From contig NZ_VIGW01000004.1 of assembly GCF_007858435.1 (NCBI RefSeq), positions 349,708 to 413,707 on the forward strand: a stretch of 64,000 nt of DNA, written 5' to 3'. The notes below the pieces were generated by a model, which saw only the letters and a program-made list of their open reading frames with translations, had not been told where the DNA came from and ran no database searches. The translations under genes were made by a program, and so were the position numbers. Positions 1 through 64,000 of this stretch are shown here, piece by piece. The first letter of the stretch is position 1; every line of letters starts with the position of its first letter. The stretch comes from Tsukamurella asaccharolytica. Its GTDB lineage: Bacteria > Actinomycetota > Actinomycetes > Mycobacteriales > Mycobacteriaceae.

Positions 1-1
1 C

Positions 2-904
2 GAGGAGCTCTCCGAGCAGGCCTCCGGGACCAACGAGGCCGCGAAGGCCGCGCAGGAGGACGCCGACAAGGCCACCGCCGCCAAGCGCGTGGCGGACGGC
101 ACGCTCGCGGCGGCGAAGCGTGAGGTCGATGCGGTGCAGGCTCGAAAGGCCGCGCTGCAGCCGCAGATCGACGCGGTGGTCGTCGCGAACTACAAGGGCT
201 CGCGCACCAACCGCACCTACGCGCTGCTGGTCAGCGATTCGCCGCAGCAGATGCTCGACCAGATGTCGACCCTCGACTTCGTCAACCGGGACGTCGTCGC
301 CACCGTCGACGCCTACAAGAAGTCGAAGGCCGCCGCGGACTCCGCGGCGACCCGCGCCGCCGAGGCCGCGAAGTCCGCCGAGGACACCCGCGCCGAGGCG
401 GAGCGCAAGGCCACCGACCTCAAGCAGAAGAAGTCGCGGCTGGCGCAGGAGATCACCCGGATCAAGGCGATCTACGACCGGCTCAGCGGGGCCCAGCGCC
501 AGACCCTCATCGGTCCGCCCACCCCCTTCGATCCCAGTAAGGTGCCGCCGGGGAGCACCGCCGAGCTCGGCGCCGTGCGCGCCGCGCTCACCCGGGTCGG
601 CAGCCCCTACGCCTGGGGCGGTTCCGGCCCCGGCCAGTTCGACTGCTCCGGGCTCATGGTCTGGGCCTATCAGCAGTCCGGGAAGTCGCTGCCGCGCACC
701 TCGCAGGCGCAGCTCAACGGGGGACGCAAGGTCTCCCGCAGCGAGCTGCAGCCGGGCGACATCATCGTCTACTACTCCGCCGCCACACATGTCGGCATGT
801 ACGTCGGCGACGGAAAGGTCGTGCACGCCTCCACCTTCGGCGTGCCGGTGCAGGTCGTGCCGATCGACTCGGCGGGCCCGTTCAACGCGGCGGTCCGCTA
901 CTAG
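2..904 (+). CDS. NlpC/P60 peptidoglycan hydrolase (RipC-like), 5' partial
   Basis: The reading frame is open from the first bases, so the N-terminus (including any signal peptide) lies outside the window. The visible N-terminal half is Ala/Lys/Glu-rich and predicted coiled coil. The C-terminal ~110 residues are an NlpC/P60 (C40) domain: catalytic Cys in a DCSG motif (codon at 644-646), catalytic His in THVGMYVG (788-790) and a third polar His in VVHAS (824-826). The family are secreted endopeptidases that cut D-Glu-mDAP bonds in peptidoglycan stems. Position next to pimB matches Rv2190c (RipC) of M. tuberculosis. The coiled coil would plausibly answer to an FtsEX-type activator, as proposed for RipC; that is inference. 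Confidence 0.9.
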   Translation, partial: EELSEQASGTNEAAKAAQEDADKATAAKRVADGTLAAAKREVDAVQARKAALQPQIDAVVVANYKGSRTNRTYALLVSDSPQQMLDQMSTLDFVNRDVVATVDAYKKSKAAADSAATRAAEAAKSAEDTRAEAERKATDLKQKKSRLAQEITRIKAIYDRLSGAQRQTLIGPPTPFDPSKVPPGSTAELGAVRAALTRVGSPYAWGGSGPGQFDCSGLMVWAYQQSGKSLPRTSQAQLNGGRKVSRSELQPGDIIVYYSAATHVGMYVGDGKVVHASTFGVPVQVVPIDSAGPFNAAVRY

Positions 905-942
905 CCGGTGCGCCCCTGAGCGGCGGCGGGGCCGGCGCCCAG

Positions 943-948
943 TACGGT
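943..948 (+). promoter_or_regulatory. -10 hexamer of leaderless pimB promoter
   Basis: TACGGT fits the actinobacterial TANNNT -10 and ends 6 nt before the pimB ATG, with no Shine-Dalgarno sequence between, so a leaderless transcript is likely. Confidence 0.55.
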
Positions 949-954
949 TGACGC

Positions 955-2085
955 ATGCCGCGCACGCTGCTGGTCACCAACGACTTCCCGCCCCGCCCCG
1001 GAGGCATCCAGACCTACCTCCAGGCCTTCGTCCGGCAGCTGCCCGCCGACGAGCTGGTGGTGTACGCCTCGCGCTGGCGCGGCAGCGAGGAGTACGACGC
1101 CGCGCAGCCCTTCGAGGTCGTCCGCCACCCGACGACGCTCCTGCTGCCCACGCCCGACGCGTACGCGCGGGCCCGGGATCTGGTGCGCGCGCGCGACATC
1201 GAGACAGTCTGGTTCGGGGCCGCCGCGCCGCTCGCCCTTCTCGGTGCTCCGCTCAAGGACGCCGGGGCGCTGCACACCGTCGCCTCCACGCACGGGCACG
1301 AGGTGGGCTGGTCGATGCTCCCGCCCTCGCGTGCGTGCCTGCGCCGCATCGGCGATACCACCGACGTGACGACCTACGTGAGCAAGTACACCCGCGGGCG
1401 GTTCGCCGCCGCCTTCGGCCCGCGGGCGGCGCTGGAGCACCTTCCGCCCGGCGTCGACACCGACGTCTTCCGGCCCGACGATGCCGCCCGCTCGGTCCTG
1501 CGCGCCCGCTACGGCCTCGGGGACGACGAGCCCGTCGTGCTGTGCCTGTCGCGCCTGGTGCCGCGGAAGGGGCAGGACGTGCTGATCCGCGCCCTGCCGC
1601 GCATCCGGGCCCGGGTGCCCGGCGCCAGGCTGGTGATCGTGGGCGGCGGCCCCTACGCCGAGACGCTGCACGAACTCGCGCGACGGACCGGCGTCGACGA
1701 GGAGGTGATCTTCACCGGCTCCGTCCCGTTCGACGAGCTCGCGGCGCACCACAACGTCGGCGACGTCTTCGCCATGCCGTGCCGCACGCGCGGCGCGGGC
1801 CTGGACGTCGAGGGCCTCGGCATCGTCTTCCTCGAGGCGTCCGCGACGGGGAAGCCGGTGGTGGCAGGCGATTCCGGAGGTGCGCCCGAGACCGTGTGGG
1901 AGGGCGAGTCGGGCCACGTCGTGCCGGGCCGCGACGTCGAGGCGGTCGCGGACTCCGTCGCGGGACTTCTCGCCGACCCCGACCGCGCCGCGGCGATGGG
2001 CGCCCGCGGGCGGGCGCTCGTGGCCGAGCACTTCGACTGGCGGCGGCTAGGCCACCGCCTGCAGACGCTGCTCAACCCGTACTGA
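955..2085 (+). CDS. pimB: GDP-mannose-dependent phosphatidylinositol-monomannoside mannosyltransferase (PimB')
   Basis: This 376-residue GT-B (GT4) glycosyltransferase opens with a Gly-rich acceptor-side motif (FPPRPGGIQTY, about residues 10-20) and carries the GT4 donor-site signatures: LSRLVPRKGQD near residue 200 and the EGLGIVFLEASATGKPV stretch near 285-300, which contains the EX7E pair. PimB' adds the second mannose to PIM1 at the 6-position, an early cytoplasmic-face step in PIM, LM and LAM synthesis. It lies just downstream of the RipC-like hydrolase, as in M. tuberculosis (Rv2188c). The ATG start is preceded by a leaderless-type -10 and no ribosome binding site. The gene converges on fadD15, with 29 bp between their stops. 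Confident of the family; exact acceptor specificity is inferred from synteny. Confidence 0.9.
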   Translation: MPRTLLVTNDFPPRPGGIQTYLQAFVRQLPADELVVYASRWRGSEEYDAAQPFEVVRHPTTLLLPTPDAYARARDLVRARDIETVWFGAAAPLALLGAPLKDAGALHTVASTHGHEVGWSMLPPSRACLRRIGDTTDVTTYVSKYTRGRFAAAFGPRAALEHLPPGVDTDVFRPDDAARSVLRARYGLGDDEPVVLCLSRLVPRKGQDVLIRALPRIRARVPGARLVIVGGGPYAETLHELARRTGVDEEVIFTGSVPFDELAAHHNVGDVFAMPCRTRGAGLDVEGLGIVFLEASATGKPVVAGDSGGAPETVWEGESGHVVPGRDVEAVADSVAGLLADPDRAAAMGARGRALVAEHFDWRRLGHRLQTLLNPY

Positions 2086-2114
2086 CCCGCCGGCCGTGGC
2101 TCCGTGCTGGAGGC

Positions 2115-3917
2115 CTACTTGGCGTAGAGCTCGGCGATGTCGTCGGCGTACTTCTGCGAGACGACGTTCCGCTTGACCTTCATCGTCGGCGTCATCTCGC
2201 CGGTCTCCTCGGAGAAGTCCTCGGGCAGGATGCGGACCTTCTTGATGGCCTCGGCGTTGGAGACCGTCTCGTTCGCGACCGCCACGGCCTTGTTGACCTC
2301 GGCCAGCAGGTCGGGGTCGTTGCGGAGGTCGGAGACAGTGGCCGACGCCGGCTTGCCGTTCGCGGACTTCCACTGCGGGAAGGCCTCCGGATCGATCGTG
2401 ACCAGCGCGGCGATGAAGGGCTGCGCATCGCCGACGACCATGGCCTGCGAGATCAGCGGATTACTGCGCAGGGCGTCCTCGAGGCCGGCGGGGGAGACGT
2501 TCTTACCGCCCGCCGTGACGATGAGTTCCTTCTTGCGGCCGGTGATCGACAGGAAGCCGTCGTCGTCGATCGAGCCCAGGTCGCCCGTGCGGAACCAACC
2601 GTCCTCGAGGGCCGCCTTGGTGGCCTCCTCGTTGCGCCAGTAACCGCGGAAGACGACCGAACCCTTGAGCAGGATCTCGCCGTCCTCGGCGATCTTCGCG
2701 GCCTGCCCCGCCAGGGGGCGGCCGACGGTGCCGATCTTCTGCGCGCCCTCGACGTTCACGGTGATGGCCGCGGTGGTCTCGGTGAGGCCGTAGCCCTCCA
2801 TGACCGTGATGCCGACGCCGCGGAAGAAGTGGCCGAGGCGTGCGCCGAGGGGCGCGCCGCCCGAGATGGCGACCTTGCAGTTCCCGCCGAGGGCGGCCTT
2901 GAGCTTGCCGTAGACCAGCTTGTCGAACAGCGTGTGCTTGGCCTTGAGGAGCAGGCCGGCGCCGCCGGCGTCCTTGGCCTGGCTGTATTCGATCGCCGTC
3001 CGCACGGCGGCGTCGAAGATCTTGCCCTTGCCACCGTCGACGGCGCTCTGCTGCGCGGAGGCGAAGACCTTCTCGAAGACGCGCGGCACCGACAGGATCA
3101 GCGTGGGCTTGAAGATCGAGAACTGCGGCACCAGGTTCTTGGTGTCGTGGAAGTGGCCGACGACCGCGCCGCCCTTGAAGCAGGCGATGTTCACGGCGCG
3201 GGCCAGCACGTGTGCCAGCGGCAGGAACATCACGGTCGAGCCGCCGCGGATGGCCTCGCCGAAGGGCGAGGCGAGGATGGCGTCGGCCTCGCTCATGAGG
3301 TTCGAGTGCATGAGCTCGCAACCCTTGGGGCGGCCCGTCGTGCCCGAGGTGTAGATCAGCGTCGCGAGGTCGTCGGCCTTCACGCCGGCGCGGCCGGCGT
3401 GGACCTGCTCGTCCGTGACGTCAGCACCCTCCGCGGTGAGCGTCTCGACCGCGCCCTTCTCGCCGTCCGCCGGCTCGATCTGCAGGACCCGCTGCACCGA
3501 GCGCAGGTCCTTCAGCTCGGCGACCTCGGCGGCCTGCTTCGGGCCCTCGATGATCATCAGTACGGCGCCGGAATCCTCGAGGATCCAGTCGATCTGGCCC
3601 GACGAGCTGGTCTCGTAGACGGGGACGGTGACGGCGCCGACGGCCCAGATGGCGAAGTCGATGAGCGGCCACTCGTAGCGGGTGGAGGACACCAGCGCGA
3701 CGCGGTCGCCGGGCGCGACGCCCTGCGCCACGAGCCCCTTGGCGACGCCGAGGATCTCCTGCGCGTACTGCTTGGAGGTCACCGGTTCCCAGGTACCCCC
3801 GACGAGGCGCTTGATCCGGACGCTGTCCGGGTCCGTGCGGGCCACATCGAAGACGACGTCGACCGTGGAGGCCGAGGGGTCGATGGTGTAGTTGGCGGGA
3901 ACGCTGATCTCGCGCAC
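2115..3917 (-). CDS. fadD15: Long-chain fatty acyl-CoA ligase, FadD15-type
   Basis: A 600-residue ANL-superfamily enzyme that activates long-chain fatty acids to acyl-CoA through acyl-AMP. Visible signatures are the P-loop YTSGTTGRPKG (about 187-197), the GYGLTETT adenylate-binding motif (about 371), a TGD motif, and the hinge plus catalytic Lys region GRKKELIVTAGGKNVSP (about 459-475). The open frame continues upstream, but the GTG at 3917 follows a GGAGG at 4-5 nt spacing and gives exactly the length known for FadD15, so I chose it. Synteny with Rv2187 is preserved: it sits between pimB and the SRPBCC genes and is divergent from the latter. A soluble or peripherally membrane-bound enzyme is expected; the product probably feeds membrane or mycolate lipid pools (inference). 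Confidence 0.92.
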   Translation of the reverse strand: MREISVPANYTIDPSASTVDVVFDVARTDPDSVRIKRLVGGTWEPVTSKQYAQEILGVAKGLVAQGVAPGDRVALVSSTRYEWPLIDFAIWAVGAVTVPVYETSSSGQIDWILEDSGAVLMIIEGPKQAAEVAELKDLRSVQRVLQIEPADGEKGAVETLTAEGADVTDEQVHAGRAGVKADDLATLIYTSGTTGRPKGCELMHSNLMSEADAILASPFGEAIRGGSTVMFLPLAHVLARAVNIACFKGGAVVGHFHDTKNLVPQFSIFKPTLILSVPRVFEKVFASAQQSAVDGGKGKIFDAAVRTAIEYSQAKDAGGAGLLLKAKHTLFDKLVYGKLKAALGGNCKVAISGGAPLGARLGHFFRGVGITVMEGYGLTETTAAITVNVEGAQKIGTVGRPLAGQAAKIAEDGEILLKGSVVFRGYWRNEEATKAALEDGWFRTGDLGSIDDDGFLSITGRKKELIVTAGGKNVSPAGLEDALRSNPLISQAMVVGDAQPFIAALVTIDPEAFPQWKSANGKPASATVSDLRNDPDLLAEVNKAVAVANETVSNAEAIKKVRILPEDFSEETGEMTPTMKVKRNVVSQKYADDIAELYAK

Positions 3918-4040
3918 AAATCCTCCGGGTCGCAAATCGGTGGTCTTGTGGTGAACCTTACACCGCTGCTCAAGGCGCGTTCCGCGCCCGATCGCACCCG
4001 GCACCGTCCGCCTCGGGGCCTGATGTGTGAAGCTTAGGGG

Positions 4041-4433
4041 GTGAGCACCATCCAAGTGGCCGACGTCGCCTTCGTCGCCGCCCACCCGAGTGCCGTGGCC
4101 GCCGCGATGGCGGGCGCGCAGCGGTGGCGCGGCTGGTTCCCCGACCTGCGACTGACCGTCACCGAGGACCGGGGCGAGAAGGGGATCCGGTGGAGGGTCG
4201 ACGGCGCCGTCGCCGGGACCTCGGAGTTCTGGATCGAGCCGCATCTCGACGGGAGCCTGCTCCACTACTTCCTGCACGCCGAGCCGTCGGCGCCCATGAC
4301 CCCCGAACAGATCGTCGCCGACGTGCGCGCGCGCCGGGTCCGCGGGCACGACGTCATGTTCGACGTGAAGTTCACGGCGGAGGACGGCCGCGTCCTGGGT
4401 GGGCCCGCTGCCGGGGAGGTGGAGCGTGTCTGA
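4041..4433 (+). CDS. SRPBCC-fold protein, Rv2186c-like
   Basis: A 130-residue protein with a predicted START/polyketide-cyclase (SRPBCC) fold, a hydrophobic-cavity domain that binds lipids or polyketides. There is no visible catalytic motif. The N-terminus (ADVAFVAAHPSAVAAAM) resembles the first strand and helix of the fold, and a Trp-rich stretch (RWRGWFPDL) follows. It starts at GTG 4041, 123 bp from the divergent fadD15, and overlaps the next SRPBCC gene by 8 nt. The two tandem lipid-binding folds beside an acyl-CoA ligase suggest a lipid-handling role, but the substrate is unknown. Order matches Rv2186c-Rv2185c. Confidence 0.75.
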   Translation: MSTIQVADVAFVAAHPSAVAAAMAGAQRWRGWFPDLRLTVTEDRGEKGIRWRVDGAVAGTSEFWIEPHLDGSLLHYFLHAEPSAPMTPEQIVADVRARRVRGHDVMFDVKFTAEDGRVLGGPAAGEVERV

Positions 4434-4890
4434 CGCGGAGCGCACCCGCGAATCCATCGTCATCGCGGCGCCGCCGGAGCGGATCATGGCCGCGATCTCC
4501 GCGTTCGACCGTTACCCCGAGTGGGTCTCCGCGGCGCGCGCGGTCACCGTCCTCGAGACCACGGCCGATGGGCTGCCCCGGCGCGTGCGCTTCGTGCTGG
4601 AGGAGGGCTTCCTCCACGACACCTACGAACTCGAGTACCGCTGGGCGCCCGGCGGCCGGTCCGTCGAGTGGGATCTCGCGTCGAGCACGCTGCAGAGCAG
4701 CCAGCACGGCCGGTACGACCTGACGCCCAGCGCCGACGGTGCCGGCACCACCGTCACCTACACGCTCGAGGTGACGCTGCAGATCCCGATGCTCGGCAGG
4801 CTCCGGCGCAAGGCGGAGAAGGCGATCACCGACACCGCCCTCAAGGAGCTCAAGCGCCACGTCGAGGGCGAGTCGGCGGCCGGAGCCTGA
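4426..4890 (+). CDS. SRPBCC-fold protein (TB16.3/Rv2185c-like)
   Basis: A 154-residue polyketide cyclase/dehydrase-type SRPBCC protein. It shows the usual start of the fold (ESIVIAAPPERIMAAISAFDRYPEW), a central beta-rich part and a long C-terminal amphipathic helix (LRRKAEKAITDTALKELKRHVEG). I chose GTG 4426 rather than an upstream in-frame ATG at 4399 because GGGAGG precedes it by about 7 nt and it gives a normal N-terminus. It overlaps the previous gene by 8 nt and the next by 1 nt (TGATG), so it is almost certainly in one operon. Probably a small soluble lipid- or ligand-binding protein; ligand unknown. Confidence 0.8.
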   Translation: MSDAERTRESIVIAAPPERIMAAISAFDRYPEWVSAARAVTVLETTADGLPRRVRFVLEEGFLHDTYELEYRWAPGGRSVEWDLASSTLQSSQHGRYDLTPSADGAGTTVTYTLEVTLQIPMLGRLRRKAEKAITDTALKELKRHVEGESAAGA

Positions 4891-6119
4891 TGTCCGGGGA
4901 GGGCGCCGCGACCCGCCTGCTGTTGGTGTCCGGCGCCGGGGGAGCGGGCCGGACCACGCTGGCCACCGCGCTCGCGGGCCGCGCCGCCGGGCGCGGACGC
5001 ACGCTGCTCGTCACCGTCGGGAGGGCGGTCGACCCGCTCCTGGCCGACGGGACCGGGCCTTTCGACCACGTGCACCTCAACCCCGTCGAGCTGCTCGCGC
5101 AGTGGTGGGAGGGCCTGTCCGCCACCGTCCGCGCCGGTCGCGGCCTGGCCGGCGGCGCCGCCGACCCGGGGGGCGCGGGCTTCGATCCCTTCGCGCTGGA
5201 ACCACCCGAGCTGACGGGCCTCGCCGACGCCGAACACGTCCTCGTGCTCCGCGCGATCGTCGGGCACGTCGAGTCGGGCGCCTACCGCACCGTCGTCGTC
5301 GACGGGCCCGCCTTCGACGGCCTCGTCTCCCTGCTCACCGCTCCGGCGTCGCTGGCGGCATACCTCGAGCGGGTCTGGCCGCGGCACGTGCGGCTCTCCG
5401 GGCCGGCCGCCGGTCCGGCCGCGGGTTCCCTCGCCGCGCTGCTCCTCGCCGAGCCGGTCGCGGGGCTCGCGGACCGGCTGTCCGCGTTCGTCGCCGACCG
5501 CGCGGCCCTCGAGCTGGTGCACGTGGTCACCGGTGATGCCGGCCGCGCCGCACGGGCGCGGGAGGAGCTCGCCGCGCTCGAGGTACTGGGGCTGCGCCCG
5601 GTGGCGCTGGTGCTCAACCGGATGATCGACGTCGACGGCCGGTTCGCGCTCGACCTGCCCCACCCGGCGGTGCGGCTGGTGCGGACGCGGGTCGCCGGGC
5701 AGGACGATGCGCGGGAGGTGCTCGCCCAGGTGTCGACGGTGCTCGAGCGCCCGGTCATCGAGGCCGCCGAGGCGGCCGATCCGGTGCAGTCCGCCGCCGC
5801 CGCGGTGGCGCTGGCCTGGGACGCGGACGCGATCCTCGACGCGGAGCCCGTGAGCGTGCCCGCCCCCGAAGTACGCCCGACGGGCGGCGCCGGCCTCGAC
5901 GCGCGGTACGAATGGTCGGTCGCGCTGCCGCTCGTGGACCCGACGACGATCGGGCTCGGCCGGGTCGAGGAGGACGTCGTCGTCGAAGCCCAGGGTGTGC
6001 GGCGCCGGATCCGGCTACCGTCGGTGCTGCGCCGCTGCGTCGTGGCAGGCGCCACCTACGAGGAAGGGGAGCTGCGCGTGGGCTTCGTTCCCGATCCGGA
6101 GGTGTGGCCCGGTGGCTGA
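4890..6119 (+). CDS. ArsA/Get3-like P-loop ATPase with degenerate Walker A
   Basis: A 409-residue protein whose N-terminus aligns with deviant-Walker ATPases of the ArsA/MinD (SIMIBI) class: VSGAGGAGRTTLATALA at about residues 13-29. The canonical motif is GKGGxGKT(T/S); here the signature Lys is Ala and the P-loop Lys is Arg (codon cgg). A VVVDGPAFDGLVSLL stretch occupies the Walker B/switch region and a LNRM segment the base-recognition position. The C-terminal ~80 residues look like the hydrophobic/beta domain of actinobacterial ArsA-like proteins. It corresponds by position to Rv2184c. Loss of both lysines suggests weak or absent ATP hydrolysis, so it may act as a chaperone or scaffold for the neighbouring SRPBCC proteins (inference). 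Start ATG overlaps the previous stop. Confidence 0.75.
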   Translation: MSGEGAATRLLLVSGAGGAGRTTLATALAGRAAGRGRTLLVTVGRAVDPLLADGTGPFDHVHLNPVELLAQWWEGLSATVRAGRGLAGGAADPGGAGFDPFALEPPELTGLADAEHVLVLRAIVGHVESGAYRTVVVDGPAFDGLVSLLTAPASLAAYLERVWPRHVRLSGPAAGPAAGSLAALLLAEPVAGLADRLSAFVADRAALELVHVVTGDAGRAARAREELAALEVLGLRPVALVLNRMIDVDGRFALDLPHPAVRLVRTRVAGQDDAREVLAQVSTVLERPVIEAAEAADPVQSAAAAVALAWDADAILDAEPVSVPAPEVRPTGGAGLDARYEWSVALPLVDPTTIGLGRVEEDVVVEAQGVRRRIRLPSVLRRCVVAGATYEEGELRVGFVPDPEVWPGG

Positions 6120-6570
6120 CCCCACCCCCGACCCCTCCGAGGAGTTCCTCGCCTCCGCGGCGCGCCTGTTCGAGACCGCCCGTCCCTGGATCGCCGCGGC
6201 CCTCGCCGAGCATTCGGCGCATCGCGAGGGCGACCCCGGCGCGTGCCGGCTGTGCGCCCTCGGCGGCGCCGTCGCCCGGAATCTCGAGCCCTTCGCCGCC
6301 GAGGCCTCGAAGTCCTTGGGGCACTTCGCCGACGAGGTGCTGGCCGATCTCCTCCGGCTCGCCGAGGAGCTGCTGGGCAGCGCCCGGACCGCCGCGGCGG
6401 CCGTCGCCGCCGACTACCTCGCCACCGTGAACCCCGCGGACCCGGCCGAGTCCGCCGCGGCGGACTCCCGGGACGTCGCCGACCCGGATTCCGCACCGCC
6501 GGCGCAGGCCGGGGGGTACGAACGCATCGACATCCGGCTCGCGGACCCCGGGGAGGACGAGCGGCGATGA
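6112..6570 (+). CDS. DUF5304-type protein (Rv2183c-like)
   Basis: A 152-residue protein of unknown function. The N-terminal half is helical (SEEFLASAARLFETARPWIAAALAEH), followed by a CRLC pair in GDPGACRLCALGG and a second helix, then a low-complexity acidic/Ala tail. GTG 6112 is chosen because GGAGG lies about 8-12 nt upstream and it overlaps the ArsA-like gene by 8 nt. It also overlaps the ROK kinase start by 4 nt, so it is inside the same operon. No enzymatic motif is visible; the single CxxC could bind a metal only as part of an oligomer. Confidence 0.65.
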   Translation: MADPTPDPSEEFLASAARLFETARPWIAAALAEHSAHREGDPGACRLCALGGAVARNLEPFAAEASKSLGHFADEVLADLLRLAEELLGSARTAAAAVAADYLATVNPADPAESAAADSRDVADPDSAPPAQAGGYERIDIRLADPGEDERR

Positions 6571-7517
6571 CGCTGACGATCGGCATCGACATCGGCGGAA
6601 CCTCGGTCCGCGCGGCCGTCGTGACGGACGACGGCACCGTCGTCGACACCGCCCGGGCGGAGACGCCGCGCAGTGCCGCCGCGCTCGAGCGCTGCCTCGA
6701 CCGCGTGGTGCAGGAACTGTGCGTCGAGCACGACGTGCGGGCCGTCGGCCTCGCCGTCGCGGGCTTCCTCGACCCGAGCCGGCAGTACGTCTCGTTCGCG
6801 CCGCACCTGCCGTGGCGCGACGCCGCGGTGCCCGCCGAGATGGCGAAGCGGATCGGCCTGCCGGTGATCATGGAGCACGACGCGAACTCCGCCGCGTGGG
6901 CCGAGTTCGTCCACGGCCCGGCGCGGCAGTCGAAGGTCACCTGCGTGCTCGCGCTCGGCACCGGCATCGGCGCGGGCCTGCTCATCGACGGGCGGCTCTA
7001 CCGGGGTGCCTACGGCGTCGCGCCGGAGCTGGGCCACCTGCAGGTGGTGCCCGACGGTCGGCCGTGCGACTGCGGTAAGCGGGGGTGCTGGGAGCGGTAC
7101 TGCAGCGGCACCGCCCTGGTGGAGACCGCGATCGACCTGATGGGGCCGAAGGGCTCGCACGGCGTGCTCCTCGCGCGGGAGCTCGCCGACGATCCGGGCT
7201 CGCTGACGGGGCGCAAGGTGGCCGCCGCCGCCGAGGCCGGCGACCCCGTGGCGCAGGAGGCAGTGGGGGAGCTGGCCCGCTGGCTGGGCGTGGGCCTGGC
7301 GATGGTCAGCGACGTCTTCGACCCGGACCTGATCATCCTGTCCGGCGGCGTCGGCGCCTCGTCGCGCCTGTTCCTCGACGACGCCCGGGACCAGTACGCG
7401 CAGCAGCTCACCGGTGGGAAGTATCGCCGCAAGGCCCGCATCCGCGCCACCGAGCTGGGCGAGCGCGCCGGGATGCTCGGCGCCGCGGCGCTCGCGCGGG
7501 ACGCGGTGCGGGCCTGA
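6567..7517 (+). CDS. glk: ROK-family glucokinase
   Basis: A 316-residue ROK kinase expected to phosphorylate glucose to glucose-6-phosphate in the cytoplasm. It has the ATP phosphate-binding motif DIGGTSVRAA (residues 6-15), the catalytic Asp in EHDANSAAWAEF (about 105), the ALGTGIGAGL loop, the sugar-contacting ELGH (about 152-155) and the ROK zinc motif CDCGKRGCWE (from about 168). The ATG overlaps the DUF5304 stop (ATGA), so it is the last clear member of the plus-strand operon. ROK proteins with an N-terminal HTH are repressors; this one has none, which supports kinase function. Glucose versus another hexose is not decided by the sequence. Confidence 0.88.
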   Translation: MTLTIGIDIGGTSVRAAVVTDDGTVVDTARAETPRSAAALERCLDRVVQELCVEHDVRAVGLAVAGFLDPSRQYVSFAPHLPWRDAAVPAEMAKRIGLPVIMEHDANSAAWAEFVHGPARQSKVTCVLALGTGIGAGLLIDGRLYRGAYGVAPELGHLQVVPDGRPCDCGKRGCWERYCSGTALVETAIDLMGPKGSHGVLLARELADDPGSLTGRKVAAAAEAGDPVAQEAVGELARWLGVGLAMVSDVFDPDLIILSGGVGASSRLFLDDARDQYAQQLTGGKYRRKARIRATELGERAGMLGAAALARDAVRA

Positions 7518-7592
7518 TCGCCCGGCGGGCGGGATGCGTCGTCGGTAGAGTGAGACGCAGCACGTCGGATCGTGAATCGAGAGCTGGGCGAC

Positions 7593-8303
7593 ATGTGGTG
7601 GATGGTCTGCAAGTGGGTCCTGATCGGACCGGTACTGCGTCTCTTGGCGCGCCCGCGCGTCGTCGGCGTCGAGAACCTGCCGAAGGACGGCGCGGCGATC
7701 CTCGCCAGTAACCACCTCGCGATGGCGGACTCGTTCTTCCTGCCGCTCATGGTGCCGCGGCGCATCACGTTCCTCGCGAAGAACGAGTACTTCACCGGGA
7801 AGGGCCTCAAGGGCGCCTTCAAGAAGTGGTTCGTCTCCTCCGTCGGCTGCATCCCGATCAAGCGCGGCAGCGCGAGCGCCGCGCAGGACGCGCTCGCCGC
7901 GGGGGTCGGCGCCCTCGAGGACGGGCGGCTCCTCGGCCTGTACCCCGAGGGCACCCGCAGCCCCGACGGGCGGCTCTACAAGGGCAAGACCGGCATGGCG
8001 CGGATGGCGCTGGAGACCGGCGTGCCGATCATCCCGGTGGCGATGGTCGGCACCGAGAAGTTCAACCCGCCCGGCACCACCGTGCCGCGCCCGGCGAAGG
8101 TGCAGGTCCGCATCGGCGAGCCGCTCGACTTCTCCCGGTTCGAGGGGATGTCCGGGAACCGGTTCATCGAGCGAGCCATCACCGACGAGGTCATGTACGA
8201 GCTGATGAAGCTCTCCGGCCAGGCGTACGTCGACGTCTACGCGCAGGACGTCAAGGACGGCGTGGTCGTCCCGGGCGAGGAGCGCGAGGCCGGCGCCGCG
8301 TAG
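7593..8303 (+). CDS. Lysophospholipid (1-acyl-glycerol-3-phosphate) acyltransferase
   Basis: A 236-residue PlsC-like acyltransferase with the NHX4D catalytic motif (NHLAMAD, about residues 39-45) and the glycerol-3-phosphate-binding YPEGTRSPDG block (about 116-125). It transfers an acyl chain to a lysophospholipid at the membrane; the hydrophobic N-terminus (MVCKWVLIGPVLRLL) would sit in the bilayer. ATG 7593 is preferred over the in-frame GTG at 7572 because remembered homologues begin with the same aromatic MW-x-x-x-(F/C)K segment; the GTG remains possible. A TAGAGT -10 at 7546-7551 would give a short leader. Position corresponds to Rv2182c. Confidence 0.85.
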   Translation: MWWMVCKWVLIGPVLRLLARPRVVGVENLPKDGAAILASNHLAMADSFFLPLMVPRRITFLAKNEYFTGKGLKGAFKKWFVSSVGCIPIKRGSASAAQDALAAGVGALEDGRLLGLYPEGTRSPDGRLYKGKTGMARMALETGVPIIPVAMVGTEKFNPPGTTVPRPAKVQVRIGEPLDFSRFEGMSGNRFIERAITDEVMYELMKLSGQAYVDVYAQDVKDGVVVPGEEREAGAA

Positions 8304-8314
8304 CCTGACTGCCC

Positions 8315-10250
<1,936 letters not shown>

Positions 10251-10256
10251 CCGGGA

Positions 10257-11024
10257 TCAGGGCGCACGCCGGGTCAGCTTGAGCAGCCTGGCGAGGAGCT
10301 CGTCGCCGGCGAGCTCGGTCTCCACGGCGTCGCGGTCGCGGGCGGCCTCCGCGTCGTGCTCCCCGTGGACCTGGGTGTGCAGCTGCTCCATCCGCCGGTC
10401 CAACTGCTCGGCGACCGCTGCGGCCGCGGAGAGCTCGTCCCGTAGCTGAGCGGGGACGGCACCGTCGTACTTGTAGAAGATCTTGTGCTCCAGGCTGGCC
10501 CAGAAGTCCATGGCGATGGTCCGGATCTGCAGCTCCACCGGCACGTGCACGGGACCGGTGGAGAGGAAGACGGGGATCTCGACGATCGCGTGGAGGCTCT
10601 TGTAGCCGTTGGGCTTCGGCTCCGCGATGTAGTCCTTGACCACGACGACGCGCACGTCGTCCTGCGCCGTGATGGTCTCCAGTATCCGATAGGTGTCGGC
10701 GATGAAACTGCACGTGATCCGGATGCCCGCGATGTCGGTGATCGCCTCGCGGATCAGCGGCAGCTCCGGCGCGATGCCGCGGCGGGCGACCTTCCGGACG
10801 ATGCTTTCGGGCTTCTTGATCCGCGATGTCACGTGCTCGATCGGGTTGTACCGGTGCAGCTGCAGGAACTCCTCCCGCAGGATCGTCACCTTGGTGAGCA
10901 CTTCCTTGACGGCGAACTGGTACTCCATCAGGAAGCGGGTCAGTTCGTCGCGCGTGCGGCGCGCCTGCGCCAGCGTCGTGGGGTCGAGCACGAAGCCGGG
11001 TTCGAACGGCGCGGGGCTGCTCAT
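10257..11024 (-). CDS. RelA/SpoT-domain small alarmone synthetase
   Basis: A 255-residue protein containing only a RelA/SpoT synthetase domain, without HD hydrolase, TGS or ACT domains. It therefore fits the small alarmone synthetase class that makes (p)ppGpp from GTP/GDP and ATP. Motifs seen: RIKKPESIVRKVARRG (basic nucleotide-binding, about 75-90), ITDIAGIRIT with the metal-binding Asp (about 93-102), EPKPNGYKSLH (about 133) and ELQIRT with the catalytic Glu (about 164). The last ~60 residues are a charged helix. The ATG lies 17 bp after the pknL stop on the same strand, so it is likely co-transcribed with this kinase. I do not recall a synthetase at this place in M. tuberculosis. Confidence 0.85.
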   Translation of the reverse strand: MSSPAPFEPGFVLDPTTLAQARRTRDELTRFLMEYQFAVKEVLTKVTILREEFLQLHRYNPIEHVTSRIKKPESIVRKVARRGIAPELPLIREAITDIAGIRITCSFIADTYRILETITAQDDVRVVVVKDYIAEPKPNGYKSLHAIVEIPVFLSTGPVHVPVELQIRTIAMDFWASLEHKIFYKYDGAVPAQLRDELSAAAAVAEQLDRRMEQLHTQVHGEHDAEAARDRDAVETELAGDELLARLLKLTRRAP

Positions 11025-11041
11025 CGAGGGACCACCCGCCG

Positions 11042-13207
11042 TCACGGCAGGGCCGTGACGGTCACCGTCGAGCCGCCCTGCACGCGCGAGCCGCCGCCCG
11101 GGTCCTGCCAGAGGACCTGCGAATTGTCCGAGGCGAAGATGCCATTGACCTTGACCTGCAGGCCGGCGTCGCGCAGGACGGAGCGGGCCTGCGCGACGTT
11201 CATGCCGGTCACCGACGGGACCGTGACCCGCGCGGACATCGTGACGGTGACCCGCTTGTTCGCCGGGTCGACGCGGCCACCCGCGGACGGGCTCGTCGCG
11301 GTGACCACGGAGCCCGAGCCCGTCTCGCCCGTGAGCTCGGCGACCAGGCCCGCACGCTGCAGCAGCTGCTGGGCCTCGGCGGCGGTCTTCCCGGTCACGT
11401 CGGGCACCGTCAGGGCGTTCGAGACGAGCAGCGTGACGCTGCCACCCTTGTTCACCTGACCGGACGGGCTGGTGCCGAAGACCTTCCCGGCCTCGGTCCC
11501 GGCGTCGAACTGCTGCGTGGTCTCCTTCACCGTGAGGCCCGCGCTGCGCAGCAGCGCGGTGGCCTCCTCGGGGGTCCGGCCGCGCACATCGGGGATGCTG
11601 ACGGGCTCGTTGCCGGCGGAGGCGACCACGGTCACCGTCGCACCGACGGCGACGCGCGTCCCCGGCGTGGGCGACAGGCCGACGACGCCGCCCTGCGCGA
11701 TGTCGCGGCTGAACTGGGCGGGCCCGCGCTGGGGCACGAGGCCGCTGTCGCGCAACTGCTTCTCCACGTTCTCGGGGCTGTCGCCGGGCCGGAACTGGGG
11801 GACGGTGGGCCGGCCACGGGAGTACTCGAGGGTGACGGTGTCGAAGCGGCTGATCCGGCTGCCCGCGGACGGGTCGACGCGGGTGATCGTGTCCTCGGTG
11901 ATGTCGTTGCTGTAGGTGCCGGCCAGCTCGACGTCGAGACCGGCGTCCTTGATCCGCTGCTCCGCCGCGGCGCGGTTCAGCCCGGTGACGTTGGGCACGG
12001 TCGTGTACTGCCCGGACGCCAGCCACCAGCCGCCGAAGGCGAGCAGCAGCGAGACCACGGCGATGAGTGCCACGATGATCCACGTCTTCGCACGATTCTT
12101 CCGGGGCGGCGTCCACGGCTGCGCCGCGGTCTCTGGAGGCAGCGGCTCGTGCATGGTCTCGGCCCGGGTGTGCTGGACCGGGGTGGGCGGCCCGGCCGGC
12201 TGCGCGAGTGTGGGCGCCGGCGCCACCGGCGGGACCCCGGGCAGCAGTGCCCCCGTGGGCTCGGCCGCGGCGGGGATCAGCGGCTCGCCGCGCTGCGCGT
12301 ACATCGCTGCGGCGGCGCGCTGCTCGGCGCTGGACTGGGGCGCCGGCACCGTGAACGGCGGGAGGTCCAGCTCGTCGGTGATCGCGGAGAGCGCCTCGGC
12401 CATCGCGAAGCCGTCGGTGTAGCGGCGCGACGGATCGCGGTCGGTCGCGCGGGCGACGAACTCGTCGAACTCCGGCGGCACCCCGGCGATGGCCGCGCCG
12501 GGCCGCGGGACGTCGTTGTGCAGGCGCTGGTAGGCCAGCGAGATCGCGGTGTCGCCGGTGAAGGGCACCTGGCCGGTGAGCAGCTCGTAGACGAGGATGC
12601 CGCTGGAGTAGACGTCGGAACGGGCGTCGGCATTGCCGGACTCGACCTGCTCGGGGGAGAGGTAGGCGGCGGTGCCGAGGATCACCGACGAACTGGTCAC
12701 GGACGCGGCCGCGATGGCGCGCACGAGCCCGAAATCAGCGACCTTGACCTCGCCACCGTCGGAGATGAGGACGTTCTCCGGCTTCACGTCGCGGTGCACC
12801 AGGCCGGCGCGGTGCGCGGTGCCCAGCGCGGTGAGCACGGGGCCCATGACGGCGGCCACCGCGTGCGGCGGCATCGGCCCGCGCTCGCCGAGGAGTTCGC
12901 GCAGCGTGCCGCCCGTGACCAGCTCCATCACGAGGAAGGCCAGGTCGCCGTCGACGCCCTGGTCGTACACGGCGACGAGGCCGGGGTCCTTGAGCTTGGC
13001 GACAGCACGCGCCTCGAACTCGAAGCGGGCGACGAACTGGGCGTCGGCCGCGTACTTGGGATCCATCACCTTGATCGCGATGGGACGGTCGAGTCGCAGG
13101 TCGAGGCCCATGTACACGGTGGACATGCCGCCGCGCGCGATCACCGCATCGATGCGGTAGCGGCCCTCGATGCGGGCGCCGATCAGCCGGTCGCGCGGGA
13201 TGTTCAC
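11042..13207 (-). CDS. pknL: Transmembrane Ser/Thr protein kinase PknL with five PASTA domains
   Basis: A 721-residue receptor-like kinase. The cytosolic N-terminal domain (about 1-285) has the Gly-rich loop ARGGMSTVY, catalytic Lys in AIKVM (about 46), HRDVKPEN (about 137-144), DFG (about 157) and a Ser/Thr-rich activation loop before SPEQ. A Pro-rich linker leads to one membrane helix (about 374-397), then five extracellular PASTA repeats run to the C-terminus, each beginning VPxVxG or similar; these bind muropeptides or lipid II. M. tuberculosis PknL, as I recall, lacks PASTA repeats, while corynebacterial PknL has them. GTG 13207 has a GGAGAAGG upstream, and TAGGCT (13254-13249) is a plausible -10. 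The Rv2175c-like gene is divergent. Confidence 0.93.
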   Translation of the reverse strand: MNIPRDRLIGARIEGRYRIDAVIARGGMSTVYMGLDLRLDRPIAIKVMDPKYAADAQFVARFEFEARAVAKLKDPGLVAVYDQGVDGDLAFLVMELVTGGTLRELLGERGPMPPHAVAAVMGPVLTALGTAHRAGLVHRDVKPENVLISDGGEVKVADFGLVRAIAAASVTSSSVILGTAAYLSPEQVESGNADARSDVYSSGILVYELLTGQVPFTGDTAISLAYQRLHNDVPRPGAAIAGVPPEFDEFVARATDRDPSRRYTDGFAMAEALSAITDELDLPPFTVPAPQSSAEQRAAAAMYAQRGEPLIPAAAEPTGALLPGVPPVAPAPTLAQPAGPPTPVQHTRAETMHEPLPPETAAQPWTPPRKNRAKTWIIVALIAVVSLLLAFGGWWLASGQYTTVPNVTGLNRAAAEQRIKDAGLDVELAGTYSNDITEDTITRVDPSAGSRISRFDTVTLEYSRGRPTVPQFRPGDSPENVEKQLRDSGLVPQRGPAQFSRDIAQGGVVGLSPTPGTRVAVGATVTVVASAGNEPVSIPDVRGRTPEEATALLRSAGLTVKETTQQFDAGTEAGKVFGTSPSGQVNKGGSVTLLVSNALTVPDVTGKTAAEAQQLLQRAGLVAELTGETGSGSVVTATSPSAGGRVDPANKRVTVTMSARVTVPSVTGMNVAQARSVLRDAGLQVKVNGIFASDNSQVLWQDPGGGSRVQGGSTVTVTALP

Positions 13208-13293
13208 CTTCTCCGGGTCCTCTCGATGTCTGCGGGTGTCGACAGTTCAGCCTAGCGACCCCGGGGGCGGAAGGGCCGAATCCGCGTGCTGGG

Positions 13294-13299
13294 TACAGT
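13294..13299 (+). promoter_or_regulatory. -10 hexamer of leaderless Rv2175c-like gene promoter
   Basis: TACAGT ends 6 nt before GTG 13306 and excludes the in-frame GTG at 13300 as the start. Confidence 0.55.
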
Positions 13300-13305
13300 G
13301 TGATG

Positions 13306-13686
13306 GTGAGCTCCATCCCGTATCTCAGCGACGACCTGCTGCCCGAGGGCACCGCCACCTACAGCGTCTCCACGGTGGCGAAGGGGCTCGGGGTGTCGCA
13401 GTCGAAGGTGTTGCAGATGCTGCGCGACGGCCAGCTGATCGCCGTCCGCCGCGGCGGCGAGTTCCACGTCCCGCGGCTGTTCTTCGGCGAGGTGGACGGA
13501 CGCTTCTCCATCGCGAAACACTTCACCGGCCTGCTCAGCGTGCTCCGCGACGGCGGCTTCGGCGAGGGCGAGATCCTGCGCTGGCTGTTCGAGCAGCAGG
13601 AGGACCTGGGGGAGTGCCCCGCAGAGCTGCTGCACACCGACTCCGCGCGCGAGATGATCCGTCGCGCGCAGTCGATGGCGTTCTAA
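13306..13686 (+). CDS. Rv2175c-like winged-helix DNA-binding protein
   Basis: A 126-residue homologue of Rv2175c. The N-terminal part is a MerR/excisionase-like winged helix (YSVSTVAKGLGVSQSKVLQMLRDGQLIAVRRGG), followed by a C-terminal helical domain ending in AREMIRRAQSMAF. In M. tuberculosis Rv2175c is a DNA-binding protein phosphorylated by PknL, encoded next door, which loses DNA binding when phosphorylated. Here too it is divergent from pknL with under 100 bp between starts. TACAGT (13294-13299) ends 6 nt before GTG 13306, so I chose this over the GTG at 13300, which would lie at the -10 itself. Target genes are unknown. Confidence 0.85.
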   Translation: MSSIPYLSDDLLPEGTATYSVSTVAKGLGVSQSKVLQMLRDGQLIAVRRGGEFHVPRLFFGEVDGRFSIAKHFTGLLSVLRDGGFGEGEILRWLFEQQEDLGECPAELLHTDSAREMIRRAQSMAF

Positions 13687-13806
13687 CGCGCGGCACCGGC
13701 ACGCGCGGCGCCGGGGCGAGAGGCGCTCGCTCCGGGGAGCGGAGATCGAAGTGTCTCTCCTCGCAGGGTATGCGGATCTCGCATGGCTCCGGGGTCATGA
13801 CAGGTG

Positions 13807-13822
13807 GTCGACGATCGTCGAC
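13807..13822. repeat. 16-bp perfect palindrome in the convergent gap before mptA
   Basis: The sequence GTCGACGATCGTCGAC is a perfect palindrome, and its 10-nt half-unit GTCGACGATC is directly repeated once more. It lies in the 162-bp gap between the converging Rv2175c-like gene and mptA. That gap also holds a 5-bp stem with a 4-nt loop (CGCTC/GAGCG, near 13726-13741) but no T-tract. Function unknown; it may be a protein site or chance in GC-rich DNA. Confidence 0.4.
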
Positions 13823-13848
13823 GATCCCGCGGGACCTCGAGCGCTGGC

Positions 13849-15369
13849 CTACACCGCGGGTGCCAGGCCGAGCCTCGGCCGCACCTTCAGCGGGTCCGGG
13901 CGCAGCAGCGACCAGCCGGCCAGCGCGCCGAGCGCGACGGCGAGGGCGACGTTCCACAGCGAGTACAGGCCGATCGAGCCGGTCGGCATGAAGACCACCA
14001 TGAGCCATACGGACAGCGCCGCGATGATCGCCAGCGTGCGTCGCGACCATGTGAACGCGCCCGCGACCGCGAGCGGCCAGGTGTAGTACCAGGGCAGTGA
14101 AGCGGGGGAGAGCACGCACACCGCCAGCAGGCCCAGCAGGATGCCCATGACGTTGCGCCGCTCGTTCTGCCGGAATCGCCACCACAGGACCACCAGGGTG
14201 ACGGCGAGCGCGACGATGCCCACCGCTCGGGTCACCTCCAGGATCGGCGCCAGGTGCAGGTCCGTGAACGGGGCGGCTACGAAGGCCGTGATCTGCGCGA
14301 TCGCGGTGGGCAGGGTGATGTAGTTGATGATCTTGATCGAGCCGGCGAGCGCCGTCATCCAGCCGAGTCCGACGCCCGCGACGACGGTGAACGTCGCGAA
14401 CAGCGCGACGAAGACGCCGACGGACGCCGCCAGCACGGTGCCGAAGGCCTTCGCCGCCGACTCCTGCGGGTCCGCCTCGCGCCGGTGATGGAACCAGATC
14501 CACACCACGAAGGGCAGTGCGATCGCGGCCGTGCCCTTGATGGCGACCGCGGTCACGATCACCGCCACCCCGAACAGGTGCCGCCGGTCGAGCACCAGCG
14601 CGATGCCCGCCACCATGAGCCCCACCATGAGCGCCTCGTTGTGCACGCCGCCCACGAGGTGCACGATCACCAGCGGGTTCAGCACGGCGAACCAGAGCGA
14701 GACCGCCGGCTTCGCGCCGAAGTGCCGGGCCAGCTTCGTCACGCCCCACACCGACAGTGCGATGCCCGGAAGCATGACCAGGCGCAACGCGATGACGCCG
14801 GCGACGACGTTGTCCCCGCACAGTTGGGTGATCCACTTCGCGATGAGGATGAACAGGGGACCGTAGGGTGCGGTCGTCGTGGTCCAGATGCCGCTCACGT
14901 TGTCGAGTAGGCCGTTGGGGTTCACGACGGGGCCGTCGACGTACGGGTCGAAGCCGTCGCGCAGCAGCGCGCCCTGCGCGAGGTAGGAGTAGGCGTCGCG
15001 CGAGTACAGGGGCGCGGCCACCAGCAGCGGCGCGATCCACAGGGCGACGGTGCCGGCGACCTGCGAGACCTCCAGCCGGCCGGCGAGCGCGGCGCGGCCC
15101 AGCCGGATCCAGGCGATCACGAGCAGCGCGATGCCCGTCCAGAACAGGATCGAACTGAGCACCAGTCCGTGACCGAAACGCAGCCACGATAGGTGCGCCG
15201 CCTGCAAGGTGGTGTCGTGCACGCGGATCGCGCCCGCGCCGAAGCTGCCCAGGGTCGTCAGGACGGCGCCGAGAAGTCCCAGAAGTGCCGCGCGGCCCTC
15301 TGTGGCCTGCGGTGCGGACCGCAGGAACGTGCTGTAGCCGCGCAGCGCGGACTGAACTGATCCGGACAT
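13849..15369 (-). CDS. mptA: Polyprenyl-phosphate-mannose-dependent alpha-(1->6)-mannosyltransferase MptA
   Basis: A 506-residue polytopic membrane protein of the GT-C (GT87-type) class, with about 12-13 hydrophobic segments spread over its whole length. It uses polyprenyl-phosphate mannose on the outer face of the membrane to extend the mannan backbone of lipomannan; the M. tuberculosis orthologue is Rv2174, next to Rv2175c as here. The first periplasmic loop and the long hydrophilic segment containing the HDTT and NLNGLL-like stretches carry the expected acidic residues, though I cannot pin the catalytic Asp. A TAGACT -10 (15382-15377) ends 7 nt before the ATG with no ribosome binding site, so the mRNA is probably leaderless. 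Works downstream of pimB in the same pathway. Confidence 0.88.
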   Translation of the reverse strand: MSGSVQSALRGYSTFLRSAPQATEGRAALLGLLGAVLTTLGSFGAGAIRVHDTTLQAAHLSWLRFGHGLVLSSILFWTGIALLVIAWIRLGRAALAGRLEVSQVAGTVALWIAPLLVAAPLYSRDAYSYLAQGALLRDGFDPYVDGPVVNPNGLLDNVSGIWTTTTAPYGPLFILIAKWITQLCGDNVVAGVIALRLVMLPGIALSVWGVTKLARHFGAKPAVSLWFAVLNPLVIVHLVGGVHNEALMVGLMVAGIALVLDRRHLFGVAVIVTAVAIKGTAAIALPFVVWIWFHHRREADPQESAAKAFGTVLAASVGVFVALFATFTVVAGVGLGWMTALAGSIKIINYITLPTAIAQITAFVAAPFTDLHLAPILEVTRAVGIVALAVTLVVLWWRFRQNERRNVMGILLGLLAVCVLSPASLPWYYTWPLAVAGAFTWSRRTLAIIAALSVWLMVVFMPTGSIGLYSLWNVALAVALGALAGWSLLRPDPLKVRPRLGLAPAV

Positions 15370-15376
15370 CCCCGCC

Positions 15377-15382
15377 AGTCTA
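15377..15382 (-). promoter_or_regulatory. -10 hexamer of leaderless mptA promoter
   Basis: On the minus strand TAGACT ends 7 nt before the mptA ATG. Confidence 0.55.
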
Positions 15383-15396
15383 GGCGTCGGGCACCG

Positions 15397-16197
15397 TCAG
15401 GCCAGCCCCGCGTACACGGCCACCGGGCCGCCCTCGAGGACGTGCACGGCGACGGGGGTCTCGAAGATCTCGGTGAGCCGCGCGGCGGTCATGATCTCCG
15501 ACGGTGCGCCCGACGCCGCGATCGTGCCGTTCTTCAGCGCGACGATGCGGTCCGAGTAGGCGGCAGCGAAGTTGAGGTCGTGGACCACCAGGATGATGGT
15601 CTTGCCCAGCTCGTCCGCCGCACGGCGCAGCCGCCGCATCATGCCCACCTGGTGTCGCATGTCGAGATTGTTGAGCGGCTCGTCCAGCAGGATCACGTCG
15701 GTGTCCTGGGCCAGCGTCATCGCCACGTAGGCGCGCTGGCGCTGCCCGCCGGAGAGCTCGTCGAGGAATCGGTCGGCGAGCTCCGTCAGGCCCAGAAAGC
15801 CCAGGGCCTCGTCCACGTGCCGGACGTCGTCGGCCGTCATCCTGCCCTTGGTGTGCGGGAACCGGCCGAAGGCGACGAGGTCGCGCACCGTCAGGCGGGC
15901 GTTGACGCCGTTCTCCTGCCGGAGGATGGCGAGCTTGCGCGCCACCTCCGTCGGCTTCATGGAGCGGATCTCCACGCCCTCGAGCAGCGCGGTGCCGGAG
16001 TCCGGGGTCAGCAGCCGGCCGAGGATGGTGAGCAGGGTCGACTTGCCGGCGCCGTTCGGCCCGACGAGCGCCGTGACGCCACCGCGGGTGAACTGCCCGG
16101 AGACCGGGCCCAGCACGACGGTCTCGGCGTATTTCTTGGTGAGGTCCGTGAACGCGATCGCGGGGATCGCCGCGGTCCGGGTCGCGGTGTCTTTCAC
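15397..16197 (-). CDS. Iron-siderophore ABC transporter, ATP-binding protein
   Basis: A 266-residue FecE/FepC-type ATPase with Walker A GPNGAGKST (about 43-51), a Q-loop, signature LSGGQRQR (about 144), Walker B VILLDEP (about 168) and the switch His in VVHDLNFA. It energises import of a ferric siderophore through the two membrane proteins encoded upstream. The GTG start overlaps the stop of the preceding permease by 4 nt (GTGA), showing translational coupling. It closes the four-gene importer operon, and its stop lies 27 bp from the mptA ATG. Best resemblance is to the Fat/Ycl (petrobactin or catecholate) class, judged from the operon as a whole. Confidence 0.9.
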   Translation of the reverse strand: MKDTATRTAAIPAIAFTDLTKKYAETVVLGPVSGQFTRGGVTALVGPNGAGKSTLLTILGRLLTPDSGTALLEGVEIRSMKPTEVARKLAILRQENGVNARLTVRDLVAFGRFPHTKGRMTADDVRHVDEALGFLGLTELADRFLDELSGGQRQRAYVAMTLAQDTDVILLDEPLNNLDMRHQVGMMRRLRRAADELGKTIILVVHDLNFAAAYSDRIVALKNGTIAASGAPSEIMTAARLTEIFETPVAVHVLEGGPVAVYAGLA

Positions 16198-17222
16198 ATG
16201 GTCCCCCTTCGGCGGAACAGCATGGCGAGGAACAGGATTCCGCCGACGAACTCGATGATCACGGTGAGCATCCCGTTGGCGTAGAAGAGGTTGTGCAGGA
16301 TGAACTGCCCGGCGGCGAGCATGATGACGCCGATCAGGAAGGCCATCGGGATCGTCGCGCGGTGCCGCCAGTCGCCCGCCAGCTGGTAGGCGAGCGTGGC
16401 GATGATGAAGCCGAAGAACATCATCGGTCCCACGAGCGCCGTGCTGATCGAGACGAGGACGGCGATGAGGACCAGCGCCAGCGTGAGCTCGCGCTGGTGG
16501 TTCACGCCGAGGCCCATCGCGGGATCGCGGCCCAGGAGCAGCACGTCGAGCACGCGGCGCCGCCGCCACACGATGACGCCCACCACGATGCAGGTGACCG
16601 CGGCGATCGGCAGCAGGTCGGCGTTCACCGCGGTGAGTCGGCCGTACAGCTTGATCGATAGCGCGTCGAACTCGGTGGGGGAGAGCAGGCGCTGGAGGAA
16701 CTCGGCGAGTGCGCGGAAGGCCAGCCCCAGGACGACGCCGGCGAGCAGCAGCAGGAACAGGCTCGCGAAGCGGCCCGAGAACAGCCAGCCGTAGAGCACC
16801 GCGGCGAACAGCACCATGGCCGCGGTCTGGGCGACGAACTGCGGCACCGAGTCCCCGTTGTCGACGAACCGGCCGCCCACGAGGTACACGCCCACCGTCT
16901 GGATCAGCACGTACAGCGAGTCCAGGCCGATGATCTGCGGCGTCAGGATCCGGTTGTGCGTCACCGTGTGGAAGAGCACCGTCGCCACGGCCCCGCAGAA
17001 GGCGGCGATGAGGATCGCGGTGGCGGTGCGCAGTCGCCGCTCGAACGACGGGCCGAACTGGAAGTCCCAGCGCAGCACGTCGTCCGCGCCGGTGCGCATC
17101 AGCAGGTACACGGCGAGGCATCCCACGGCCAGGGTTGCGGCGATGGCCATGCGGGCCCGCCAGCCCACGCGGCTCGTCCCGCCCGCCATGGCCGGCGCCG
17201 AGGTGGCGTCAGAGAGCGACAC
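16194..17222 (-). CDS. Iron-siderophore ABC transporter permease (FecCD family), second subunit
   Basis: A 342-residue integral membrane protein with about nine to ten hydrophobic helices and FecCD-family features: LTPQIIGLDSLYVLIQT near residue 90, a DVLLLGRDPAMGLGV cytoplasmic helix that contacts the ATPase, and GPMMFFGFI near the C-terminus. GTG 17222 follows GAGGAGG at 4 nt spacing; this start overlaps the upstream permease gene by 14 nt. With the first permease it would form the heterodimeric channel. C-terminal RRRGTM is typical of a cytoplasmic tail. Confidence 0.9.
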   Translation of the reverse strand: MSLSDATSAPAMAGGTSRVGWRARMAIAATLAVGCLAVYLLMRTGADDVLRWDFQFGPSFERRLRTATAILIAAFCGAVATVLFHTVTHNRILTPQIIGLDSLYVLIQTVGVYLVGGRFVDNGDSVPQFVAQTAAMVLFAAVLYGWLFSGRFASLFLLLLAGVVLGLAFRALAEFLQRLLSPTEFDALSIKLYGRLTAVNADLLPIAAVTCIVVGVIVWRRRRVLDVLLLGRDPAMGLGVNHQRELTLALVLIAVLVSISTALVGPMMFFGFIIATLAYQLAGDWRHRATIPMAFLIGVIMLAAGQFILHNLFYANGMLTVIIEFVGGILFLAMLFRRRGTM

Positions 17223-18231
17223 GGTTCCTCCTCGACAGCACGATCGCCAGGAAGGTCGCGGCGCCGATCACGCCCATGATCACGGATACGGGGATCTCCA
17301 TGGGCCGCACCACGACCCGCCCGATGAGGTCGCAGCCCACGATGAGGACCGTCGCGAGCACGGCCACCCACGGCAGCCCGCTGCGCACGTCGTCGCCGCG
17401 CAGCGCGCTGATGATGTTCGGCACCACGAGGCCGAGGAACGGGATGAACCCGACGACCACGCTGGTGACGCCGGAGGCCAGCGCGACCAGGGTGACGCCG
17501 ATCCCCATCGTGAGGCCGTAGCGCAGGCCGAGGGAGGTGGCGACGTCCTTGCCCAGCCCGGCGATGGTGAAGTAGTTCGCCAGCAGGAAGGTCGCCACCG
17601 CGATGATCGCGACCGCCCACAGCGGCTCGTAGAAGCCGCGGACGATGTGCGCGAAACCACCGGAACGCCAGCTCACCACGGCCTGCAGCAGGTTGGCGCC
17701 GATCGCCAGATAGGTGGTGACGGCGCTGACGACGGCGCCGAGCATGAGGCCGACGAGCGGCACGATCGCGGAGCGGCGGGCGCGGATCCGGGAGAGGAAG
17801 CCCAGGAAGATCAGGGTGCCCAGGAAGGCCGTCGCGGTCGCGGCGGCCATGCGCACCATCGGCGAGGCGCCGGGGAGGTAGAGCATGCACAGCAGCACGC
17901 CCAGGCCCGCCCACTCGGCCGTGCCGGCGGTGGTCGGCTCGACGAATCGGTTCTGGGTGAGCCGCTGCATGATGACGCCGGAGAAGCTCATCGCGAGGCC
18001 TGCGAAGACCAGCGCTGCGGTGCGGGGAACGCGGGAGACCAGGAACATCCGCCACATCTCCTCGTCGCCGGCCAGGAGTCCGGCGAGGGTGATGTGATAC
18101 TCGCCGGTCATCAGCGAGGCGAGCAACAGCGCCACGCACGCGAGCGCGAGCAGCGGGAGCGCGACGCGCCCCAGGCGGGCCCCCGCCCGGGGACCCGCCT
18201 GGGGTGGTGCGACGGTGTCGGTCGTCGTCAC
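17209..18231 (-). CDS. Iron-siderophore ABC transporter permease (FecCD family), first subunit
   Basis: A 340-residue FecCD permease. It carries the family's RVPRTAALVFAGLAMSFSGVIMQRLTQN block (about 50-77), a WRSGGFAHIVRGFYEP periplasmic segment, GLGKDVATSLGLRYG coupling helix, GFIPFLGLVVPNI and RPMEIPVSVIMGVIGA near the end. The open frame runs far upstream over the binding-protein gene, but GTG 18231 overlaps that gene's stop by 4 nt (GTGA) and gives a normal N-terminus. It forms the channel with the second permease. Confidence 0.9.
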   Translation of the reverse strand: MTTTDTVAPPQAGPRAGARLGRVALPLLALACVALLLASLMTGEYHITLAGLLAGDEEMWRMFLVSRVPRTAALVFAGLAMSFSGVIMQRLTQNRFVEPTTAGTAEWAGLGVLLCMLYLPGASPMVRMAAATATAFLGTLIFLGFLSRIRARRSAIVPLVGLMLGAVVSAVTTYLAIGANLLQAVVSWRSGGFAHIVRGFYEPLWAVAIIAVATFLLANYFTIAGLGKDVATSLGLRYGLTMGIGVTLVALASGVTSVVVGFIPFLGLVVPNIISALRGDDVRSGLPWVAVLATVLIVGCDLIGRVVVRPMEIPVSVIMGVIGAATFLAIVLSRRNRVAL

Positions 18232-19220
18232 TTCTTCGCGGCGAAGGCCTCGGCGAGCTTGGCGTAGTTCTCGCCGTAGTCCTGGATGCCCTCGCGGATG
18301 TAGAAGTCGTTGTCCAGGTAGAAGATCCGGTCCTTCTGCTGGAACTCCAGATTCGCGAAGGCCTGCTGCGCCTTGAAGGTCGCGGCGGCCGTCTGCGGCG
18401 TGCTGCCGTCGGTCGGCGGGACGGCGGCGTCGCGGTCCATGACGATGACCCACTGCGGGTTCGCCTGCGCGATGGCCTCCGGCGTCAGGCCCGAGTTGGT
18501 GTGGTGGTCGCCGCCCTGGCCGCCGAAGACGTCCTTGACGTTCAGCGGGGCGACGAACGGCTGCATGCGCTTGGCGCCGTTGTCGATCTTGCCGCCGTTG
18601 ACGATCGAGAGGAAGACGGACTGGCCGGTGGCCTGCGCCTTGGCCGCGTCGAGGCTCTTGTCGAAGTCGGCGACGATCTGCTTCGCCTGCTCGTCCTTGC
18701 CGAAGATCTTGCCCAGGGTGATGGTCGAATCGCGCATCGTCTCGACGCGGCCCTTGGGCGCGCCGTCCTCGGCCGCGATGTCGATGAAGGCGGCGCCGGT
18801 CGTCTCGGCGATCTTCTTGATGTCGCCCTCGGCCTTGGCGAACCGGTAGCCGCCGATGATCAGGTCGGGCTTGACGTCCTCGATCACGTCGAGCTTCGGC
18901 TCGGCGTGGGTGCCCGTGTCCTTGACGTCGGCGTTGGAGATCCAGTCGCCCAGCACGCTCTTGGCGAACAGGCCTTTGGGGATCGCGACGGGGGTGACGC
19001 CCATCGCCTTGACCGTCTCGGCGCTGGTGTTGTCGAGAACGACGACCCGCTTCGGGTTCTTGGGGACCTGCACCTCGCCCTTGTTCGTGCTGACGGTGAT
19101 CTTCTCGCTGCTGGCGGGCTCCTCCTCGGCGGCGCTGGTGGTGGAGCAACCGGCGAAGACGAGGCCGGTCGCCATCAGCGCGGCCGCGACGGGCGCGGCC
19201 TTGCGGAAGCGGGTGAACAT
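18228..19220 (-). CDS. Siderophore-binding lipoprotein of ABC transporter (FatB/YclQ-like)
   Basis: A 330-residue periplasmic-binding-type (PF01497-like) lipoprotein. The signal peptide ends in a lipobox VFAGC with acylated Cys25; a short Ser/Glu linker follows, then the domain begins with PKNPKRVVVLDNTSAETVKAMG and includes a LDVIEDVKPDLIIGG segment and NPQWVIVMDRDAA. ATG 19220 was chosen over the in-frame start at 19271 because AAGGAG lies upstream and only this start leaves a proper signal peptide. It is the first gene of the importer operon and lies downstream of iron-box-like sites, so iron repression by an IdeR/DtxR regulator is expected. Confidence 0.9.
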   Translation of the reverse strand: MFTRFRKAAPVAAALMATGLVFAGCSTTSAAEEEPASSEKITVSTNKGEVQVPKNPKRVVVLDNTSAETVKAMGVTPVAIPKGLFAKSVLGDWISNADVKDTGTHAEPKLDVIEDVKPDLIIGGYRFAKAEGDIKKIAETTGAAFIDIAAEDGAPKGRVETMRDSTITLGKIFGKDEQAKQIVADFDKSLDAAKAQATGQSVFLSIVNGGKIDNGAKRMQPFVAPLNVKDVFGGQGGDHHTNSGLTPEAIAQANPQWVIVMDRDAAVPPTDGSTPQTAAATFKAQQAFANLEFQQKDRIFYLDNDFYIREGIQDYGENYAKLAEAFAAKK

Positions 19221-19283
19221 AGCGGGGTGACTCCTTCTCGCAGGTGCTGCACGACGGGCACCGTAAGCCAACAGTAAAGAGGC

Positions 19284-19327
19284 TTAGGTAAACGGAACCA
19301 TACCCAAAGGTGGCTAGGTTTACCTAA
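19284..19327. promoter_or_regulatory. Paired IdeR/DtxR iron-box-like sites upstream of the siderophore operon
   Basis: A perfect 10-bp inverted repeat, TTAGGTAAAC (19284-19293) and GTTTACCTAA (19318-19327), brackets 24 bp. Each end also starts a degenerate 19-bp iron box: compared with TTAGGTTAGGCTAACCTAA I count 12 of 19 matches on the left and 13 of 19 on the right. The sites lie 64-107 bp before the binding-protein ATG, so they overlap the likely promoter. Repression by iron-loaded IdeR/DtxR follows from the known family; binding here is inference. Confidence 0.7.
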
Positions 19328-19361
19328 CTCGGTGCTCTCTCCGCGTCCGTGGCGTGCGCGG

Positions 19362-20450
19362 TCAGGCGGCGCGGTCCACCAGGACCGCGGCGAGTCCGGC
19401 GAGGACGGGCCGCGCGCCGTCGGCGATGGGGGCCGCGTCGATCGCGGACGTTGCCCGGGCGGTGAGCTCCTCGACGCGGGCCTGCATGGCCGACGGTGCC
19501 CCCGTCTCCCGCAAGGCCGCGCGGGCGCGCTCGACACCCGCGTCGTCGAGGTCGGTGCCGATGAGTCCGCGCAGCTCGGCCGCGGCATCGCCGCCGGTCG
19601 CGAGGGCGTGCGCGAGCATCGGCGTGTGCTTGCCGGACCGCAGGTCATCGCCCGAGGGCTTGCCGGTGACTGCCGGATCGCCGAACGCACCCAGTAGGTC
19701 GTCGCGCAGCTGGAAGGCGACGCCCACGTCCACGCCGATCGCCCGCAGCGCCGCGATCGCCTCGTCGGACGCGCCCGCCAGCGCCGCGCCCACGTGCAGC
19801 GGTCGCTCCACGGTGTAGCCGGCGGTCTTGAACCGGACCACGCGCTCCGCGGCCTCCTCCGACTCGTCGCGGGAGGCCTCACTCACGATGTCCAGCAGCT
19901 GGCCGCCGAGCACCTCGGTGCGCATCGCCGCCCACGCGCGCGCGGCCCGCAGGTACCGCTCCGGCGCCAGGCCGGCGCCGAGGAACATGTCGTCGGCCCA
20001 GGCCAGGGCCAGGTCACCCAGCAAGATGGCCGTGGCCTCCCCGAACTTCTCCGACGACCCCGACCAGCCGCGCTCGGCGTGCACCTGCGCGAACTCGCGG
20101 TGCGTTGTGGGGAAGCCCCGCCGGGTCTGCGAGGCGTCGATGATGTCGTCGTGGATGAGGGCGCACGCCTGCACGAACTCGAGCGAGGAACAGGCCCGCA
20201 ACGCCGCTCGGGCGACGTCCCCGTCGGCCTCGCCGCCGCCCGCCAACCAGCCCGCCCAGGCGAAGGCGGGGCGAATACGCTTCCCGCCGCGCAAAACGAA
20301 GCGCTCCAGCCCCGCGGTGGCCTCCGTGAACACCGGGCCGACAGGTTCGACCAGGTCACGGCGCTCGTCGAGGAAGGAGACGAGCGCGGGCTGCACGGCC
20401 GCCGCGATGTCCGTCAGGGAGGTCCGGGGCGGGGCGACGGGCAGCGTCAT
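19362..20450 (-). CDS. idsA: Polyprenyl (geranylgeranyl-type) diphosphate synthase
   Basis: A 362-residue trans-isoprenyl diphosphate synthase. The first Asp-rich motif is IHDDIIDASQTRRG (about 95-108) and the second is FQLRDDLLGAFGD (about 245-257); GGKRIRP near residue 55 binds the allylic or homoallylic diphosphate. It makes a medium-chain allylic diphosphate such as GGPP; chain length cannot be fixed from the sequence alone. It corresponds to idsA2 (Rv2173), which in M. tuberculosis also neighbours mptA; here the siderophore operon separates them. A TAGATT -10 (20462-20457) ends 6 nt before the ATG. It is divergent from metF with a 23-bp gap. The nearby CrtI-like oxidoreductase could use a derived polyprenoid, but that is speculation. 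Confidence 0.88.
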   Translation of the reverse strand: MTLPVAPPRTSLTDIAAAVQPALVSFLDERRDLVEPVGPVFTEATAGLERFVLRGGKRIRPAFAWAGWLAGGGEADGDVARAALRACSSLEFVQACALIHDDIIDASQTRRGFPTTHREFAQVHAERGWSGSSEKFGEATAILLGDLALAWADDMFLGAGLAPERYLRAARAWAAMRTEVLGGQLLDIVSEASRDESEEAAERVVRFKTAGYTVERPLHVGAALAGASDEAIAALRAIGVDVGVAFQLRDDLLGAFGDPAVTGKPSGDDLRSGKHTPMLAHALATGGDAAAELRGLIGTDLDDAGVERARAALRETGAPSAMQARVEELTARATSAIDAAPIADGARPVLAGLAAVLVDRAA

Positions 20451-20456
20451 ACCAGG

Positions 20457-20466
20457 AATCTATTCT
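20457..20466. promoter_or_regulatory. Overlapping divergent -10 hexamers of idsA and metF
   Basis: Minus-strand TAGATT (20462-20457) serves idsA and plus-strand TATTCT (20461-20466) serves metF. They share two base pairs and lie 6 and 7 nt from their start codons, so both mRNAs would be leaderless. RNA polymerase could occupy only one at a time. Confidence 0.55.
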
Positions 20467-20473
20467 CATAGGT

Positions 20474-21406
20474 GTGAGCGAACAAAGCCGGACCGTACTC
20501 GACCGCCTCGACGCCGTGCGGGCAGAGGGCCGCATGCCGTTCTCGGTCGAGTTCATGCCCCCGCGCGACGAGGAGGGCGAGGCCCGGCTGTGGCGCGCCG
20601 TCCGCACCTTCGAGCGGATGGACCCCGCCTTCGTCTCCATGACCTACGGCGCGGGTGGCTCGACGCGGGACCGTACCGTCCGCGTGACCGGCGAGATCGC
20701 GGAGACCACGACGCTCCTGCCCGTGGCGCACCTGACCGCGGTGAACCACAGCATCTCGGAGCTCCGAGCGCTCATGGGCTCGTACGCCGACCAGGACGTG
20801 CGCAACGTCCTGGTGCTGCGCGGCGACCCGCCGGGCGACCCGTTGGGCAAGTGGGTGCGGCACCCCGCAGGACTCAAGTACGCGAGCGAGGTCGTCGAGC
20901 TGGTCCGCGAGCTGGGCGACTTCCACGTGGGCGTCGCCGCGTTCCCGGAGGGGCACCACCGCTCGCCCGACCTGGACACCGATGTGCGGTACTTCGCGAA
21001 CAAGCTCCGGGCCGGCGCCGACTACTCGATCACCCAGATGTTCTTCGACGTCGACGACTACCTGCGGCTGCGCGACGCCGTTGCCGCCGCCGATCCCGAG
21101 CAGGGCGCGAAGCCGCTGATCCCGGGGATCATGCCGATCACCTCGCTGAAGTCGGTGGTCCGCATGGCGGAGCTGTCGAACGCGAAGATCCCCGAGGCGA
21201 TGCGCGCCGAGCTGCGCGCCGCCGCGGGTGACGGCCCCGAGGAGAACCGCGCCGCCGTGCGCGCCGTCGGCATCGACATCGCCACCCGGATGGGGGAGCG
21301 ACTCATCGCCGAGGGCGCCCCGGCGCTGCACTTCTGCACGCTGAACTTCGCCAAGGCCACCTCCGAGGTGCTCGAGAACCTGGGGATGCTGCCGGTCGGC
21401 GTCTAG
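20474..21406 (+). CDS. metF: Methylenetetrahydrofolate reductase
   Basis: A 310-residue TIM-barrel flavoprotein of the MetF family, reducing 5,10-methylene-THF to 5-methyl-THF for methionine synthesis. Conserved blocks are FSVEFMPPRD (catalytic Glu), VSMTYGAGGSTRDRT, AHLTAVNHS, VLRGDPPGD, YSITQMFFDVDDY and PGIMPIT. GTG 20474 is 7 nt after a TATTCT -10; an overlapping GTG at 20472 is out of frame. It corresponds to Rv2172c. The gene converges on lppM and the two stop codons overlap: the CTAG at 21403-21406 contains TAG for both strands. Confidence 0.9.
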   Translation: MSEQSRTVLDRLDAVRAEGRMPFSVEFMPPRDEEGEARLWRAVRTFERMDPAFVSMTYGAGGSTRDRTVRVTGEIAETTTLLPVAHLTAVNHSISELRALMGSYADQDVRNVLVLRGDPPGDPLGKWVRHPAGLKYASEVVELVRELGDFHVGVAAFPEGHHRSPDLDTDVRYFANKLRAGADYSITQMFFDVDDYLRLRDAVAAADPEQGAKPLIPGIMPITSLKSVVRMAELSNAKIPEAMRAELRAAAGDGPEENRAAVRAVGIDIATRMGERLIAEGAPALHFCTLNFAKATSEVLENLGMLPVGV

Positions 21407-22122
21407 CGGTTCAGCTTCTCCCGGAGCCACTGCGGCAGCTCGATGAGCGATTCGGGCTCGGCGGTCTCCTGGCCCGGCTTCGGGCTGCGGTCGCGGCGCA
21501 GGTAGGCGGTGACGGCGACGATCGCGGCTGCGAGGAAGGTCGTCAGCGCGGTGATCCACGCCCACTTCGTGAAGGAGGCGATCGAGGGATCGGCGTACGC
21601 GGCCTCGGCGGTCAGCGCCGCGGAGGTGCCGGCGTTGAGCGTCCAGGTCACCAGGTCGTCGGCCTCCTGCTGGCCGTTGGTGGCCGTGACCGGGCCGGGG
21701 AACTGCAGCGAGACGACGATGAGGCCCGAGTTCGGGGCCAGCGACGACAGGTCGGCCGTGCCGGAGAGGATGACGGTGCCGCCGGTGCGCTGCACCCGCA
21801 TCTTGATCGACGCCGCCGAGGTGTCGAACGCCTGCGAGACCACGTCGCCGACTTGGTTGAACTGGCCGAAGGTGATGGTCTGGAAGATCATCTGCGTGCC
21901 GACCTTGCCGTTCGAGTCGTACGGCTGGACCTCCGCGAGACCCTTCAACTCGCCCGGTGCCGCGATCTGCGGGCCCTGTGGGTTCGTCGTCGGGACCTGA
22001 GCGGCGACGATCTTGCCCGACATCCGGTCGCCCGGGCCGGAACTCGAGCACGCCGCGGGGGCGGCGACCAGGAGTAGGACCGCCATCGCCACGAGCATCC
22101 TTCGGAGAATCACGATCGCCAT
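21403..22122 (-). CDS. lppM: LppM-like lipoprotein with C-terminal membrane helix
   Basis: A 239-residue protein with a signal peptide (MAIVILRRMLVAMAVLLLVAA) ending in a lipobox before Cys in APAACSS, an all-beta ectodomain, a C-terminal transmembrane helix (WAWITALTTFLAAAIVAVTAYL, about residues 187-208) and a short basic/acidic tail ending LPQWLREKLNR. This layout matches LppM (Rv2171), a mycobacterial envelope protein implicated in lipid binding and phagosome manipulation. The start overlaps the upstream oxidoreductase gene by 13 nt. The two membrane anchors are a family trait, not an oddity. Ligand in this organism unknown. Confidence 0.82.
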   Translation of the reverse strand: MAIVILRRMLVAMAVLLLVAAPAACSSSGPGDRMSGKIVAAQVPTTNPQGPQIAAPGELKGLAEVQPYDSNGKVGTQMIFQTITFGQFNQVGDVVSQAFDTSAASIKMRVQRTGGTVILSGTADLSSLAPNSGLIVVSLQFPGPVTATNGQQEADDLVTWTLNAGTSAALTAEAAYADPSIASFTKWAWITALTTFLAAAIVAVTAYLRRDRSPKPGQETAEPESLIELPQWLREKLNR

Positions 22123-23693
22123 CGTGCCAGGTGTCCGAGGTCGCGGGCGAGCAGCCGCGCCGCGATCCGCCCGCTCGATCCGTTCACGCCGCCCCCGGGG
22201 TGCATCGACGCGCCCGCCAGCGCGAGGCCCGGCGCGCCCGGCACCCGCCCGCCCGCCAGCTCGGGGACCGGCCGGAACAGCAGCATGTTGTGCAGTGCCA
22301 TCTCCACGTGCATGACGTTCCCGCCGAGGAGCCCCAGCTCGGATTCCAGGCTCGCGGGCGTCTGCACGAAGCGGTGCTCGATCGACTCCGCGAAGCCGGG
22401 CGCCCAGCGCTGCGTCTCCGTGACGATCCGGTCGGCCTCCGCCTCCGCCAGGGCGGCCCAGTCGCCCGGCCCGTTCACGGCGTAGGGGTACCACTGCGCC
22501 CAGAGGGTGGTGTTGTGCCGGTCCGGCGGCGCGATCGACGGGTCGAGGCCGGAATAGGTCATCGCCAGCACCGCGGGCCGACGAGGGGCGTCCCCGGCCA
22601 GCATGTCCCCGCGGGCGCGCGCCAGGTGGCCGCGGTCCGCCGCGAGCAGGCCGAGCCCCGACTGCTCGGCGAGCGGCACCCCGGCGAACGCGGGCGGTGC
22701 GGTGGTGCCGAGGCGCAGCACCATCCCCACGCCCGGGCCCACCTGGATGCCCCGGCGCCAGCCGGCGATCCGCGCGGCGTCGTAGCCGCCGCGGGCGAGG
22801 AGGTCCAGGGTGGTGAGCACGTGGCAGCCCGCGAGCACGGTGCGGGCCCGGACGGTCCGCGCACCGTCGGGCCCGGTGACGGTGACCTCCCACGCCCGGC
22901 CGGACCGGCGCAGCGCCGTGACGGGCGTCCCGAGGGCGACGGTGCCCCCGTCGGACGTGAGGCGGGAGAGGAGTGCGGCCGTGAGGGCGCCGCTGCCGCC
23001 GACCGCGCGCCCCGGAGGGAGCGTGTGCATGAGGGCCGCGAAGCCGACCATCGGTGCCGTGCCGGGCTCGCTCATGGCGGGGCCGGACTGCGCGCCGAAC
23101 CAGGCGAGGGCCGCCTTGAGGCGCTCGTCGTCGAAGTACTCGTCGAGGAGCTGATCGCCGGAGGCGAGGTAGGTGCGTGACATCCGGGTCAGGCTGTCGC
23201 GGCCCTTCGTGGGCCAGAAGGCGCGGCCGAGCCGCGGGGCCGTGGGGGAGGAGCCGAAGGCGGCCATGGTCGCCTTCGCCCGGGGCGTCCACTCCGTGAC
23301 GAACCGGCGATAGGCCGCGGCCTCCCGCGCGCCGCAGGCCGCGGCGATCGACGCGGCGGTGGCGTCGAGGTCCGTGTGGAAGACGATCGGCGGCGTCGTG
23401 CCGCCCGGCGGGGTGGGCGCGAAGGCCCACGGGTCGCACTCCAGGTAGCGCAGCCCGTGCGCCGCCAGCTCGAGCTCCTCCACGATGCCGGTGTGCCGGA
23501 TCATCAGGTGCGCCGACGAGCCGCGATCCACGCGGTAGCCCGGGAACCGTTCGACGGTGCTGACCGCCCCGCCCGGCACGGTGTCGGCCTCGAAGACCGC
23601 CACGGAGCGGCCCTGCGCCGCGAGGTAGGCGGCGCCGACGAGCGCGTTGTGTCCGGAACCGACGACGGCGACGTCGACCTCGCGTGCGCTCAC
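22110..23693 (-). CDS. CrtI/phytoene-desaturase-like FAD-dependent oxidoreductase
   Basis: A 527-residue flavoprotein. The N-terminal Rossmann motif reads VVGSGHNALVGAAYLA (about 8-23), followed by an acidic residue in VFEADTVPGG; the C-terminal FAD-binding stretch LALAGASMHPGGGVNGSSG (about 490-508) is typical of COG1233 phytoene dehydrogenase-like proteins. Many such proteins are not carotenoid enzymes, so the substrate stays open. The GTG start overlaps the GNAT stop by 4 nt (GTGA), and its 3' end overlaps lppM by 13 nt, making a GNAT-oxidoreductase-lppM operon. I do not recall this gene at the corresponding M. tuberculosis locus between Rv2170 and Rv2171. A link to the prenyl synthase three genes away is possible but unproven. 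Confidence 0.75.
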   Translation of the reverse strand: MSAREVDVAVVGSGHNALVGAAYLAAQGRSVAVFEADTVPGGAVSTVERFPGYRVDRGSSAHLMIRHTGIVEELELAAHGLRYLECDPWAFAPTPPGGTTPPIVFHTDLDATAASIAAACGAREAAAYRRFVTEWTPRAKATMAAFGSSPTAPRLGRAFWPTKGRDSLTRMSRTYLASGDQLLDEYFDDERLKAALAWFGAQSGPAMSEPGTAPMVGFAALMHTLPPGRAVGGSGALTAALLSRLTSDGGTVALGTPVTALRRSGRAWEVTVTGPDGARTVRARTVLAGCHVLTTLDLLARGGYDAARIAGWRRGIQVGPGVGMVLRLGTTAPPAFAGVPLAEQSGLGLLAADRGHLARARGDMLAGDAPRRPAVLAMTYSGLDPSIAPPDRHNTTLWAQWYPYAVNGPGDWAALAEAEADRIVTETQRWAPGFAESIEHRFVQTPASLESELGLLGGNVMHVEMALHNMLLFRPVPELAGGRVPGAPGLALAGASMHPGGGVNGSSGRIAARLLARDLGHLARWRS

Positions 23694-24310
23694 CGGGCCG
23701 CCGGCGGCGGCGGGAAGGGCAGGTCGCGGCCCAGGACGGCGAACGGTCGCGGGTCGCCGGAGAAGCGGAAGTCGCGGAGCACGTCGTAGAAGCCGGCGCG
23801 GCGGTACAGCCGCCACGCGCGGTTCTGTTCGGCGGCCACCTCCGGGGTGGAGAGCAGCACCCGAGGCTCGGGCCGGCCGGTGAGGAGGGCCCCGAGCAGC
23901 GCGGTGCCCACGCCGTGGCCCTGCGCCGCGGGGTGCACGTGCAGCTCGGTGAGCTCGAAGTAGTCGGCCGCCACCGCGTCGATCTGCTCCTGTGGCAGCC
24001 CGCGCCGGCCCAGGCCCACCCGGAGCTGGCGGTTCCACCACTGGTCCCCGGCGCCGCTGTAGCCGTAGGCGATGCCGACAAGGTGGTCGACCACGCGGCC
24101 GTCCTCGGTGCGGAGCGCCTGCACGGCGCCGAAGGCGGCGTACCCGGGGCGGTTGAGGTGCTCGCGCCACATGGGCAGACGGTGCGACTCCGTGCCGGCG
24201 GGGTAGTCCATCGCGGCCACGTAGATCTGCAGCGCGGCGGGCAGCCACAGGGTGGCGTCCTGCGGCGATAGGGCGTGGATCCGTGGTTGCTGCGCCGGCA
24301 CTGCGGTCAC
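23690..24310 (-). CDS. GNAT-family N-acetyltransferase (Rv2170-like)
   Basis: A 206-residue GNAT protein. The acetyl-CoA pyrophosphate-binding motif A is visible as ELHVHPAAQGHGVGTALL (about 118-135), followed by a helix and motif B region (EQNRAWRLYRRAGFYDV). GTG 24310 has an excellent GGGGGAGG 5 nt upstream and gives 206 residues, the length I recall for Rv2170; the longer frame from 24343 is rejected. The product acetylates an amine; Rv2170 has been reported to acetylate protein lysines, but the target here is unknown. TAATAT (24352-24347) is a good -10, and a near-consensus SOS box lies just upstream of it. Confidence 0.82.
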   Translation of the reverse strand: MTAVPAQQPRIHALSPQDATLWLPAALQIYVAAMDYPAGTESHRLPMWREHLNRPGYAAFGAVQALRTEDGRVVDHLVGIAYGYSGAGDQWWNRQLRVGLGRRGLPQEQIDAVAADYFELTELHVHPAAQGHGVGTALLGALLTGRPEPRVLLSTPEVAAEQNRAWRLYRRAGFYDVLRDFRFSGDPRPFAVLGRDLPFPPPPAAR

Positions 24311-24346
24311 GGTTTCCTCCCCCTTGACGTCACGCACACTCACGCT

Positions 24347-24375
24347 ATATTAGAGGTGATCGAATAATTGTTCGA
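24347..24375 (-). promoter_or_regulatory. GNAT promoter with SOS (LexA) box-like palindrome
   Basis: The minus strand carries a -10 TAATAT (24352-24347). Upstream at 24375-24360 is TCGAACAATTATTCGA, matching the actinobacterial LexA consensus TCGAAC-N4-GTTCGA at 11 of 12 half-site positions and extended to a 20-bp GATCGAA...TTCGATC palindrome (24358-24377). It would overlap the -35 region, a repressor position. Confidence 0.5.
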
Positions 24376-24541
24376 TCGGGGCCACCGGATTGGCGCGCAT
24401 GTTCTGGCGCCGGGGCGGGGTGTCGATCCCGGGTCCGCTGGGCGGGGCCGGCGCGGAACGAGGGAAGCGTGACGTGTCGGTCTCGTCCGGTACAACTCGC
24501 GGTACCAGGGTGTGACAGCCCACGGAGCACTTCGGTGCAGT

Positions 24542-24557
24542 TCGGAACGCAGTTCGA
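24542..24557 (+). promoter_or_regulatory. Weak SOS-box-like motif before SAV_6107-type gene
   Basis: TCGGAACGCAGTTCGA matches the LexA half-sites at 10 of 12 positions and sits among three near-copies of CAGTTCG (24537-24566), 24 nt before the ATG. It may be a second LexA site or another regulator's direct-repeat operator. Confidence 0.3.
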
Positions 24558-24581
24558 ACAGTTCGGAGCAGGAGGAAGGTC

Positions 24582-24995
24582 ATGGTCGAATCGAAGACGC
24601 GGATCGATCTCGTCGGTTCTCGCCGCCATGTGGGGGAGTCGGGGGCGGCGCGCATCCTCGATCGCGCGGACCAGTTCCTCGCCCGGGCCGGCGGCTCGCC
24701 GGCGCCAGCCGATCAGTACCGCGAGATCTACCACGCCGCGCTGCGCGGCGCGGCCGCCCTGCTGGCCGAGCGGGAGACGGGCGTCCGGCGCCCCACGCGC
24801 AACGCCTGGCTGCGGCTGGCCAAGGCGGCACCGGGCTATGCGGAGTGGGTCGCCTACTTCACGTCGGTGTCGGGCGTGGTCGCCGCCCTCGAGACCACCG
24901 CCCGCACGGTGAGTGCCGAGGAGGTCGCGGTCCTGCACGCCCGCGTGCAAACTTTCCTGAATTCTGTCGAAGCGGAGCTGTGCCGGGTTGCATGA
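24582..24995 (+). CDS. SAV_6107-family (HEPN-like) protein
   Basis: A 137-residue all-helical protein. The block ILDRADQFLARAG...YREIYHAALRGAAALLAE resembles the SAV_6107 family, a HEPN-superfamily group common in Actinobacteria. HEPN proteins are often RNases, but I see no clear RxxxxH catalytic motif here. The start is well set by AGGAGGAAGG 3-10 nt upstream of the ATG. It is divergent from the GNAT gene across 271 bp that hold two SOS-like motifs and no other open frame I would support. In other mycolata this family lies close to the DUF3040 gene as here. Function unknown; a partner for the GNAT or DUF3040 products cannot be inferred from sequence. Confidence 0.7.
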   Translation: MVESKTRIDLVGSRRHVGESGAARILDRADQFLARAGGSPAPADQYREIYHAALRGAAALLAERETGVRRPTRNAWLRLAKAAPGYAEWVAYFTSVSGVVAALETTARTVSAEEVAVLHARVQTFLNSVEAELCRVA

Positions 24996-25102
24996 TTTCT
25001 CACAGCGAACGCTGATTCTTTGACGGATGGTGGTCGTCCGGTCGCAAGCCTCGTATCATGATGGGAGGAGTTGGACCCCAATGAGTGCTGAAGGAGGGGA
25101 AC

Positions 25103-25522
25103 GTGCCACTCTCCGAGCACGAGCAGCGCATGCTCGACCAGATCGAGAGCGCGCTCTACGCCGAGGACCCGAAGTTCGCGTCGAACGTACGCGGCGGTCG
25201 GTTCGCCGGCGCGTCGGGTAGGCGTCGCATCTACGCCGCGATCGGCTTCGCGGTCGGATTGATGCTGCTCATCGGGGGCATGCTGCTGGGTAGCGTCGAA
25301 TACACCGTGATCGTCGGCCTCATCGGCTTCCTGCTGATGTTCGGTTCCGTGATCTACGCGCTGTGGTCCGGACCCGCCGCCAAGGGCCCCCGCGGCACCG
25401 TCGAGAACGACGGCTCCGTGCGCTCCCGATCCGGGCGCGGCCGCAGTGCGCGAGGCGCCCGAGCCTCCGGGCAGTCCTTCGTCTCCCGCATGGAGGAGCG
25501 CTTCCGCCGCCGCTTCCCCTGA
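25103..25522 (+). CDS. DUF3040 membrane protein (Rv2169c-like)
   Basis: A 139-residue protein starting with the highly conserved PLSEHEQRMLDQIESALYAEDPKFAS, followed by two transmembrane helices (about 51-70 and 76-94) and a basic Arg/Ser-rich tail. It is the DUF3040 family, found just upstream of mraZ in many Actinobacteria, with no established function. GTG 25103 has AAGGAGGGG in front and starts exactly at the conserved motif; the ATG at 25081 is out of frame. TATCAT at 25054-25059 is a possible -10. A strong intrinsic terminator follows the stop by 15 bp. Confidence 0.85.
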   Translation: MPLSEHEQRMLDQIESALYAEDPKFASNVRGGRFAGASGRRRIYAAIGFAVGLMLLIGGMLLGSVEYTVIVGLIGFLLMFGSVIYALWSGPAAKGPRGTVENDGSVRSRSGRGRSARGARASGQSFVSRMEERFRRRFP

Positions 25523-25537
25523 GTTCCGCATACTGAG

Positions 25538-25569
25538 AAAGCCGCCGACTTGATGGTCGGCGGCTTTTT
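25538..25569 (+). terminator. Rho-independent terminator after the DUF3040 gene
   Basis: A 12-bp arm AAAGCCGCCGAC, a 6-nt TTGATG loop, the complementary arm and a run of five T form a textbook intrinsic terminator. It insulates the dcw cluster from upstream transcription and is the best terminator in the window. Confidence 0.92.
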
Positions 25570-25601
25570 CGTTGCGACGTGAGCGAAATCGGTCACCGTC
25601 T

Positions 25602-25669
25602 CCGGCGCTACAGAGATCTTCGCGCGCTACGGGAATGTCCGGGCGCTTCGTGGATCTCCGTAGCGCCGG
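25602..25669. repeat. Long hairpin (17-bp arms, 34-nt loop) between terminator and mraZ
   Basis: The left arm (25602-25618, starting CCGGCGCTAC) and right arm (25653-25669, ending GTAGCGCCGG) pair over 17 bp with one mismatch. The 34-nt loop contains further GCGCTAC and GGGCGCTTCG variants. It lies outside any gene, 33 bp beyond the terminator. It could be an extragenic palindrome or the body of a small RNA. Confidence 0.55.
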
Positions 25670-25707
25670 AAGGTTCGCGTAGCGCCGAAAGGTTCCCGTA
25701 GCCGCGG
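25659..25707. repeat. 19-bp tandem repeats, two full and one partial copy
   Basis: Units beginning CGTAGCGCCGGAAGGTTCG (25659), CGTAGCGCCGAAAGGTTCC (25678) and the partial CGTAGCCGCGG (25697) follow at a 19-bp period. The first overlaps the right arm of the hairpin above. Confidence 0.6.
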
Positions 25708-25733
25708 GGATCGCCGTTGCGCGCGGACGCGGC

Positions 25734-25787
25734 GTTCCCCACTTCTCCCCACCGCTGTTCCCCACTTCTCCCCACGGCCCGCCCCCA
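25734..25787 (-). repeat. TGGGG pentamer array on the minus strand, MraZ-box-like
   Basis: Five CCCCA pentamers (TGGGG on the minus strand) start at 25737, 25747, 25760, 25770 and 25783, spaced 10, 13, 10 and 13 bp. Two 19-bp direct repeats (25734-25752 and 25757-25775) contain four of them. The paired 5-nt spacing equals that of MraZ-binding repeats. It lies about 160-215 bp upstream of the main mraZ operator. Confidence 0.45.
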
Positions 25788-25950
25788 CGTAATCCGTCGT
25801 GCCCCAGGAGCCTCATTCGTCGCGCAGATCGCGCACGACCCCGCAGGTGTGACGAAGTTCGCCACGCCGGGGCGCGCCGCGTCCCCCACATCGCGCCACG
25901 ACACTGACCTGCATTGATCCTGAGAATTCGTCGCGAAACGCGGTGCGATG

Positions 25951-25995
25951 TGGTTGAAAGTGGTGGATGGTGGGGTAATGTGGGGCGCACTGGTG
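25951..25995 (+). promoter_or_regulatory. mraZ operator: five MraZ-binding repeats overlapping the promoter
   Basis: Five TGGNN pentamers, TGGTT, TGGTG, TGGGG, TGGGG and TGGTG, begin at 25951, 25961, 25971, 25981 and 25991, exactly 10 bp apart. This is the known MraZ-binding repeat layout (TGGGN with 5-nt spacers). A promoter, TTGAAA (25954-25959), 16-bp spacer, TAATGT (25976-25981), lies within it; TAGTCT (26006-26011) is a second -10 candidate. MraZ is therefore expected to repress its own dcw operon. Confidence 0.85.
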
Positions 25996-26061
25996 AAAGA
26001 CGAGCTAGTCTGAAGTCTCGATCCAGTGACAACCCCTCGGGGTAGGCGGGAGGTGACCGTG

Positions 26062-26493
26062 ATGTTCACGGGTACCTACACGCCGAAGCTCGACGACAAG
26101 GGACGGCTCACCCTCCCCGCGAAGTACCGCGAGGAACTGGCGGGTGGGCTGACGATCACGAAAGGACAGGATCGAAGCCTCACGGTGTACCCGAAGGCGG
26201 AGTTCGAGCGGATCGCCGAGAAGGCGGACGCCATCGAATGGACCGACCCCGCGGGACGCGCCTTCTACCGCAACTTCTTCGCCAGCTCGGACGATCAGCG
26301 TCCCGACTCGCAGGGTCGGATCTCGCTCTCGGCCGATCACCGTCGCTACGCAGGCCTGACCAAGGAATGCGTCGTCGTCGGATCGCGGAGATTCCTGGAG
26401 ATCTGGGACGCGGAGGCGTGGGACGCCTACCAGGCACAGCACGAAGACGACTACGCACAGCCGCAGTCCGAATCGCTCAAGGCGATCTTCTGA
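26062..26493 (+). CDS. mraZ: Transcriptional regulator MraZ
   Basis: A 143-residue protein made of two SpoVT/AbrB-like swapped-hairpin halves, each with a DxxGR signature: [17 protein letters not shown] (residues 6-22) and [15 protein letters not shown] (about 83-97). MraZ forms a ring and binds TGGGN repeats to control its own dcw operon. I chose ATG 26062, preceded by GGGAGG, over the in-frame start at 26026; it gives the same 143 residues known in M. tuberculosis. It is the first gene of the division cluster, and its operator is clear upstream. A 153-bp gap separates it from rsmH, unusual within this tight cluster. Confidence 0.95.
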
Positions 26494-26646
26494 CAACCGC
26501 GCTCGCGCGCGGCCCGGTCGAGGTGGACCGAGGCCTGCGCCCGAACCGACCCTGACGTACTTCCCCAACGCCAGGTGCGGCTCGGGCGGGGACCCCGCTC
26601 CATCCGCCAGCAACCATCGAACGTCATCGTGTGCCCTGGAGGAGCC

Positions 26647-27654
26647 ATGCCCGACGAGTTCTTCGGTCACGTGCCGGTCCTCGCGACCCGCGTGCGTGAG
26701 CTCCTCGCCCCGGCCCTGCAGCACGACGGCGCGGTGTACGTCGACGCGACCCTCGGCGCCGGCGGTCACTCCGAGCTCATCCTCGAATCCTTCCCGCGGG
26801 CGCGCGTCGTCGGCCTCGACCGCGACCGCGACGCCCACGCCATCGCCGCCGAGCGCCTGGCCCGGTTCGGCGACCGCTTCCTCCCCGTCCACACCCGCTA
26901 CGACGGCATCGCCGACGCCCTCGACGAGCTGGGTCTCTCGCTCGCGTCGGGCGGCCCCGGCGCCGACGCCATCCTCTTCGACCTGGGCGTCTCGTCCATG
27001 CAGCTCGATCGGGTCGAGCGCGGCTTCGCCTACTCGGTCGACGCGCCGCTCGACATGCGGATGAACGCAGAGGACCCGCTCACCGCGGCCGACGTGCTCA
27101 ACACCTATTCGCACGGCGATCTCGCGCGGATCCTGCAGCGCTACGGCGACGAGCGCTTCGCCGGCAAGATCGCCTCCGCCGTGCTCAAGGAGCGCGAGAA
27201 GGAGCCCTTCACCACCAGCGGCCGCCTCGTGGAGCTGCTCTACGCCACGATCCCCGCGCCCGCGCGCCGCACGGGAGGGCACCCCGCCAAGCGCACCTTC
27301 CAGGCGCTGCGCATCGAGGTCAACGCCGAGCTCGCGTCGCTGGAGGCGGCGGTCCCGCAGGGCCTCGACGCGCTCGCTCCCGGAGGACGCATCGTCTTCC
27401 TCAGCTACCAGTCGCTCGAGGACCGCATCGTCAAAACGGCGCTCGCCGAGCGAACCCGGTCGACCACCCCCGCCGGACTGCCCGTCGACCTGCCCGGCAC
27501 CGGCGCGACGTTCGAACTGCTCACCCGCGGCGCCGAACGCGCCACCGACGACGAGATCGCCGAGAACCAGCGGGCGGCACCCGTGCGCATGCGCGCGGCC
27601 CGCCGCCTCGACACCCCCACCGACCGGACCCGCAGCACGAGGAGCGCGCGATGA
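26647..27654 (+). CDS. rsmH: 16S rRNA (cytosine-1402-N4) methyltransferase
   Basis: A 335-residue class I SAM methyltransferase that methylates N4 of C1402 in 16S rRNA. Motifs include HVPVLATRV at the N-terminus, the SAM-binding [15 protein letters not shown] (about 33-47), [37 protein letters not shown] and [21 protein letters not shown] 26647 has TGGAGGAG just upstream, and the open frame before it lacks family homology. The stop overlaps the FtsL-like gene as ATGA. Confidence 0.95.
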
Positions 27655-28517
27655 CCGCACCGAACGCGACACAGGCACCGTCGACGCCGGACACCCGGGC
27701 CCGGCGGGCGCCTGCGCGCCGCGACGACCGAGACACCTCCCGGCCCCGGTCGACCTCGGCGCAACGCGCGCTGGACCGCCGGCAGAAGCGCCTCGAACAG
27801 CAGCGGGCCGTCCTCGACGCGGGCGGCACCCTGCGGGAGACGCCCGCCGAGCGCGCCCTGCGCCGGCACCGCGACGGCGCCGCGGCACCCGGCCTGCTCG
27901 CCCGCCTGCCCCGGCCGGCCGGGTTGGTGCGTCGCGTGCCCTTCGTGCTCGCGCTCATCGCGCTGGTCTGCGCCGGGTTGGGCATGACCCTGTGGCTCTC
28001 GACGGGCAGCGCCGAGAACTCCTACGAGCTGACCCGCCGTGAGGCCGCGAACACTGCCCTCGCCGAGAAGAAGACGGCGCTGGAGCGCGACGTGAAGTCG
28101 GGGGAGAGCGCACCCGGCCTCGCCGAGCGCGCCACCGCGCTCGGGATGGTCCCCGCGGGCACCGTCCCTGTCCTGGCGGGCAAGGAGGGCGGCAAGGTCG
28201 TCGTGGTCGGCAAGCCCGCGCCCGCCACCGGCGCCCCCAAGCCCCCGCTCAACCCGCCCGCGCCGCGCACCGGCGACCCGAGCGGCGCCACGTCCAACGG
28301 ATCCGGCACGCCGGTCGCCGGGAATTCCGGGCCCGCGCCGGCCGGCGGGGAACAATTGGTCACCATGAACCCCGGCAGCCCGACCGTCGTGAACGCGCCG
28401 GCGCCCGCACCGTCGGCGGCCGCGCAGACCCCCGCGCAGCCCCAGCCCCAGCCCCAGCCCCAGCCCTCCGCCCCCAGCCCGGCGCCGCAGGCTCCGGCCC
28501 AGGGGACGGCCCGGTGA
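27651..28517 (+). CDS. ftsL: FtsL-like septum-site protein (Rv2164c-type)
   Basis: A 288-residue bitopic membrane protein. A long basic cytoplasmic tail (about 1-98) is followed by one transmembrane helix ([21 protein letters not shown], about 98-118), a periplasmic helical segment likely to form the FtsL coiled coil, and a long Pro/Ala/Gly-rich tail with five perfect Gln-Pro dipeptides. Position between rsmH and ftsI, plus one TM and a short coiled coil, identifies it as the FtsL equivalent, whose partners are FtsQ/FtsB and the FtsW-FtsI synthase. It overlaps rsmH by 4 nt and ftsI by 4 nt. The Pro-rich tail is longer than in classical FtsL. Confidence 0.8.
28437..28466 (+). repeat. Hexamer microsatellite (CAGCCC)x5 in ftsL-like gene
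   Basis: Five perfect tandem CAGCCC units encode (Gln-Pro)5 in frame. Slippage would change the tail by whole dipeptides without a frameshift. Confidence 0.9.
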
Positions 28518-30481
28518 CCCGCGCGCAGCGCCCTCCGACCAAGACGCGGCCCACCACCCGGTCCGGGGCGCCGCGCGGGGCGGCCGCCCCGAAGGCGGCC
28601 CATCAGTCGGCCCGTGCCCGCGTCAAGGGCGGCCGCGTTCCCGAGGTGTCCACCGCCTTCACCGGCCGGGTCAACGTCGGTGGCTGGGTCATCGTCGCGG
28701 TCTTCGCCGTCATCGCGGTGTGGCTCGGCGTCGTCCAGTTCGTGCAGGCTCCGGCCCTGTCCGCCAAGGCCGAGAGCCAGCGCCAGGTCAAGGAGACGCT
28801 GCCGGCCGTCCGCGGTTCGATCACCGACCGGGCGGGGCAACCGATCGCCTTCACCATGGAGGCCAAGTCCCTCACCCTGCAGCCCGTCGCCGTGCGCAAG
28901 CAGATCCAGGAGAAGTACGACAAGGACGTCGAGCTGGTCAAGGAGGGCGGCGACGCCGCGAAGGACGTCACGCCCGTCGGCGTCGACGACCGCCTGCAGC
29001 AGATCGCCAAGAAGATCGTCTCCGTCCTCGGCGACTCCGTGAACGAGCAGAAGCTGCTCGAGCAGATGCGGAGCAACGAGACCTTCGTCTACCTCGCCCG
29101 CGGCGTCGACCCGGCCAAGGCCTCGGCGATCACGGACGAGTACTCCGAGGTCGGCGCCGAGCGGCAGTCGATCCGCAACTACCCGGGCGGCTCGCTGGCC
29201 GCGAACGTCGTGGGCACCACCGGCTTCGAGGGGCAGGGGCTCATCGGCCTCGAGTCGTCGCTGGACTCGATCCTGGCCGGCACGGACGGCTCGCGCACCT
29301 ACGATCGCGGCTCCGACGGTGCCGTCATCCCCGGGAGCACCCGCGACATCCACCCCGCGGCCAACGGCGCCCGCGTCGTGCTCACGCTCGACAACGACGT
29401 GCAGTTCTTCGTCCAGCAGGCGGTCGCCCAGGCCAAGGCCAAGTCCGGCGCCAAGAGCGTGCAGGCGGTCGTCCTCGACTCCAAGACCGGCCAGGTGCTG
29501 GCGATGGGCGTCGACAACACGTTCAACCCGTCGCTCGGCATGAACAACCAGCCCGACGCTGCGCGCACCGGCAACCTCGCCGTGACCACGCCCTTCGAGC
29601 CGGGATCGGTGAACAAGCTGATCACCGCCGTCGCCGCGATCGACGGCGGCAAGACCAAGCCCGACGAGGTGCTACAGGTGCCCGGCCAGATCCGCATGTC
29701 CGGCGTCACGGTGAAGGACGCCTGGGCGCACGGCGTCGAGCCTTACACGACCACCGGCGTCTTCGGTAAGTCGTCCAACGTGGGCACGCTGATGCTCTCG
29801 CAGCGTGTCGGCGAGGACGCCTTCGCCGACTACGTCGACCGCTTCGGCCTCGGCCGTGCGACCGGCGTGGGCCTGCCGGGCGAGTCCGGGGGCTCGGTGC
29901 CTCCCCGCAACCAGTGGTCGGGCGGCACGTTCGCGAACCTGCCGATCGGTCAGGGCCTGTCGATGACGGTGCTGCAGATGGCCGGCATGTACCAGGCCCT
30001 CGCGAACGACGGGGTCCGGATCCCACCGCGCATCATCAAGGAGGTCGACGGTGCCGCCAACCCGTCGACCGGCGCCGAGCCGGTCCGCGTGATGAGCTCC
30101 GAGACAGCCCGCACAGTGCTCGACATGTTCCGAGCGGCGCTGCAGAGCGACCCGATGGGCTACCAGCAGGGCACGGGCGCACCCGGCTCGGTCGAGGGCT
30201 ACCAGATCAGCGGCAAGACCGGCACCGCGCAGCAGGTGGACCCGGTGACCAAGGCGTACTCCAACTCGCTGTACAACATCACCTTCGCGGGCGTCGCGCC
30301 CACGAACGACCCGCGCTTCGTCATCGGCCTGATGATGGACGCGCCGGCCCGGAGCTCCGACGGAACCGGCGGCCAGTCCGCGGCGCCGCTGTTCCACGAC
30401 ATCGCCTCCTTCCTGCTGCAGAAGTACGGCGTTCCGCTCTCGCCGCCCGCGAAGCCGCTGACGCTGGTCGCCGGTAAGTAG
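28514..30481 (+). CDS. ftsI: Penicillin-binding protein 3 / FtsI (PbpB), division transpeptidase
   Basis: A 655-residue class B PBP that cross-links septal peptidoglycan. It has a basic cytoplasmic tail, one transmembrane anchor (about 57-77), a pedestal beginning at ETLPAVRGSITDRAG, and a transpeptidase domain with the three catalytic motifs: SVNK with Ser365, SSN with Ser420, and KTG with Lys568. It works with the SEDS glycosyltransferase FtsW, encoded six genes downstream. GTG 28514 overlaps the preceding stop (GTGA). The likely targets of beta-lactams include this protein. Confident. Confidence 0.96.
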   Translation: MTRAQRPPTKTRPTTRSGAPRGAAAPKAAHQSARARVKGGRVPEVSTAFTGRVNVGGWVIVAVFAVIAVWLGVVQFVQAPALSAKAESQRQVKETLPAVRGSITDRAGQPIAFTMEAKSLTLQPVAVRKQIQEKYDKDVELVKEGGDAAKDVTPVGVDDRLQQIAKKIVSVLGDSVNEQKLLEQMRSNETFVYLARGVDPAKASAITDEYSEVGAERQSIRNYPGGSLAANVVGTTGFEGQGLIGLESSLDSILAGTDGSRTYDRGSDGAVIPGSTRDIHPAANGARVVLTLDNDVQFFVQQAVAQAKAKSGAKSVQAVVLDSKTGQVLAMGVDNTFNPSLGMNNQPDAARTGNLAVTTPFEPGSVNKLITAVAAIDGGKTKPDEVLQVPGQIRMSGVTVKDAWAHGVEPYTTTGVFGKSSNVGTLMLSQRVGEDAFADYVDRFGLGRATGVGLPGESGGSVPPRNQWSGGTFANLPIGQGLSMTVLQMAGMYQALANDGVRIPPRIIKEVDGAANPSTGAEPVRVMSSETARTVLDMFRAALQSDPMGYQQGTGAPGSVEGYQISGKTGTAQQVDPVTKAYSNSLYNITFAGVAPTNDPRFVIGLMMDAPARSSDGTGGQSAAPLFHDIASFLLQKYGVPLSPPAKPLTLVAGK

Positions 30482-30493
30482 TTAGCCGACGGG

Positions 30494-30499
30494 TAGGAT
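30494..30499 (+). promoter_or_regulatory. Internal dcw promoter: -10 hexamer of leaderless murE
   Basis: TAGGAT ends 6 nt before the murE GTG in the 24-bp ftsI-murE gap, with no Shine-Dalgarno. murE and the genes behind it could therefore be transcribed independently of mraZ. Confidence 0.6.
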
Positions 30500-30505
30500 C
30501 TACCG

Positions 30506-32044
30506 GTGCCCGAATCGACTCTCTCCCGCCCCGACCACCCCCGCGGAGCCACGCCGGCCGAGGTCGCGGCGCAGGTCCCGGGGGTCACCGTGGCGGGTGC
30601 CGACGCCGGCGAGCTGCGGCTCACCGGCGCCACCGCCCGCGCCCAGGAGGCGCTCCCCGGCGACCTGTTCTGCGCCGTTCCCGGCACCGCCACCCACGGC
30701 GCGCGGTTCGCCACCGGCGCGATCGAGGCGGGGGCCGTCGCGGTCCTCACCGACCCCGACGGTGCCGCCCTCCTCGCGGAGGACGGGCACGACGTGCCCG
30801 TGCTGCTGCACGACGATCCGCGCTCGGTGCTGGGGCCCGTCGCCGCCGTCGTGTACGGCGCACCGTCGACCCGGATGACGCTGGTCGGCATCACCGGCAC
30901 CTCCGGCAAGACCACCACCAGCTACCTGGTCGAGGCGGCGCTCGCGGCGGGCGGCGATCCGACGGGCCTGATCGGCACCGTCGGCACCCGCATCGCCGGC
31001 GTCGACGTGCCGACCACGCTGACCACGCCCGAGGGCACGGCCCTGCAAGGGCTGTTCGCGTCCATGGTCGAGCGCGGCGTGACCGCGGCCGTCATGGAGG
31101 TCAGCTCGCACGCCCTCGCCCAGAACCGGACGGGCGGCACGCGGTTCGCCGTCGGAGCGTTCACCAACCTCAGCCAGGACCACCTCGACTACCACCCCAC
31201 GATGGAGGACTACTTCGCCGCGAAGTCGCTGCTCTTCCTCGGCCCGGGGGCCTGCGAGCGCGCCGTGATCTGCGTCGACGACGAGTGGGGCCAGCGCATG
31301 GCCGAGCTGCGCCGCGCCGCCGGGCTGGCGCTGGTCACCGTCGCCACCACGGGGCCCGCCGACTGGACCGCGGGCGAGGTCGCCGCGTACTCGGACGGCA
31401 CCCAGCGGTTCACTCTCAGTGGGCCGGACGGGCAGACCTTCTCCGCGGTCGTCGGCCTGCCCGGCGCGTACAACGTCGCCAACGCCGCCCTGGCGCTGGT
31501 CATCGCGCACGAAGCGGGCGTCCCGCTCGCCGATGCGGCCCGCGGCATCGGTGCCGTCGCCGTACCCGGGCGCGTGCAGCGCATCGACCGCGGCCAGGAC
31601 TTCCTCGCCGTCGTGGACTACGCCCACAAGCCCGCCGCCCTCGATGCGGTGATCGCCACGCTGCGCGGCCAGACCGCGGGGCGCATCGCGGTGGTCGTGG
31701 GCGCGGGTGGCGACCGCGACCGCGGCAAGCGACCGCTCATGGGCGAGGCGGCCGCGAGCGCCGCCGAGCTGGTGATCGTCACCGACGACAACCCCCGCAC
31801 CGAGGACCCGGCCGCGATCCGCGCCGCGGTGGTCGCGGGCGCCCGGGCCGTCACCGGCGGCGGCGAGGTCCGCGAGATCGGCGACCGTCGCGCCGCCATC
31901 GCCGAGGCCGTGACCTGGGCGCGCACCGGCGACGTCGTGCTCGTCGCCGGCAAGGGCCACGAGGCCGGCCAGGAGATCAACGGCGTCAAGCACCCCTTCG
32001 ACGACCGTGACGAGCTCGCGGCCGCGCTGGAGGCGCGCGCATGA
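30506..32044 (+). CDS. murE: UDP-MurNAc-L-Ala-D-Glu:meso-diaminopimelate ligase
   Basis: A 512-residue Mur ligase adding the third stem residue. It has the ATP-binding GTSGKTTTSY (from about residue 130), a carbamylated-Lys region, FTNLSQDHLDYH, and the DNPR motif (about 428-431) that selects meso-diaminopimelate rather than lysine. The peptidoglycan is therefore predicted to be the mDAP type usual in mycolata. GTG 30506 fits a leaderless promoter. The 3' end overlaps murF as ATGA. Confidence 0.96.
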   Translation: MPESTLSRPDHPRGATPAEVAAQVPGVTVAGADAGELRLTGATARAQEALPGDLFCAVPGTATHGARFATGAIEAGAVAVLTDPDGAALLAEDGHDVPVLLHDDPRSVLGPVAAVVYGAPSTRMTLVGITGTSGKTTTSYLVEAALAAGGDPTGLIGTVGTRIAGVDVPTTLTTPEGTALQGLFASMVERGVTAAVMEVSSHALAQNRTGGTRFAVGAFTNLSQDHLDYHPTMEDYFAAKSLLFLGPGACERAVICVDDEWGQRMAELRRAAGLALVTVATTGPADWTAGEVAAYSDGTQRFTLSGPDGQTFSAVVGLPGAYNVANAALALVIAHEAGVPLADAARGIGAVAVPGRVQRIDRGQDFLAVVDYAHKPAALDAVIATLRGQTAGRIAVVVGAGGDRDRGKRPLMGEAAASAAELVIVTDDNPRTEDPAAIRAAVVAGARAVTGGGEVREIGDRRAAIAEAVTWARTGDVVLVAGKGHEAGQEINGVKHPFDDRDELAAALEARA

Positions 32045-33585
32045 TCGAGCTCACCCTGCGCGAGGTCGCCGCGATCGTCGGCGGCACCCTGCACGACGTG
32101 CCCGACCCCGAGGCGAAGGTCACCGGCACCGTCGAATTCGACTCCCGCGAGATCGGCCCCGGCGGCCTGTTCCTCGCGCTGCCCGGCGCCCGCGTCGACG
32201 GCCATGACTTCGCCGCGACGGCGATCGAGAAGGGCGCGGTCGCCGTCCTCGGTGCCCGGCCCGTGGGCGTGCCCGCGATCGTGGTGCCCGTCTCCGGGGA
32301 GACCGACAACCGCGTGATGGCGCTGGAGAACGACGCCGACGGCGCGGGGGCCGCGGTGCTGGGAGCCCTGGGTGCGCTGGCCGCGCACTGCACGAAGGTC
32401 CTGGCCGCCGACGGTCTGACCGTCGTGGGCGTCACCGGCTCGGCGGGAAAGACCTCGACGAAGGACCTCATCGCCGCGGTGCTGCGGCCGCTCGGCGAGA
32501 CCGTCGCGCCGCCCGGCTCCTTCAACAACGAGATCGGGCACCCGTGGACCGCGCTGCGCGCCTCGGCGTCGACGAAGTTCCTGGTGCTGGAGATGTCGGC
32601 CCGCGGGGAGGGTCACATCGCGGCCCTGGCGCGGGTCGCGCCGCCGCGGATCGGCGTCGAGCTCAACGTCGGCACCGCCCACCTGGGCGAGTTCGGCTCC
32701 CGCGAGGCGATCGCCCGCGCGAAGGGCGAGCTGGTCGAGGCGCTGCCCGCCGGCTCCGACGAGCCCGGGCGGGGTGGCGTGGCCGTGCTCAACGCCGACG
32801 ACGCCGCGGTCGCCGCGATGGCCTCGCGGACCGGCGCGCGCGTGGTCTTCTACGGCACGGGGGAAGCGGAGGTGAGCGCGGCGGACGTGCGCATCGACGC
32901 GCTGGCCCGCGCGTCCTTCACCCTGCGCACCCCGGCGGGTAGCGCGCCCGTCGCGCTCACGGTGCACGGCGAGCACCAGGTGCACAACGCCCTGGCCGCC
33001 GCCGCGGTCGGCCTCGAGTGCGGCGCGACCGCCGCGCAGGTCGCGGCGGCGCTCTCGGGCGCGGGCGCCGCGTCGCCGCGCCGGATGGACGTCTTCACCA
33101 CCGACGACGGCGTCACCGTGGTCAACGACACCTACAACGCCAATCCCGACGCGATGCGGGCCGCGCTCCGCAGCCTCGTGCTCATGTCCGAGCACGACGA
33201 GGCGGGGGAGCGGCTCCCCGGGCGCGAGCGGCGCCGCACCTTCGCGGTCCTCGGCGAGATGGGCGAGCTGGGCGAGGAGTCGATCGTCGAGCACGACCGC
33301 CTCGGCCGGTTCCTGGTGCGGCTCGACATCTCCTCGACGATCTGCGTCGGCACCTCCCGCGCGGTCCACGCCCTGTGGCAGGGTGCCGTGATGGAGGGCT
33401 CCTGGGGCAGCGAGGCCGTGCGCGTCGACACCCGCGCGGAGGCCGTGGACCGGCTCCGCGCGGAGCTCCGCCCCGGTGACCTCGTTTTGGTCAAGGCGTC
33501 CAAGTCCGAGAAGATGTGGGAGGTCGCCGAGCACCTGGGCACGGCGAGCGCGGTCAACAACGAGAACGGGGAGTCACCGAAGTGA
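32041..33585 (+). CDS. murF: UDP-MurNAc-tripeptide:D-Ala-D-Ala ligase
   Basis: A 514-residue Mur ligase that adds D-Ala-D-Ala to complete the pentapeptide precursor in the cytoplasm. The N-terminal domain has [18 protein letters not shown]; the P-loop is [13 protein letters not shown] (from about 130); [12 protein letters not shown] and [15 protein letters not shown] are MurF-specific blocks. It is slightly longer than usual because of a loop around DEPGRGG and a charged insert ([13 protein letters not shown]) before the C-terminal domain. It overlaps murE and mraY by 4 nt each. Confidence 0.96.
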
Positions 33586-34664
33586 TCCAGATCCTGTTCG
33601 CGGGCGGCATCTCGCTGGCCGTGGCGATCCTGCTCACACCCGTCCTGATCCGGGTCTTCGCCCGCCAGGGCTTCGGCCAGGAGATCCGCGAGGAGCTGCA
33701 GACCACGCAGCACCAGAAGAAGCGCGGCACCCCGTCGATGGGCGGCGTCGCGATCGTCGTGGCCCTGTGGGCCGGCTACCTCGGCGCGCACGTGCTGGGC
33801 TGGAACTCCGGCCCGGGCCCCAGCGCGTCCGGCCTGCTGGTGCTCGGCCTCGCGACCTCGCTCGCGCTCGTCGGCTTCCTCGACGACTTCATCAAGGTGC
33901 GCAAGCAGCGCAACCTGGGGCTGAACAAGACGGCCAAGACCGTCGGCCAGACCGTGGCCGCGCTGATCTTCGGCGTCCTGGTGCTGCAGTTTCCCAACGC
34001 CAATGGGGTGCGCCCCGCCAGCGAGTTCCTCAGTTACACGCGCGATATCAACACCATCTCGATGGGCGCGATCGTCTTCGTGATCTTCTGCTGGTTCGTC
34101 GTCTCCGCCTGGTCGAACGCGGTTAACTTCACCGACGGCCTGGACGGTCTCGCCGCCGGCTCCATGGCCATGGTGCTGGGCAGCTACGTGCTCATCAGCT
34201 TCTGGCAGTTCCGCTACGCCTGCGAGACCAAGCAGGTCGCCGGCTGCTACGACGTGCGCGACCCGCTCGACCTGGCGCTCATCGCGGTCGCCGCGGGCGG
34301 CGCGTGCCTCGGCTTCCTGTGGTGGAACGCCGCGCCCGCGAAGATCTTCATGGGCGACACCGGCTCGCTCATGCTGGGCGGCCTCCTCGCCGGCCTGTCG
34401 ATCACCACCCGCACCGAGCTGCTCGCCGTCGTGCTGGGCGCGCTCTTCGTCGCGGAGATGGTCTCGGTGGTCATCCAGATCGCGGTCTTCCGCTCGACGG
34501 GCCGCCGCGTCTTCCGGATGGCGCCCTTCCACCACCACTTCGAACTCTCCGGATGGGCCGAGACGACGGTGATCATCCGGTTCTGGTTGCTCACCGCGAT
34601 CGCCTGTGGCCTGGGCCTCGTGCTCTTCTACGCCGAGTTCCTCGGCTCCGGCGCGGTCGGCTAG
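33582..34664 (+). CDS. mraY: Phospho-MurNAc-pentapeptide translocase
   Basis: A 360-residue polytopic membrane enzyme (about ten helices) that transfers phospho-MurNAc-pentapeptide to undecaprenyl phosphate, forming lipid I. Diagnostic motifs are KRGTPSMGG (about 48-56), the Asp pair in [22 protein letters not shown] and [12 protein letters not shown] 33582 overlaps the murF stop by 4 nt and gives the expected length; the longer open frame is rejected. The stop is followed at once by the murD ATG. Confidence 0.96.
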
Positions 34665-36128
34665 ATGGCGACGATCCCCGGCCCCGGCGCGCAGGTCCTC
34701 GTCGCGGGCGGGGGCGTGACCGGTCCGGCCGTGGCCCGGGCGCTGCTCCGGCTCGGGGCCACGGTCACCGTCGCCGACGGCAAGCCCGCGGCCCGGGAAA
34801 AGATCGCGGGCGAGGTGCCGGGCATCGTCGTCGCCGATCTCGAGGGGCACGACCCGTCCGGCTACGACCTCGTCGTGGTGGCACCCGGTTTCCGGCCCAC
34901 CGCCCCCGTCGTCGTGGCCGCCCGGGACGCGGGCGTCGAGGTGATCGGCGACGTCGAGCTGGCCTGGCGGATCGACCGCGCCGGTGCCTTCGGCGCGCCC
35001 CGCGACTGGCTCGTGGTGACCGGCACCAACGGCAAGACCACGACCACCCAGATGCTGGAGTCGATCCTGCTGCACGCGGGTGTGCGGGCCGTGGCCTGCG
35101 GCAACATCGGCCGCCCCGTGATCGACGCGATCGGGGACGACGCCGATCCGCGCGTGCTCGCCGTCGAGCTGTCGTCCTTCCAGCTGCACTGGGCCCCGTC
35201 GGTGCGCCCGCGCGCGGGTGTCGTGCTCAACGTCGCCGAGGACCACCTCGACTGGCACGGCTCGATGGCCGCGTACACCGCCGACAAGGCCCGTGCGCTC
35301 TCGGGCGGGCTCGCCGTCATCGGCCTCGACGATCCCGTGGCGTCGGGCCTGCGCGGGGAGGTCACCGTGGGCTTCACCACCCGGGAGCCCGGGCCGGGCG
35401 AGTATGGCGTCCGCGGGGGCCTCCTGGTCGACGGTGCCGGTGCCCCGATCCTGCCCGCGGCGGCGGTGTCGCCGCCCGGGCCCGCCGGGATCGCGGACGC
35501 GCTCGCCGCGACCGCACTGGCGCAGGCCGTCGACGTCTCCGCGGCGCAGGCGGGGGAGGCGCTCGCGGCGTTCCGGGTGGGCGCGCACCGCGCCGAGCCC
35601 GTCGCGACCGTCCGCGGCGTGACGTACATCGACGACTCCAAGGCCACCAATCCGCATGCCGCACTCAACTCGATCGAGGCACACGAGCGCGTGGTGTGGG
35701 TCGCGGGCGGCCAGCTCAAGGGCGCCGACATCGCGCCGCTCGTGCGGCGGGTGGCGTCGCGGCTCGTGGGCGCGGTGCTCCTGGGAGTGGATCGAGACGA
35801 GTTCGCGGCCTCACTCGCGCGACACGCGCCGGATGTCCCCGTGGTTCGGGTGTCCTCGGGCGACCATAGTCCTGTGTCTCTTGTGACTAATGATGCGAAT
35901 CGTTCTGTAGGGACGACTGGGGCTATCGATGTGCGAGTGTCCGGCGATGCGGATGCGGTGATGGCCGCCGCGGTCGCCGAGGCCGCACGGATCGCCGAAA
36001 CCGCAGCGCACGACGCGCCCGTCGTGCTCCTCGCGCCCGCTGCGGCATCTCTCGACATGTTCACCTCGTACGGGCACCGCGGCGACGCCTTCGCCGCCTC
36101 CGCCCGCGCCCTCGGGGACGCCTCGTGA
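34665..36128 (+). CDS. murD: UDP-MurNAc-L-alanine:D-glutamate ligase
   Basis: A 487-residue Mur ligase adding D-Glu. It shows an N-terminal Rossmann part (VLVAGGGVTGPAVARALL), P-loop GTNGKTTTTQ (from about 120), GNIGRPV, ELSSFQL, NVAEDHLDWHGS and DDSKATNPHAAL. The ATG directly abuts the mraY stop. One local oddity: bases about 35866-35935, in the C-terminal domain, are much less GC-rich than the rest and use codons such as cat, agt, cct, act, aat and gat that are rare here; they encode a loop around DHSPVSLVTNDANRSV. No frameshift is present and catalytic parts are intact. Confidence 0.95.
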   Translation: MATIPGPGAQVLVAGGGVTGPAVARALLRLGATVTVADGKPAAREKIAGEVPGIVVADLEGHDPSGYDLVVVAPGFRPTAPVVVAARDAGVEVIGDVELAWRIDRAGAFGAPRDWLVVTGTNGKTTTTQMLESILLHAGVRAVACGNIGRPVIDAIGDDADPRVLAVELSSFQLHWAPSVRPRAGVVLNVAEDHLDWHGSMAAYTADKARALSGGLAVIGLDDPVASGLRGEVTVGFTTREPGPGEYGVRGGLLVDGAGAPILPAAAVSPPGPAGIADALAATALAQAVDVSAAQAGEALAAFRVGAHRAEPVATVRGVTYIDDSKATNPHAALNSIEAHERVVWVAGGQLKGADIAPLVRRVASRLVGAVLLGVDRDEFAASLARHAPDVPVVRVSSGDHSPVSLVTNDANRSVGTTGAIDVRVSGDADAVMAAAVAEAARIAETAAHDAPVVLLAPAAASLDMFTSYGHRGDAFAASARALGDAS

Positions 36129-37807
36129 GCCGCGCCGGCAAGGCTCCCGCCGGCTCCGACACCGACGCCGAGCTCGCGCCAGGCGGCGTCAACGCCCCCG
36201 AGAGCACCGAGTTCGACGCGCAGCCCCCGCAGGCGGCCGCGCCGACGACCGGTTCCCGCGGCGCCGCCGCCGCGTCCGCGGCGCGCTCGGGCGCCGACGT
36301 CGCCCGCACCGGCGCCTCGTTGCTGCGGACCGCCGCCGTCGGGCTCGCGACGGCCCTGCGCCGTCCCCTCGCGTCCTTCCACCTGGTGCTCGGCATCACC
36401 GCCGTGCTCACCGTGATGGGCCTGATCATGGTGCTCTCGGCCTCGTCGGTCGAGGACATCAGCGCCACGGGCTCACCCTGGGGCAAGTTCACCAGCCAGC
36501 TGATCTACGTCTGCCTCGGCGTGATCGCCTTCGTCCTCGCCCTCTACCTCCGCCCGTCGTTGCTGCGTCGACTCGCGCTCGGCGGCGTGCTCGTCTCCCT
36601 CGCGCTGCTCGCCGCGGTCCTCGTTCCGGGCATCGGCACGATGGTCGGCGGCGCGCGCCGCTGGATCGACGTGGGTGGCTTCACCCTGCAGCCCTCGGAG
36701 ATCGCGAAGGTCGCGCTCATCGTCTGGGGCGCGCACCTGCTCGCGGACCGCGGCTCACGGGGCAGCATCAAGGAACTGCTGCTGCCGCTCGGGCCGGTCG
36801 TCATCCTCATGGCGGCGCTCATCGTCGCCGAGCCCAACCAGTCGACCGCCATGATCATCGTCGGTGTGGGCGCGATGCTGCTCTACTACGCGGGCCTGTC
36901 GTCGAAGTTGATCGCCTCGATGCTGGTGGTCCTGGCCCTGCTCGGCGTCTTCTTCGCGCTGGCGGAGGGCTACCGCTCGGCGCGCGTGCAGGCGTGGCTC
37001 GGCCGCACCGACGACGCGCTGGGCGCCAATTACCAGTCGAACCAAGCGCGGTACTCGCTCGCCGACGGCGGCCTCTTCGGCGTCGGCCTGGGCAACTCCA
37101 CCGCCAAGTGGAGCTACCTGCCGAACGCGCACAACGACTTCATCTTCGCGATCATCGGCGAGGAGCTCGGCTACCTCGGGGCCGGTGTGGTCATCCTCAT
37201 GTTCGGCATCCTCACCTGGGTCGGGATGCGGGTCGCGCGCCGCGTCGCCGATCCCTTCCTGCGGCTCATGGCGGCCTCGATCACCACGCTGGTCGCGCTG
37301 CAGGCGATCATCAACATGGGCTACGTCGTGGGCCTGCTGCCCGTGACCGGCATCCAGCTGCCGCTGCTGTCCGCGGGCGGCAACTCGGTGATCCTCGTGC
37401 TGTTCATGATGGGCCTGCTGGCGAACGCGGCCCGGCACGAGCCGGAGGCGATCGCCGCGCTGGTCGGCGGCCGCGAGGGCCGCGCCGGACGCCTGCTGCG
37501 CCTGCCCAAGCCCCTGCCCTACATCCCGCCGCGCCCCGAGCGTCCCGCCGGCCGGGGCCCCGCCCCGCGACAGGGGCGCCCCGCCCCGCGGCAGGGGCGC
37601 ACCGCACCCGCGGCGCCGTCGCCGTACGATCGACACCCGTACGGTGACGCGAGCCTGGGCCGGAGCCGGGCACCCCGTCGGGACCTCCCGCCGGCGCGGC
37701 GGCCGAGCCGCGGTGGCGAGCCCTGGCGGGGCGAGCGCGCCGGACAACAGCGGAACGCGCCGCAGCAGCGGCGCCGAGGACAGGAAAAGGGCAGACGGGC
37801 GTGGTGA
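36125..37807 (+). CDS. ftsW: SEDS peptidoglycan glycosyltransferase FtsW
   Basis: A 560-residue SEDS-family protein with about ten transmembrane helices between residues 85 and 440. Conserved family stretches include [57 protein letters not shown] and [14 protein letters not shown]. It polymerises lipid II for septal wall with FtsI. The N-terminal tail (about 1-75) is Ala/Pro-rich; the C-terminal cytoplasmic tail is about 115 residues, very basic and Pro-rich, with a repeated GxPAPRQGR unit. Long basic FtsW tails in mycobacteria bind FtsZ or FtsI; the repeat is probably lineage-specific. GTG 36125 overlaps murD by 4 nt. Confidence 0.94.
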
Positions 37808-38907
37808 GTTCCTCTCGAGCGGTGTCGGTGGTGGTGGCCGGTGGTGGCACCGCAGGACACATCGAACCCGCCCTGGCCGTGGCCGACGCCGTCCGGGACC
37901 TGCGCCCCGACGCCGAGGTCACGGCCCTCGGCACGCCGAAGGGACTGGAGGGCCGCCTCGTCCCGGAGCGCGGCTACCCGCTCGCCATGATCCCGCCGGT
38001 CCCGCTGCCGCGGAAGCCCGGCAAGGACCTGGCGAAGCTCCCCTTCGCCCTCGCCGGCGCGGTGCGCCGCACCCGGGCGGTGCTCCGCGAGACGGGCGCC
38101 GACGTGGTCGTCGGCTTCGGCGGCTACGTCGCCCTGCCCGCCTACCTCGCCGCCCGCAGCCTGGGCGTGCCCATCGTGATCCACGAGGCGAACGCCAGCG
38201 CGGGCGTCGCGAACAAGGTCGGCGCGAAGCTCGCCACCAAGGTCTTCGCCGCGGTCCCCGGCTCGGGCGTGCCCGCCGAGGTCGTCGGCATCCCCGTCCG
38301 GGCCGCCATCACCGGCCTCGACCGTGCGGCCCTGCGCGCCGAGGCCCGCGCCCACTTCGGACTCCCCGCCGACGGGCCCGTCGTGCTCGTCTTCGGCGGC
38401 AGCCAGGGTGCGGTCCGGCTCAACGACGGTGTCGTCGGAGCCGCCCGGGATCTGGCCGCCGCGGGGATCGGTGTGCTGCACGCCTACGGCCCCAAGAACT
38501 CCGTGGACCTCGGGCCCGCCGCGGACCCGTCCTACGTCGCCGTGCCCTACCTGACCCGCATGGACCTGGCCTACGCCGCGGCCGATCTCGCCGTCTGCCG
38601 GTCGGGCGCGATGACGGTGGCCGAGGTCGTCGCCGTCGGGCTGCCGGCGGTGTACGTGCCCCTCGCGCACGGCAACGGCGAGCAGGCCCTCAACGCGCAA
38701 CCCGTCGTCGCGGCCGGCGGCGGACTGCTCGTCGACGACGCCGCCTTCACCCCGGACCTGGTGCGCGAGAAGGTCATCCCGCTCGCGGGCGACGCCGAGC
38801 GGCTCGCCGCGATGAGCGCCGCGGCCGGCGGCTCCGGGCACCGTGACGCGGCGGGCACCGTCGCCGCGGCGGCCCTCGCACTGGCGCAGGAGAGGCGGAG
38901 GTCGTGA
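37804..38907 (+). CDS. murG: UDP-GlcNAc:lipid I N-acetylglucosaminyltransferase
   Basis: A 367-residue GT-B (GT28) enzyme converting lipid I to lipid II at the inner membrane face. Motifs: [15 protein letters not shown] near the N-terminus, [36 protein letters not shown] and a UDP-GlcNAc pocket around [23 protein letters not shown]. Two adjacent GTGs (37801, 37804) are possible; 37804 gives the 4-nt GTGA overlap seen throughout this operon. It also overlaps murC by 4 nt. Confidence 0.95.
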
Positions 38908-40391
38908 CCGAGTCGACGGGAGCGCTGCCCGATCGGTTGCAGCGCGTGCACATGGTGGGCATCGGCGGCGCCGGCATGTCCGGCATCGCGCGGATCCTGC
39001 TGGCCCGCGGCGGCCGCGTGTCGGGCTCCGACGCGAAGGAGTCGCGCGGCGTCATCGCGCTCCGGGCTCGCGGCGCGCAGGTCCAGGTGGGTCACAGCCC
39101 CGAGGCGCTCGACCTGCTGCCCGGCGGCCCGACGGTGGTCGTGACCACCCACGCCGCCATCCCCAAGGACAACCCCGAGCTCGTCGAGGCGCAGCGCCGT
39201 GGCATCCCGGTGATCCTGCGGCCCGAGGTGCTCGCCGACCTCATGGACGGCTACCGCACCCTGCTGGTGAGCGGCACGCACGGCAAGACCTCCACCACGT
39301 CGATGGCGGTCGTGGGCCTGCAGCACTGCGGGGCCAATCCGTCCTTCGCCGTCGGCGGCGAGCTCAACGAGTCGGGCACCAACGCCTTCCACGGCACGGG
39401 CGACGTCTTCGTCGCCGAGGCCGACGAGTCCGACGGCTCGCTGCTGCAGTACGCGCCCGACGTGGTGGTGGTGACCAACGTCGAGGCCGACCACCTGGAC
39501 TTCTTCGGCTCCGAGGACAAGTACGTGGCCGTGTTCGACGCCTTCACCGAGCGGATCCGCCCCGGCGGAACCCTCGTCGTGTGCCTCGACGACCCCGGCT
39601 CGGCGGCGCTCGCAGGGCGGACCCACGCCGCGCTGCGCGCCCGCGGCGTGCGCGTGCTGGGCTACGGCGAGGGCACCCATCGGGATCTCGCGCCCGAGGT
39701 GACGCTGATCGCGCAACTCCTGGACTACCAGCCCCGCGCCGAGGGCGGCATGCTCAAAGTCCGCTTCTCCGACGAGAACCGGCAGGTCACCGAGCGGGCG
39801 ATCCTGCTCTCCGTGCCGGGCAAGCACATGGCGCTCAACGCCATCGCCGCGACGATCGCCGTCGTCAACACCGGCCAGCCCACCGCGAAGGTGATCGAGG
39901 GCATCGAGGCCTTCGGCGGCGTGCACCGCCGTTTCCAGCTCCGCGGCACCGAGCAGGGCGTGCGCGTCTTCGACGATTACGCGCACCATCCGACCGAAGT
40001 GCGGGCAGTGCTGACCGCTGCGGCGGAGATGGTCGCCAAGCAAGTCGATCCGGGGCGGGTGATCGTCGCCTTCCAGCCCCACCTGTACTCGCGGACCGAG
40101 CAGTTCGCGGCCGAGTTCGCGGAGGCCCTGAGTCTGGCCGACGAGGTCGTGGTGCTCGACGTCTACGGCGCGCGCGAGGCGCCGCTGCCCGGCATCACGG
40201 GGGAGCGGATCGCCGAGAAGGTGACCGCCTCCGCGCACTACGTGCCGAGCCAGGCCGACGTGGCCGGCGTGGTCGCGGGCCTCGCGGGCCCGGGCGACGT
40301 GGTGATCACCATGGGTGCGGGTGATGTGACCATGCAGGGTCCGGCGATCCTCAACACGCTGGCGCGGCGCGGCGCAGAGGCGGGCGCGTGA
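38904..40391 (+). CDS. murC: UDP-N-acetylmuramate:L-alanine ligase
   Basis: A 495-residue Mur ligase adding the first residue, L-Ala. Signatures are [18 protein letters not shown]-loop [11 protein letters not shown] (from about 124), [30 protein letters not shown] (split over about 172-200), HRRFQLRG and [17 protein letters not shown] 38904 overlaps murG and the gene ends overlapping ftsQ by 4 nt. Acts in the cytoplasm upstream of MurD. Confidence 0.96.
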
Positions 40392-41092
40392 GCTCTCCCG
40401 CGACGCGCAGGCGCGTGCCGGGTCTGCGGCGGTTGCTGCTGATCCTGCTCGCGCTGGCGGTCGTGGCGGGCCTGGGCGCGGCGGCGTACTTCTCGCCGGT
40501 GCTCTCGGCGCGCGACGTCTCCGTCACCGGCGCCACCAACGCGCCCGCCGATCGGGTCGCGGCGGTGGTGGAGCCGCTCAAGGGGCGCCCGCTGCTGCAG
40601 ATCACCCCCGGTCAGCGCGACGCCTACGCGGCGCAGGTGCTTGCGGTGAGCCCGTGGATCGACCGCGCCACGGTCACGGTGTCCTACCCGTCGACGCTGG
40701 TCGTCGAGGTGACCGAGCGCGAGGTGGTGGCCTACGCACAGCTGCCGGCGGGCACCGTGCTCGTGGACGCCAAGGGCGTCCCGTTCATCAAGGTGGGGGA
40801 GCCGCCGATCCTCACGCCCAAGCTCACCGTCCGCGATCCGAAGGCGGACGATCCCGCGACGGAGGCGTCGATCGCGGTGCTGAAGTCGCTGCCGCCGGAC
40901 CTGCACGGGCAGGTTCTCGAGATCGAGGCGGATTCGCCGGCCAACGTGCGCTTCGTGCTGCGCGACAAGCGGGTCGTGAACTGGGGCGACGACCAGCGGA
41001 CCGCCGACAAGACCGCGGCGCTGCGCATGGTGCTCACCCGGCCGGGCAGGGAGTTCACCGTGATCAACCCGGATATGCCGACGGCCCGCTGA
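40388..41092 (+). CDS. ftsQ: Division protein FtsQ
   Basis: A 234-residue bitopic protein: short basic tail, a transmembrane helix ([20 protein letters not shown], about 15-34), a POTRA domain beginning [19 protein letters not shown], and a beta-domain with the conserved [24 protein letters not shown] block. FtsQ recruits FtsL/FtsB and FtsWI to the septum. It is shorter than the M. tuberculosis protein, mainly in the cytoplasmic tail. GTG 40388 overlaps murC. A 181-bp gap with a promoter separates it from ftsZ. Confidence 0.93.
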
Positions 41093-41192
41093 GGCGTGTT
41101 CTTTCCCTCACCGAGAACGTTTTTCCCGACACGCCCGTGCGCTTGCAGGGCAAGCGGCGCACGGCCCTCTACCTTGGTTTCAGACCAGCTAC

Positions 41193-41221
41193 TTGACATA
41201 ACTTTAAGCCTTCTGTAGAGG
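41193..41221 (+). promoter_or_regulatory. ftsZ promoter
   Basis: A consensus -35 TTGACA (41193-41198), 17-bp spacer and -10 TAGAGG (41216-41221) lie about 52 bp before the ftsZ ATG, in the largest gap inside the cluster after mraZ. ftsZ and later genes can therefore be controlled apart from mraZ. Confidence 0.65.
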
Positions 41222-41273
41222 TTTAGGGTTCGTCTCAGAAGCAACAGACTTCACATCAGGGGAAAGGCGAAAC

Positions 41274-42440
41274 ATGACCGCCGCGCACAACTACCTCGCC
41301 GTAATCAAGGTCGTCGGCATCGGCGGCGGCGGCGTCAACGCCGTGAACCGGATGATCGAGCAGGGGCTCAAGGGCGTCGAGTTCATCGCGATCAACACCG
41401 ACGCCCAGGCGCTCATCATGAGCGACGCCGACGTCAAGCTCGACGTGGGCCGCGATTCGACCCGGGGGCTCGGCGCCGGCGCCGATCCCGAGGTGGGCCG
41501 CAAGGCCGCCGAGGACGCCAAGGACGAGATCGAGGAGCTCCTCAAGGGCGCCGACATGGTCTTCGTCACGGCCGGCGAGGGCGGCGGCACGGGCACCGGC
41601 GGCGCGCCGGTGGTCGCGAGCATCGCCCGCAAGCTCGGCGCGCTCACCGTGGGCGTCGTGACCCGGCCCTTCACCTTCGAGGGCGCCCGCCGCGGCAAGC
41701 AGGCCGAGCAGGGCATCTCGTCGCTGCGCGAGTCCTGCGACACCCTCATCGTGATCCCGAACGACCGCCTGCTGCAGCTGGGCGACGTGAGCGTCTCGGC
41801 GCTCGACGCGTTCAAGAGCGCCGACGAGGTCCTCCTCAACGGCGTCCAGGGCATCACCGACCTGATCACCACCCCCGGCCTGATCAACGTCGACTTCGCG
41901 GACGTCAAGAGCGTCATGTCGGGCGCGGGCAGCGCCCTCATGGGCATCGGCTCGGCCCGGGGTGAGGGGCGCGCGCTCAAGGCCGCGGAGGCCGCGGTGA
42001 ACTCGCCGCTGCTGGAGACCTCGATGGAGGGCGCGCACGGCGTGCTCATGTCCATCGCCGGTGGCAGCGACCTGGGCCTGTTCGAGATCAACGAGGCCGC
42101 CTCGCTGGTGCAGGGCGCCTCGCACGAGGATGCGAACATCATCTTCGGCACCGTGATCGACGACAACCTGGGCGACGAGGTTCGGATCACCGTGATCGCA
42201 GCCGGTTTCGACAGCGGCGCGCCTGCACGTCGACCCGTCACCCGCATCGGCGGGCAGCACAGCGCGGCCGAGCCGCAGCAGCCGGCGGCCGAGCCGGAGG
42301 ACGCGCGGCGGGGCAACCCGTTCGGTGCCCGCCCGGCCCGCACCAACGACCCGTTCTCGTCGGCTCCGGCCGGCCGCGAGTCGCGCTCGGACGACGATTT
42401 CGACCTCGACGTCCCGTCCTTCCTGCAGAACCGGCGCTGA
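41274..42440 (+). CDS. ftsZ: Cell division GTPase FtsZ
   Basis: A 388-residue tubulin homologue that polymerises into the Z-ring. It has [15 protein letters not shown], the GTP-binding tubulin signature [10 protein letters not shown] (from about 103), NDRLL, and [12 protein letters not shown] (T7 loop with catalytic Asp). After a variable linker it ends with the conserved tail [13 protein letters not shown], which binds FtsW, SepF and other partners; SepF is encoded two genes downstream. ATG 41274 has GGGGAAAGG upstream. Confidence 0.97.
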
Positions 42441-42452
42441 GGAACTGATGCC

Positions 42453-42485
42453 GACGGCGCTTCCGGCTCGGCCGGGGGCGCCGTC
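42453..42485. terminator. GC-rich hairpin in the ftsZ-pgeF gap
   Basis: An 8-bp outer stem (GACGGCGC / GCGCCGTC) encloses an inner 5-bp stem with CCGGC/GCCGG. No T-tract follows, so it may be an attenuator or mRNA-stabilising structure rather than a full terminator. Confidence 0.45.
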
Positions 42486-42487
42486 AG

Positions 42488-42493
42488 TAGTCT
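42488..42493 (+). promoter_or_regulatory. -10 hexamer of leaderless pgeF promoter
   Basis: TAGTCT ends 6 nt before the pgeF ATG, immediately after the hairpin; no ribosome binding site is present. Confidence 0.55.
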
Positions 42494-42499
42494 CGTGAC

Positions 42500-43243
42500 A
42501 TGACTGATCCCGCGCATGCTCCTGTCGCCGCACACCGGGTCCGGCGAGTGACCACCACCCGCGCCGGCGGTGCCTCGCAGGCCCCGTACGACACCTTCAA
42601 CCTGGGCGATCACGTGGGGGACGAGCCCGCCGCCGTCGCCGCCAACCGGCTGCGGCTCGAGCGCGAGATCGGTGTCGAGCCGGGGCACGTGGTCTGGATG
42701 GAGCAGATCCACAGCCGCACCGTCACGGTCGTCGATGGTCCGCGCGCGGAGCCGGTGGAGGCCACGGACGCCCTCGTCACGACGGTGCCCGGCCTCGCGC
42801 TCGCGGTGCTCACCGCCGACTGCGTCCCGATCCTGCTCTCGGACGATGAGGCCGGCGTGCTCGCCGCGGTCCACGCCGGCCGCGTCGGCGCCCGGATCGG
42901 CATCGTGCCGGCCGTGATCGAGGCGATGCGGGACCTGGGCGCCCGCCCGGAGCGGATCGGCGCCTTCCTCGGGCCCGCGGCCAGCGGCGCGAAGTACGAG
43001 GTCCCCGCGGCGATGGCGGCCGATGTCGAGCAGCACCTGCCCGGCAGCCGGTGCCGCACGGACAAGGGTACGGACGGCCTCGACCTACGCGCCGGGATCC
43101 GCCGCCAGCTGCAGGGGCTCGGCGTTGCGGCGGTCGCGGAGGACCCGCGATGCACGATCAGCGATCCGACCCTGTTCTCCCATCGCCGGGGCGCGCCGAC
43201 GGGGCGCCTGGCCTCCGTGATCTGGATCGACACGGCGAAATGA
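42500..43243 (+). CDS. pgeF: Peptidoglycan editing factor PgeF / purine nucleoside phosphorylase (YfiH family)
   Basis: A 247-residue multicopper-polyphenol-oxidoreductase-like (DUF152) protein. The Zn ligands known from E. coli YfiH are present: His in QIHSRTV, Cys in TADCVPIL and His in AAVHAGR. Family members show purine nucleoside phosphorylase and adenosine deaminase activity and remove mis-incorporated L-Ser from UDP-MurNAc. The usual ICG segment reads ASG here (FLGPAASGAKYEVP), so a commonly conserved Cys is absent. In M. tuberculosis Rv2149c is followed by Rv2148c (YggS-like); here sepF follows at once. Confidence 0.85.
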   Translation: MTDPAHAPVAAHRVRRVTTTRAGGASQAPYDTFNLGDHVGDEPAAVAANRLRLEREIGVEPGHVVWMEQIHSRTVTVVDGPRAEPVEATDALVTTVPGLALAVLTADCVPILLSDDEAGVLAAVHAGRVGARIGIVPAVIEAMRDLGARPERIGAFLGPAASGAKYEVPAAMAADVEQHLPGSRCRTDKGTDGLDLRAGIRRQLQGLGVAAVAEDPRCTISDPTLFSHRRGAPTGRLASVIWIDTAK

Positions 43244-43365
43244 CATCGATGGGATTCCTGCGCGTGTCGGAACCGCCATCGACCCGTCTTCCCTACTAAT
43301 CTCACATCCATAACGACAGTCACAATCGTCACACCAGCCCATGCAGGCGCCGAGGAAGGGCAAAG

Positions 43366-44028
43366 ATGAGCACTCTGCACAAGGTCAAGGCGTACTTCGG
43401 GATGGTTCCGCTGGACGCCTACGACGACCGCTACGTCGACGAGGGCACCCCGCAGCCGCGCGGTCGCCGCAGCCTCGACGACGAGTTCGACGACTACCGC
43501 GGTGAGCGCGGCTACGCCTTCGACGGTCGCCGTGCGGACGACTACGAGCCGTACGAGCCCGCCTACGACACCCGCGGCGCCGCCTACGACGATCGCTACG
43601 ACGCCGGCTACGAGCGGGGCTACCGCGAGCCCGCCCGTGCCCCGCTGCCGCGCCTGGAGCCGCTGCGGGACGCCTCGCGCTCGGTCGCCCCGTCCACCCG
43701 CGGCGCGCTGGCGATGGACACCCGCGCCGACGTGCTCAGCCAGGAGAACCCGATGTCCCGCATCACGACCCTGCGTCCGACCTCCTACGAGGAGGCGCGC
43801 ACGATCGGTGAGCGTTTCCGCGAGGGTATCCCGGTGATCATGGACCTCACCGAGATGGACAACGCCGACGCCAAGCGTCTGGTCGACTTCGCCGCCGGCC
43901 TGACCTTCGCGCTGCACGGATCCTTCGACCGGATCACCACCAAGGTGTTCATGCTGGCCACGGCCGATGTGGACGTCACGGCGGAGGACCGGGCGCGGAT
44001 CGCGGAGACCGGCTTCTACAACCGCTGA
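43366..44028 (+). CDS. sepF: Cell division protein SepF
   Basis: A 220-residue SepF. The N-terminal amphipathic membrane-binding helix (MSTLHKVKAYFGMVPLDAY) is followed by a long Arg/Asp/Tyr-rich linker (about 20-100), then the dimerising alpha/beta core beginning ITTLRPTSYEEARTIGERFREG and ending FMLATADVDV. SepF ties the FtsZ tail to the membrane and is essential in Actinobacteria, which lack FtsA. The ATG has GAAGGG upstream. Its place after pgeF, instead of after a YggS-family gene, is unusual against M. tuberculosis order. Confidence 0.95.
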   Translation: MSTLHKVKAYFGMVPLDAYDDRYVDEGTPQPRGRRSLDDEFDDYRGERGYAFDGRRADDYEPYEPAYDTRGAAYDDRYDAGYERGYREPARAPLPRLEPLRDASRSVAPSTRGALAMDTRADVLSQENPMSRITTLRPTSYEEARTIGERFREGIPVIMDLTEMDNADAKRLVDFAAGLTFALHGSFDRITTKVFMLATADVDVTAEDRARIAETGFYNR

Positions 44029-44050
44029 CGGATTCGGGCAGACTGTACAG

Positions 44051-44341
44051 GTGCAAGCAATCTGGCTCGTCGTCTACACGCTCCTGTCGATCTTCTGGTT
44101 CCTGCTCATCGTTCGGCTCGTCGTCGAGGTGGTGAAGTCCTTCGCCCGGGACTGGTTCCCGAAGGGGATCGTGGCTCTGATCCTCGAAGGCGTGTTCACT
44201 GTGACGGACCCTCCGCTGAAGGCGCTCCGCAAGGTGTTGCCGTCGCCGCAGCTGGGGCCGATCCGCCTGGATCTGTCGTTCATCGTGCTGTTTCTGCTGG
44301 TGGCGATCGCACAGTCGATCGTGGGCAGGCTCATGGTCTAG
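44051..44341 (+). CDS. YggT-family membrane protein (Rv2146c-like)
   Basis: A 96-residue YggT protein with two transmembrane segments (VVYTLLSIFWFLLIVRLVVEV, about 6-27, and LSFIVLFLLVAIAQSIV, about 74-91) and the conserved TVTDPPLKALRKVLP loop. Length equals the M. tuberculosis protein. Members lie between sepF and divIVA in most Gram-positives and are thought to help envelope or division processes, mechanism unknown. GTG 44051 was chosen by this length. Confidence 0.85.
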   Translation: MQAIWLVVYTLLSIFWFLLIVRLVVEVVKSFARDWFPKGIVALILEGVFTVTDPPLKALRKVLPSPQLGPIRLDLSFIVLFLLVAIAQSIVGRLMV

Positions 44342-44504
44342 GTTCGATCGCGTTCGGTCCCGAGCCGGGAATCGGACATTTCATTGCGTGATTGTTGGGT
44401 GATGAGGAACAAACGGGTCTGGTGTGACAGGATGTGCACTAGTTACAGTGTTGGTCCGAGTGACTTGAGATCTGTCGAGCAGCCGAATTGAGGGGAAACG
44501 ACCT

Positions 44505-45344
44505 ATGAAGCTGACACCCGCCGACGTGCGGAACGTCGCGTTCAGCAAGCCGCCGATCGGAAAGCGCGGCTACAACGAGGATGAGGTGGATCAGTTCCTC
44601 GATCTGGTCGAGACCGAGCTCGCTCGGCTGATCGACGAGAACAACGATCTGCAGCAGCGCAACGCCGAACTCGAGCGCGAGCTGGGCGAGGCCCGCGCCG
44701 GTGGCGGCCAGCAGCCGTCCGCCGACAGCACCGTCGCCTTCGCGTCGCCCACGCCGGCGCAGGCGCAGGCGCCGAAGGCTCCCGCCGCCGCCGAGCCCGC
44801 TGCCGCGGCAGCGACGCCGGCGACCACCGAGGAGGCGCACGTGCGTGCTGCCAAGGTGCTCGGCCTCGCGCAGGAGACCGCCGACCGCCTCACGAACAAC
44901 TCGCGTTCCGAGGCCGAGAAGCTCGTCTCCGACGCGCGTGCCCAGTCGGAGGCCATGGTCACCGACGCCCGGCAGAAGGCCGAGGCCATGGTGGCCGACG
45001 CCCGCCAGCGCTCCGACGCGCTCCTCGCCGACGCGCAGACCCGCTCGGAGAACCAGCTGCGCCAGGCGCAGGAGCGCTCCGACGCGCTGCAGGCCGAGGC
45101 GGAGACGAAGCACACCGAGATCATGACCACCATCAACCAGCAGCGCACCGTGCTGGAGGGTCGGATCGAGCAGCTCAAGACCTACGAGCGCGAGTACCGC
45201 ACCCGCCTCAAGACCTACCTCGAGGGTCAGCTCGAGGAGTTGCAGTCGCTGCGCAGCGCCGCCCCGGTCGATCACGGCCAGGGTCGCGGTAGCGACTTCA
45301 ACGACCCCGGCAACGCCGGCGGCGGCAACCAGCAGTACAAGTAG
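44505..45344 (+). CDS. wag31: Polar growth scaffold Wag31/DivIVA
   Basis: A 279-residue DivIVA protein. The N-terminal membrane-binding domain ([31 protein letters not shown]) ends in a first coiled coil to about residue 65; an Ala/Pro-rich linker (about 66-108) leads to a long second coiled coil with repeated (Q/K)xEAMVxDARQ units. It oligomerises at cell poles and directs apical wall growth. In M. tuberculosis the Ser/Thr kinases phosphorylate it in the linker region; the equivalent site here is not certain. GAGGGGAAACGACCT precedes the ATG. The 163-bp upstream gap holds its promoter, which I cannot assign confidently. Confidence 0.96.
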
Positions 45345-45350
45345 CCGCTG

Positions 45351-45364
45351 GTACCGGCCGGTAC
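45351..45364. repeat. 14-bp palindrome between wag31 and the next gene
   Basis: GTACCGGCCGGTAC is a perfect palindrome 6 bp after the wag31 stop. No T-tract follows. Possibly a protein site or weak terminator stem. Confidence 0.35.
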
Positions 45365-45380
45365 TCAGGGCGGAGTTCTC

Positions 45381-45977
45381 ATGCTGCTAGCGGCACTCGG
45401 GGCGACGGTCATCGGGTTCATCCTGCTGATCGTCGCCCTGGTCACGGCCAATCTCTGGCTCGCCATCGCGTGCGTCGTGGTCTCGGTGATCGGCGTTGGC
45501 CTGCTTCTCGGCGACGTCCTCACCTACCGTCGCGGCGAGCGGGACGGTGCCGACCGCACGACCGCGTGGAGCCCGGGCGACCGGGACGACGATGCGGACG
45601 GCGAGGAGCCGGCACCGTCGGCCCGGCCCGCGCGCGCCGCGGCCCCCGAGGGTGAGGCCGAGGAGCCCGGGAGCGCGCCCGAACCGGTCGACGACGCGAC
45701 CCGCGAGGCCGGCACCGTCGGCCACGAGGAGTTCGGGCATCACGGCGACGCGAACTCGACCAGGCAGTTCTCCGCGGGCCCGCTCGCCGGGGCGACCGCG
45801 TGGGCGCACGAGTCCCCGGCCGATACGGACGATGAGGCCACCCGCGGGCTCTACGCACCCGGCACGTACGACCCGGACATGACCGACCAGATCCCGCAGG
45901 TCCGGATCGATCAGGCGTGGGGTACCGAGTGGACCCCGCCGCGGGAGTCGGAGTCGGAAGATCCCGGCAGAAAATGA
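45381..45977 (+). CDS. Small membrane protein with acidic tail (Rv2144c position)
   Basis: A 198-residue protein of unknown function. Two adjacent transmembrane helices (about 2-22 and 25-46) are followed by YRRGERDGADR, then a long acidic, Pro/Ala/Glu-rich cytoplasmic tail with scattered conserved-looking motifs (NSTRQFSAG, QIPQVRIDQAW). GGCGGAG lies 8 nt before the ATG. It is the last gene before the ileS T-box and stands where Rv2144c stands in M. tuberculosis. A role at the division or polar-growth site is suggested only by location. Confidence 0.65.
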   Translation: MLLAALGATVIGFILLIVALVTANLWLAIACVVVSVIGVGLLLGDVLTYRRGERDGADRTTAWSPGDRDDDADGEEPAPSARPARAAAPEGEAEEPGSAPEPVDDATREAGTVGHEEFGHHGDANSTRQFSAGPLAGATAWAHESPADTDDEATRGLYAPGTYDPDMTDQIPQVRIDQAWGTEWTPPRESESEDPGRK

Positions 45978-45992
45978 CGTTGCACTGAGCGC

Positions 45993-45998
45993 TATCCT
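45993..45998 (+). promoter_or_regulatory. -10 hexamer of the ileS leader
   Basis: TATCCT fits the TANNNT -10 and would start transcription near 46005, just before the T-box stem I. Confidence 0.5.
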
Positions 45999-46003
45999 TG
46001 GGA

Positions 46004-46215
46004 CAGCACTGCGTTGATCCGGCCATCACCGGGGAGCATCCGGAAGAACGGGCCCGTTCGCGGGCCTCAGTAGAACCGGACGGGTGGGCCCGTCACAGCC
46101 CGTTCACGAGCGGCGCTGCCCTTTTCAGGGAGGCGCAAGCGGGGTGGTACCGCGGTACCCGGCCGAGGGCCGGGAGTCGTCCCCGTGCTGGTAGTAGACG
46201 GCACGAGGAGTCACC
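46004..46215 (+). ncRNA. T-box riboswitch (isoleucine) controlling ileS
   Basis: The 210-nt leader contains the T-box core GGTGGTACCGCGG (46143-46155); its TGGT (46145-46148) can pair with the acceptor end of uncharged tRNA-Ile, whose discriminator is A. A stem I region carries an ATC isoleucine codon at 46025-46027 in CGGCCATCACCGG as specifier candidate, and the AGTAGAAC and AAGAAC elements typical of the class occur nearby. No intrinsic terminator follows; instead GTGC/GCAC pairing close to the GAGGAG ribosome binding site suggests translational control, as known for mycobacterial ileS T-boxes. Confidence 0.9.
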
Positions 46216-49200
46216 GTGAGCAGCAAGCGCCCCTACCCGCTGGTCGATATGACCCGCGACGAGGAGAGTCCCGCCGCGTCGGGCACGCCCTCGTTCCCCG
46301 ACCTCGAGGAGCGCGTCCTCGCGTACTGGGCCGAGAACGACACCTTCCGCCGGTCCATCGCGAACCGCGCCGACGCCGACGAGTTCGTCTTCTACGACGG
46401 CCCGCCCTTCGCCAACGGCCTGCCGCACTACGGCCATCTGCTGACCGGCTACGTCAAGGATCTCGTCCCGCGCTACCAGACGATGCGCGGTAAGAAGGTC
46501 GACCGCCGATTCGGCTGGGACACCCACGGCCTGCCCGCTGAGCTCGAGGCCGAGCGCCAGCTGGGGATCAAGGACAAGTCCGAGATCGAGGCCATGGGCG
46601 TGGAGAAGTTCAACGACTACTGCCGCACGTCCGTGCTGCGGTACACCGAGGAGTGGCGCCAGTACGTCACGCGGCAGGCCCGCTGGGTCGACTTCGACAA
46701 CGATTACAAGACGCTCGACCTGGACTTCATGGAGTCCGTGATGTGGGCGTTCAAGGCCCTGCACGAGAAGGGCCTGATCTACCAGGGCTACCGCGTGCTG
46801 CCGTACTCCTGGTACGAGCAGACGCCGCTGTCGAACCAGGAGAGCAAGCTCGACGACGCCTACAAGATGCGGCAGGACCCGGCGGTCACCGTCGGAATGC
46901 CGCTGCGCACCCAGGGCACTCCGCTGGAGGCGCTGGACGGTGTCGAGGCCCTCATCTGGACCACCACGCCGTGGACGCTGCCCTCGAACCTCGCGATCGC
47001 CGTGCACCCGGACCTGGACTACGTGCACGTGGTGGGCCTCGATGGCAAGGATTACCTGCTCGCCGAGGCGCGACTGGGCCAGTACGCCCGCGAGCTGGGC
47101 GAGTCGCCCGAGATCAAGGGGACGTACAAGGGCCGCGACCTGGAATTCGCCGCGTACGAGCCACCCTTCGACTTCTTCGCCGGCCACCCCAAGGCGCACG
47201 TGACGCTGCTCGCCGACTACGTGACCACCGACTCCGGTACCGGCGTCGTGCACCTCGCGCCCGCCTTCGGTGAGGAGGACATGGACCTCGCCACGGGCAA
47301 GTACGGCATCGAGGTCGTGCAGCCGCTGGACCCGGGCGGCAAGTTCACCTCCGCGGTGCCGCCGTACGAGGGCCTGCAGGTCTTCGACGCGAACCCGGTG
47401 ATCGCCAAGGACCTCAAGGCCAAGGGCCGGCTCCTGCGCCACGAGACGATCGAGCACAGCTACCCGCACTCCTGGCGCTCGGGCCAGCCGCTGATCTACA
47501 TGGCCGTGCCGTCGTGGTTCGTCGAGGTCACCAAGATCATCCCGCGCATGCTCGAGCTGAACCAGGACATCACCTGGAACCCCGCGCACATCCGCGACGG
47601 CCAGTTCGGCAAGTGGGTCGAGGGCGCGCGCGACTGGAACATCAGCCGCAACCGCTACTGGGGGGCGCCCATCCCGGTCTGGGTGTCCGACGATCCCGAG
47701 TACCCGCGCGTGGACGTCTACGGTTCGCTCGACGAGCTGGAGCGCGACTTCGGCGTGCGTCCGACGAACCTGCACCGGCCCTACATCGACGAGCTGACCC
47801 GGCCGAATCCCGACGACCCTCGGTCGCCGGAGGACGGGCAGTCGACGATGCGCCGCGTCCCCGAGGTGCTGGACTGCTGGTTCGAGTCGGGCTCGATGCC
47901 CTTCGCGCAGGTCCACTACCCGTTCGAGAACCGCGATTGGTTCGACACCCACTTCCCGGGCGACTTCATCGTCGAGTACAACGGGCAGACCAAGGGCTGG
48001 TTCTACAACCTGCACGTGCTGGCGACGGCGCTGTTCGACAGCGCCGCCTTCCGCACCGTCGCAGCGCACGGCATCGTGCTGGGCCACGACGGCCTCAAGA
48101 TGTCGAAGTCGAAGCGGAACTACCCGGACGTCAACGAGGTCTTCAATCGCGACGGGTCGGACGCGATGCGCTGGTTCCTCATGGCCTCGCCGATCCTGCG
48201 CGGGGGCAACCTGGTGGTCACCGAGCAGGGCATCCGCGACGGCGTGCGGCAGACGCTGCTGCCCCTGTGGAACGCCTACTCGTTCCTGCAGCTCTACGCG
48301 GAGAAGCCGGCGACGTGGCGCACCGATTCCGAGGACGTGCTGGATCGCTACATCCTCGCGAAGCTGGCGCAGACCCGGGACGCGATGACCGAGGCGCTCG
48401 ACACCTGCAGCATCGCCGACGCCTGCGAGGAGCTGCGGCTCTTCGTCGACGCGCTGACCAACTGGTACGTGCGCCGCTCCCGCGCGCGGTTCTGGGACGG
48501 CTCCGACGAGGGCGCGTTCGACACGCTGTACACCGTGCTGGAGACCGTCTGCCGGCTCGCGGCGCCGCTGCTCCCCATGGCCACCGAGGCGATGTGGCGC
48601 GGCCTGACGGGCGGGGAGTCGGTGCACCTGACCGACTGGCCGGCGGCGTCGGACCTGCCGGCGGATTCCGAGCTGGTCGCGGCGATGGACGAGGTGCGCG
48701 ACGTGTGCTCGGTCGCGTCGTCGGTGCGGAAGGCGAACAAGCTGCGGGTGCGCCTGCCGCTGCACACCCTGACCGTGGCCGGTCCCGATGCGGAGAAGCT
48801 CGCGCCCTTCGCCTCGATCATCGCCGACGAGGTGAACGTGCGCGACGTGCAGGTCTCCTCCGACGCCGACCAGTACGGCCGGGTGGAGATCGCGGTCAAC
48901 GCCCGCGCCGCCGGCCCGCGCCTGGGCAGGGACGTGCAGACGGTGATCAAGGCCGTCAAGTCCGGTGACTACACCGAGGCCGACGGGGTCGTGACCGCCG
49001 CGGGCATCGCGCTGCAGGACGGCGAGTACACCCGCAAGCTGGTCGCCGCCGCGCCCGACTCCACCGCGGAGCTGCCCGACGGTGCCGGCCTCGTGGTGCT
49101 CGACCTCTCGGTGGATGCCGAGCTCGAGGCCGAGGGCTGGGCCAAGGACCGCATCCGCGAGCTGCAGGAGGCGCGCCGCGCCGCCGGTCTCGACGTGAGC

Positions 49201-49377
49201 GACCGCATCGCGCTGGTCCTCGACGTCCCGGCGGAGCACCTGCCGGCCGCGGAGGCGCACCGGGACCTGATCGCGGGCGAGGTGCTGGCCACCTCGCTCG
49301 AGTTCGGCTCGCTGGACGGGGACGCCGACGTCGTCGAGCTCGGTGACGGGGTCCGGGGCCGCCTGACTCGCGCCTGA
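46216..49377 (+). CDS. ileS: Isoleucyl-tRNA synthetase (eukaryote-like, type 2)
   Basis: A 1053-residue class I aminoacyl-tRNA synthetase. The HIGH motif is HYGH (71-74) and KMSKS is at 628-632; the CP1 editing domain includes the [17 protein letters not shown] stretch. The HYGH form and overall length place it in the eukaryote-like IleRS2 group, which tolerates mupirocin. GTG 46216 has GAGGAG upstream and lies behind the T-box, so translation rises when tRNA-Ile is uncharged. The next gene starts 51 bp on. Confidence 0.97.
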
Positions 49378-49396
49378 GCTGGGAGAAACCGTGTAG

Positions 49397-49425
49397 CCCA
49401 CTGTAGCGATCGGCGCTACAGTGGG
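49397..49425. promoter_or_regulatory. 12-bp inverted-repeat operator over the vapB promoter
   Basis: The arms CCCACTGTAGCG (49397-49408) and CGCTACAGTGGG (49414-49425) are perfectly complementary across 5 nt. The right arm contains a TACAGT -10 (49417-49422) ending 6 nt before the antitoxin ATG. This is the expected layout for autorepression by a VapB-VapC complex. Confidence 0.75.
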
Positions 49426-49428
49426 CCC

Positions 49429-49680
49429 ATGGCTCGAGTGATCGCGCAACGCGAGCTGCGGAACGACAACGCAGCGGTGATGAAGTCCGTCGAGGCGGGG
49501 GAGACCTTCGTGGTGACCCGCAACGGGACCCCGGTCGCCGAGCTGCGCCCGGTGCCCGCGGGTCGGCGCATGTTCGTCCGCCGAGCGGATCTGCGGAACG
49601 CGCTCGGAGCGGGCGTGCACATCGACGCCGAGGCGTTCCGTGCTGATCTGGATGCCCTGGCCGACCAGGGGCCGTGGTGA
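49429..49680 (+). CDS. vapB: Antitoxin of the Phd/VapB (prevent-host-death) family
   Basis: An 83-residue antitoxin. The N-terminal DNA-binding Phd fold has the pattern [38 protein letters not shown]; the C-terminal half ([13 protein letters not shown]...ALADQGPW) is the charged toxin-binding tail. It starts at ATG 49429 without a ribosome binding site, following the TACAGT -10 inside the palindrome, so it is probably leaderless. The stop overlaps the toxin start by 4 nt (GTGA). It would bind the palindrome and neutralise the PIN toxin. Confidence 0.88.
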
Positions 49681-50069
49681 CCGCACCGGGCCTGCTCGAC
49701 ACCTCTGTGCTCATCGCCATGCCGAATGTCATCGATCTGATGCCGGAGATCACCGCGATCGCCGCCATCACGGCGGCGGAGCTCGCCGCCGCACCGCACC
49801 TGACGTCGGATCCGATGGAAGCCGCGCGGCGGCAATTGCGACTGCAGGAGGTGACCGCGGTGTACGAGCCGATCCCGTTCGACGCGGGGGCCGCCGCGAG
49901 CTACGGGTTGATCGCCGCGGCGGTGTTCCGTCGCGGGCGGACGCCTCGCCGTCGGCTCGCCGACCTGCTGATCGCCGCGACCGCCCACGCGCACGGGCTG
50001 GACGTCTACACGCGCAACCCGGACGACTTCGCGGGCCTCGACGATCTCGTCCGCGTCGTCGCGATCTAG
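49677..50069 (+). CDS. vapC: PIN-domain RNase toxin, VapC-type
   Basis: A 130-residue PIN-domain endoribonuclease. The acidic metal-binding residues are present: Asp8 (LLDTSVLIA), Glu35 (TAAELAA), Asp96 ([12 protein letters not shown]) and Asp116/Asp117 ([11 protein letters not shown]). VapC toxins cut tRNA or rRNA and stop translation. GTG 49677 overlaps the antitoxin stop; a GTG one codon earlier is also in frame. The gene is followed by dinB after only 2 nt, which is unusual for a toxin-antitoxin pair. No degradation is seen, so it is probably functional. Confidence 0.88.
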
Positions 50070-50071
50070 TC

Positions 50072-51448
50072 GTGTCCGGCGATCGCAGCGCCCGCTGGGT
50101 TCTGCACTTCGACATGGACGCGTTCTTCGCGTCCTGCGAGCAGCTGACCCGACCCACGCTCCGCGGGCGTCCCGTGCTGGTGGGCGGGCTCGGCGGCCGC
50201 GGCGTGGTGGCGGGCTGCTCGTACGAGGCGCGGGTCTTCGGCGCGCGCTCGGCGATGCCGATGCACCAGGCGCGCCGGCTCGTCGGCGCGGCCGCGGTGG
50301 TGCTGCCGCCGCGCGGCGCGCTGTACGGGACGGTCAGCCGCCGCGTCTTCGGAGCGGTGCGGGAGCTCATCCCCGTCGTCGAGAGGCTGTCGTTCGACGA
50401 GGCCTTCGGCGAACCCGTCGAGCTCGCCGGGGCGTCCACCGACGACGTGACGGCCTTCGCCGAGGAGCTGCGGCGCCGGATCCGCGAGGAGACGGGGCTC
50501 GTGGCCAGCGTCGGCGCGGGGGCGGGGAAGCAGGCCGCGAAGATCGCCTCCGGCCTCGCCAAGCCCGACGGGGTCTCCGTCATCCCGCCCGCCGCGCAGG
50601 AGTCGATGCTGTACCCGCTACCGGTGCGCAAGCTCTGGGGCATCGGTCCGGTGGCGGGGGAGCGGCTGTCGCGGTTGGGGATCGACACCATCGGGCAGTT
50701 CGCGGCGATGAGCGAGGTCGAGGTGGTGTCGGTGCTCGGCGTCACGCTGGGACCGGCGCTGCACCGGCTCGCCCGCGGCGAGGACGACCGGCCCGTGGCC
50801 GTGAACGGCGAGGCGAAGTCGATCAGCGCGGAACACACCCTTGAGACCGACGTGACCACGATGAACGCGCTGCGGCGGGAGATCGACCGGAGCGCCGAGC
50901 ACGCGCTGCGGCGGCTGCGCCGGGACGGGCGCGGGGCGCGGACCGTCGTGCTCAAGCTCAAGCGGTCCGACATGTCCCTGCTCACCCGGTCCGCCACGCT
51001 GCCGTCCGCCACCACCGACGGTGCCGTGCTCACCGCGACCGCCCAGCGGCTCGCGCTCGACCCCGTGGAGATCGGCGGGCTGCGCCTCGTCGGGGTCGGA
51101 TTCTCCGGGCTCAGCAGCGTCGAGCAATTCACCCTGTTCGGCGAGGAGCCCGCGGAGGCATCCGGTACCGGCGTCACCGAGAGCGACGACGCCGCCGCGG
51201 CGCCGGCCGAGGTCGAGGTGCCGCTCGTGGGGTGGCGCCCGGGTATGGATGTGCGGCACCCCGAGTTCGGCCACGGCTGGGTGCAGGGCGCCGGCCACGG
51301 CGTGCTGAGCGTGCGCTTCGAGACCCGCACCTCCGGCCCGGGGCGCATGCGCAGTTTCAAGGCCGACGACCCCGACCTCCGCGAGGCCGACCCGCTCGAC
51401 TCCCTCGACTGGCCCGCCGAGCACCTGCGGACCGGCGAGGACGACTGA
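50072..51448 (+). CDS. dinB: Y-family DNA polymerase IV (DinB/DinX)
   Basis: A 458-residue translesion polymerase. The catalytic acids are in [11 protein letters not shown] (Asp14) and SFDEAF (Asp109, Glu110); a helix-hairpin-helix thumb follows ([22 protein letters not shown]), then the little finger. A clamp-binding motif QFTLF lies near residue 352. About 100 residues follow it, ending in a Tudor-like module ([24 protein letters not shown]) known from mycobacterial DinX. GTG 50072 comes 2 nt after the vapC stop, with no separate promoter or SOS box visible, so it probably shares the vapBC promoter. It corresponds to Rv1537, downstream of ileS. Confidence 0.92.
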
Positions 51449-51458
51449 GTCCTTGCGG

Positions 51459-53075
51459 TCAGGCCGCGGCGCGCAGGTCGGCGGGCATCTGGCAGCTCCA
51501 CGGCTCGTTCGCGTCGTGTTCGGAGAGCAGTGCTTCGAGGATCGGCGGGCCGTGCGGGCCGTCGAGGATCGCGGCGATGTCGTCATGGATGGAACCGACG
51601 CACTCCCGGTACCGCACCCGCAGTTCCTCGGCGCGCCAGAGGTTCCGGAGCTCCGCGATGCGGGCGTTCCAACGTTCGAGGGCGCGGCGGTAGAGCTCGT
51701 CGGCGTGGTGCTTGTGGTTCACCCGGTGCTCGTGGGTCGGGTCGGCGGAGCGGCGCCATCCGGTGCGGCCGGCGTACTCGCCGCCGCGGACGGTGATGGT
51801 GTCCCAGCCCCGCGGGAGGTCGCCGGTCTCGGGGGTGACCTTCCCGTGGTGGGCGTCGCAGGCGAGAGTGAGACAGGTGATGTCCGTGGCGCCGCCGTCG
51901 GCCCACTCGGTGATGTGGTGCACCTGGCAGCGCGTGGCCGGGGCGTCGCACCCGGGGGCGGTACAGCCCTTCTCGGATCCGTACAGCGCGATCCGCTGGT
52001 CGGCGGAGGCGAGCCGCTTCTCCCGCCCGAGGAACAGCGGCCGCGACGCGAGGTCGAGGACCAGCACGTACTTCGGATTCGCGCCCATCATCCGGAGCGC
52101 GTCCTCCACGGGCAGCCGCCCGCCGGTCGCGGTGGTGGCGATGCCCGCCTCGGTCTCCAACTGATCGATGCCGAGCGTGATGACCGGGACGCACGGCAGG
52201 CCGCGATGGTGCCCGAGCTCGCCCGATGCGATCGCCATCCGCATCGCGGTGACGAGGGCGTCGTGGTTGCGCTGCGCGGTGGTGCGCCGGTCGCGCTTCG
52301 CCGCCGCCGTGACGGCGTCCCGATCGGCGAGGTCCACGGGATCGTCGGCATCCGCGGGGTTGTTCACGCCGGGTCGCGCGAGCTTCTCCAGGATCGTGTC
52401 CAGGAGCGCCCGGCCCTCGGGGGAGAGGTCACCGTCGAACGGGCTCATCAGATCGTCGTCCTGCCGGCCCACGCTGAGCCCGCGGGCGCGGGCGATCACA
52501 TCGGAATCAGGCTCAGCCCCATCGGGATCGAGGTGGGCGAGCGCGCGGGCGCCGATGACGGCGAGGTCCTCGGGCGTGACGTCCGCGGCGGCGGTGACGA
52601 GCACGTCCTCGAGGATCGCGGCCTGGTCCGGGCGGATGGTCCTGCGGCACTTCGCGAAGACGTGCTCGATCGCGAGCGCGTGGCGGTCAGAGATCGTTCC
52701 GAGGCGTTGCGCTTCGGCGACGAGCCCGTACCGCGGCTCGGGCCGCACGCCGTGCCCGTGCTGGCGAGCGCGATCCCGCGCGCCGTGGATCCGATCCCGC
52801 GCCTCGCCACCCGCGAGGCGCAGCCGCTGCACCAGCAGCTCCTTCATCCCGGTGTACCCGAGGCGCCCCGGCAATCCCTGCTCGACCGCGACCTGGGCGA
52901 GGAGGTGCTGGCTGTACGGCACCGTGCGAGCCGCGGTCTCCAGCCGCTCGAGCGATGCCAGGACGTCCTCGGAATCCAGCATCACGGGGTCCGCCTGCGC
53001 CAGCCGCTCTGCCGCGTGTTCGAACGCGGCGAGCGCGTCGAGATACTCCACTGATGTGCAGGTGGAAGTGATCAT
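51459..53075 (-). CDS. DUF222 / HNH endonuclease domain protein (13E12-type)
   Basis: A 538-residue protein: an N-terminal DUF222 region (helical, Arg- and Ala-rich, about 1-340) and a C-terminal HNH nuclease with GCTAPGCDAPATRCQVHHITEWADGG and CLTLACDAHHGKV (about residues 370-415). Zn-binding Cys pairs and the catalytic HH are intact. This family, multi-copy in mycolata and called 13E12 repeats in M. tuberculosis, may be a selfish or defence-linked nuclease; its role is not settled. ATG 53075 has AGAGGGGG upstream. It converges on dinB with 10 bp between stops. Confidence 0.85.
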   Translation of the reverse strand: MITSTCTSVEYLDALAAFEHAAERLAQADPVMLDSEDVLASLERLETAARTVPYSQHLLAQVAVEQGLPGRLGYTGMKELLVQRLRLAGGEARDRIHGARDRARQHGHGVRPEPRYGLVAEAQRLGTISDRHALAIEHVFAKCRRTIRPDQAAILEDVLVTAAADVTPEDLAVIGARALAHLDPDGAEPDSDVIARARGLSVGRQDDDLMSPFDGDLSPEGRALLDTILEKLARPGVNNPADADDPVDLADRDAVTAAAKRDRRTTAQRNHDALVTAMRMAIASGELGHHRGLPCVPVITLGIDQLETEAGIATTATGGRLPVEDALRMMGANPKYVLVLDLASRPLFLGREKRLASADQRIALYGSEKGCTAPGCDAPATRCQVHHITEWADGGATDITCLTLACDAHHGKVTPETGDLPRGWDTITVRGGEYAGRTGWRRSADPTHEHRVNHKHHADELYRRALERWNARIAELRNLWRAEELRVRYRECVGSIHDDIAAILDGPHGPPILEALLSEHDANEPWSCQMPADLRAAA

Positions 53076-53179
53076 CGCGGCCCCCTCTAATACCTCGATT
53101 CTACCCCCTGTGTTCGGCGCAAGGTAAGGTTAATCGACAGAATGTACGAATAAGACTCACCGGCGGCGGGCAGGTGACC

Positions 53180-53578
53180 TCAGTGCCCGTCGACCAGCAG
53201 TCCGCGCAGGCGCTCCAGGTCGGCGAGGACCGTCGCGCAGTCCCGGTCGAAGTCGGTATCGCTCGCACCGAGTCGTCGCACGGTGAAAAGTATCTCGGCA
53301 CCCTCGGGGTGGGTGAGCACCCGCAACGGATTGTTGACGATGGTGCCGTCGGGCAGCGTCACGCCGTGGTCCAGCACGCCGAATTCGTTGTCCGGAGCAA
53401 AATGAACCCGCACCTCGCCCATCGGCGAGTGGGTGATCAGGTCCTCGCCGTCCACCCGCAGGCCCGTCGCGAGCCCGGCGGCCCACTGGACGAGATTCGC
53501 CGGATCGCGGGCGAACTCGTACACCTCCGCCGCGGGGCGGGGGATCACGACGCTGATGTGACGGGATTCGTCGCTCAT
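53180..53578 (-). CDS. SRPBCC-fold protein
   Basis: A 132-residue polyketide-cyclase/START-like protein (ISVVIPRPAAEVYEFARDPANLVQWAAGL at the start, a Pro-rich beta core and a C-terminal helix ending RLRGLLVDGH). No catalytic residues are evident. ATG 53578 is chosen over an in-frame GTG at 53584 because TACACT (53591-53586) is a good -10 ending 7 nt before this ATG, and GTG would lie at the start of transcription. Probably a ligand-binding or stress-related AHSA1-like protein. It is isolated from its neighbours. Confidence 0.75.
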   Translation of the reverse strand: MSDESRHISVVIPRPAAEVYEFARDPANLVQWAAGLATGLRVDGEDLITHSPMGEVRVHFAPDNEFGVLDHGVTLPDGTIVNNPLRVLTHPEGAEILFTVRRLGASDTDFDRDCATVLADLERLRGLLVDGH

Positions 53579-53585
53579 GGTCACC

Positions 53586-53591
53586 AGTGTA
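53586..53591 (-). promoter_or_regulatory. -10 hexamer of leaderless SRPBCC gene promoter
   Basis: On the minus strand TACACT ends 7 nt before ATG 53578. Beyond it, 53592-53792 is a 200-bp gap to the ansA stop in which I see no further gene. Confidence 0.5.
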
Positions 53592-53792
53592 CGCGGGTTA
53601 GGTTGCAGGCGTGGGGAATTGATCCGCGGCTAATCAGGTTGTTCCGGTGTTCCTGCGGTGCGGGACGCTGGTGGAGGTCCTTCCCGGCGACCGCCTGCGC
53701 GCCCGTCGGGGAGGGTGCGATCGACCAGGTGCGCAACCCGATCCGCTTCTCCCGCACGCCGGCCACCGACTACCCTCGCCGAGGACCGAGCC

Positions 53793-54737
53793 CTACCGCC
53801 CGAGATACGCCGCGATCCACCGCGGGCCCACGCCGGCGGCCAGCAGGGCGAGCAGCACGATCCGCGCCTGCCCGGGCCGCAGCCGCCGGGAGAGCAGCGC
53901 CCCGGCGGCGACGAGATCGGCCGCGCCGCCGCCCCCTCCGTACGCCGCGTCGACGGGGCCGGACGCGATCCGCGTGGAGACGACCACGACGACACCCGCC
54001 TCCAGCGCGCGCCGCACCGCGGCCGCGAGCTCCGCTGTCGTGTTCCCGCTCCCGGTGCCCGCCAGCACGATCCCCCGGGCCCCGGCCCCGACGGCAGCGT
54101 CGACGAGGGCACCGTCGGCCCCCGGATACGACGCGACGACGTCCACGCGCACGTCGGCGATCGGCGCCGGCTTGGTCAGCAGGCGGTGCGGCGCGGTGCC
54201 CTCCAGTGCGGCCACCGGCAGGCCGCCGGCGAAGGGCTGCGGTGCGACCGTGGAGACCTTCGCGAGCCCGCGCACCGTCTGCACCTGCCCGGCGAACGAG
54301 AGCAGCACCCCGAGCCCCCGGTACGCGGGATCGGCGGCGACGGCGATCGCCTCCGCGAGGTTCGCGGGACCGTCCGCGTCAGGGGAGTCGGCGGGCTGCT
54401 GCGCGCCGGTGAAGACGACGGGCCGCGGATCGGCGTGCGTGAGGTCCACCAGGAGCGAGGTCTCCTCCATGGTGTCCGTTCCGTGCGTCACCACGACGCC
54501 CGCCACGTCCGGGTCGGCGAGTGCGTCCGCGACCGCGGCGCGGATCTCGTCGAGCTGGCCGAGCGTCAGGGCGGAGGAGTCCGCGGCCGTCACGTCGCGG
54601 ACCGTCACGTCGACCCCGGGCACCGCGCCGGCGGTCTCCACCAGCGCAGCGCCGGCGTCGGTGGGTACCGCGGCGCCGGCGTCGTCGTGGCGACTGGCGA
54701 TGGTGCCGCCGGTGGCGAGCACGATCACTTCAGGCAT
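53793..54737 (-). CDS. ansA: L-asparaginase
   Basis: A 314-residue type I/II L-asparaginase hydrolysing asparagine to aspartate and ammonia. The first catalytic Thr is in ATGGTIAS (Thr12) and the second in VVVTHGTDTMEET (Thr87, Asp88); VLAGTGSGNTT lies in the C-terminal domain. ATG 54737 gives a normal start; the longer open frame upstream is not homologous. No signal peptide is present, so a cytoplasmic enzyme is likely. It matches Rv1538c in order: dinX, ansA, lspA. Confidence 0.93.
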   Translation of the reverse strand: MPEVIVLATGGTIASRHDDAGAAVPTDAGAALVETAGAVPGVDVTVRDVTAADSSALTLGQLDEIRAAVADALADPDVAGVVVTHGTDTMEETSLLVDLTHADPRPVVFTGAQQPADSPDADGPANLAEAIAVAADPAYRGLGVLLSFAGQVQTVRGLAKVSTVAPQPFAGGLPVAALEGTAPHRLLTKPAPIADVRVDVVASYPGADGALVDAAVGAGARGIVLAGTGSGNTTAELAAAVRRALEAGVVVVVSTRIASGPVDAAYGGGGGAADLVAAGALLSRRLRPGQARIVLLALLAAGVGPRWIAAYLGR

Positions 54738-54840
54738 GCCAGCAGCATCGCACGCCGGGCTCGGCGTCCGCTCGCGCACCGCGCCGCGTTTGGCATAGTG
54801 GAGACCGCGACGCAGCGGCCGAATGGAGGTGGACTTCCCG

Positions 54841-55338
54841 ATGCGCGGACGGGTCCTCGTCATCCCCGCCGTGGTACTCGTGGGTCTGGCCTGCGGTGCC
54901 TGCGGTGGGGAGAACACCGAATCGTGGTCGAGCACCCCGTCGGCCACCTCCAGCTCGGTGGCGGAAGCGCCGTCGAGCACGCCGGACCGCGCGCCGTCGA
55001 CGCAGCAACTCGAGGAGATGCTGAACCGGGCGGTCGACCCGAAGGTCCCGCTGGCGGAGAAGCTGCAGCTGGTGCAGGGCGCCACCCCCGCCGACCGCCC
55101 GCTGTTCGACGAGCTGGTCAAGCTCCGGAGCGACAACCCTCAGGTCAGCTGGCAGATCGGCCGGCCCGTGCTGGAACAGCCCGGCCTGGCGAAGGCGCAG
55201 TTCTCCGTGCTCATGGGCGGTACGAACCAGCTCGCGTACGCCTCCCTCGCCTTCGACGGGGGACGGTGGAAGCTGCAGCGCTCCTACGCGTGCGAGATGA
55301 TCGTCCAGGTCGGGCGCGACTCGTCCTCCTGCGATTGA
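54841..55338 (+). CDS. Putative lipoprotein, MTB12-like
   Basis: A 165-residue secreted protein with a signal peptide (MRGRVLVIPAVVLVGLAC) and two close Cys (18 and 21), one of which is a likely lipidation site although the lipobox is imperfect. A Ser/Thr/Pro linker follows, then a compact alpha/beta domain (QQLEEMLNRAVDPKVPLAEKL...FDGGRWKLQRSYACEM) like the low-molecular-weight antigen MTB12 family. ATG 54841 was preferred over ATG 54823 because GGAGG is 11 nt upstream and the signal peptide then begins directly. It converges on the next lipoprotein with 4 bp between stops. Function unknown. Confidence 0.65.
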   Translation: MRGRVLVIPAVVLVGLACGACGGENTESWSSTPSATSSSVAEAPSSTPDRAPSTQQLEEMLNRAVDPKVPLAEKLQLVQGATPADRPLFDELVKLRSDNPQVSWQIGRPVLEQPGLAKAQFSVLMGGTNQLAYASLAFDGGRWKLQRSYACEMIVQVGRDSSSCD

Positions 55339-55342
55339 CCCG

Positions 55343-56332
55343 CTACTTGGGCCCGAACCGGTAGACGCTGCCCGTCTTCTGCGTCAGCTTCTTGGCCGGA
55401 TCGTCGCCGATCAGCGTGCGGCCGCCCTCGAGTTGCACCCCGCCCTGCGCGAAGGCGCGCGCCGGATCGAGCTCGACGGTGCCGTTGCCCTCGGACGTGT
55501 AGCTCTCGATGGTCAGGGTGCTGCCGCTTCCCGGAACGCGGAAGACCGAGTCGTCGGGGGACTCGTCGACCCTGGCCTTGAGCTCGGGCCGCTCGAGGGT
55601 GCCGCCGAGGGTCACCTGCATCGTCTGGGTCAAGGTGCTGTCCGCGCGGATGGACCGGGTGACCGTCCACGTCGCACCGGGGGCCACCGGTTCGGCCGGC
55701 AGCGGGATCAACCGGAGGAAGGTCTGCAGCAGGGCCTGCTCGAAGGCGGTCTGCGCCTCCGAGGAGACGCCGGGGGGCGCGGCCAGTGTGAACGAGCGGA
55801 CCTCGCCGCTCGCGGCCAGGGTGACGAGCGCGACGGACCCCGCCTCCACCTCGAGCGCCTTCGTCGTGGCGGCGTCCGTGGACTGCGGCGCATCGAAGAA
55901 CAGATACACCTCGAGCGGGTCGGCGCACGCGGGCTGCGCGGTCAGCGGCAGCGTCACGTCGCGGTTGCCGCCGGAAGGTTGCTCGCCGGCCACCTGGGAG
56001 ACCTGCAGCGAGTTGGTGAACAGCGCGTACTCCGCGACCGCCGTGGGGCGGACCGCCAGCGGGCGCGCCGCGCCGGTGCCGGGGGAGTCGAGGGCGATCG
56101 TCGCCGGTGGCACGTCGATGGTGACGGCGTGGCCCGGGAGCGCCGGCGGGTTCGCGGCGCAGCCCGCCGCCGCAGCGGGGGCCGCGACCGACTGCCGGAC
56201 GGGCGCCGCGGGCGACGACGACGAGGCGCCGGCGTCGGTGGAGGCACCGTCCCCGCACCCCGCGAGGGCGGTGACGAGCACCGCCGTCGACGCCACCACT
56301 ACCGGGACCAGCCGCAACCGCTTGCCATGCAC
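55343..56332 (-). CDS. Putative lipoprotein of unknown function
   Basis: A 329-residue secreted protein. The signal peptide (residues 1-24) ends in a lipobox ALAGC, then a Ser/Ala/Pro linker. The rest is beta-rich with no domain I recognise; a closing FGPK and repeated short Leu/Thr strands hint at an outer-surface beta fold. GTG 56332 starts right at the signal peptide; an ATG four bases away is out of frame. It is divergent from lspA, the signal peptidase that would process it, with only 27 bp between starts. Confidence 0.7.
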   Translation of the reverse strand: MHGKRLRLVPVVVASTAVLVTALAGCGDGASTDAGASSSSPAAPVRQSVAAPAAAAGCAANPPALPGHAVTIDVPPATIALDSPGTGAARPLAVRPTAVAEYALFTNSLQVSQVAGEQPSGGNRDVTLPLTAQPACADPLEVYLFFDAPQSTDAATTKALEVEAGSVALVTLAASGEVRSFTLAAPPGVSSEAQTAFEQALLQTFLRLIPLPAEPVAPGATWTVTRSIRADSTLTQTMQVTLGGTLERPELKARVDESPDDSVFRVPGSGSTLTIESYTSEGNGTVELDPARAFAQGGVQLEGGRTLIGDDPAKKLTQKTGSVYRFGPK

Positions 56333-56359
56333 ACCGCCACCGTAGTGGATGATGGAGTC

Positions 56360-56947
56360 ATGGATTCCCCTGCAACCGCGCGGCCGAGCTGGTATCGGAA
56401 CCCGCGCCTCCTCCTGGCGGTGGTCGCGGTCGCGGTCTTCCTCATCGACCTGGCCGCCAAGACCACGGTGGTCCGGCACATGACCTACGGCGAGCAGATC
56501 CCCGTGCTCGGGCCGTTCAGCCTGCACTTCGTCAAGAATCCCGGCGCCGCCTTCTCGATGGCCACCGGGTACACCTGGGTGCTCACGCTGATCGCGATCG
56601 GCGTGGTGGTGTGGATCGTGCGCATGGGGTCCAAGCTGACCTCGCTGACGTGGGCCCTCGGCCTCGGCCTCGTGCTCGGCGGCGCGCTGGGCAATCTCGC
56701 CGACCGGATCTTCCGCGCGCCCGGAGTCTTCCGCGGGCACGTCATCGACTTCTTCTCCGTCGGTGACTGGTTCCCCGTCTTCAACACCGCCGACAGCGCG
56801 ATCAGCGTCGCCGCGGTGCTGCTCATCGCGCTGACCCTGTTCGGGCGCGATCCGTACGAGGGCTTCGGCGAGAAGCGCCCGCGCACCCCGGAGCAGGCCC
56901 CGGCCGAGGAGAGCCGCACCCCCGGAGCGGAGGCGCCCGATGCGTGA
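56360..56947 (+). CDS. lspA: Lipoprotein signal peptidase (signal peptidase II)
   Basis: A 195-residue membrane aspartic protease with four transmembrane helices. The catalytic aspartates are in GNLADRIF (Asp115) and FNTADSAIS (Asp145); NPGAAFS and the HVIDFFSVG loop are also typical. It removes signal peptides from lipid-modified prolipoproteins, including LppM and the other lipoproteins here. ATG 56360 follows GGAG at close spacing. It overlaps the pseudouridine synthase gene by 8 nt. It matches Rv1539. Confidence 0.94.
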
Positions 56948-57866
56948 GTCGCGCACCACCCCCGTCCCCGACGGCCTCGACGGCCTGCGGGTCGATGCGG
57001 GCGTCGCCCGCCTGCTGGGCCTCTCGCGCACCGTCGTCTCCGAGCTGGCGGCGGAGGGCTCCGTCACGTTGGACGGGGTCGCGGTCGGCAAGTCCGACAA
57101 ACTGCACGCCGGCGCCCTGCTCGACGTGACGCTGCCCGAGCCCGCGCGGCCGCTGGAGATCGTCGCCGAGCCGGTGCCGGGCATGGACATCCTCTACTCC
57201 GACGCCGACATCGTGGTCGTCGACAAGCCCGTCGGCGTCGCGGCGCACGCCTCGGTCGGCTGGACCGGCCCGACGGTGATCGGCGGTCTCGCCGCCGCCG
57301 GCTTCCGGATCTCCACCTCGGGAGCGCCCGAACGCCAGGGCATCGTGCACCGCCTCGACGTGGGCACCTCCGGCGTGATGGCCGTCGCCGTCTCCGAGCG
57401 CGCGTACACGGTGCTCAAGCGGGCCTTCAAGCAGCGCACCGTCGACAAGCGGTACCACGCGCTGGTGCAGGGGCACCCCGATCCGATGTCCGGCACCATC
57501 GACGCGCCGATCGGCCGGCACCGCAGCTCCGACTGGAAGTTCGCGGTCACCAAGGACGGCAAGCCGTCGATCACGCACTACGACACCATCGAGGCGTTCC
57601 AGGCTGCGACGCTGCTGGACGTGCACCTCGAGACGGGGCGCACGCACCAGATCCGCGTGCACTTCGCGGCGCTGCACCACCCGTGCTGCGGCGACCCGAC
57701 CTACGGCTCGGACCCGGTGCTCGCGAAGAAGCTGGGCCTGGACCGGCAGTGGCTGCACGCCCGCACGCTGGGCTTCACGCACCCCACGCAGGGGGAGTAC
57801 GTGGAGTTCACCTCGCCCTACCCCGACGACCTGCAGCACGCCCTGGACGTCCTGCGGGACGCGTGA
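56940..57866 (+). CDS. rluD: RluD-type rRNA pseudouridine synthase
   Basis: A 308-residue RluA/RluD-family enzyme. An N-terminal S4 RNA-binding domain ([31 protein letters not shown]) precedes the catalytic domain with the HRLD motif (Asp140 in [17 protein letters not shown]) and the RTHQIRVHF closing block. It would isomerise uridines in 23S rRNA helix 69. Order lspA-rluD is common in bacteria and equals Rv1539-Rv1540. ATG overlaps lspA, and the stop overlaps the next gene by 4 nt. Confidence 0.93.
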
Positions 57867-58531
57867 GCCGGACGGAGACCGCCCGCGGGGCAGCCGGCTG
57901 GGCCGCGCTCCTCGCGGTCGCCCTCATGCTGGCGTTCTGGCTCGGATCGGCGACCCCGGTCCGGGAGGCGCGGCCCGACGGTGACCGCCTCGGCCCGCAG
58001 GCCGGTCAGGCCGTCGCCGAGTACCTCGACGAAGCCCGCGCCTCGCTGGCGGCGGCACCCGCGGGGGAGCGGCGCTGGGCGCTGATCTCCCCGGCGACCG
58101 AGTGGACGCCGGACGAGGTGTGGACCCGCGCCGCGGGCCTGGATCGCGTCGGCCGCGTGCTGGTCCGGGTGCGGATCCCCGGCGTTCAGACCCCCACGGC
58201 GTCGGTGCCGCCCGGCCAGACCCTCGAGGGCGTGCTCGCGGTGAACGAACTGGCCGCGCTGGCGATGCCGACGCTCGTCGCGGCCGGCGACCGCGGCGCG
58301 GCGATCGCGCGCGTCACGGCGTCCCGCCTGCGCGCCGGCGGGCCCGCGGTGGTGGGCGTGATCGTGTGGGGCACGGGCGACGCCCTGCGCGCCGCCGCCG
58401 GCCGGCCGGGCGTGCGGTCCGTCCAGGTCCTCCCGCGCGCGGGCGCGCGCTTCGGCGTCTCCGCCCTGCTCCCGTCGGCCACCGCCACGGTCGGGCCGGG
58501 CCCGGACGATCGTCCGGTGCCGGCGCGCTAG
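57863..58531 (+). CDS. Membrane-anchored protein of unknown function
   Basis: A 222-residue protein with a single N-terminal hydrophobic segment ([19 protein letters not shown], about 8-26) that could be a signal anchor, followed by an extracytoplasmic alpha/beta region rich in Ala, Arg and Val. GTG 57863 overlaps the rluD stop (GTGA), so it belongs to the lspA-rluD operon. No family was recognised. The soluble part has a repeating [12 protein letters not shown] / [13 protein letters not shown] pattern that looks like a compact beta-alpha domain. Confidence 0.6.
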
Positions 58532-58582
58532 ACCCGCACGCCCGCAATCGACCGATTCGCCCGGGGCGAGCGGATACTCAAT

Positions 58583-58610
58583 TGTGAGTGGGCGCTCACA
58601 TCTGTAGCCT
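58583..58610. promoter_or_regulatory. tetR operator and leaderless promoter
   Basis: The near-perfect palindrome TGTGAGTGGGCGCTCACA (58583-58600; arms GTGAG/CTCAC) lies just upstream of TAGCCT (58605-58610), whose end is 7 nt before GTG 58618. The palindrome overlaps the -10 to -35 spacer region, the usual place for TetR-family autorepression. Confidence 0.7.
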
Positions 58611-58617
58611 CGGGTTC

Positions 58618-59253
58618 GTGCCCGCGGCTCATGACCCTCGACCTCGCGCGCCGCACCTCCCGGCGGAGGAGCGGCGCGCGGCGCTGATCGCCGCGACGCG
58701 GGACGCGGTGCTCGAGCACGGCGCCGTGCCCACCACCAAGCAGATCGCCGCCGCTGCGGGCGTCGCCGAGGGCACCATCTTCCGCATCTTCGACTCCAAG
58801 GAGGACCTCCTCGACGCGGTGATGGCCGAGTCCTTCGATCCCGCGCCGCTCCTCGCCGAGATCGACGCCATCGACCCGGAACAGCCCCTGCGCGAGCGCC
58901 TCTACCGGTTCACCGAGCTCGTCCAGGCCCGATTCCAACAGATCTTCGGCCTCATGGACGCCCTCGGCCTGGTCGCGCCGCCGCACCGGCGCGACGAGGA
59001 CGCGCACCGTCGGGCGAAGGGCGGTCCCGCGCTCGCGGCCCGGCTCCGCGGCGTCATCGGCGACGACGCCGGCCGGCTCTCCGTCCCGCCCGACGAGGCG
59101 ATCCACCTGCTGCGCCTGCTCACCTTCTCCGGCAGCCACCCCCACATCAGCGACGGGCACGTCCTGTCGCCGAAGCGCATCGTCGACGTCCTGCTCGACG
59201 GCATCTCAGCCCCGCCCACCACGGAATCCGCAGCAAGGAACAGCCCCCAGTGA
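58618..59253 (+). CDS. TetR-family regulator
   Basis: A 211-residue TetR regulator with an N-terminal HTH (AALIAATRDAVLEHGAVPTTKQIAAAAGVAEGTIFRIFDSKEDLL, about residues 20-63) and a helical ligand-binding domain. GTG 58618 is chosen from the -10 at 58605-58610 and the operator; GTG 58588 would lie inside the operator. The stop overlaps the exporter gene start by 4 nt, so it is the first gene of a three-gene operon and likely represses it, responding to a substrate of the transporter. Ligand unknown. Confidence 0.88.
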   Translation: MPAAHDPRPRAPHLPAEERRAALIAATRDAVLEHGAVPTTKQIAAAAGVAEGTIFRIFDSKEDLLDAVMAESFDPAPLLAEIDAIDPEQPLRERLYRFTELVQARFQQIFGLMDALGLVAPPHRRDEDAHRRAKGGPALAARLRGVIGDDAGRLSVPPDEAIHLLRLLTFSGSHPHISDGHVLSPKRIVDVLLDGISAPPTTESAARNSPQ

Positions 59254-60983
59254 CCCTCCTCAAACTGATCACCGAGCACCTGCGGCCCTACCGGCCGTGG
59301 CTGCTCGCCGTGGCCGCCTTCCAACTCGTCAGCGTGGTCGCCAACCTGGTACTGCCCAGCATCAACGCCAAGATCATCGACCTCGGCGTCACCCCCGGCG
59401 ACACCGGCTACATCTGGCGCATGGGCGGGGTGATGCTGGTCATCACGCTGTTCCAGGTGATCGCCGCCGGCGGCGCCACCTACTTCGCGGCCCGCAGCGC
59501 CATGGCCTTCGGCCGCGACACCCGGCGGTCCCTGTTCGGCCGGGTCCGCACCTTCTCCGGCCGCGAGGTCTCCGGCTTCGGCGCGGCCTCGCTCATCACC
59601 CGCACCACCAACGACGTGCAACAGGTGCAGCTGCTCGTGCTGATGTCGCTGTCGATGATGATCCAGGCCCCGTTCATGGCGATCGGCGGCGTCGTCATGG
59701 CGGTGCGCGAGGAGCCGGGTCTCGCCTGGCTCATGGTGGTCGCGGTGCCCGTCCTCGGCGCCGTCCTGGGCGTGGTGATCGCCAAGATGATCCCCGGCTT
59801 CCGCGTGGTCCAGACCCGCCTCGACGCGGTCAACCAGGTGCTCCGCGAGCAGCTCGCGGGTGTCCGGGTGATCCGGGCCTTCGTCCGCGAGCCCGTCGAG
59901 CGGGAGCGGTTCGACGCCGCCAACACCGCCCTCACCGACGCCTCGGTCCGCGTGATGCGGCTGATGGCGGTCATGTTCCCGTGGGTGATGCTGGTGCTCA
60001 ACCTCTCGACCGTCGCCGTGTGGTGGTTCGGTGCGCACCTCGTCGCCGACGGCAGCACGCAGATCGGCGCGGTCACCGCCTACATGCAGTACATGATGCA
60101 GATCCTCATGTCGGTCATGATGGCGACCTTCATGGTGATGATGGTGCCCCGCGCGTCCGTCGCCGCCGAGCGCATCACCGAGGTGCTCGCCACCACGTCC
60201 ACGGTCGCGCCGCCGGAGAAGCCGGATGCGCTGCCCGCGATCACCGGCGCCGTCGAGCTGGACGGCGTGACGATGTGCTACCCGGGCGCCGCGAAGCCGG
60301 TGCTGCAGAACGTGAACCTGACGGCCCGGCCGGGCGAGACCGTCGCCATCATCGGGTCCACCGGCGCGGGCAAGTCGACGCTGATCAACCTGCTGGCGCG
60401 GCTGTTCGACGCGACCTCGGGGGCCGTGCGCTACGACGGCGTCGACGTGCGGGACCTGCGCGCCGACGCCCTGTGGGGACACGTCGGGCTGGTGCCGCAG
60501 CGCGGCTACCTGTTCAGCGGGACCGTCGCGAGCAACCTGCGTTTCGGCAACCCCGACGCGACCGACGCCGAGCTCGCCGAGGCCCTGCGCATCGCGCAGG
60601 CGGAGGACTTCGTCGCCGAGCTGGGCGGCCTCGACGCGCCGATCGCCCAGGGCGGCACCAACGTGTCCGGCGGCCAGCGCCAGCGGCTCGCGATCGCCCG
60701 CGCGCTCGTCGCGAAGCCCGCGATCTACCTCTTCGACGACAGCTTCTCCGCGCTCGACCTCGCCACCGACGCGAAGCTGCGCGCCGCGCTGCGGCCGTAC
60801 ACGAGGGAGGCCACCGTCTTCATCGTCGGTCAGCGCATCTCGACGATCGCCGGTGCCGACCAGATCCTCGTGCTCGAGGACGGTGAGGTGGTCGGTCACG
60901 GCACCCACGCCGAACTCCTCGAGACCTGTCCCACCTATCAGGAGATCGCCGGCAGCCAGGCGACGGCGGGGAGCGCAGCATGA
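59250..60983 (+). CDS. Heterodimeric ABC exporter subunit with degenerate Walker B
   Basis: A 577-residue half-transporter: six transmembrane helices (about 15-305) fused to one nucleotide-binding domain. Walker A is GSTGAGKST (about 369-377), signature NVSGGQRQ (about 471-478), and the Walker B is IYLFDDSFSALD, where the residue after the motif Asp is Asp497, not the catalytic Glu. The switch His is replaced by Gln in IVGQRIS. So this subunit holds the degenerate half of an asymmetric exporter, similar in layout to TM287. GTG 59250 overlaps the tetR stop; it overlaps its partner by 4 nt. Confidence 0.88.
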   Translation: MTLLKLITEHLRPYRPWLLAVAAFQLVSVVANLVLPSINAKIIDLGVTPGDTGYIWRMGGVMLVITLFQVIAAGGATYFAARSAMAFGRDTRRSLFGRVRTFSGREVSGFGAASLITRTTNDVQQVQLLVLMSLSMMIQAPFMAIGGVVMAVREEPGLAWLMVVAVPVLGAVLGVVIAKMIPGFRVVQTRLDAVNQVLREQLAGVRVIRAFVREPVERERFDAANTALTDASVRVMRLMAVMFPWVMLVLNLSTVAVWWFGAHLVADGSTQIGAVTAYMQYMMQILMSVMMATFMVMMVPRASVAAERITEVLATTSTVAPPEKPDALPAITGAVELDGVTMCYPGAAKPVLQNVNLTARPGETVAIIGSTGAGKSTLINLLARLFDATSGAVRYDGVDVRDLRADALWGHVGLVPQRGYLFSGTVASNLRFGNPDATDAELAEALRIAQAEDFVAELGGLDAPIAQGGTNVSGGQRQRLAIARALVAKPAIYLFDDSFSALDLATDAKLRAALRPYTREATVFIVGQRISTIAGADQILVLEDGEVVGHGTHAELLETCPTYQEIAGSQATAGSAA

Positions 60984-62809
60984 CCGGACCCGGAGCACGG
61001 GCCGCCGCCGCGGCGACGGCGGGCTCGCCCACCCAGAAACCGATGACCTTCTGGCCCTCGCTGAAGCGACTGCTGGGCCGGCTGCGGGAACAGCGCGCGG
61101 CGGTGACGGCCGCGGTGCTGCTGTCGATCGGCTCGGTCGCCGCCGCGGTGATCGCCCCCAAGGTGATCGGCACCGCCGTCGACGCGATCTACGACGGCTT
61201 CCGCTCGCAACTGCAGCAGGGGCCGGGCATCGACTTCCAGCGCGTCGGAACGATCCTCGCGTGGGTGATCGGGCTGTTCGTGGCGAGCGCCCTGCTGCAG
61301 TACGCGCAGGGTTTCCTGCTCAACGGCGCGGTGCAGCGGGTCATGTACTCGCTGCGGCGTGAGGTCGAGGACAAGCTCAACCGGCTGCCCCTGGGCTACT
61401 TCGACAAGCAGCCCCGCGGCGAGTTGCTCTCGCGCGTGACCAACGACATCGACAACCTGGGCCAGTCCCTGACGCAGGCGCTCAGCCAGCTCATCGTCTC
61501 CGCCTTCACCGTGATCGGCGTGCTGATCATGATGCTCATCGTCTCGCCCCTGCTCACCGCCGTCGCGGTGGTCGTGATACCGCTCATCGTGATCTTCGCG
61601 GGGCAGATCATGAAGCGCAGCCAGGAGCACTTCGTGGCGCAGTGGAAGTCGACGGGCTCGCTCAACGCGCAGGTCGAGGAGGCCTTCACCGGCCACGACC
61701 TGGTCACCGTCTACGGCCGCGACGACGCGCTGCAGGAGCGCTTCGCGCAGGAGAACGACGCGCTGATGAACGCGAGCTACAAGGCGCAGTTCCTCTCCGG
61801 TCTCGTCATGCCGATCAGCATGTTCGTCGGCAATCTGCAGTACGTCGCGGTCTGCGTCGTGGGCGGCGTGCGGGTGGCCGCGGGCGGCATGAGCCTGGGC
61901 GACGTCGTCGCCTTCATCCAGTACTCGCGGCAGTTCACCCAGCCCGTCACGCAGCTGGCGTCGATGGTGAACATGCTCCAGTCGGGCGTGGCCTCCGCCG
62001 AGCGCGTCTTCGCGATCCTCGACGCCGAGGAACAGGAGGCGGAGCGGCCCGGGACGCTGCCCGAGCCCACGCGCGGCCGGGTCGCGTTCGAGGACGTCTC
62101 CTTCGGGTACAAGCCGGACGAGCCGCTGATCGAGGGCCTGAACCTGGTCGCCGAGCCCGGACGCACCGTCGCGATCGTCGGTCACACCGGCGCGGGCAAG
62201 ACCACCCTGGTCAACCTGATCATGCGGTTCTACGAGCTCAGCGGCGGGCGGATCACCGTCGACGGCGTCGACATCGCCGAGGTCGAGCGCGCGGACCTGC
62301 GCCGGCGGATGGGCATGGTGCTGCAGGACACCTGGCTCTTCGAGGGCACGATCCGGGAGAACATCCGGTACGGCCGGCTCGACGCCACCGACGAGGAGGT
62401 CTACGCCGCCGCCCGCGCGACCTTCGTCGACCGGTTCGCGCACTCCCTGCCCGACGGCTACGACACCGTGCTCGACGACGAGTCCGGGAGCGTCTCCGCA
62501 GGCGAACGCCAGCTCATCACCATCGCGCGCGCCTTCCTCGCCGAACCGGCCATCCTCATCCTCGACGAGGCGACCAGCTCCGTGGACACCCGCACCGAGG
62601 TGCTCCTGCAGCGCGCGATGCGCGCGCTGCGGGCGGACCGCACCAGCTTCGTCATCGCGCACCGCCTGTCGACGATCCGCGACGCGGATGTCATCGTCGT
62701 GATGGATCACGGGCGCATCGTCGAACAGGGGTCGCACGACGAGCTGCTCGCGTCGGGCGGGCACTACGCCGGCCTCTACCGGGCCCAGTTCGAGGGCGTC
62801 GAGATCTGA
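60980..62809 (+). CDS. Heterodimeric ABC exporter subunit with intact Walker B
   Basis: A 609-residue half-transporter, six transmembrane helices (about 40-340) plus an ATPase domain. Walker A is GHTGAGKTT (about 401-409), Walker B ILILDEATSSVD with catalytic Glu530, and switch His in IAHRLS. The signature is SAGERQ (from 506) rather than SGGQ, which is expected because in the dimer this signature faces the degenerate site. With the preceding gene it forms a TM287/288 or BmrCD-like asymmetric exporter for drugs or lipids. Substrate unknown; TetR-linked regulation suggests a toxic compound. Confidence 0.88.
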   Translation: MTGPGARAAAAATAGSPTQKPMTFWPSLKRLLGRLREQRAAVTAAVLLSIGSVAAAVIAPKVIGTAVDAIYDGFRSQLQQGPGIDFQRVGTILAWVIGLFVASALLQYAQGFLLNGAVQRVMYSLRREVEDKLNRLPLGYFDKQPRGELLSRVTNDIDNLGQSLTQALSQLIVSAFTVIGVLIMMLIVSPLLTAVAVVVIPLIVIFAGQIMKRSQEHFVAQWKSTGSLNAQVEEAFTGHDLVTVYGRDDALQERFAQENDALMNASYKAQFLSGLVMPISMFVGNLQYVAVCVVGGVRVAAGGMSLGDVVAFIQYSRQFTQPVTQLASMVNMLQSGVASAERVFAILDAEEQEAERPGTLPEPTRGRVAFEDVSFGYKPDEPLIEGLNLVAEPGRTVAIVGHTGAGKTTLVNLIMRFYELSGGRITVDGVDIAEVERADLRRRMGMVLQDTWLFEGTIRENIRYGRLDATDEEVYAAARATFVDRFAHSLPDGYDTVLDDESGSVSAGERQLITIARAFLAEPAILILDEATSSVDTRTEVLLQRAMRALRADRTSFVIAHRLSTIRDADVIVVMDHGRIVEQGSHDELLASGGHYAGLYRAQFEGVEI

Positions 62810-62908
62810 CGCGCGAGTCGCCGAATGCCTCGCCGCCGCGGCGAGGGACCGCGAGCGGGTTACGCTGGTGCCCGACGGAACGGACGATGTGGGGCAGAAG
62901 CGACGGAC

Positions 62909-64000
62909 ATGAGTGACGAACTCGCACCGGGGACGGTGATCGCCGGTTATCGGATCGAGCGGCGCCTCGGTTCGGGCGGTATGGGCTCCGTCTACCTCGC
63001 CAAGCACCCCGAGCTGCCCCGGTACGACGCGCTGAAGGTGCTGGGCGCCGGCTACTCGGGCGACGTGGCCTTCCGCAAACGCTTCCTCCGGGAGGCCGAG
63101 TTGGCCGCCCGCCTCGACCACCAGAACGTCGTCACGATCTACAACCGCGGCACCGAGGGCGCCCGCCTGTGGATCGCGATGCAGTACGTCGAGGGTGACG
63201 ACTGCTCGGTGCTGCTCAAGCGCAACCCGGGCGGCCTGGACCCGGCGGTGGCCGTCGAGATCGTCAGCCAGATCGGCCGCGGGCTCGACCGGGCGCACCG
63301 CGAAGGGATGCTCCACCGCGACATCAAGCCCGCGAACATCCTGGTCACGGCCGCCGACGACGAGGACGACGGCGACGAGCGGCGGGCGCTGCTCACCGAC
63401 TTCGGCGTGGCGAAGGGCGGCGAGGACACCTCGCAGCTCACGGCGGTCGGCACGGTGCTCGCGACGCTCGCCTACGCCTCCCCGGAGCAGCTCTGCGGCG
63501 AGGAGCTCGACCCGCGCTCGGACCAGTACTCGCTGGCCGCGACGTTCTTCCACCTGATCACGGGCAAGGTGCCCTACACGGGCGCGAGCACCGACGCGGT
63601 GATCGACGCGCATTTCAACGCCCCGCCCCCGCGCATCTCGCAGATCAGGGACGGCGTGCCGCCCGCCGTCGACGCGGTGGTCGCGCGTGGCCTCGCCAAG
63701 ACGCCGGAAGAGCGGTTCGCCACCTGCAAGGAGTTCGCGACCGCGCTCAGGTCGGCGCTGACGGCCCCCGTCGGCCGGCCCGCACCGCGCCCGGTTCCGC
63801 GCCCCACCCCGCCCGGCTACGTGCCCGGTCCCGGGCACCCGTCCGGGCCGCAGGCGCCGGCGTCCGCGGGGCGGCCGTCCGTGCCGGTGCAGTGGAGCGT
63901 CGCGCCCGGCATTCGGGGGCAGGCCAACCGGCCCGGCCCTCCGCCGCCGCGGCCCCCGCGCCCGGCCGCCGGGCAGCCCGCCGGTCCGCCGTCCGCGGGC
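62909..64000 (+). CDS. Ser/Thr protein kinase, 3' partial (runs off the window)
   Basis: The frame from ATG 62909 stays open for 364 codons to the end of the window. The N-terminal ~285 residues form a kinase domain: Gly-rich loop LGSGGMGSVY (about 20-29), catalytic Lys43 (ALKVL), HRDIKPAN from His136, DFG from Asp164 and a SPEQ substrate-site motif. A Pro/Gly/Ala-rich low-complexity linker follows from about residue 290, as in juxtamembrane regions of mycobacterial PknF- or PknJ-type kinases, so a membrane anchor may lie beyond the window. TACGCT near 62860 is a possible -10. It is unrelated in sequence detail to PknL. Confidence 0.88.
   Translation, partial: MSDELAPGTVIAGYRIERRLGSGGMGSVYLAKHPELPRYDALKVLGAGYSGDVAFRKRFLREAELAARLDHQNVVTIYNRGTEGARLWIAMQYVEGDDCSVLLKRNPGGLDPAVAVEIVSQIGRGLDRAHREGMLHRDIKPANILVTAADDEDDGDERRALLTDFGVAKGGEDTSQLTAVGTVLATLAYASPEQLCGEELDPRSDQYSLAATFFHLITGKVPYTGASTDAVIDAHFNAPPPRISQIRDGVPPAVDAVVARGLAKTPEERFATCKEFATALRSALTAPVGRPAPRPVPRPTPPGYVPGPGHPSGPQAPASAGRPSVPVQWSVAPGIRGQANRPGPPPPRPPRPAAGQPAGPPSAG

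Follow-up and report, generated by a model that had tools for sequence, protein, structure and literature searches.

An inverted distal box array upstream of mraZ as a candidate helically phased auxiliary operator in Tsukamurella, Mycobacterium and their relatives

Two arrays of MraZ-type boxes in opposite orientation lie upstream of mraZ in Tsukamurella asaccharolytica; both are conserved, and in Mycobacterium the distance between them is helically phased. The best explanation, which we regard as probable, would be a two-part operator with MraZ rings bridging both arrays in a DNA loop. The mraZ (dcw) promoter would then be controlled from two places: a proximal direct array lying over the promoter; and distal inverted pairs, about 100-300 bp upstream, serving as auxiliary operator. 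The MraZ ring oligomer, with its presumed several DNA-binding surfaces, would bind both arrays and so form the loop; the loop would raise MraZ occupancy at the promoter and strengthen the feedback by which MraZ represses its own gene and the division genes. The effect is taken to be repression because the proximal boxes cover the promoter. MraZ binding at the distal boxes, loop formation and the repressive effect are what we infer from sequence.

The window is a stretch of 64,000 nucleotides, and the gap between its DUF3040 gene and mraZ forms the head of the dcw cluster. The features of this locus are:

25085..25522, plus strand: gene of a DUF3040 protein, upstream of the gap (Pfam PF11239, E 2.3e-26)
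25535..25570, plus strand: hairpin with a T run after it, which probably terminates the DUF3040 gene (inverted repeat I5; complementarity 93%)
25737..25752, minus strand: distal inverted pair 1, GTGGGGAGAAGTGGGG on the minus strand
25760..25775, minus strand: distal inverted pair 2, GTGGGGAGAAGTGGGG, 23 bp downstream of pair 1
25783..25788, minus strand: fifth distal pentamer, CCCCAC in the window only
25884..25899, minus strand: third inverted pair (CCCCACATCGCGCCAC), 64 bp upstream of the first proximal box, missed by the first-pass annotation
25905..25912, plus strand: TGACCTGC element (TGANMTGS), 65 bp upstream of the anchor
25950..25995, plus strand: proximal MraZ-type array, five TGGNN at 10-bp steps (from sequence and the Tsukamurella comparison)
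25954..25959, plus strand: predicted -35 TTGAAA (from sequence and conservation)
25970..25983, plus strand: anchor GTGGGGTAATGTGG, with the predicted -10 TAATGT at 25976-25981
26062..26493, plus strand: mraZ (Pfam PF02381, E 1.4e-38, two domains)
26515..26615, plus strand: mraW RNA (RF01746), between mraZ and rsmH (57.8 bits; gathering score 50)

The MraZ protein of the window is 99-100% identical to MraZ of six named Tsukamurella loci, and the mraW RNA motif downstream of its gene is a known cis-regulatory RNA. At the other end of the gap, the hairpin at 25535-25570 is not among the calls of a consensus terminator scan. An Rfam match to RybB (25509-25573) falls below its gathering score and is assigned to this terminator hairpin; microRNA matches in the locus, likewise below their gathering scores, are taken as chance. 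The interval between the terminator and the distal array holds overlapping inverted and direct repeats of GTAGCGCCGG type (25601-25702).

The first-pass annotation, made on the letters of the window, had described the proximal array as five TGGNN pentamers at exact 10-bp steps (25951-25995), and the box positions bear this out: GTGG at 25950, 25960, 25970 and 25980, and CTGG at 25990. The genome has two overlapping matches to three GTGG at 10-bp steps, and both belong to the proximal array; the reversed-pattern control gives 3. These direct repeats stand upstream of mraZ, with MraZ encoded directly downstream. Among 16 Tsukamurella loci, the window's own included, TTGAAA-N16-TANNGT is present in 15, and a GTGGNNTA-type anchor is found in 221 of 222 distinct mraZ upstream regions. 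TTGAAA, a 16-bp spacer and TAATGT within the array are read as a predicted sigma-A-type promoter, and the array as a putative MraZ operator overlying its -35 and -10.

The position of this array bears on the identity of the partner of any protein at the distal boxes. One possibility would be that distal MraZ is an upstream activator that touches RNA polymerase by looping, in which case polymerase, rather than proximal MraZ, would set the phase. Activation by MraZ is reported in a mycoplasma (available text of PMC7761207) and, because the proximal boxes are fused to the promoter, sequence cannot separate polymerase from proximal MraZ as the partner; we nonetheless consider an activator unlikely, since the array overlies the -35 to -10 region, as expected of a repressor, and the distal boxes resemble the proximal ones.

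The distal array is also present as first annotated, as five TGGGG pentamers on the opposite strand: CCCCAC (minus-strand TGGGG) begins at 25737, 25747, 25760, 25770 and 25783, giving steps of 10, 13, 10 and 13 bp. The array is a 23-bp unit in tandem and lacks uniform 10-bp steps. Its CCCCACN4CCCCAC pairs lie about 200-230 bp upstream and share with the proximal array, inverted, the GTGGGG box and the 10-bp pair step (GTGGGGN4GTGGGG). GTGGGGANNNGTGGGG occurs twice in the window, both times in the distal array, against 0.00 expected (100 shuffles). CCCCACN4CCCCAC has 4 occurrences in the 4.12-Mb genome, against 2 for the reversed-pattern control; two of the four are the distal pairs, a third is the proximal array in its opposite-strand reading, and one lies elsewhere. 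The last (G000:C21:494767-494782), the sole match outside the mraZ promoter, is a possible further site.

Conservation in close relatives had been named in advance as the refutation test of the distal pentamers, and across the 16 Tsukamurella loci four of them are kept and the fifth is not. Pair 2 is intact in 16/16, at 187-189 bp from the first proximal box. For pair 1, 15 loci are long enough and L093 is too short: 11 have the pair intact at 230-232 bp from the anchor, L097 has it at 237 bp, and in L084, L089 and L098 it is imperfect. At the place of the fifth pentamer, CCCCAC occurs in none of the 15 other loci; L096 has TCCCAC and the other 14 have no box. The spacer between the arrays is barely alignable in the two most distant Tsukamurella loci.

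Beyond the genus, 120 regions were hand-chosen from mraZ searches (one with coordinates for part of 396 genomes), 22 of them (L218-L239) because they matched the pattern. In all, 241 upstream regions were parsed (L130 and L135 left out), giving 222 distinct regions and 221 after removal of the anchor-less L133. A promoter-overlapping site together with a distant site of the same kind, namely a strong inverted pair 100-330 bp upstream, is found in 188/221 regions, and in 166/199 without the 22 pattern-picked ones. By group, the strong pair is present in 16/16 Tsukamurella, 88/91 mycobacteria (69/72 without the pattern-picked regions), 64/81 other family members, 19/28 of the Corynebacterium group (absent in 9/28) and 1/5 from other families. 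Nineteen further order-level regions stand outside the 221; the strong distal pair is absent from most of these order-level relatives, and a relaxed pair is found at 100-330 bp in 4 (L251, L257, L262, L264) and at 83-86 bp in 3 (L256, L261, L264). Two records are likely mislabelled or mixed bins: the mraZ region of L010 (Acidobacteriaceae bacterium) is Tsukamurella-like and that of L069 (Bifidobacterium breve MAG) is Mycobacterium-like.

Further elements lie between the arrays. The third inverted pair keeps its start at 64 bp from the first proximal box across all 16 Tsukamurella loci, with its first box intact in 16/16 and its second (CCAC) in 15/16. Of the other non-mycobacterial family members 54/81 have a CCCAC box at 83-86 bp upstream of their anchor, as do 13/28 of the Corynebacterium group and 0/91 mycobacteria. 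Between the distal and third pairs lies a near-palindrome, GTGACGAAGTTCGCCAC (25847-25863), whose strict form is present in 7/16 Tsukamurella loci. Another element, TGANMTGS, stands 63-66 bp upstream of the anchor in 16/16 Tsukamurella, 59/81 other family members and 3/5 from other families; counted at 62-67 bp (again 16/16 and 59/81), it compares with a background of 15/4777 six-base windows. Of the 91 mycobacterial regions, 43 contain it, none at 63-66 bp and most at 117-119, 128-130 or 140-141 bp; its distance from the distal pair is 20-21, 30-33 or 42-44 bp in 39 of 40 cases measured and 52 bp in the other. By these distances to the anchor and to the distal pair, in steps of about 11 bp, TGANMTGS is phased with both arrays. 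By eye, no -10 stands at the right distance for TGANMTGS to be a promoter element.

The presence of an element between the arrays is one of several observations that would suit a protein other than MraZ at the distal CCCCAC pairs, acting on the promoter in a phase-dependent manner. The distal steps are 10/13 and not 10/10, MtrA binds the mraZ promoter in Dietzia (available text of PMC9602371), and binding of MraZ to the distal pairs is itself deduced from sequence. Such a protein is rather improbable in view of the GTGGGG box and 10-bp pair step common to both arrays, and of a 16-mer pair pattern that this genome carries at one place only outside the promoter.

The distance between the arrays, D, was measured between the distal box and the anchor, which is the second proximal box. 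With the spacer divided into three adjoining ranges, a distal pair, a spacer and GTGGGGTANNGTGG occur in this order in 53, 246 and 84 genomes out of 366 from Mycobacterium, where a genome may count twice; among the matches listed, the reversed-pattern control gives 0 in each range. The matches listed cover 256 Mycobacterium genomes (150 matches for the 246-genome range); 32 of these have more than one distance, and the nearest D was used. The nearest D falls into eight clusters, at 115, 126, 139, 149, 160, 172.5, 183.6 and 195.4, with one listed genome besides at 204. Among the matches listed, no genome has D of 116-125, 128-136, 141-147, 153-158, 164-168, 175-180 or 186-190.

The best period over the 256 listed genomes is 11.45 bp, with R 0.775 (0.21 at 10.0), and the slope of the cluster centres among the matches listed is also 11.45 (s.e. 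0.08). With the lattice fitted on the same data, 236/256 listed genomes lie within 2 bp of it, against 44% expected, and 20/256 lie farther off. When the 37 distinct distances among the matches listed are each counted once, R is 0.63, a value reached by none of 20000 random sets. The evenness of the eight cluster centres among the matches listed, with the one-genome cluster at 204 dropped beforehand, has P of 5e-6 to 1.2e-4. The 88 fetched mycobacterial regions give a best period of 11.0, not 11.45, and one of them, L032, has D 128, in a stretch that is empty among the 256 listed genomes. As read from these genome sequences, Mycobacterium bears an evolutionary signature of helical-phase dependence. 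Three steps below 115, the mycobacterial lattice has a point at 80.7, which the third pair, at 84-85 bp, misses by 4 bp.

Spacing of this kind could in principle be a by-product of shared ancestry, or of gain and loss of the 23-bp unit, with no helical phasing. Ancestral distances are common to species and tandem repetition of distal pairs is frequent: across genomes, adjacent pairs are 22-24 bp apart in 54/65 steps listed and exactly 23 bp in 40/65. Among the matches listed, however, R is 0.11 at 23 bp against 0.775 at 11.45, and both half-lattices are filled (142 and 114 genomes), so that unit gain and loss was rejected as the sole cause. Ancestry was addressed on an MraZ and RsmH tree of 113 loci, which yields 35 independent pairs of unequal D; the 16 with a difference below 5 bp were set aside. 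In the other 19 phylogenetically independent pairs the changes fall close to multiples of 11 (P=0.00015), in a test with a slight bias towards the observed value, whose maximum was sought at period steps of 0.1 against 0.25 for the null, and the changes include 10, 11, 21, 22, 32, 33 and 44. The anchor-to-ATG and distal-to-ATG distances share the same ancestry but have no period, with R(11.45) of 0.10 and 0.04, and the start codon was discarded as a reference point. Together, these observations make a purely historical origin very improbable.

Outside Mycobacterium, phasing is weak and suggestive only, because there are few distinct values (best period 10.85, R 0.58, n=64; R 0.37 for distinct values). 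The Corynebacterium group has scattered D with no clear phasing (R(11) 0.43, n=19, best period 8.3). Three groups have D near steps of 11: R(11.45) is 0.90 in g44 (22 regions, with the putative label Nocardia-like), 0.89 in g49 with Rhodococcus (13) and 0.73 in g10 (11).

The first-pass annotation had entertained control of an antisense transcript. That the distal array serves an antisense or upstream promoter as an operator of its own is hardly credible despite the opposite strand of its boxes, as none of 258 distal pairs scored carries TA at the -10 place or the proximal-type -10 hexamer (TANNGT), against a TA-bearing anchor in 221/222 proximal arrays, and Pfam gives no match for the single minus-strand ORF examined in the gap (25608-26069). 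A sigma-70 scan of both strands of 25500-26070 finds 0 promoters; this is weak evidence, because the scan misses the proximal promoter too.

Taken together, these results give the looping idea of the first annotation strong indirect support: the pairs are conserved, the Mycobacterium distance is quantised near 11.45 bp, and the spacer sequence is not conserved. A quantised distance across an unconserved spacer points to two proteins, or parts of one, facing each other across a DNA loop. MraZ is described as an octameric torus in Mollicutes (available text of PMC7761207) and solved structures exist (1n0e, 9qlr, 9qlg, 9sx6 and others), which suggests that a single MraZ oligomer could in principle hold both arrays. 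The PDB entry 9qlr contains 36 chains of one sequence, more than one octamer. In its broadest form, the proposal would be that throughout mycobacteria and their relatives the dcw promoter is repressed by an MraZ-ring loop, for which the inverted distal array supplies the helically phased auxiliary operator; spacer lengths would then measure the helical repeat of mycobacterial DNA in vivo, at about 11.45 bp per turn, and TGANMTGS may bind a partner, MtrA being one candidate, that bends or locks the loop. We hold this wider version to have slightly more in its favour than against it.

MraZ stands at the head of the division and cell-wall cluster in a large part of bacteria. If the proposal is true, a phased inverted auxiliary operator would give the MraZ ring a concrete job, the bridging of two arrays; the dcw operator would have to be revised in mycobacteria, where division regulation matters for growth and drug response; and the helical phasing of natural loops would become readable from genome collections.

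The proximal array resembles the MraZ operators of E. coli, Burkholderia cenocepacia, Mollicutes and Corynebacterium glutamicum, which are direct GTG(G)-type repeats at steps of about 10 bp adjoining mraZ; that of B. cenocepacia has four 7-nt repeats with 3-nt spacers (both from the available text of PMC7761207). In those described there, the boxes lie downstream of the -10, whereas in Tsukamurella they overlie the -35 to -10. The published operators compared in that text also agree with the earlier statement that MraZ operators are single proximal arrays; MraZ left the upstream half of the B. cenocepacia intergenic region unbound (same text), whereas Tsukamurella has a second, inverted array upstream. 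No description of a distal inverted MraZ array was found in the literature searched, a scope outside which most subscription papers fall. Within that literature, what appears to be new here is a loop-type auxiliary operator for a regulator without a known one.

A further likeness is to the auxiliary operators of lac and ara, where, as here, a second box of the same kind lies about 100-300 bp off at a distance quantised near 11 bp. Three differences set the present case apart: looping is ascribed to a ring-shaped candidate protein of AbrB-like fold, and the loop is deduced, not observed; each site is an array of short direct repeats, with one array inverted; and the phase comes from natural variation, not from engineered spacers. 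In vivo lac loops have given 11.60, 11.08 and 10.95 bp per turn (available text of PMC1762422), and the period of 11.45 bp matches this range of 10.95-11.60.
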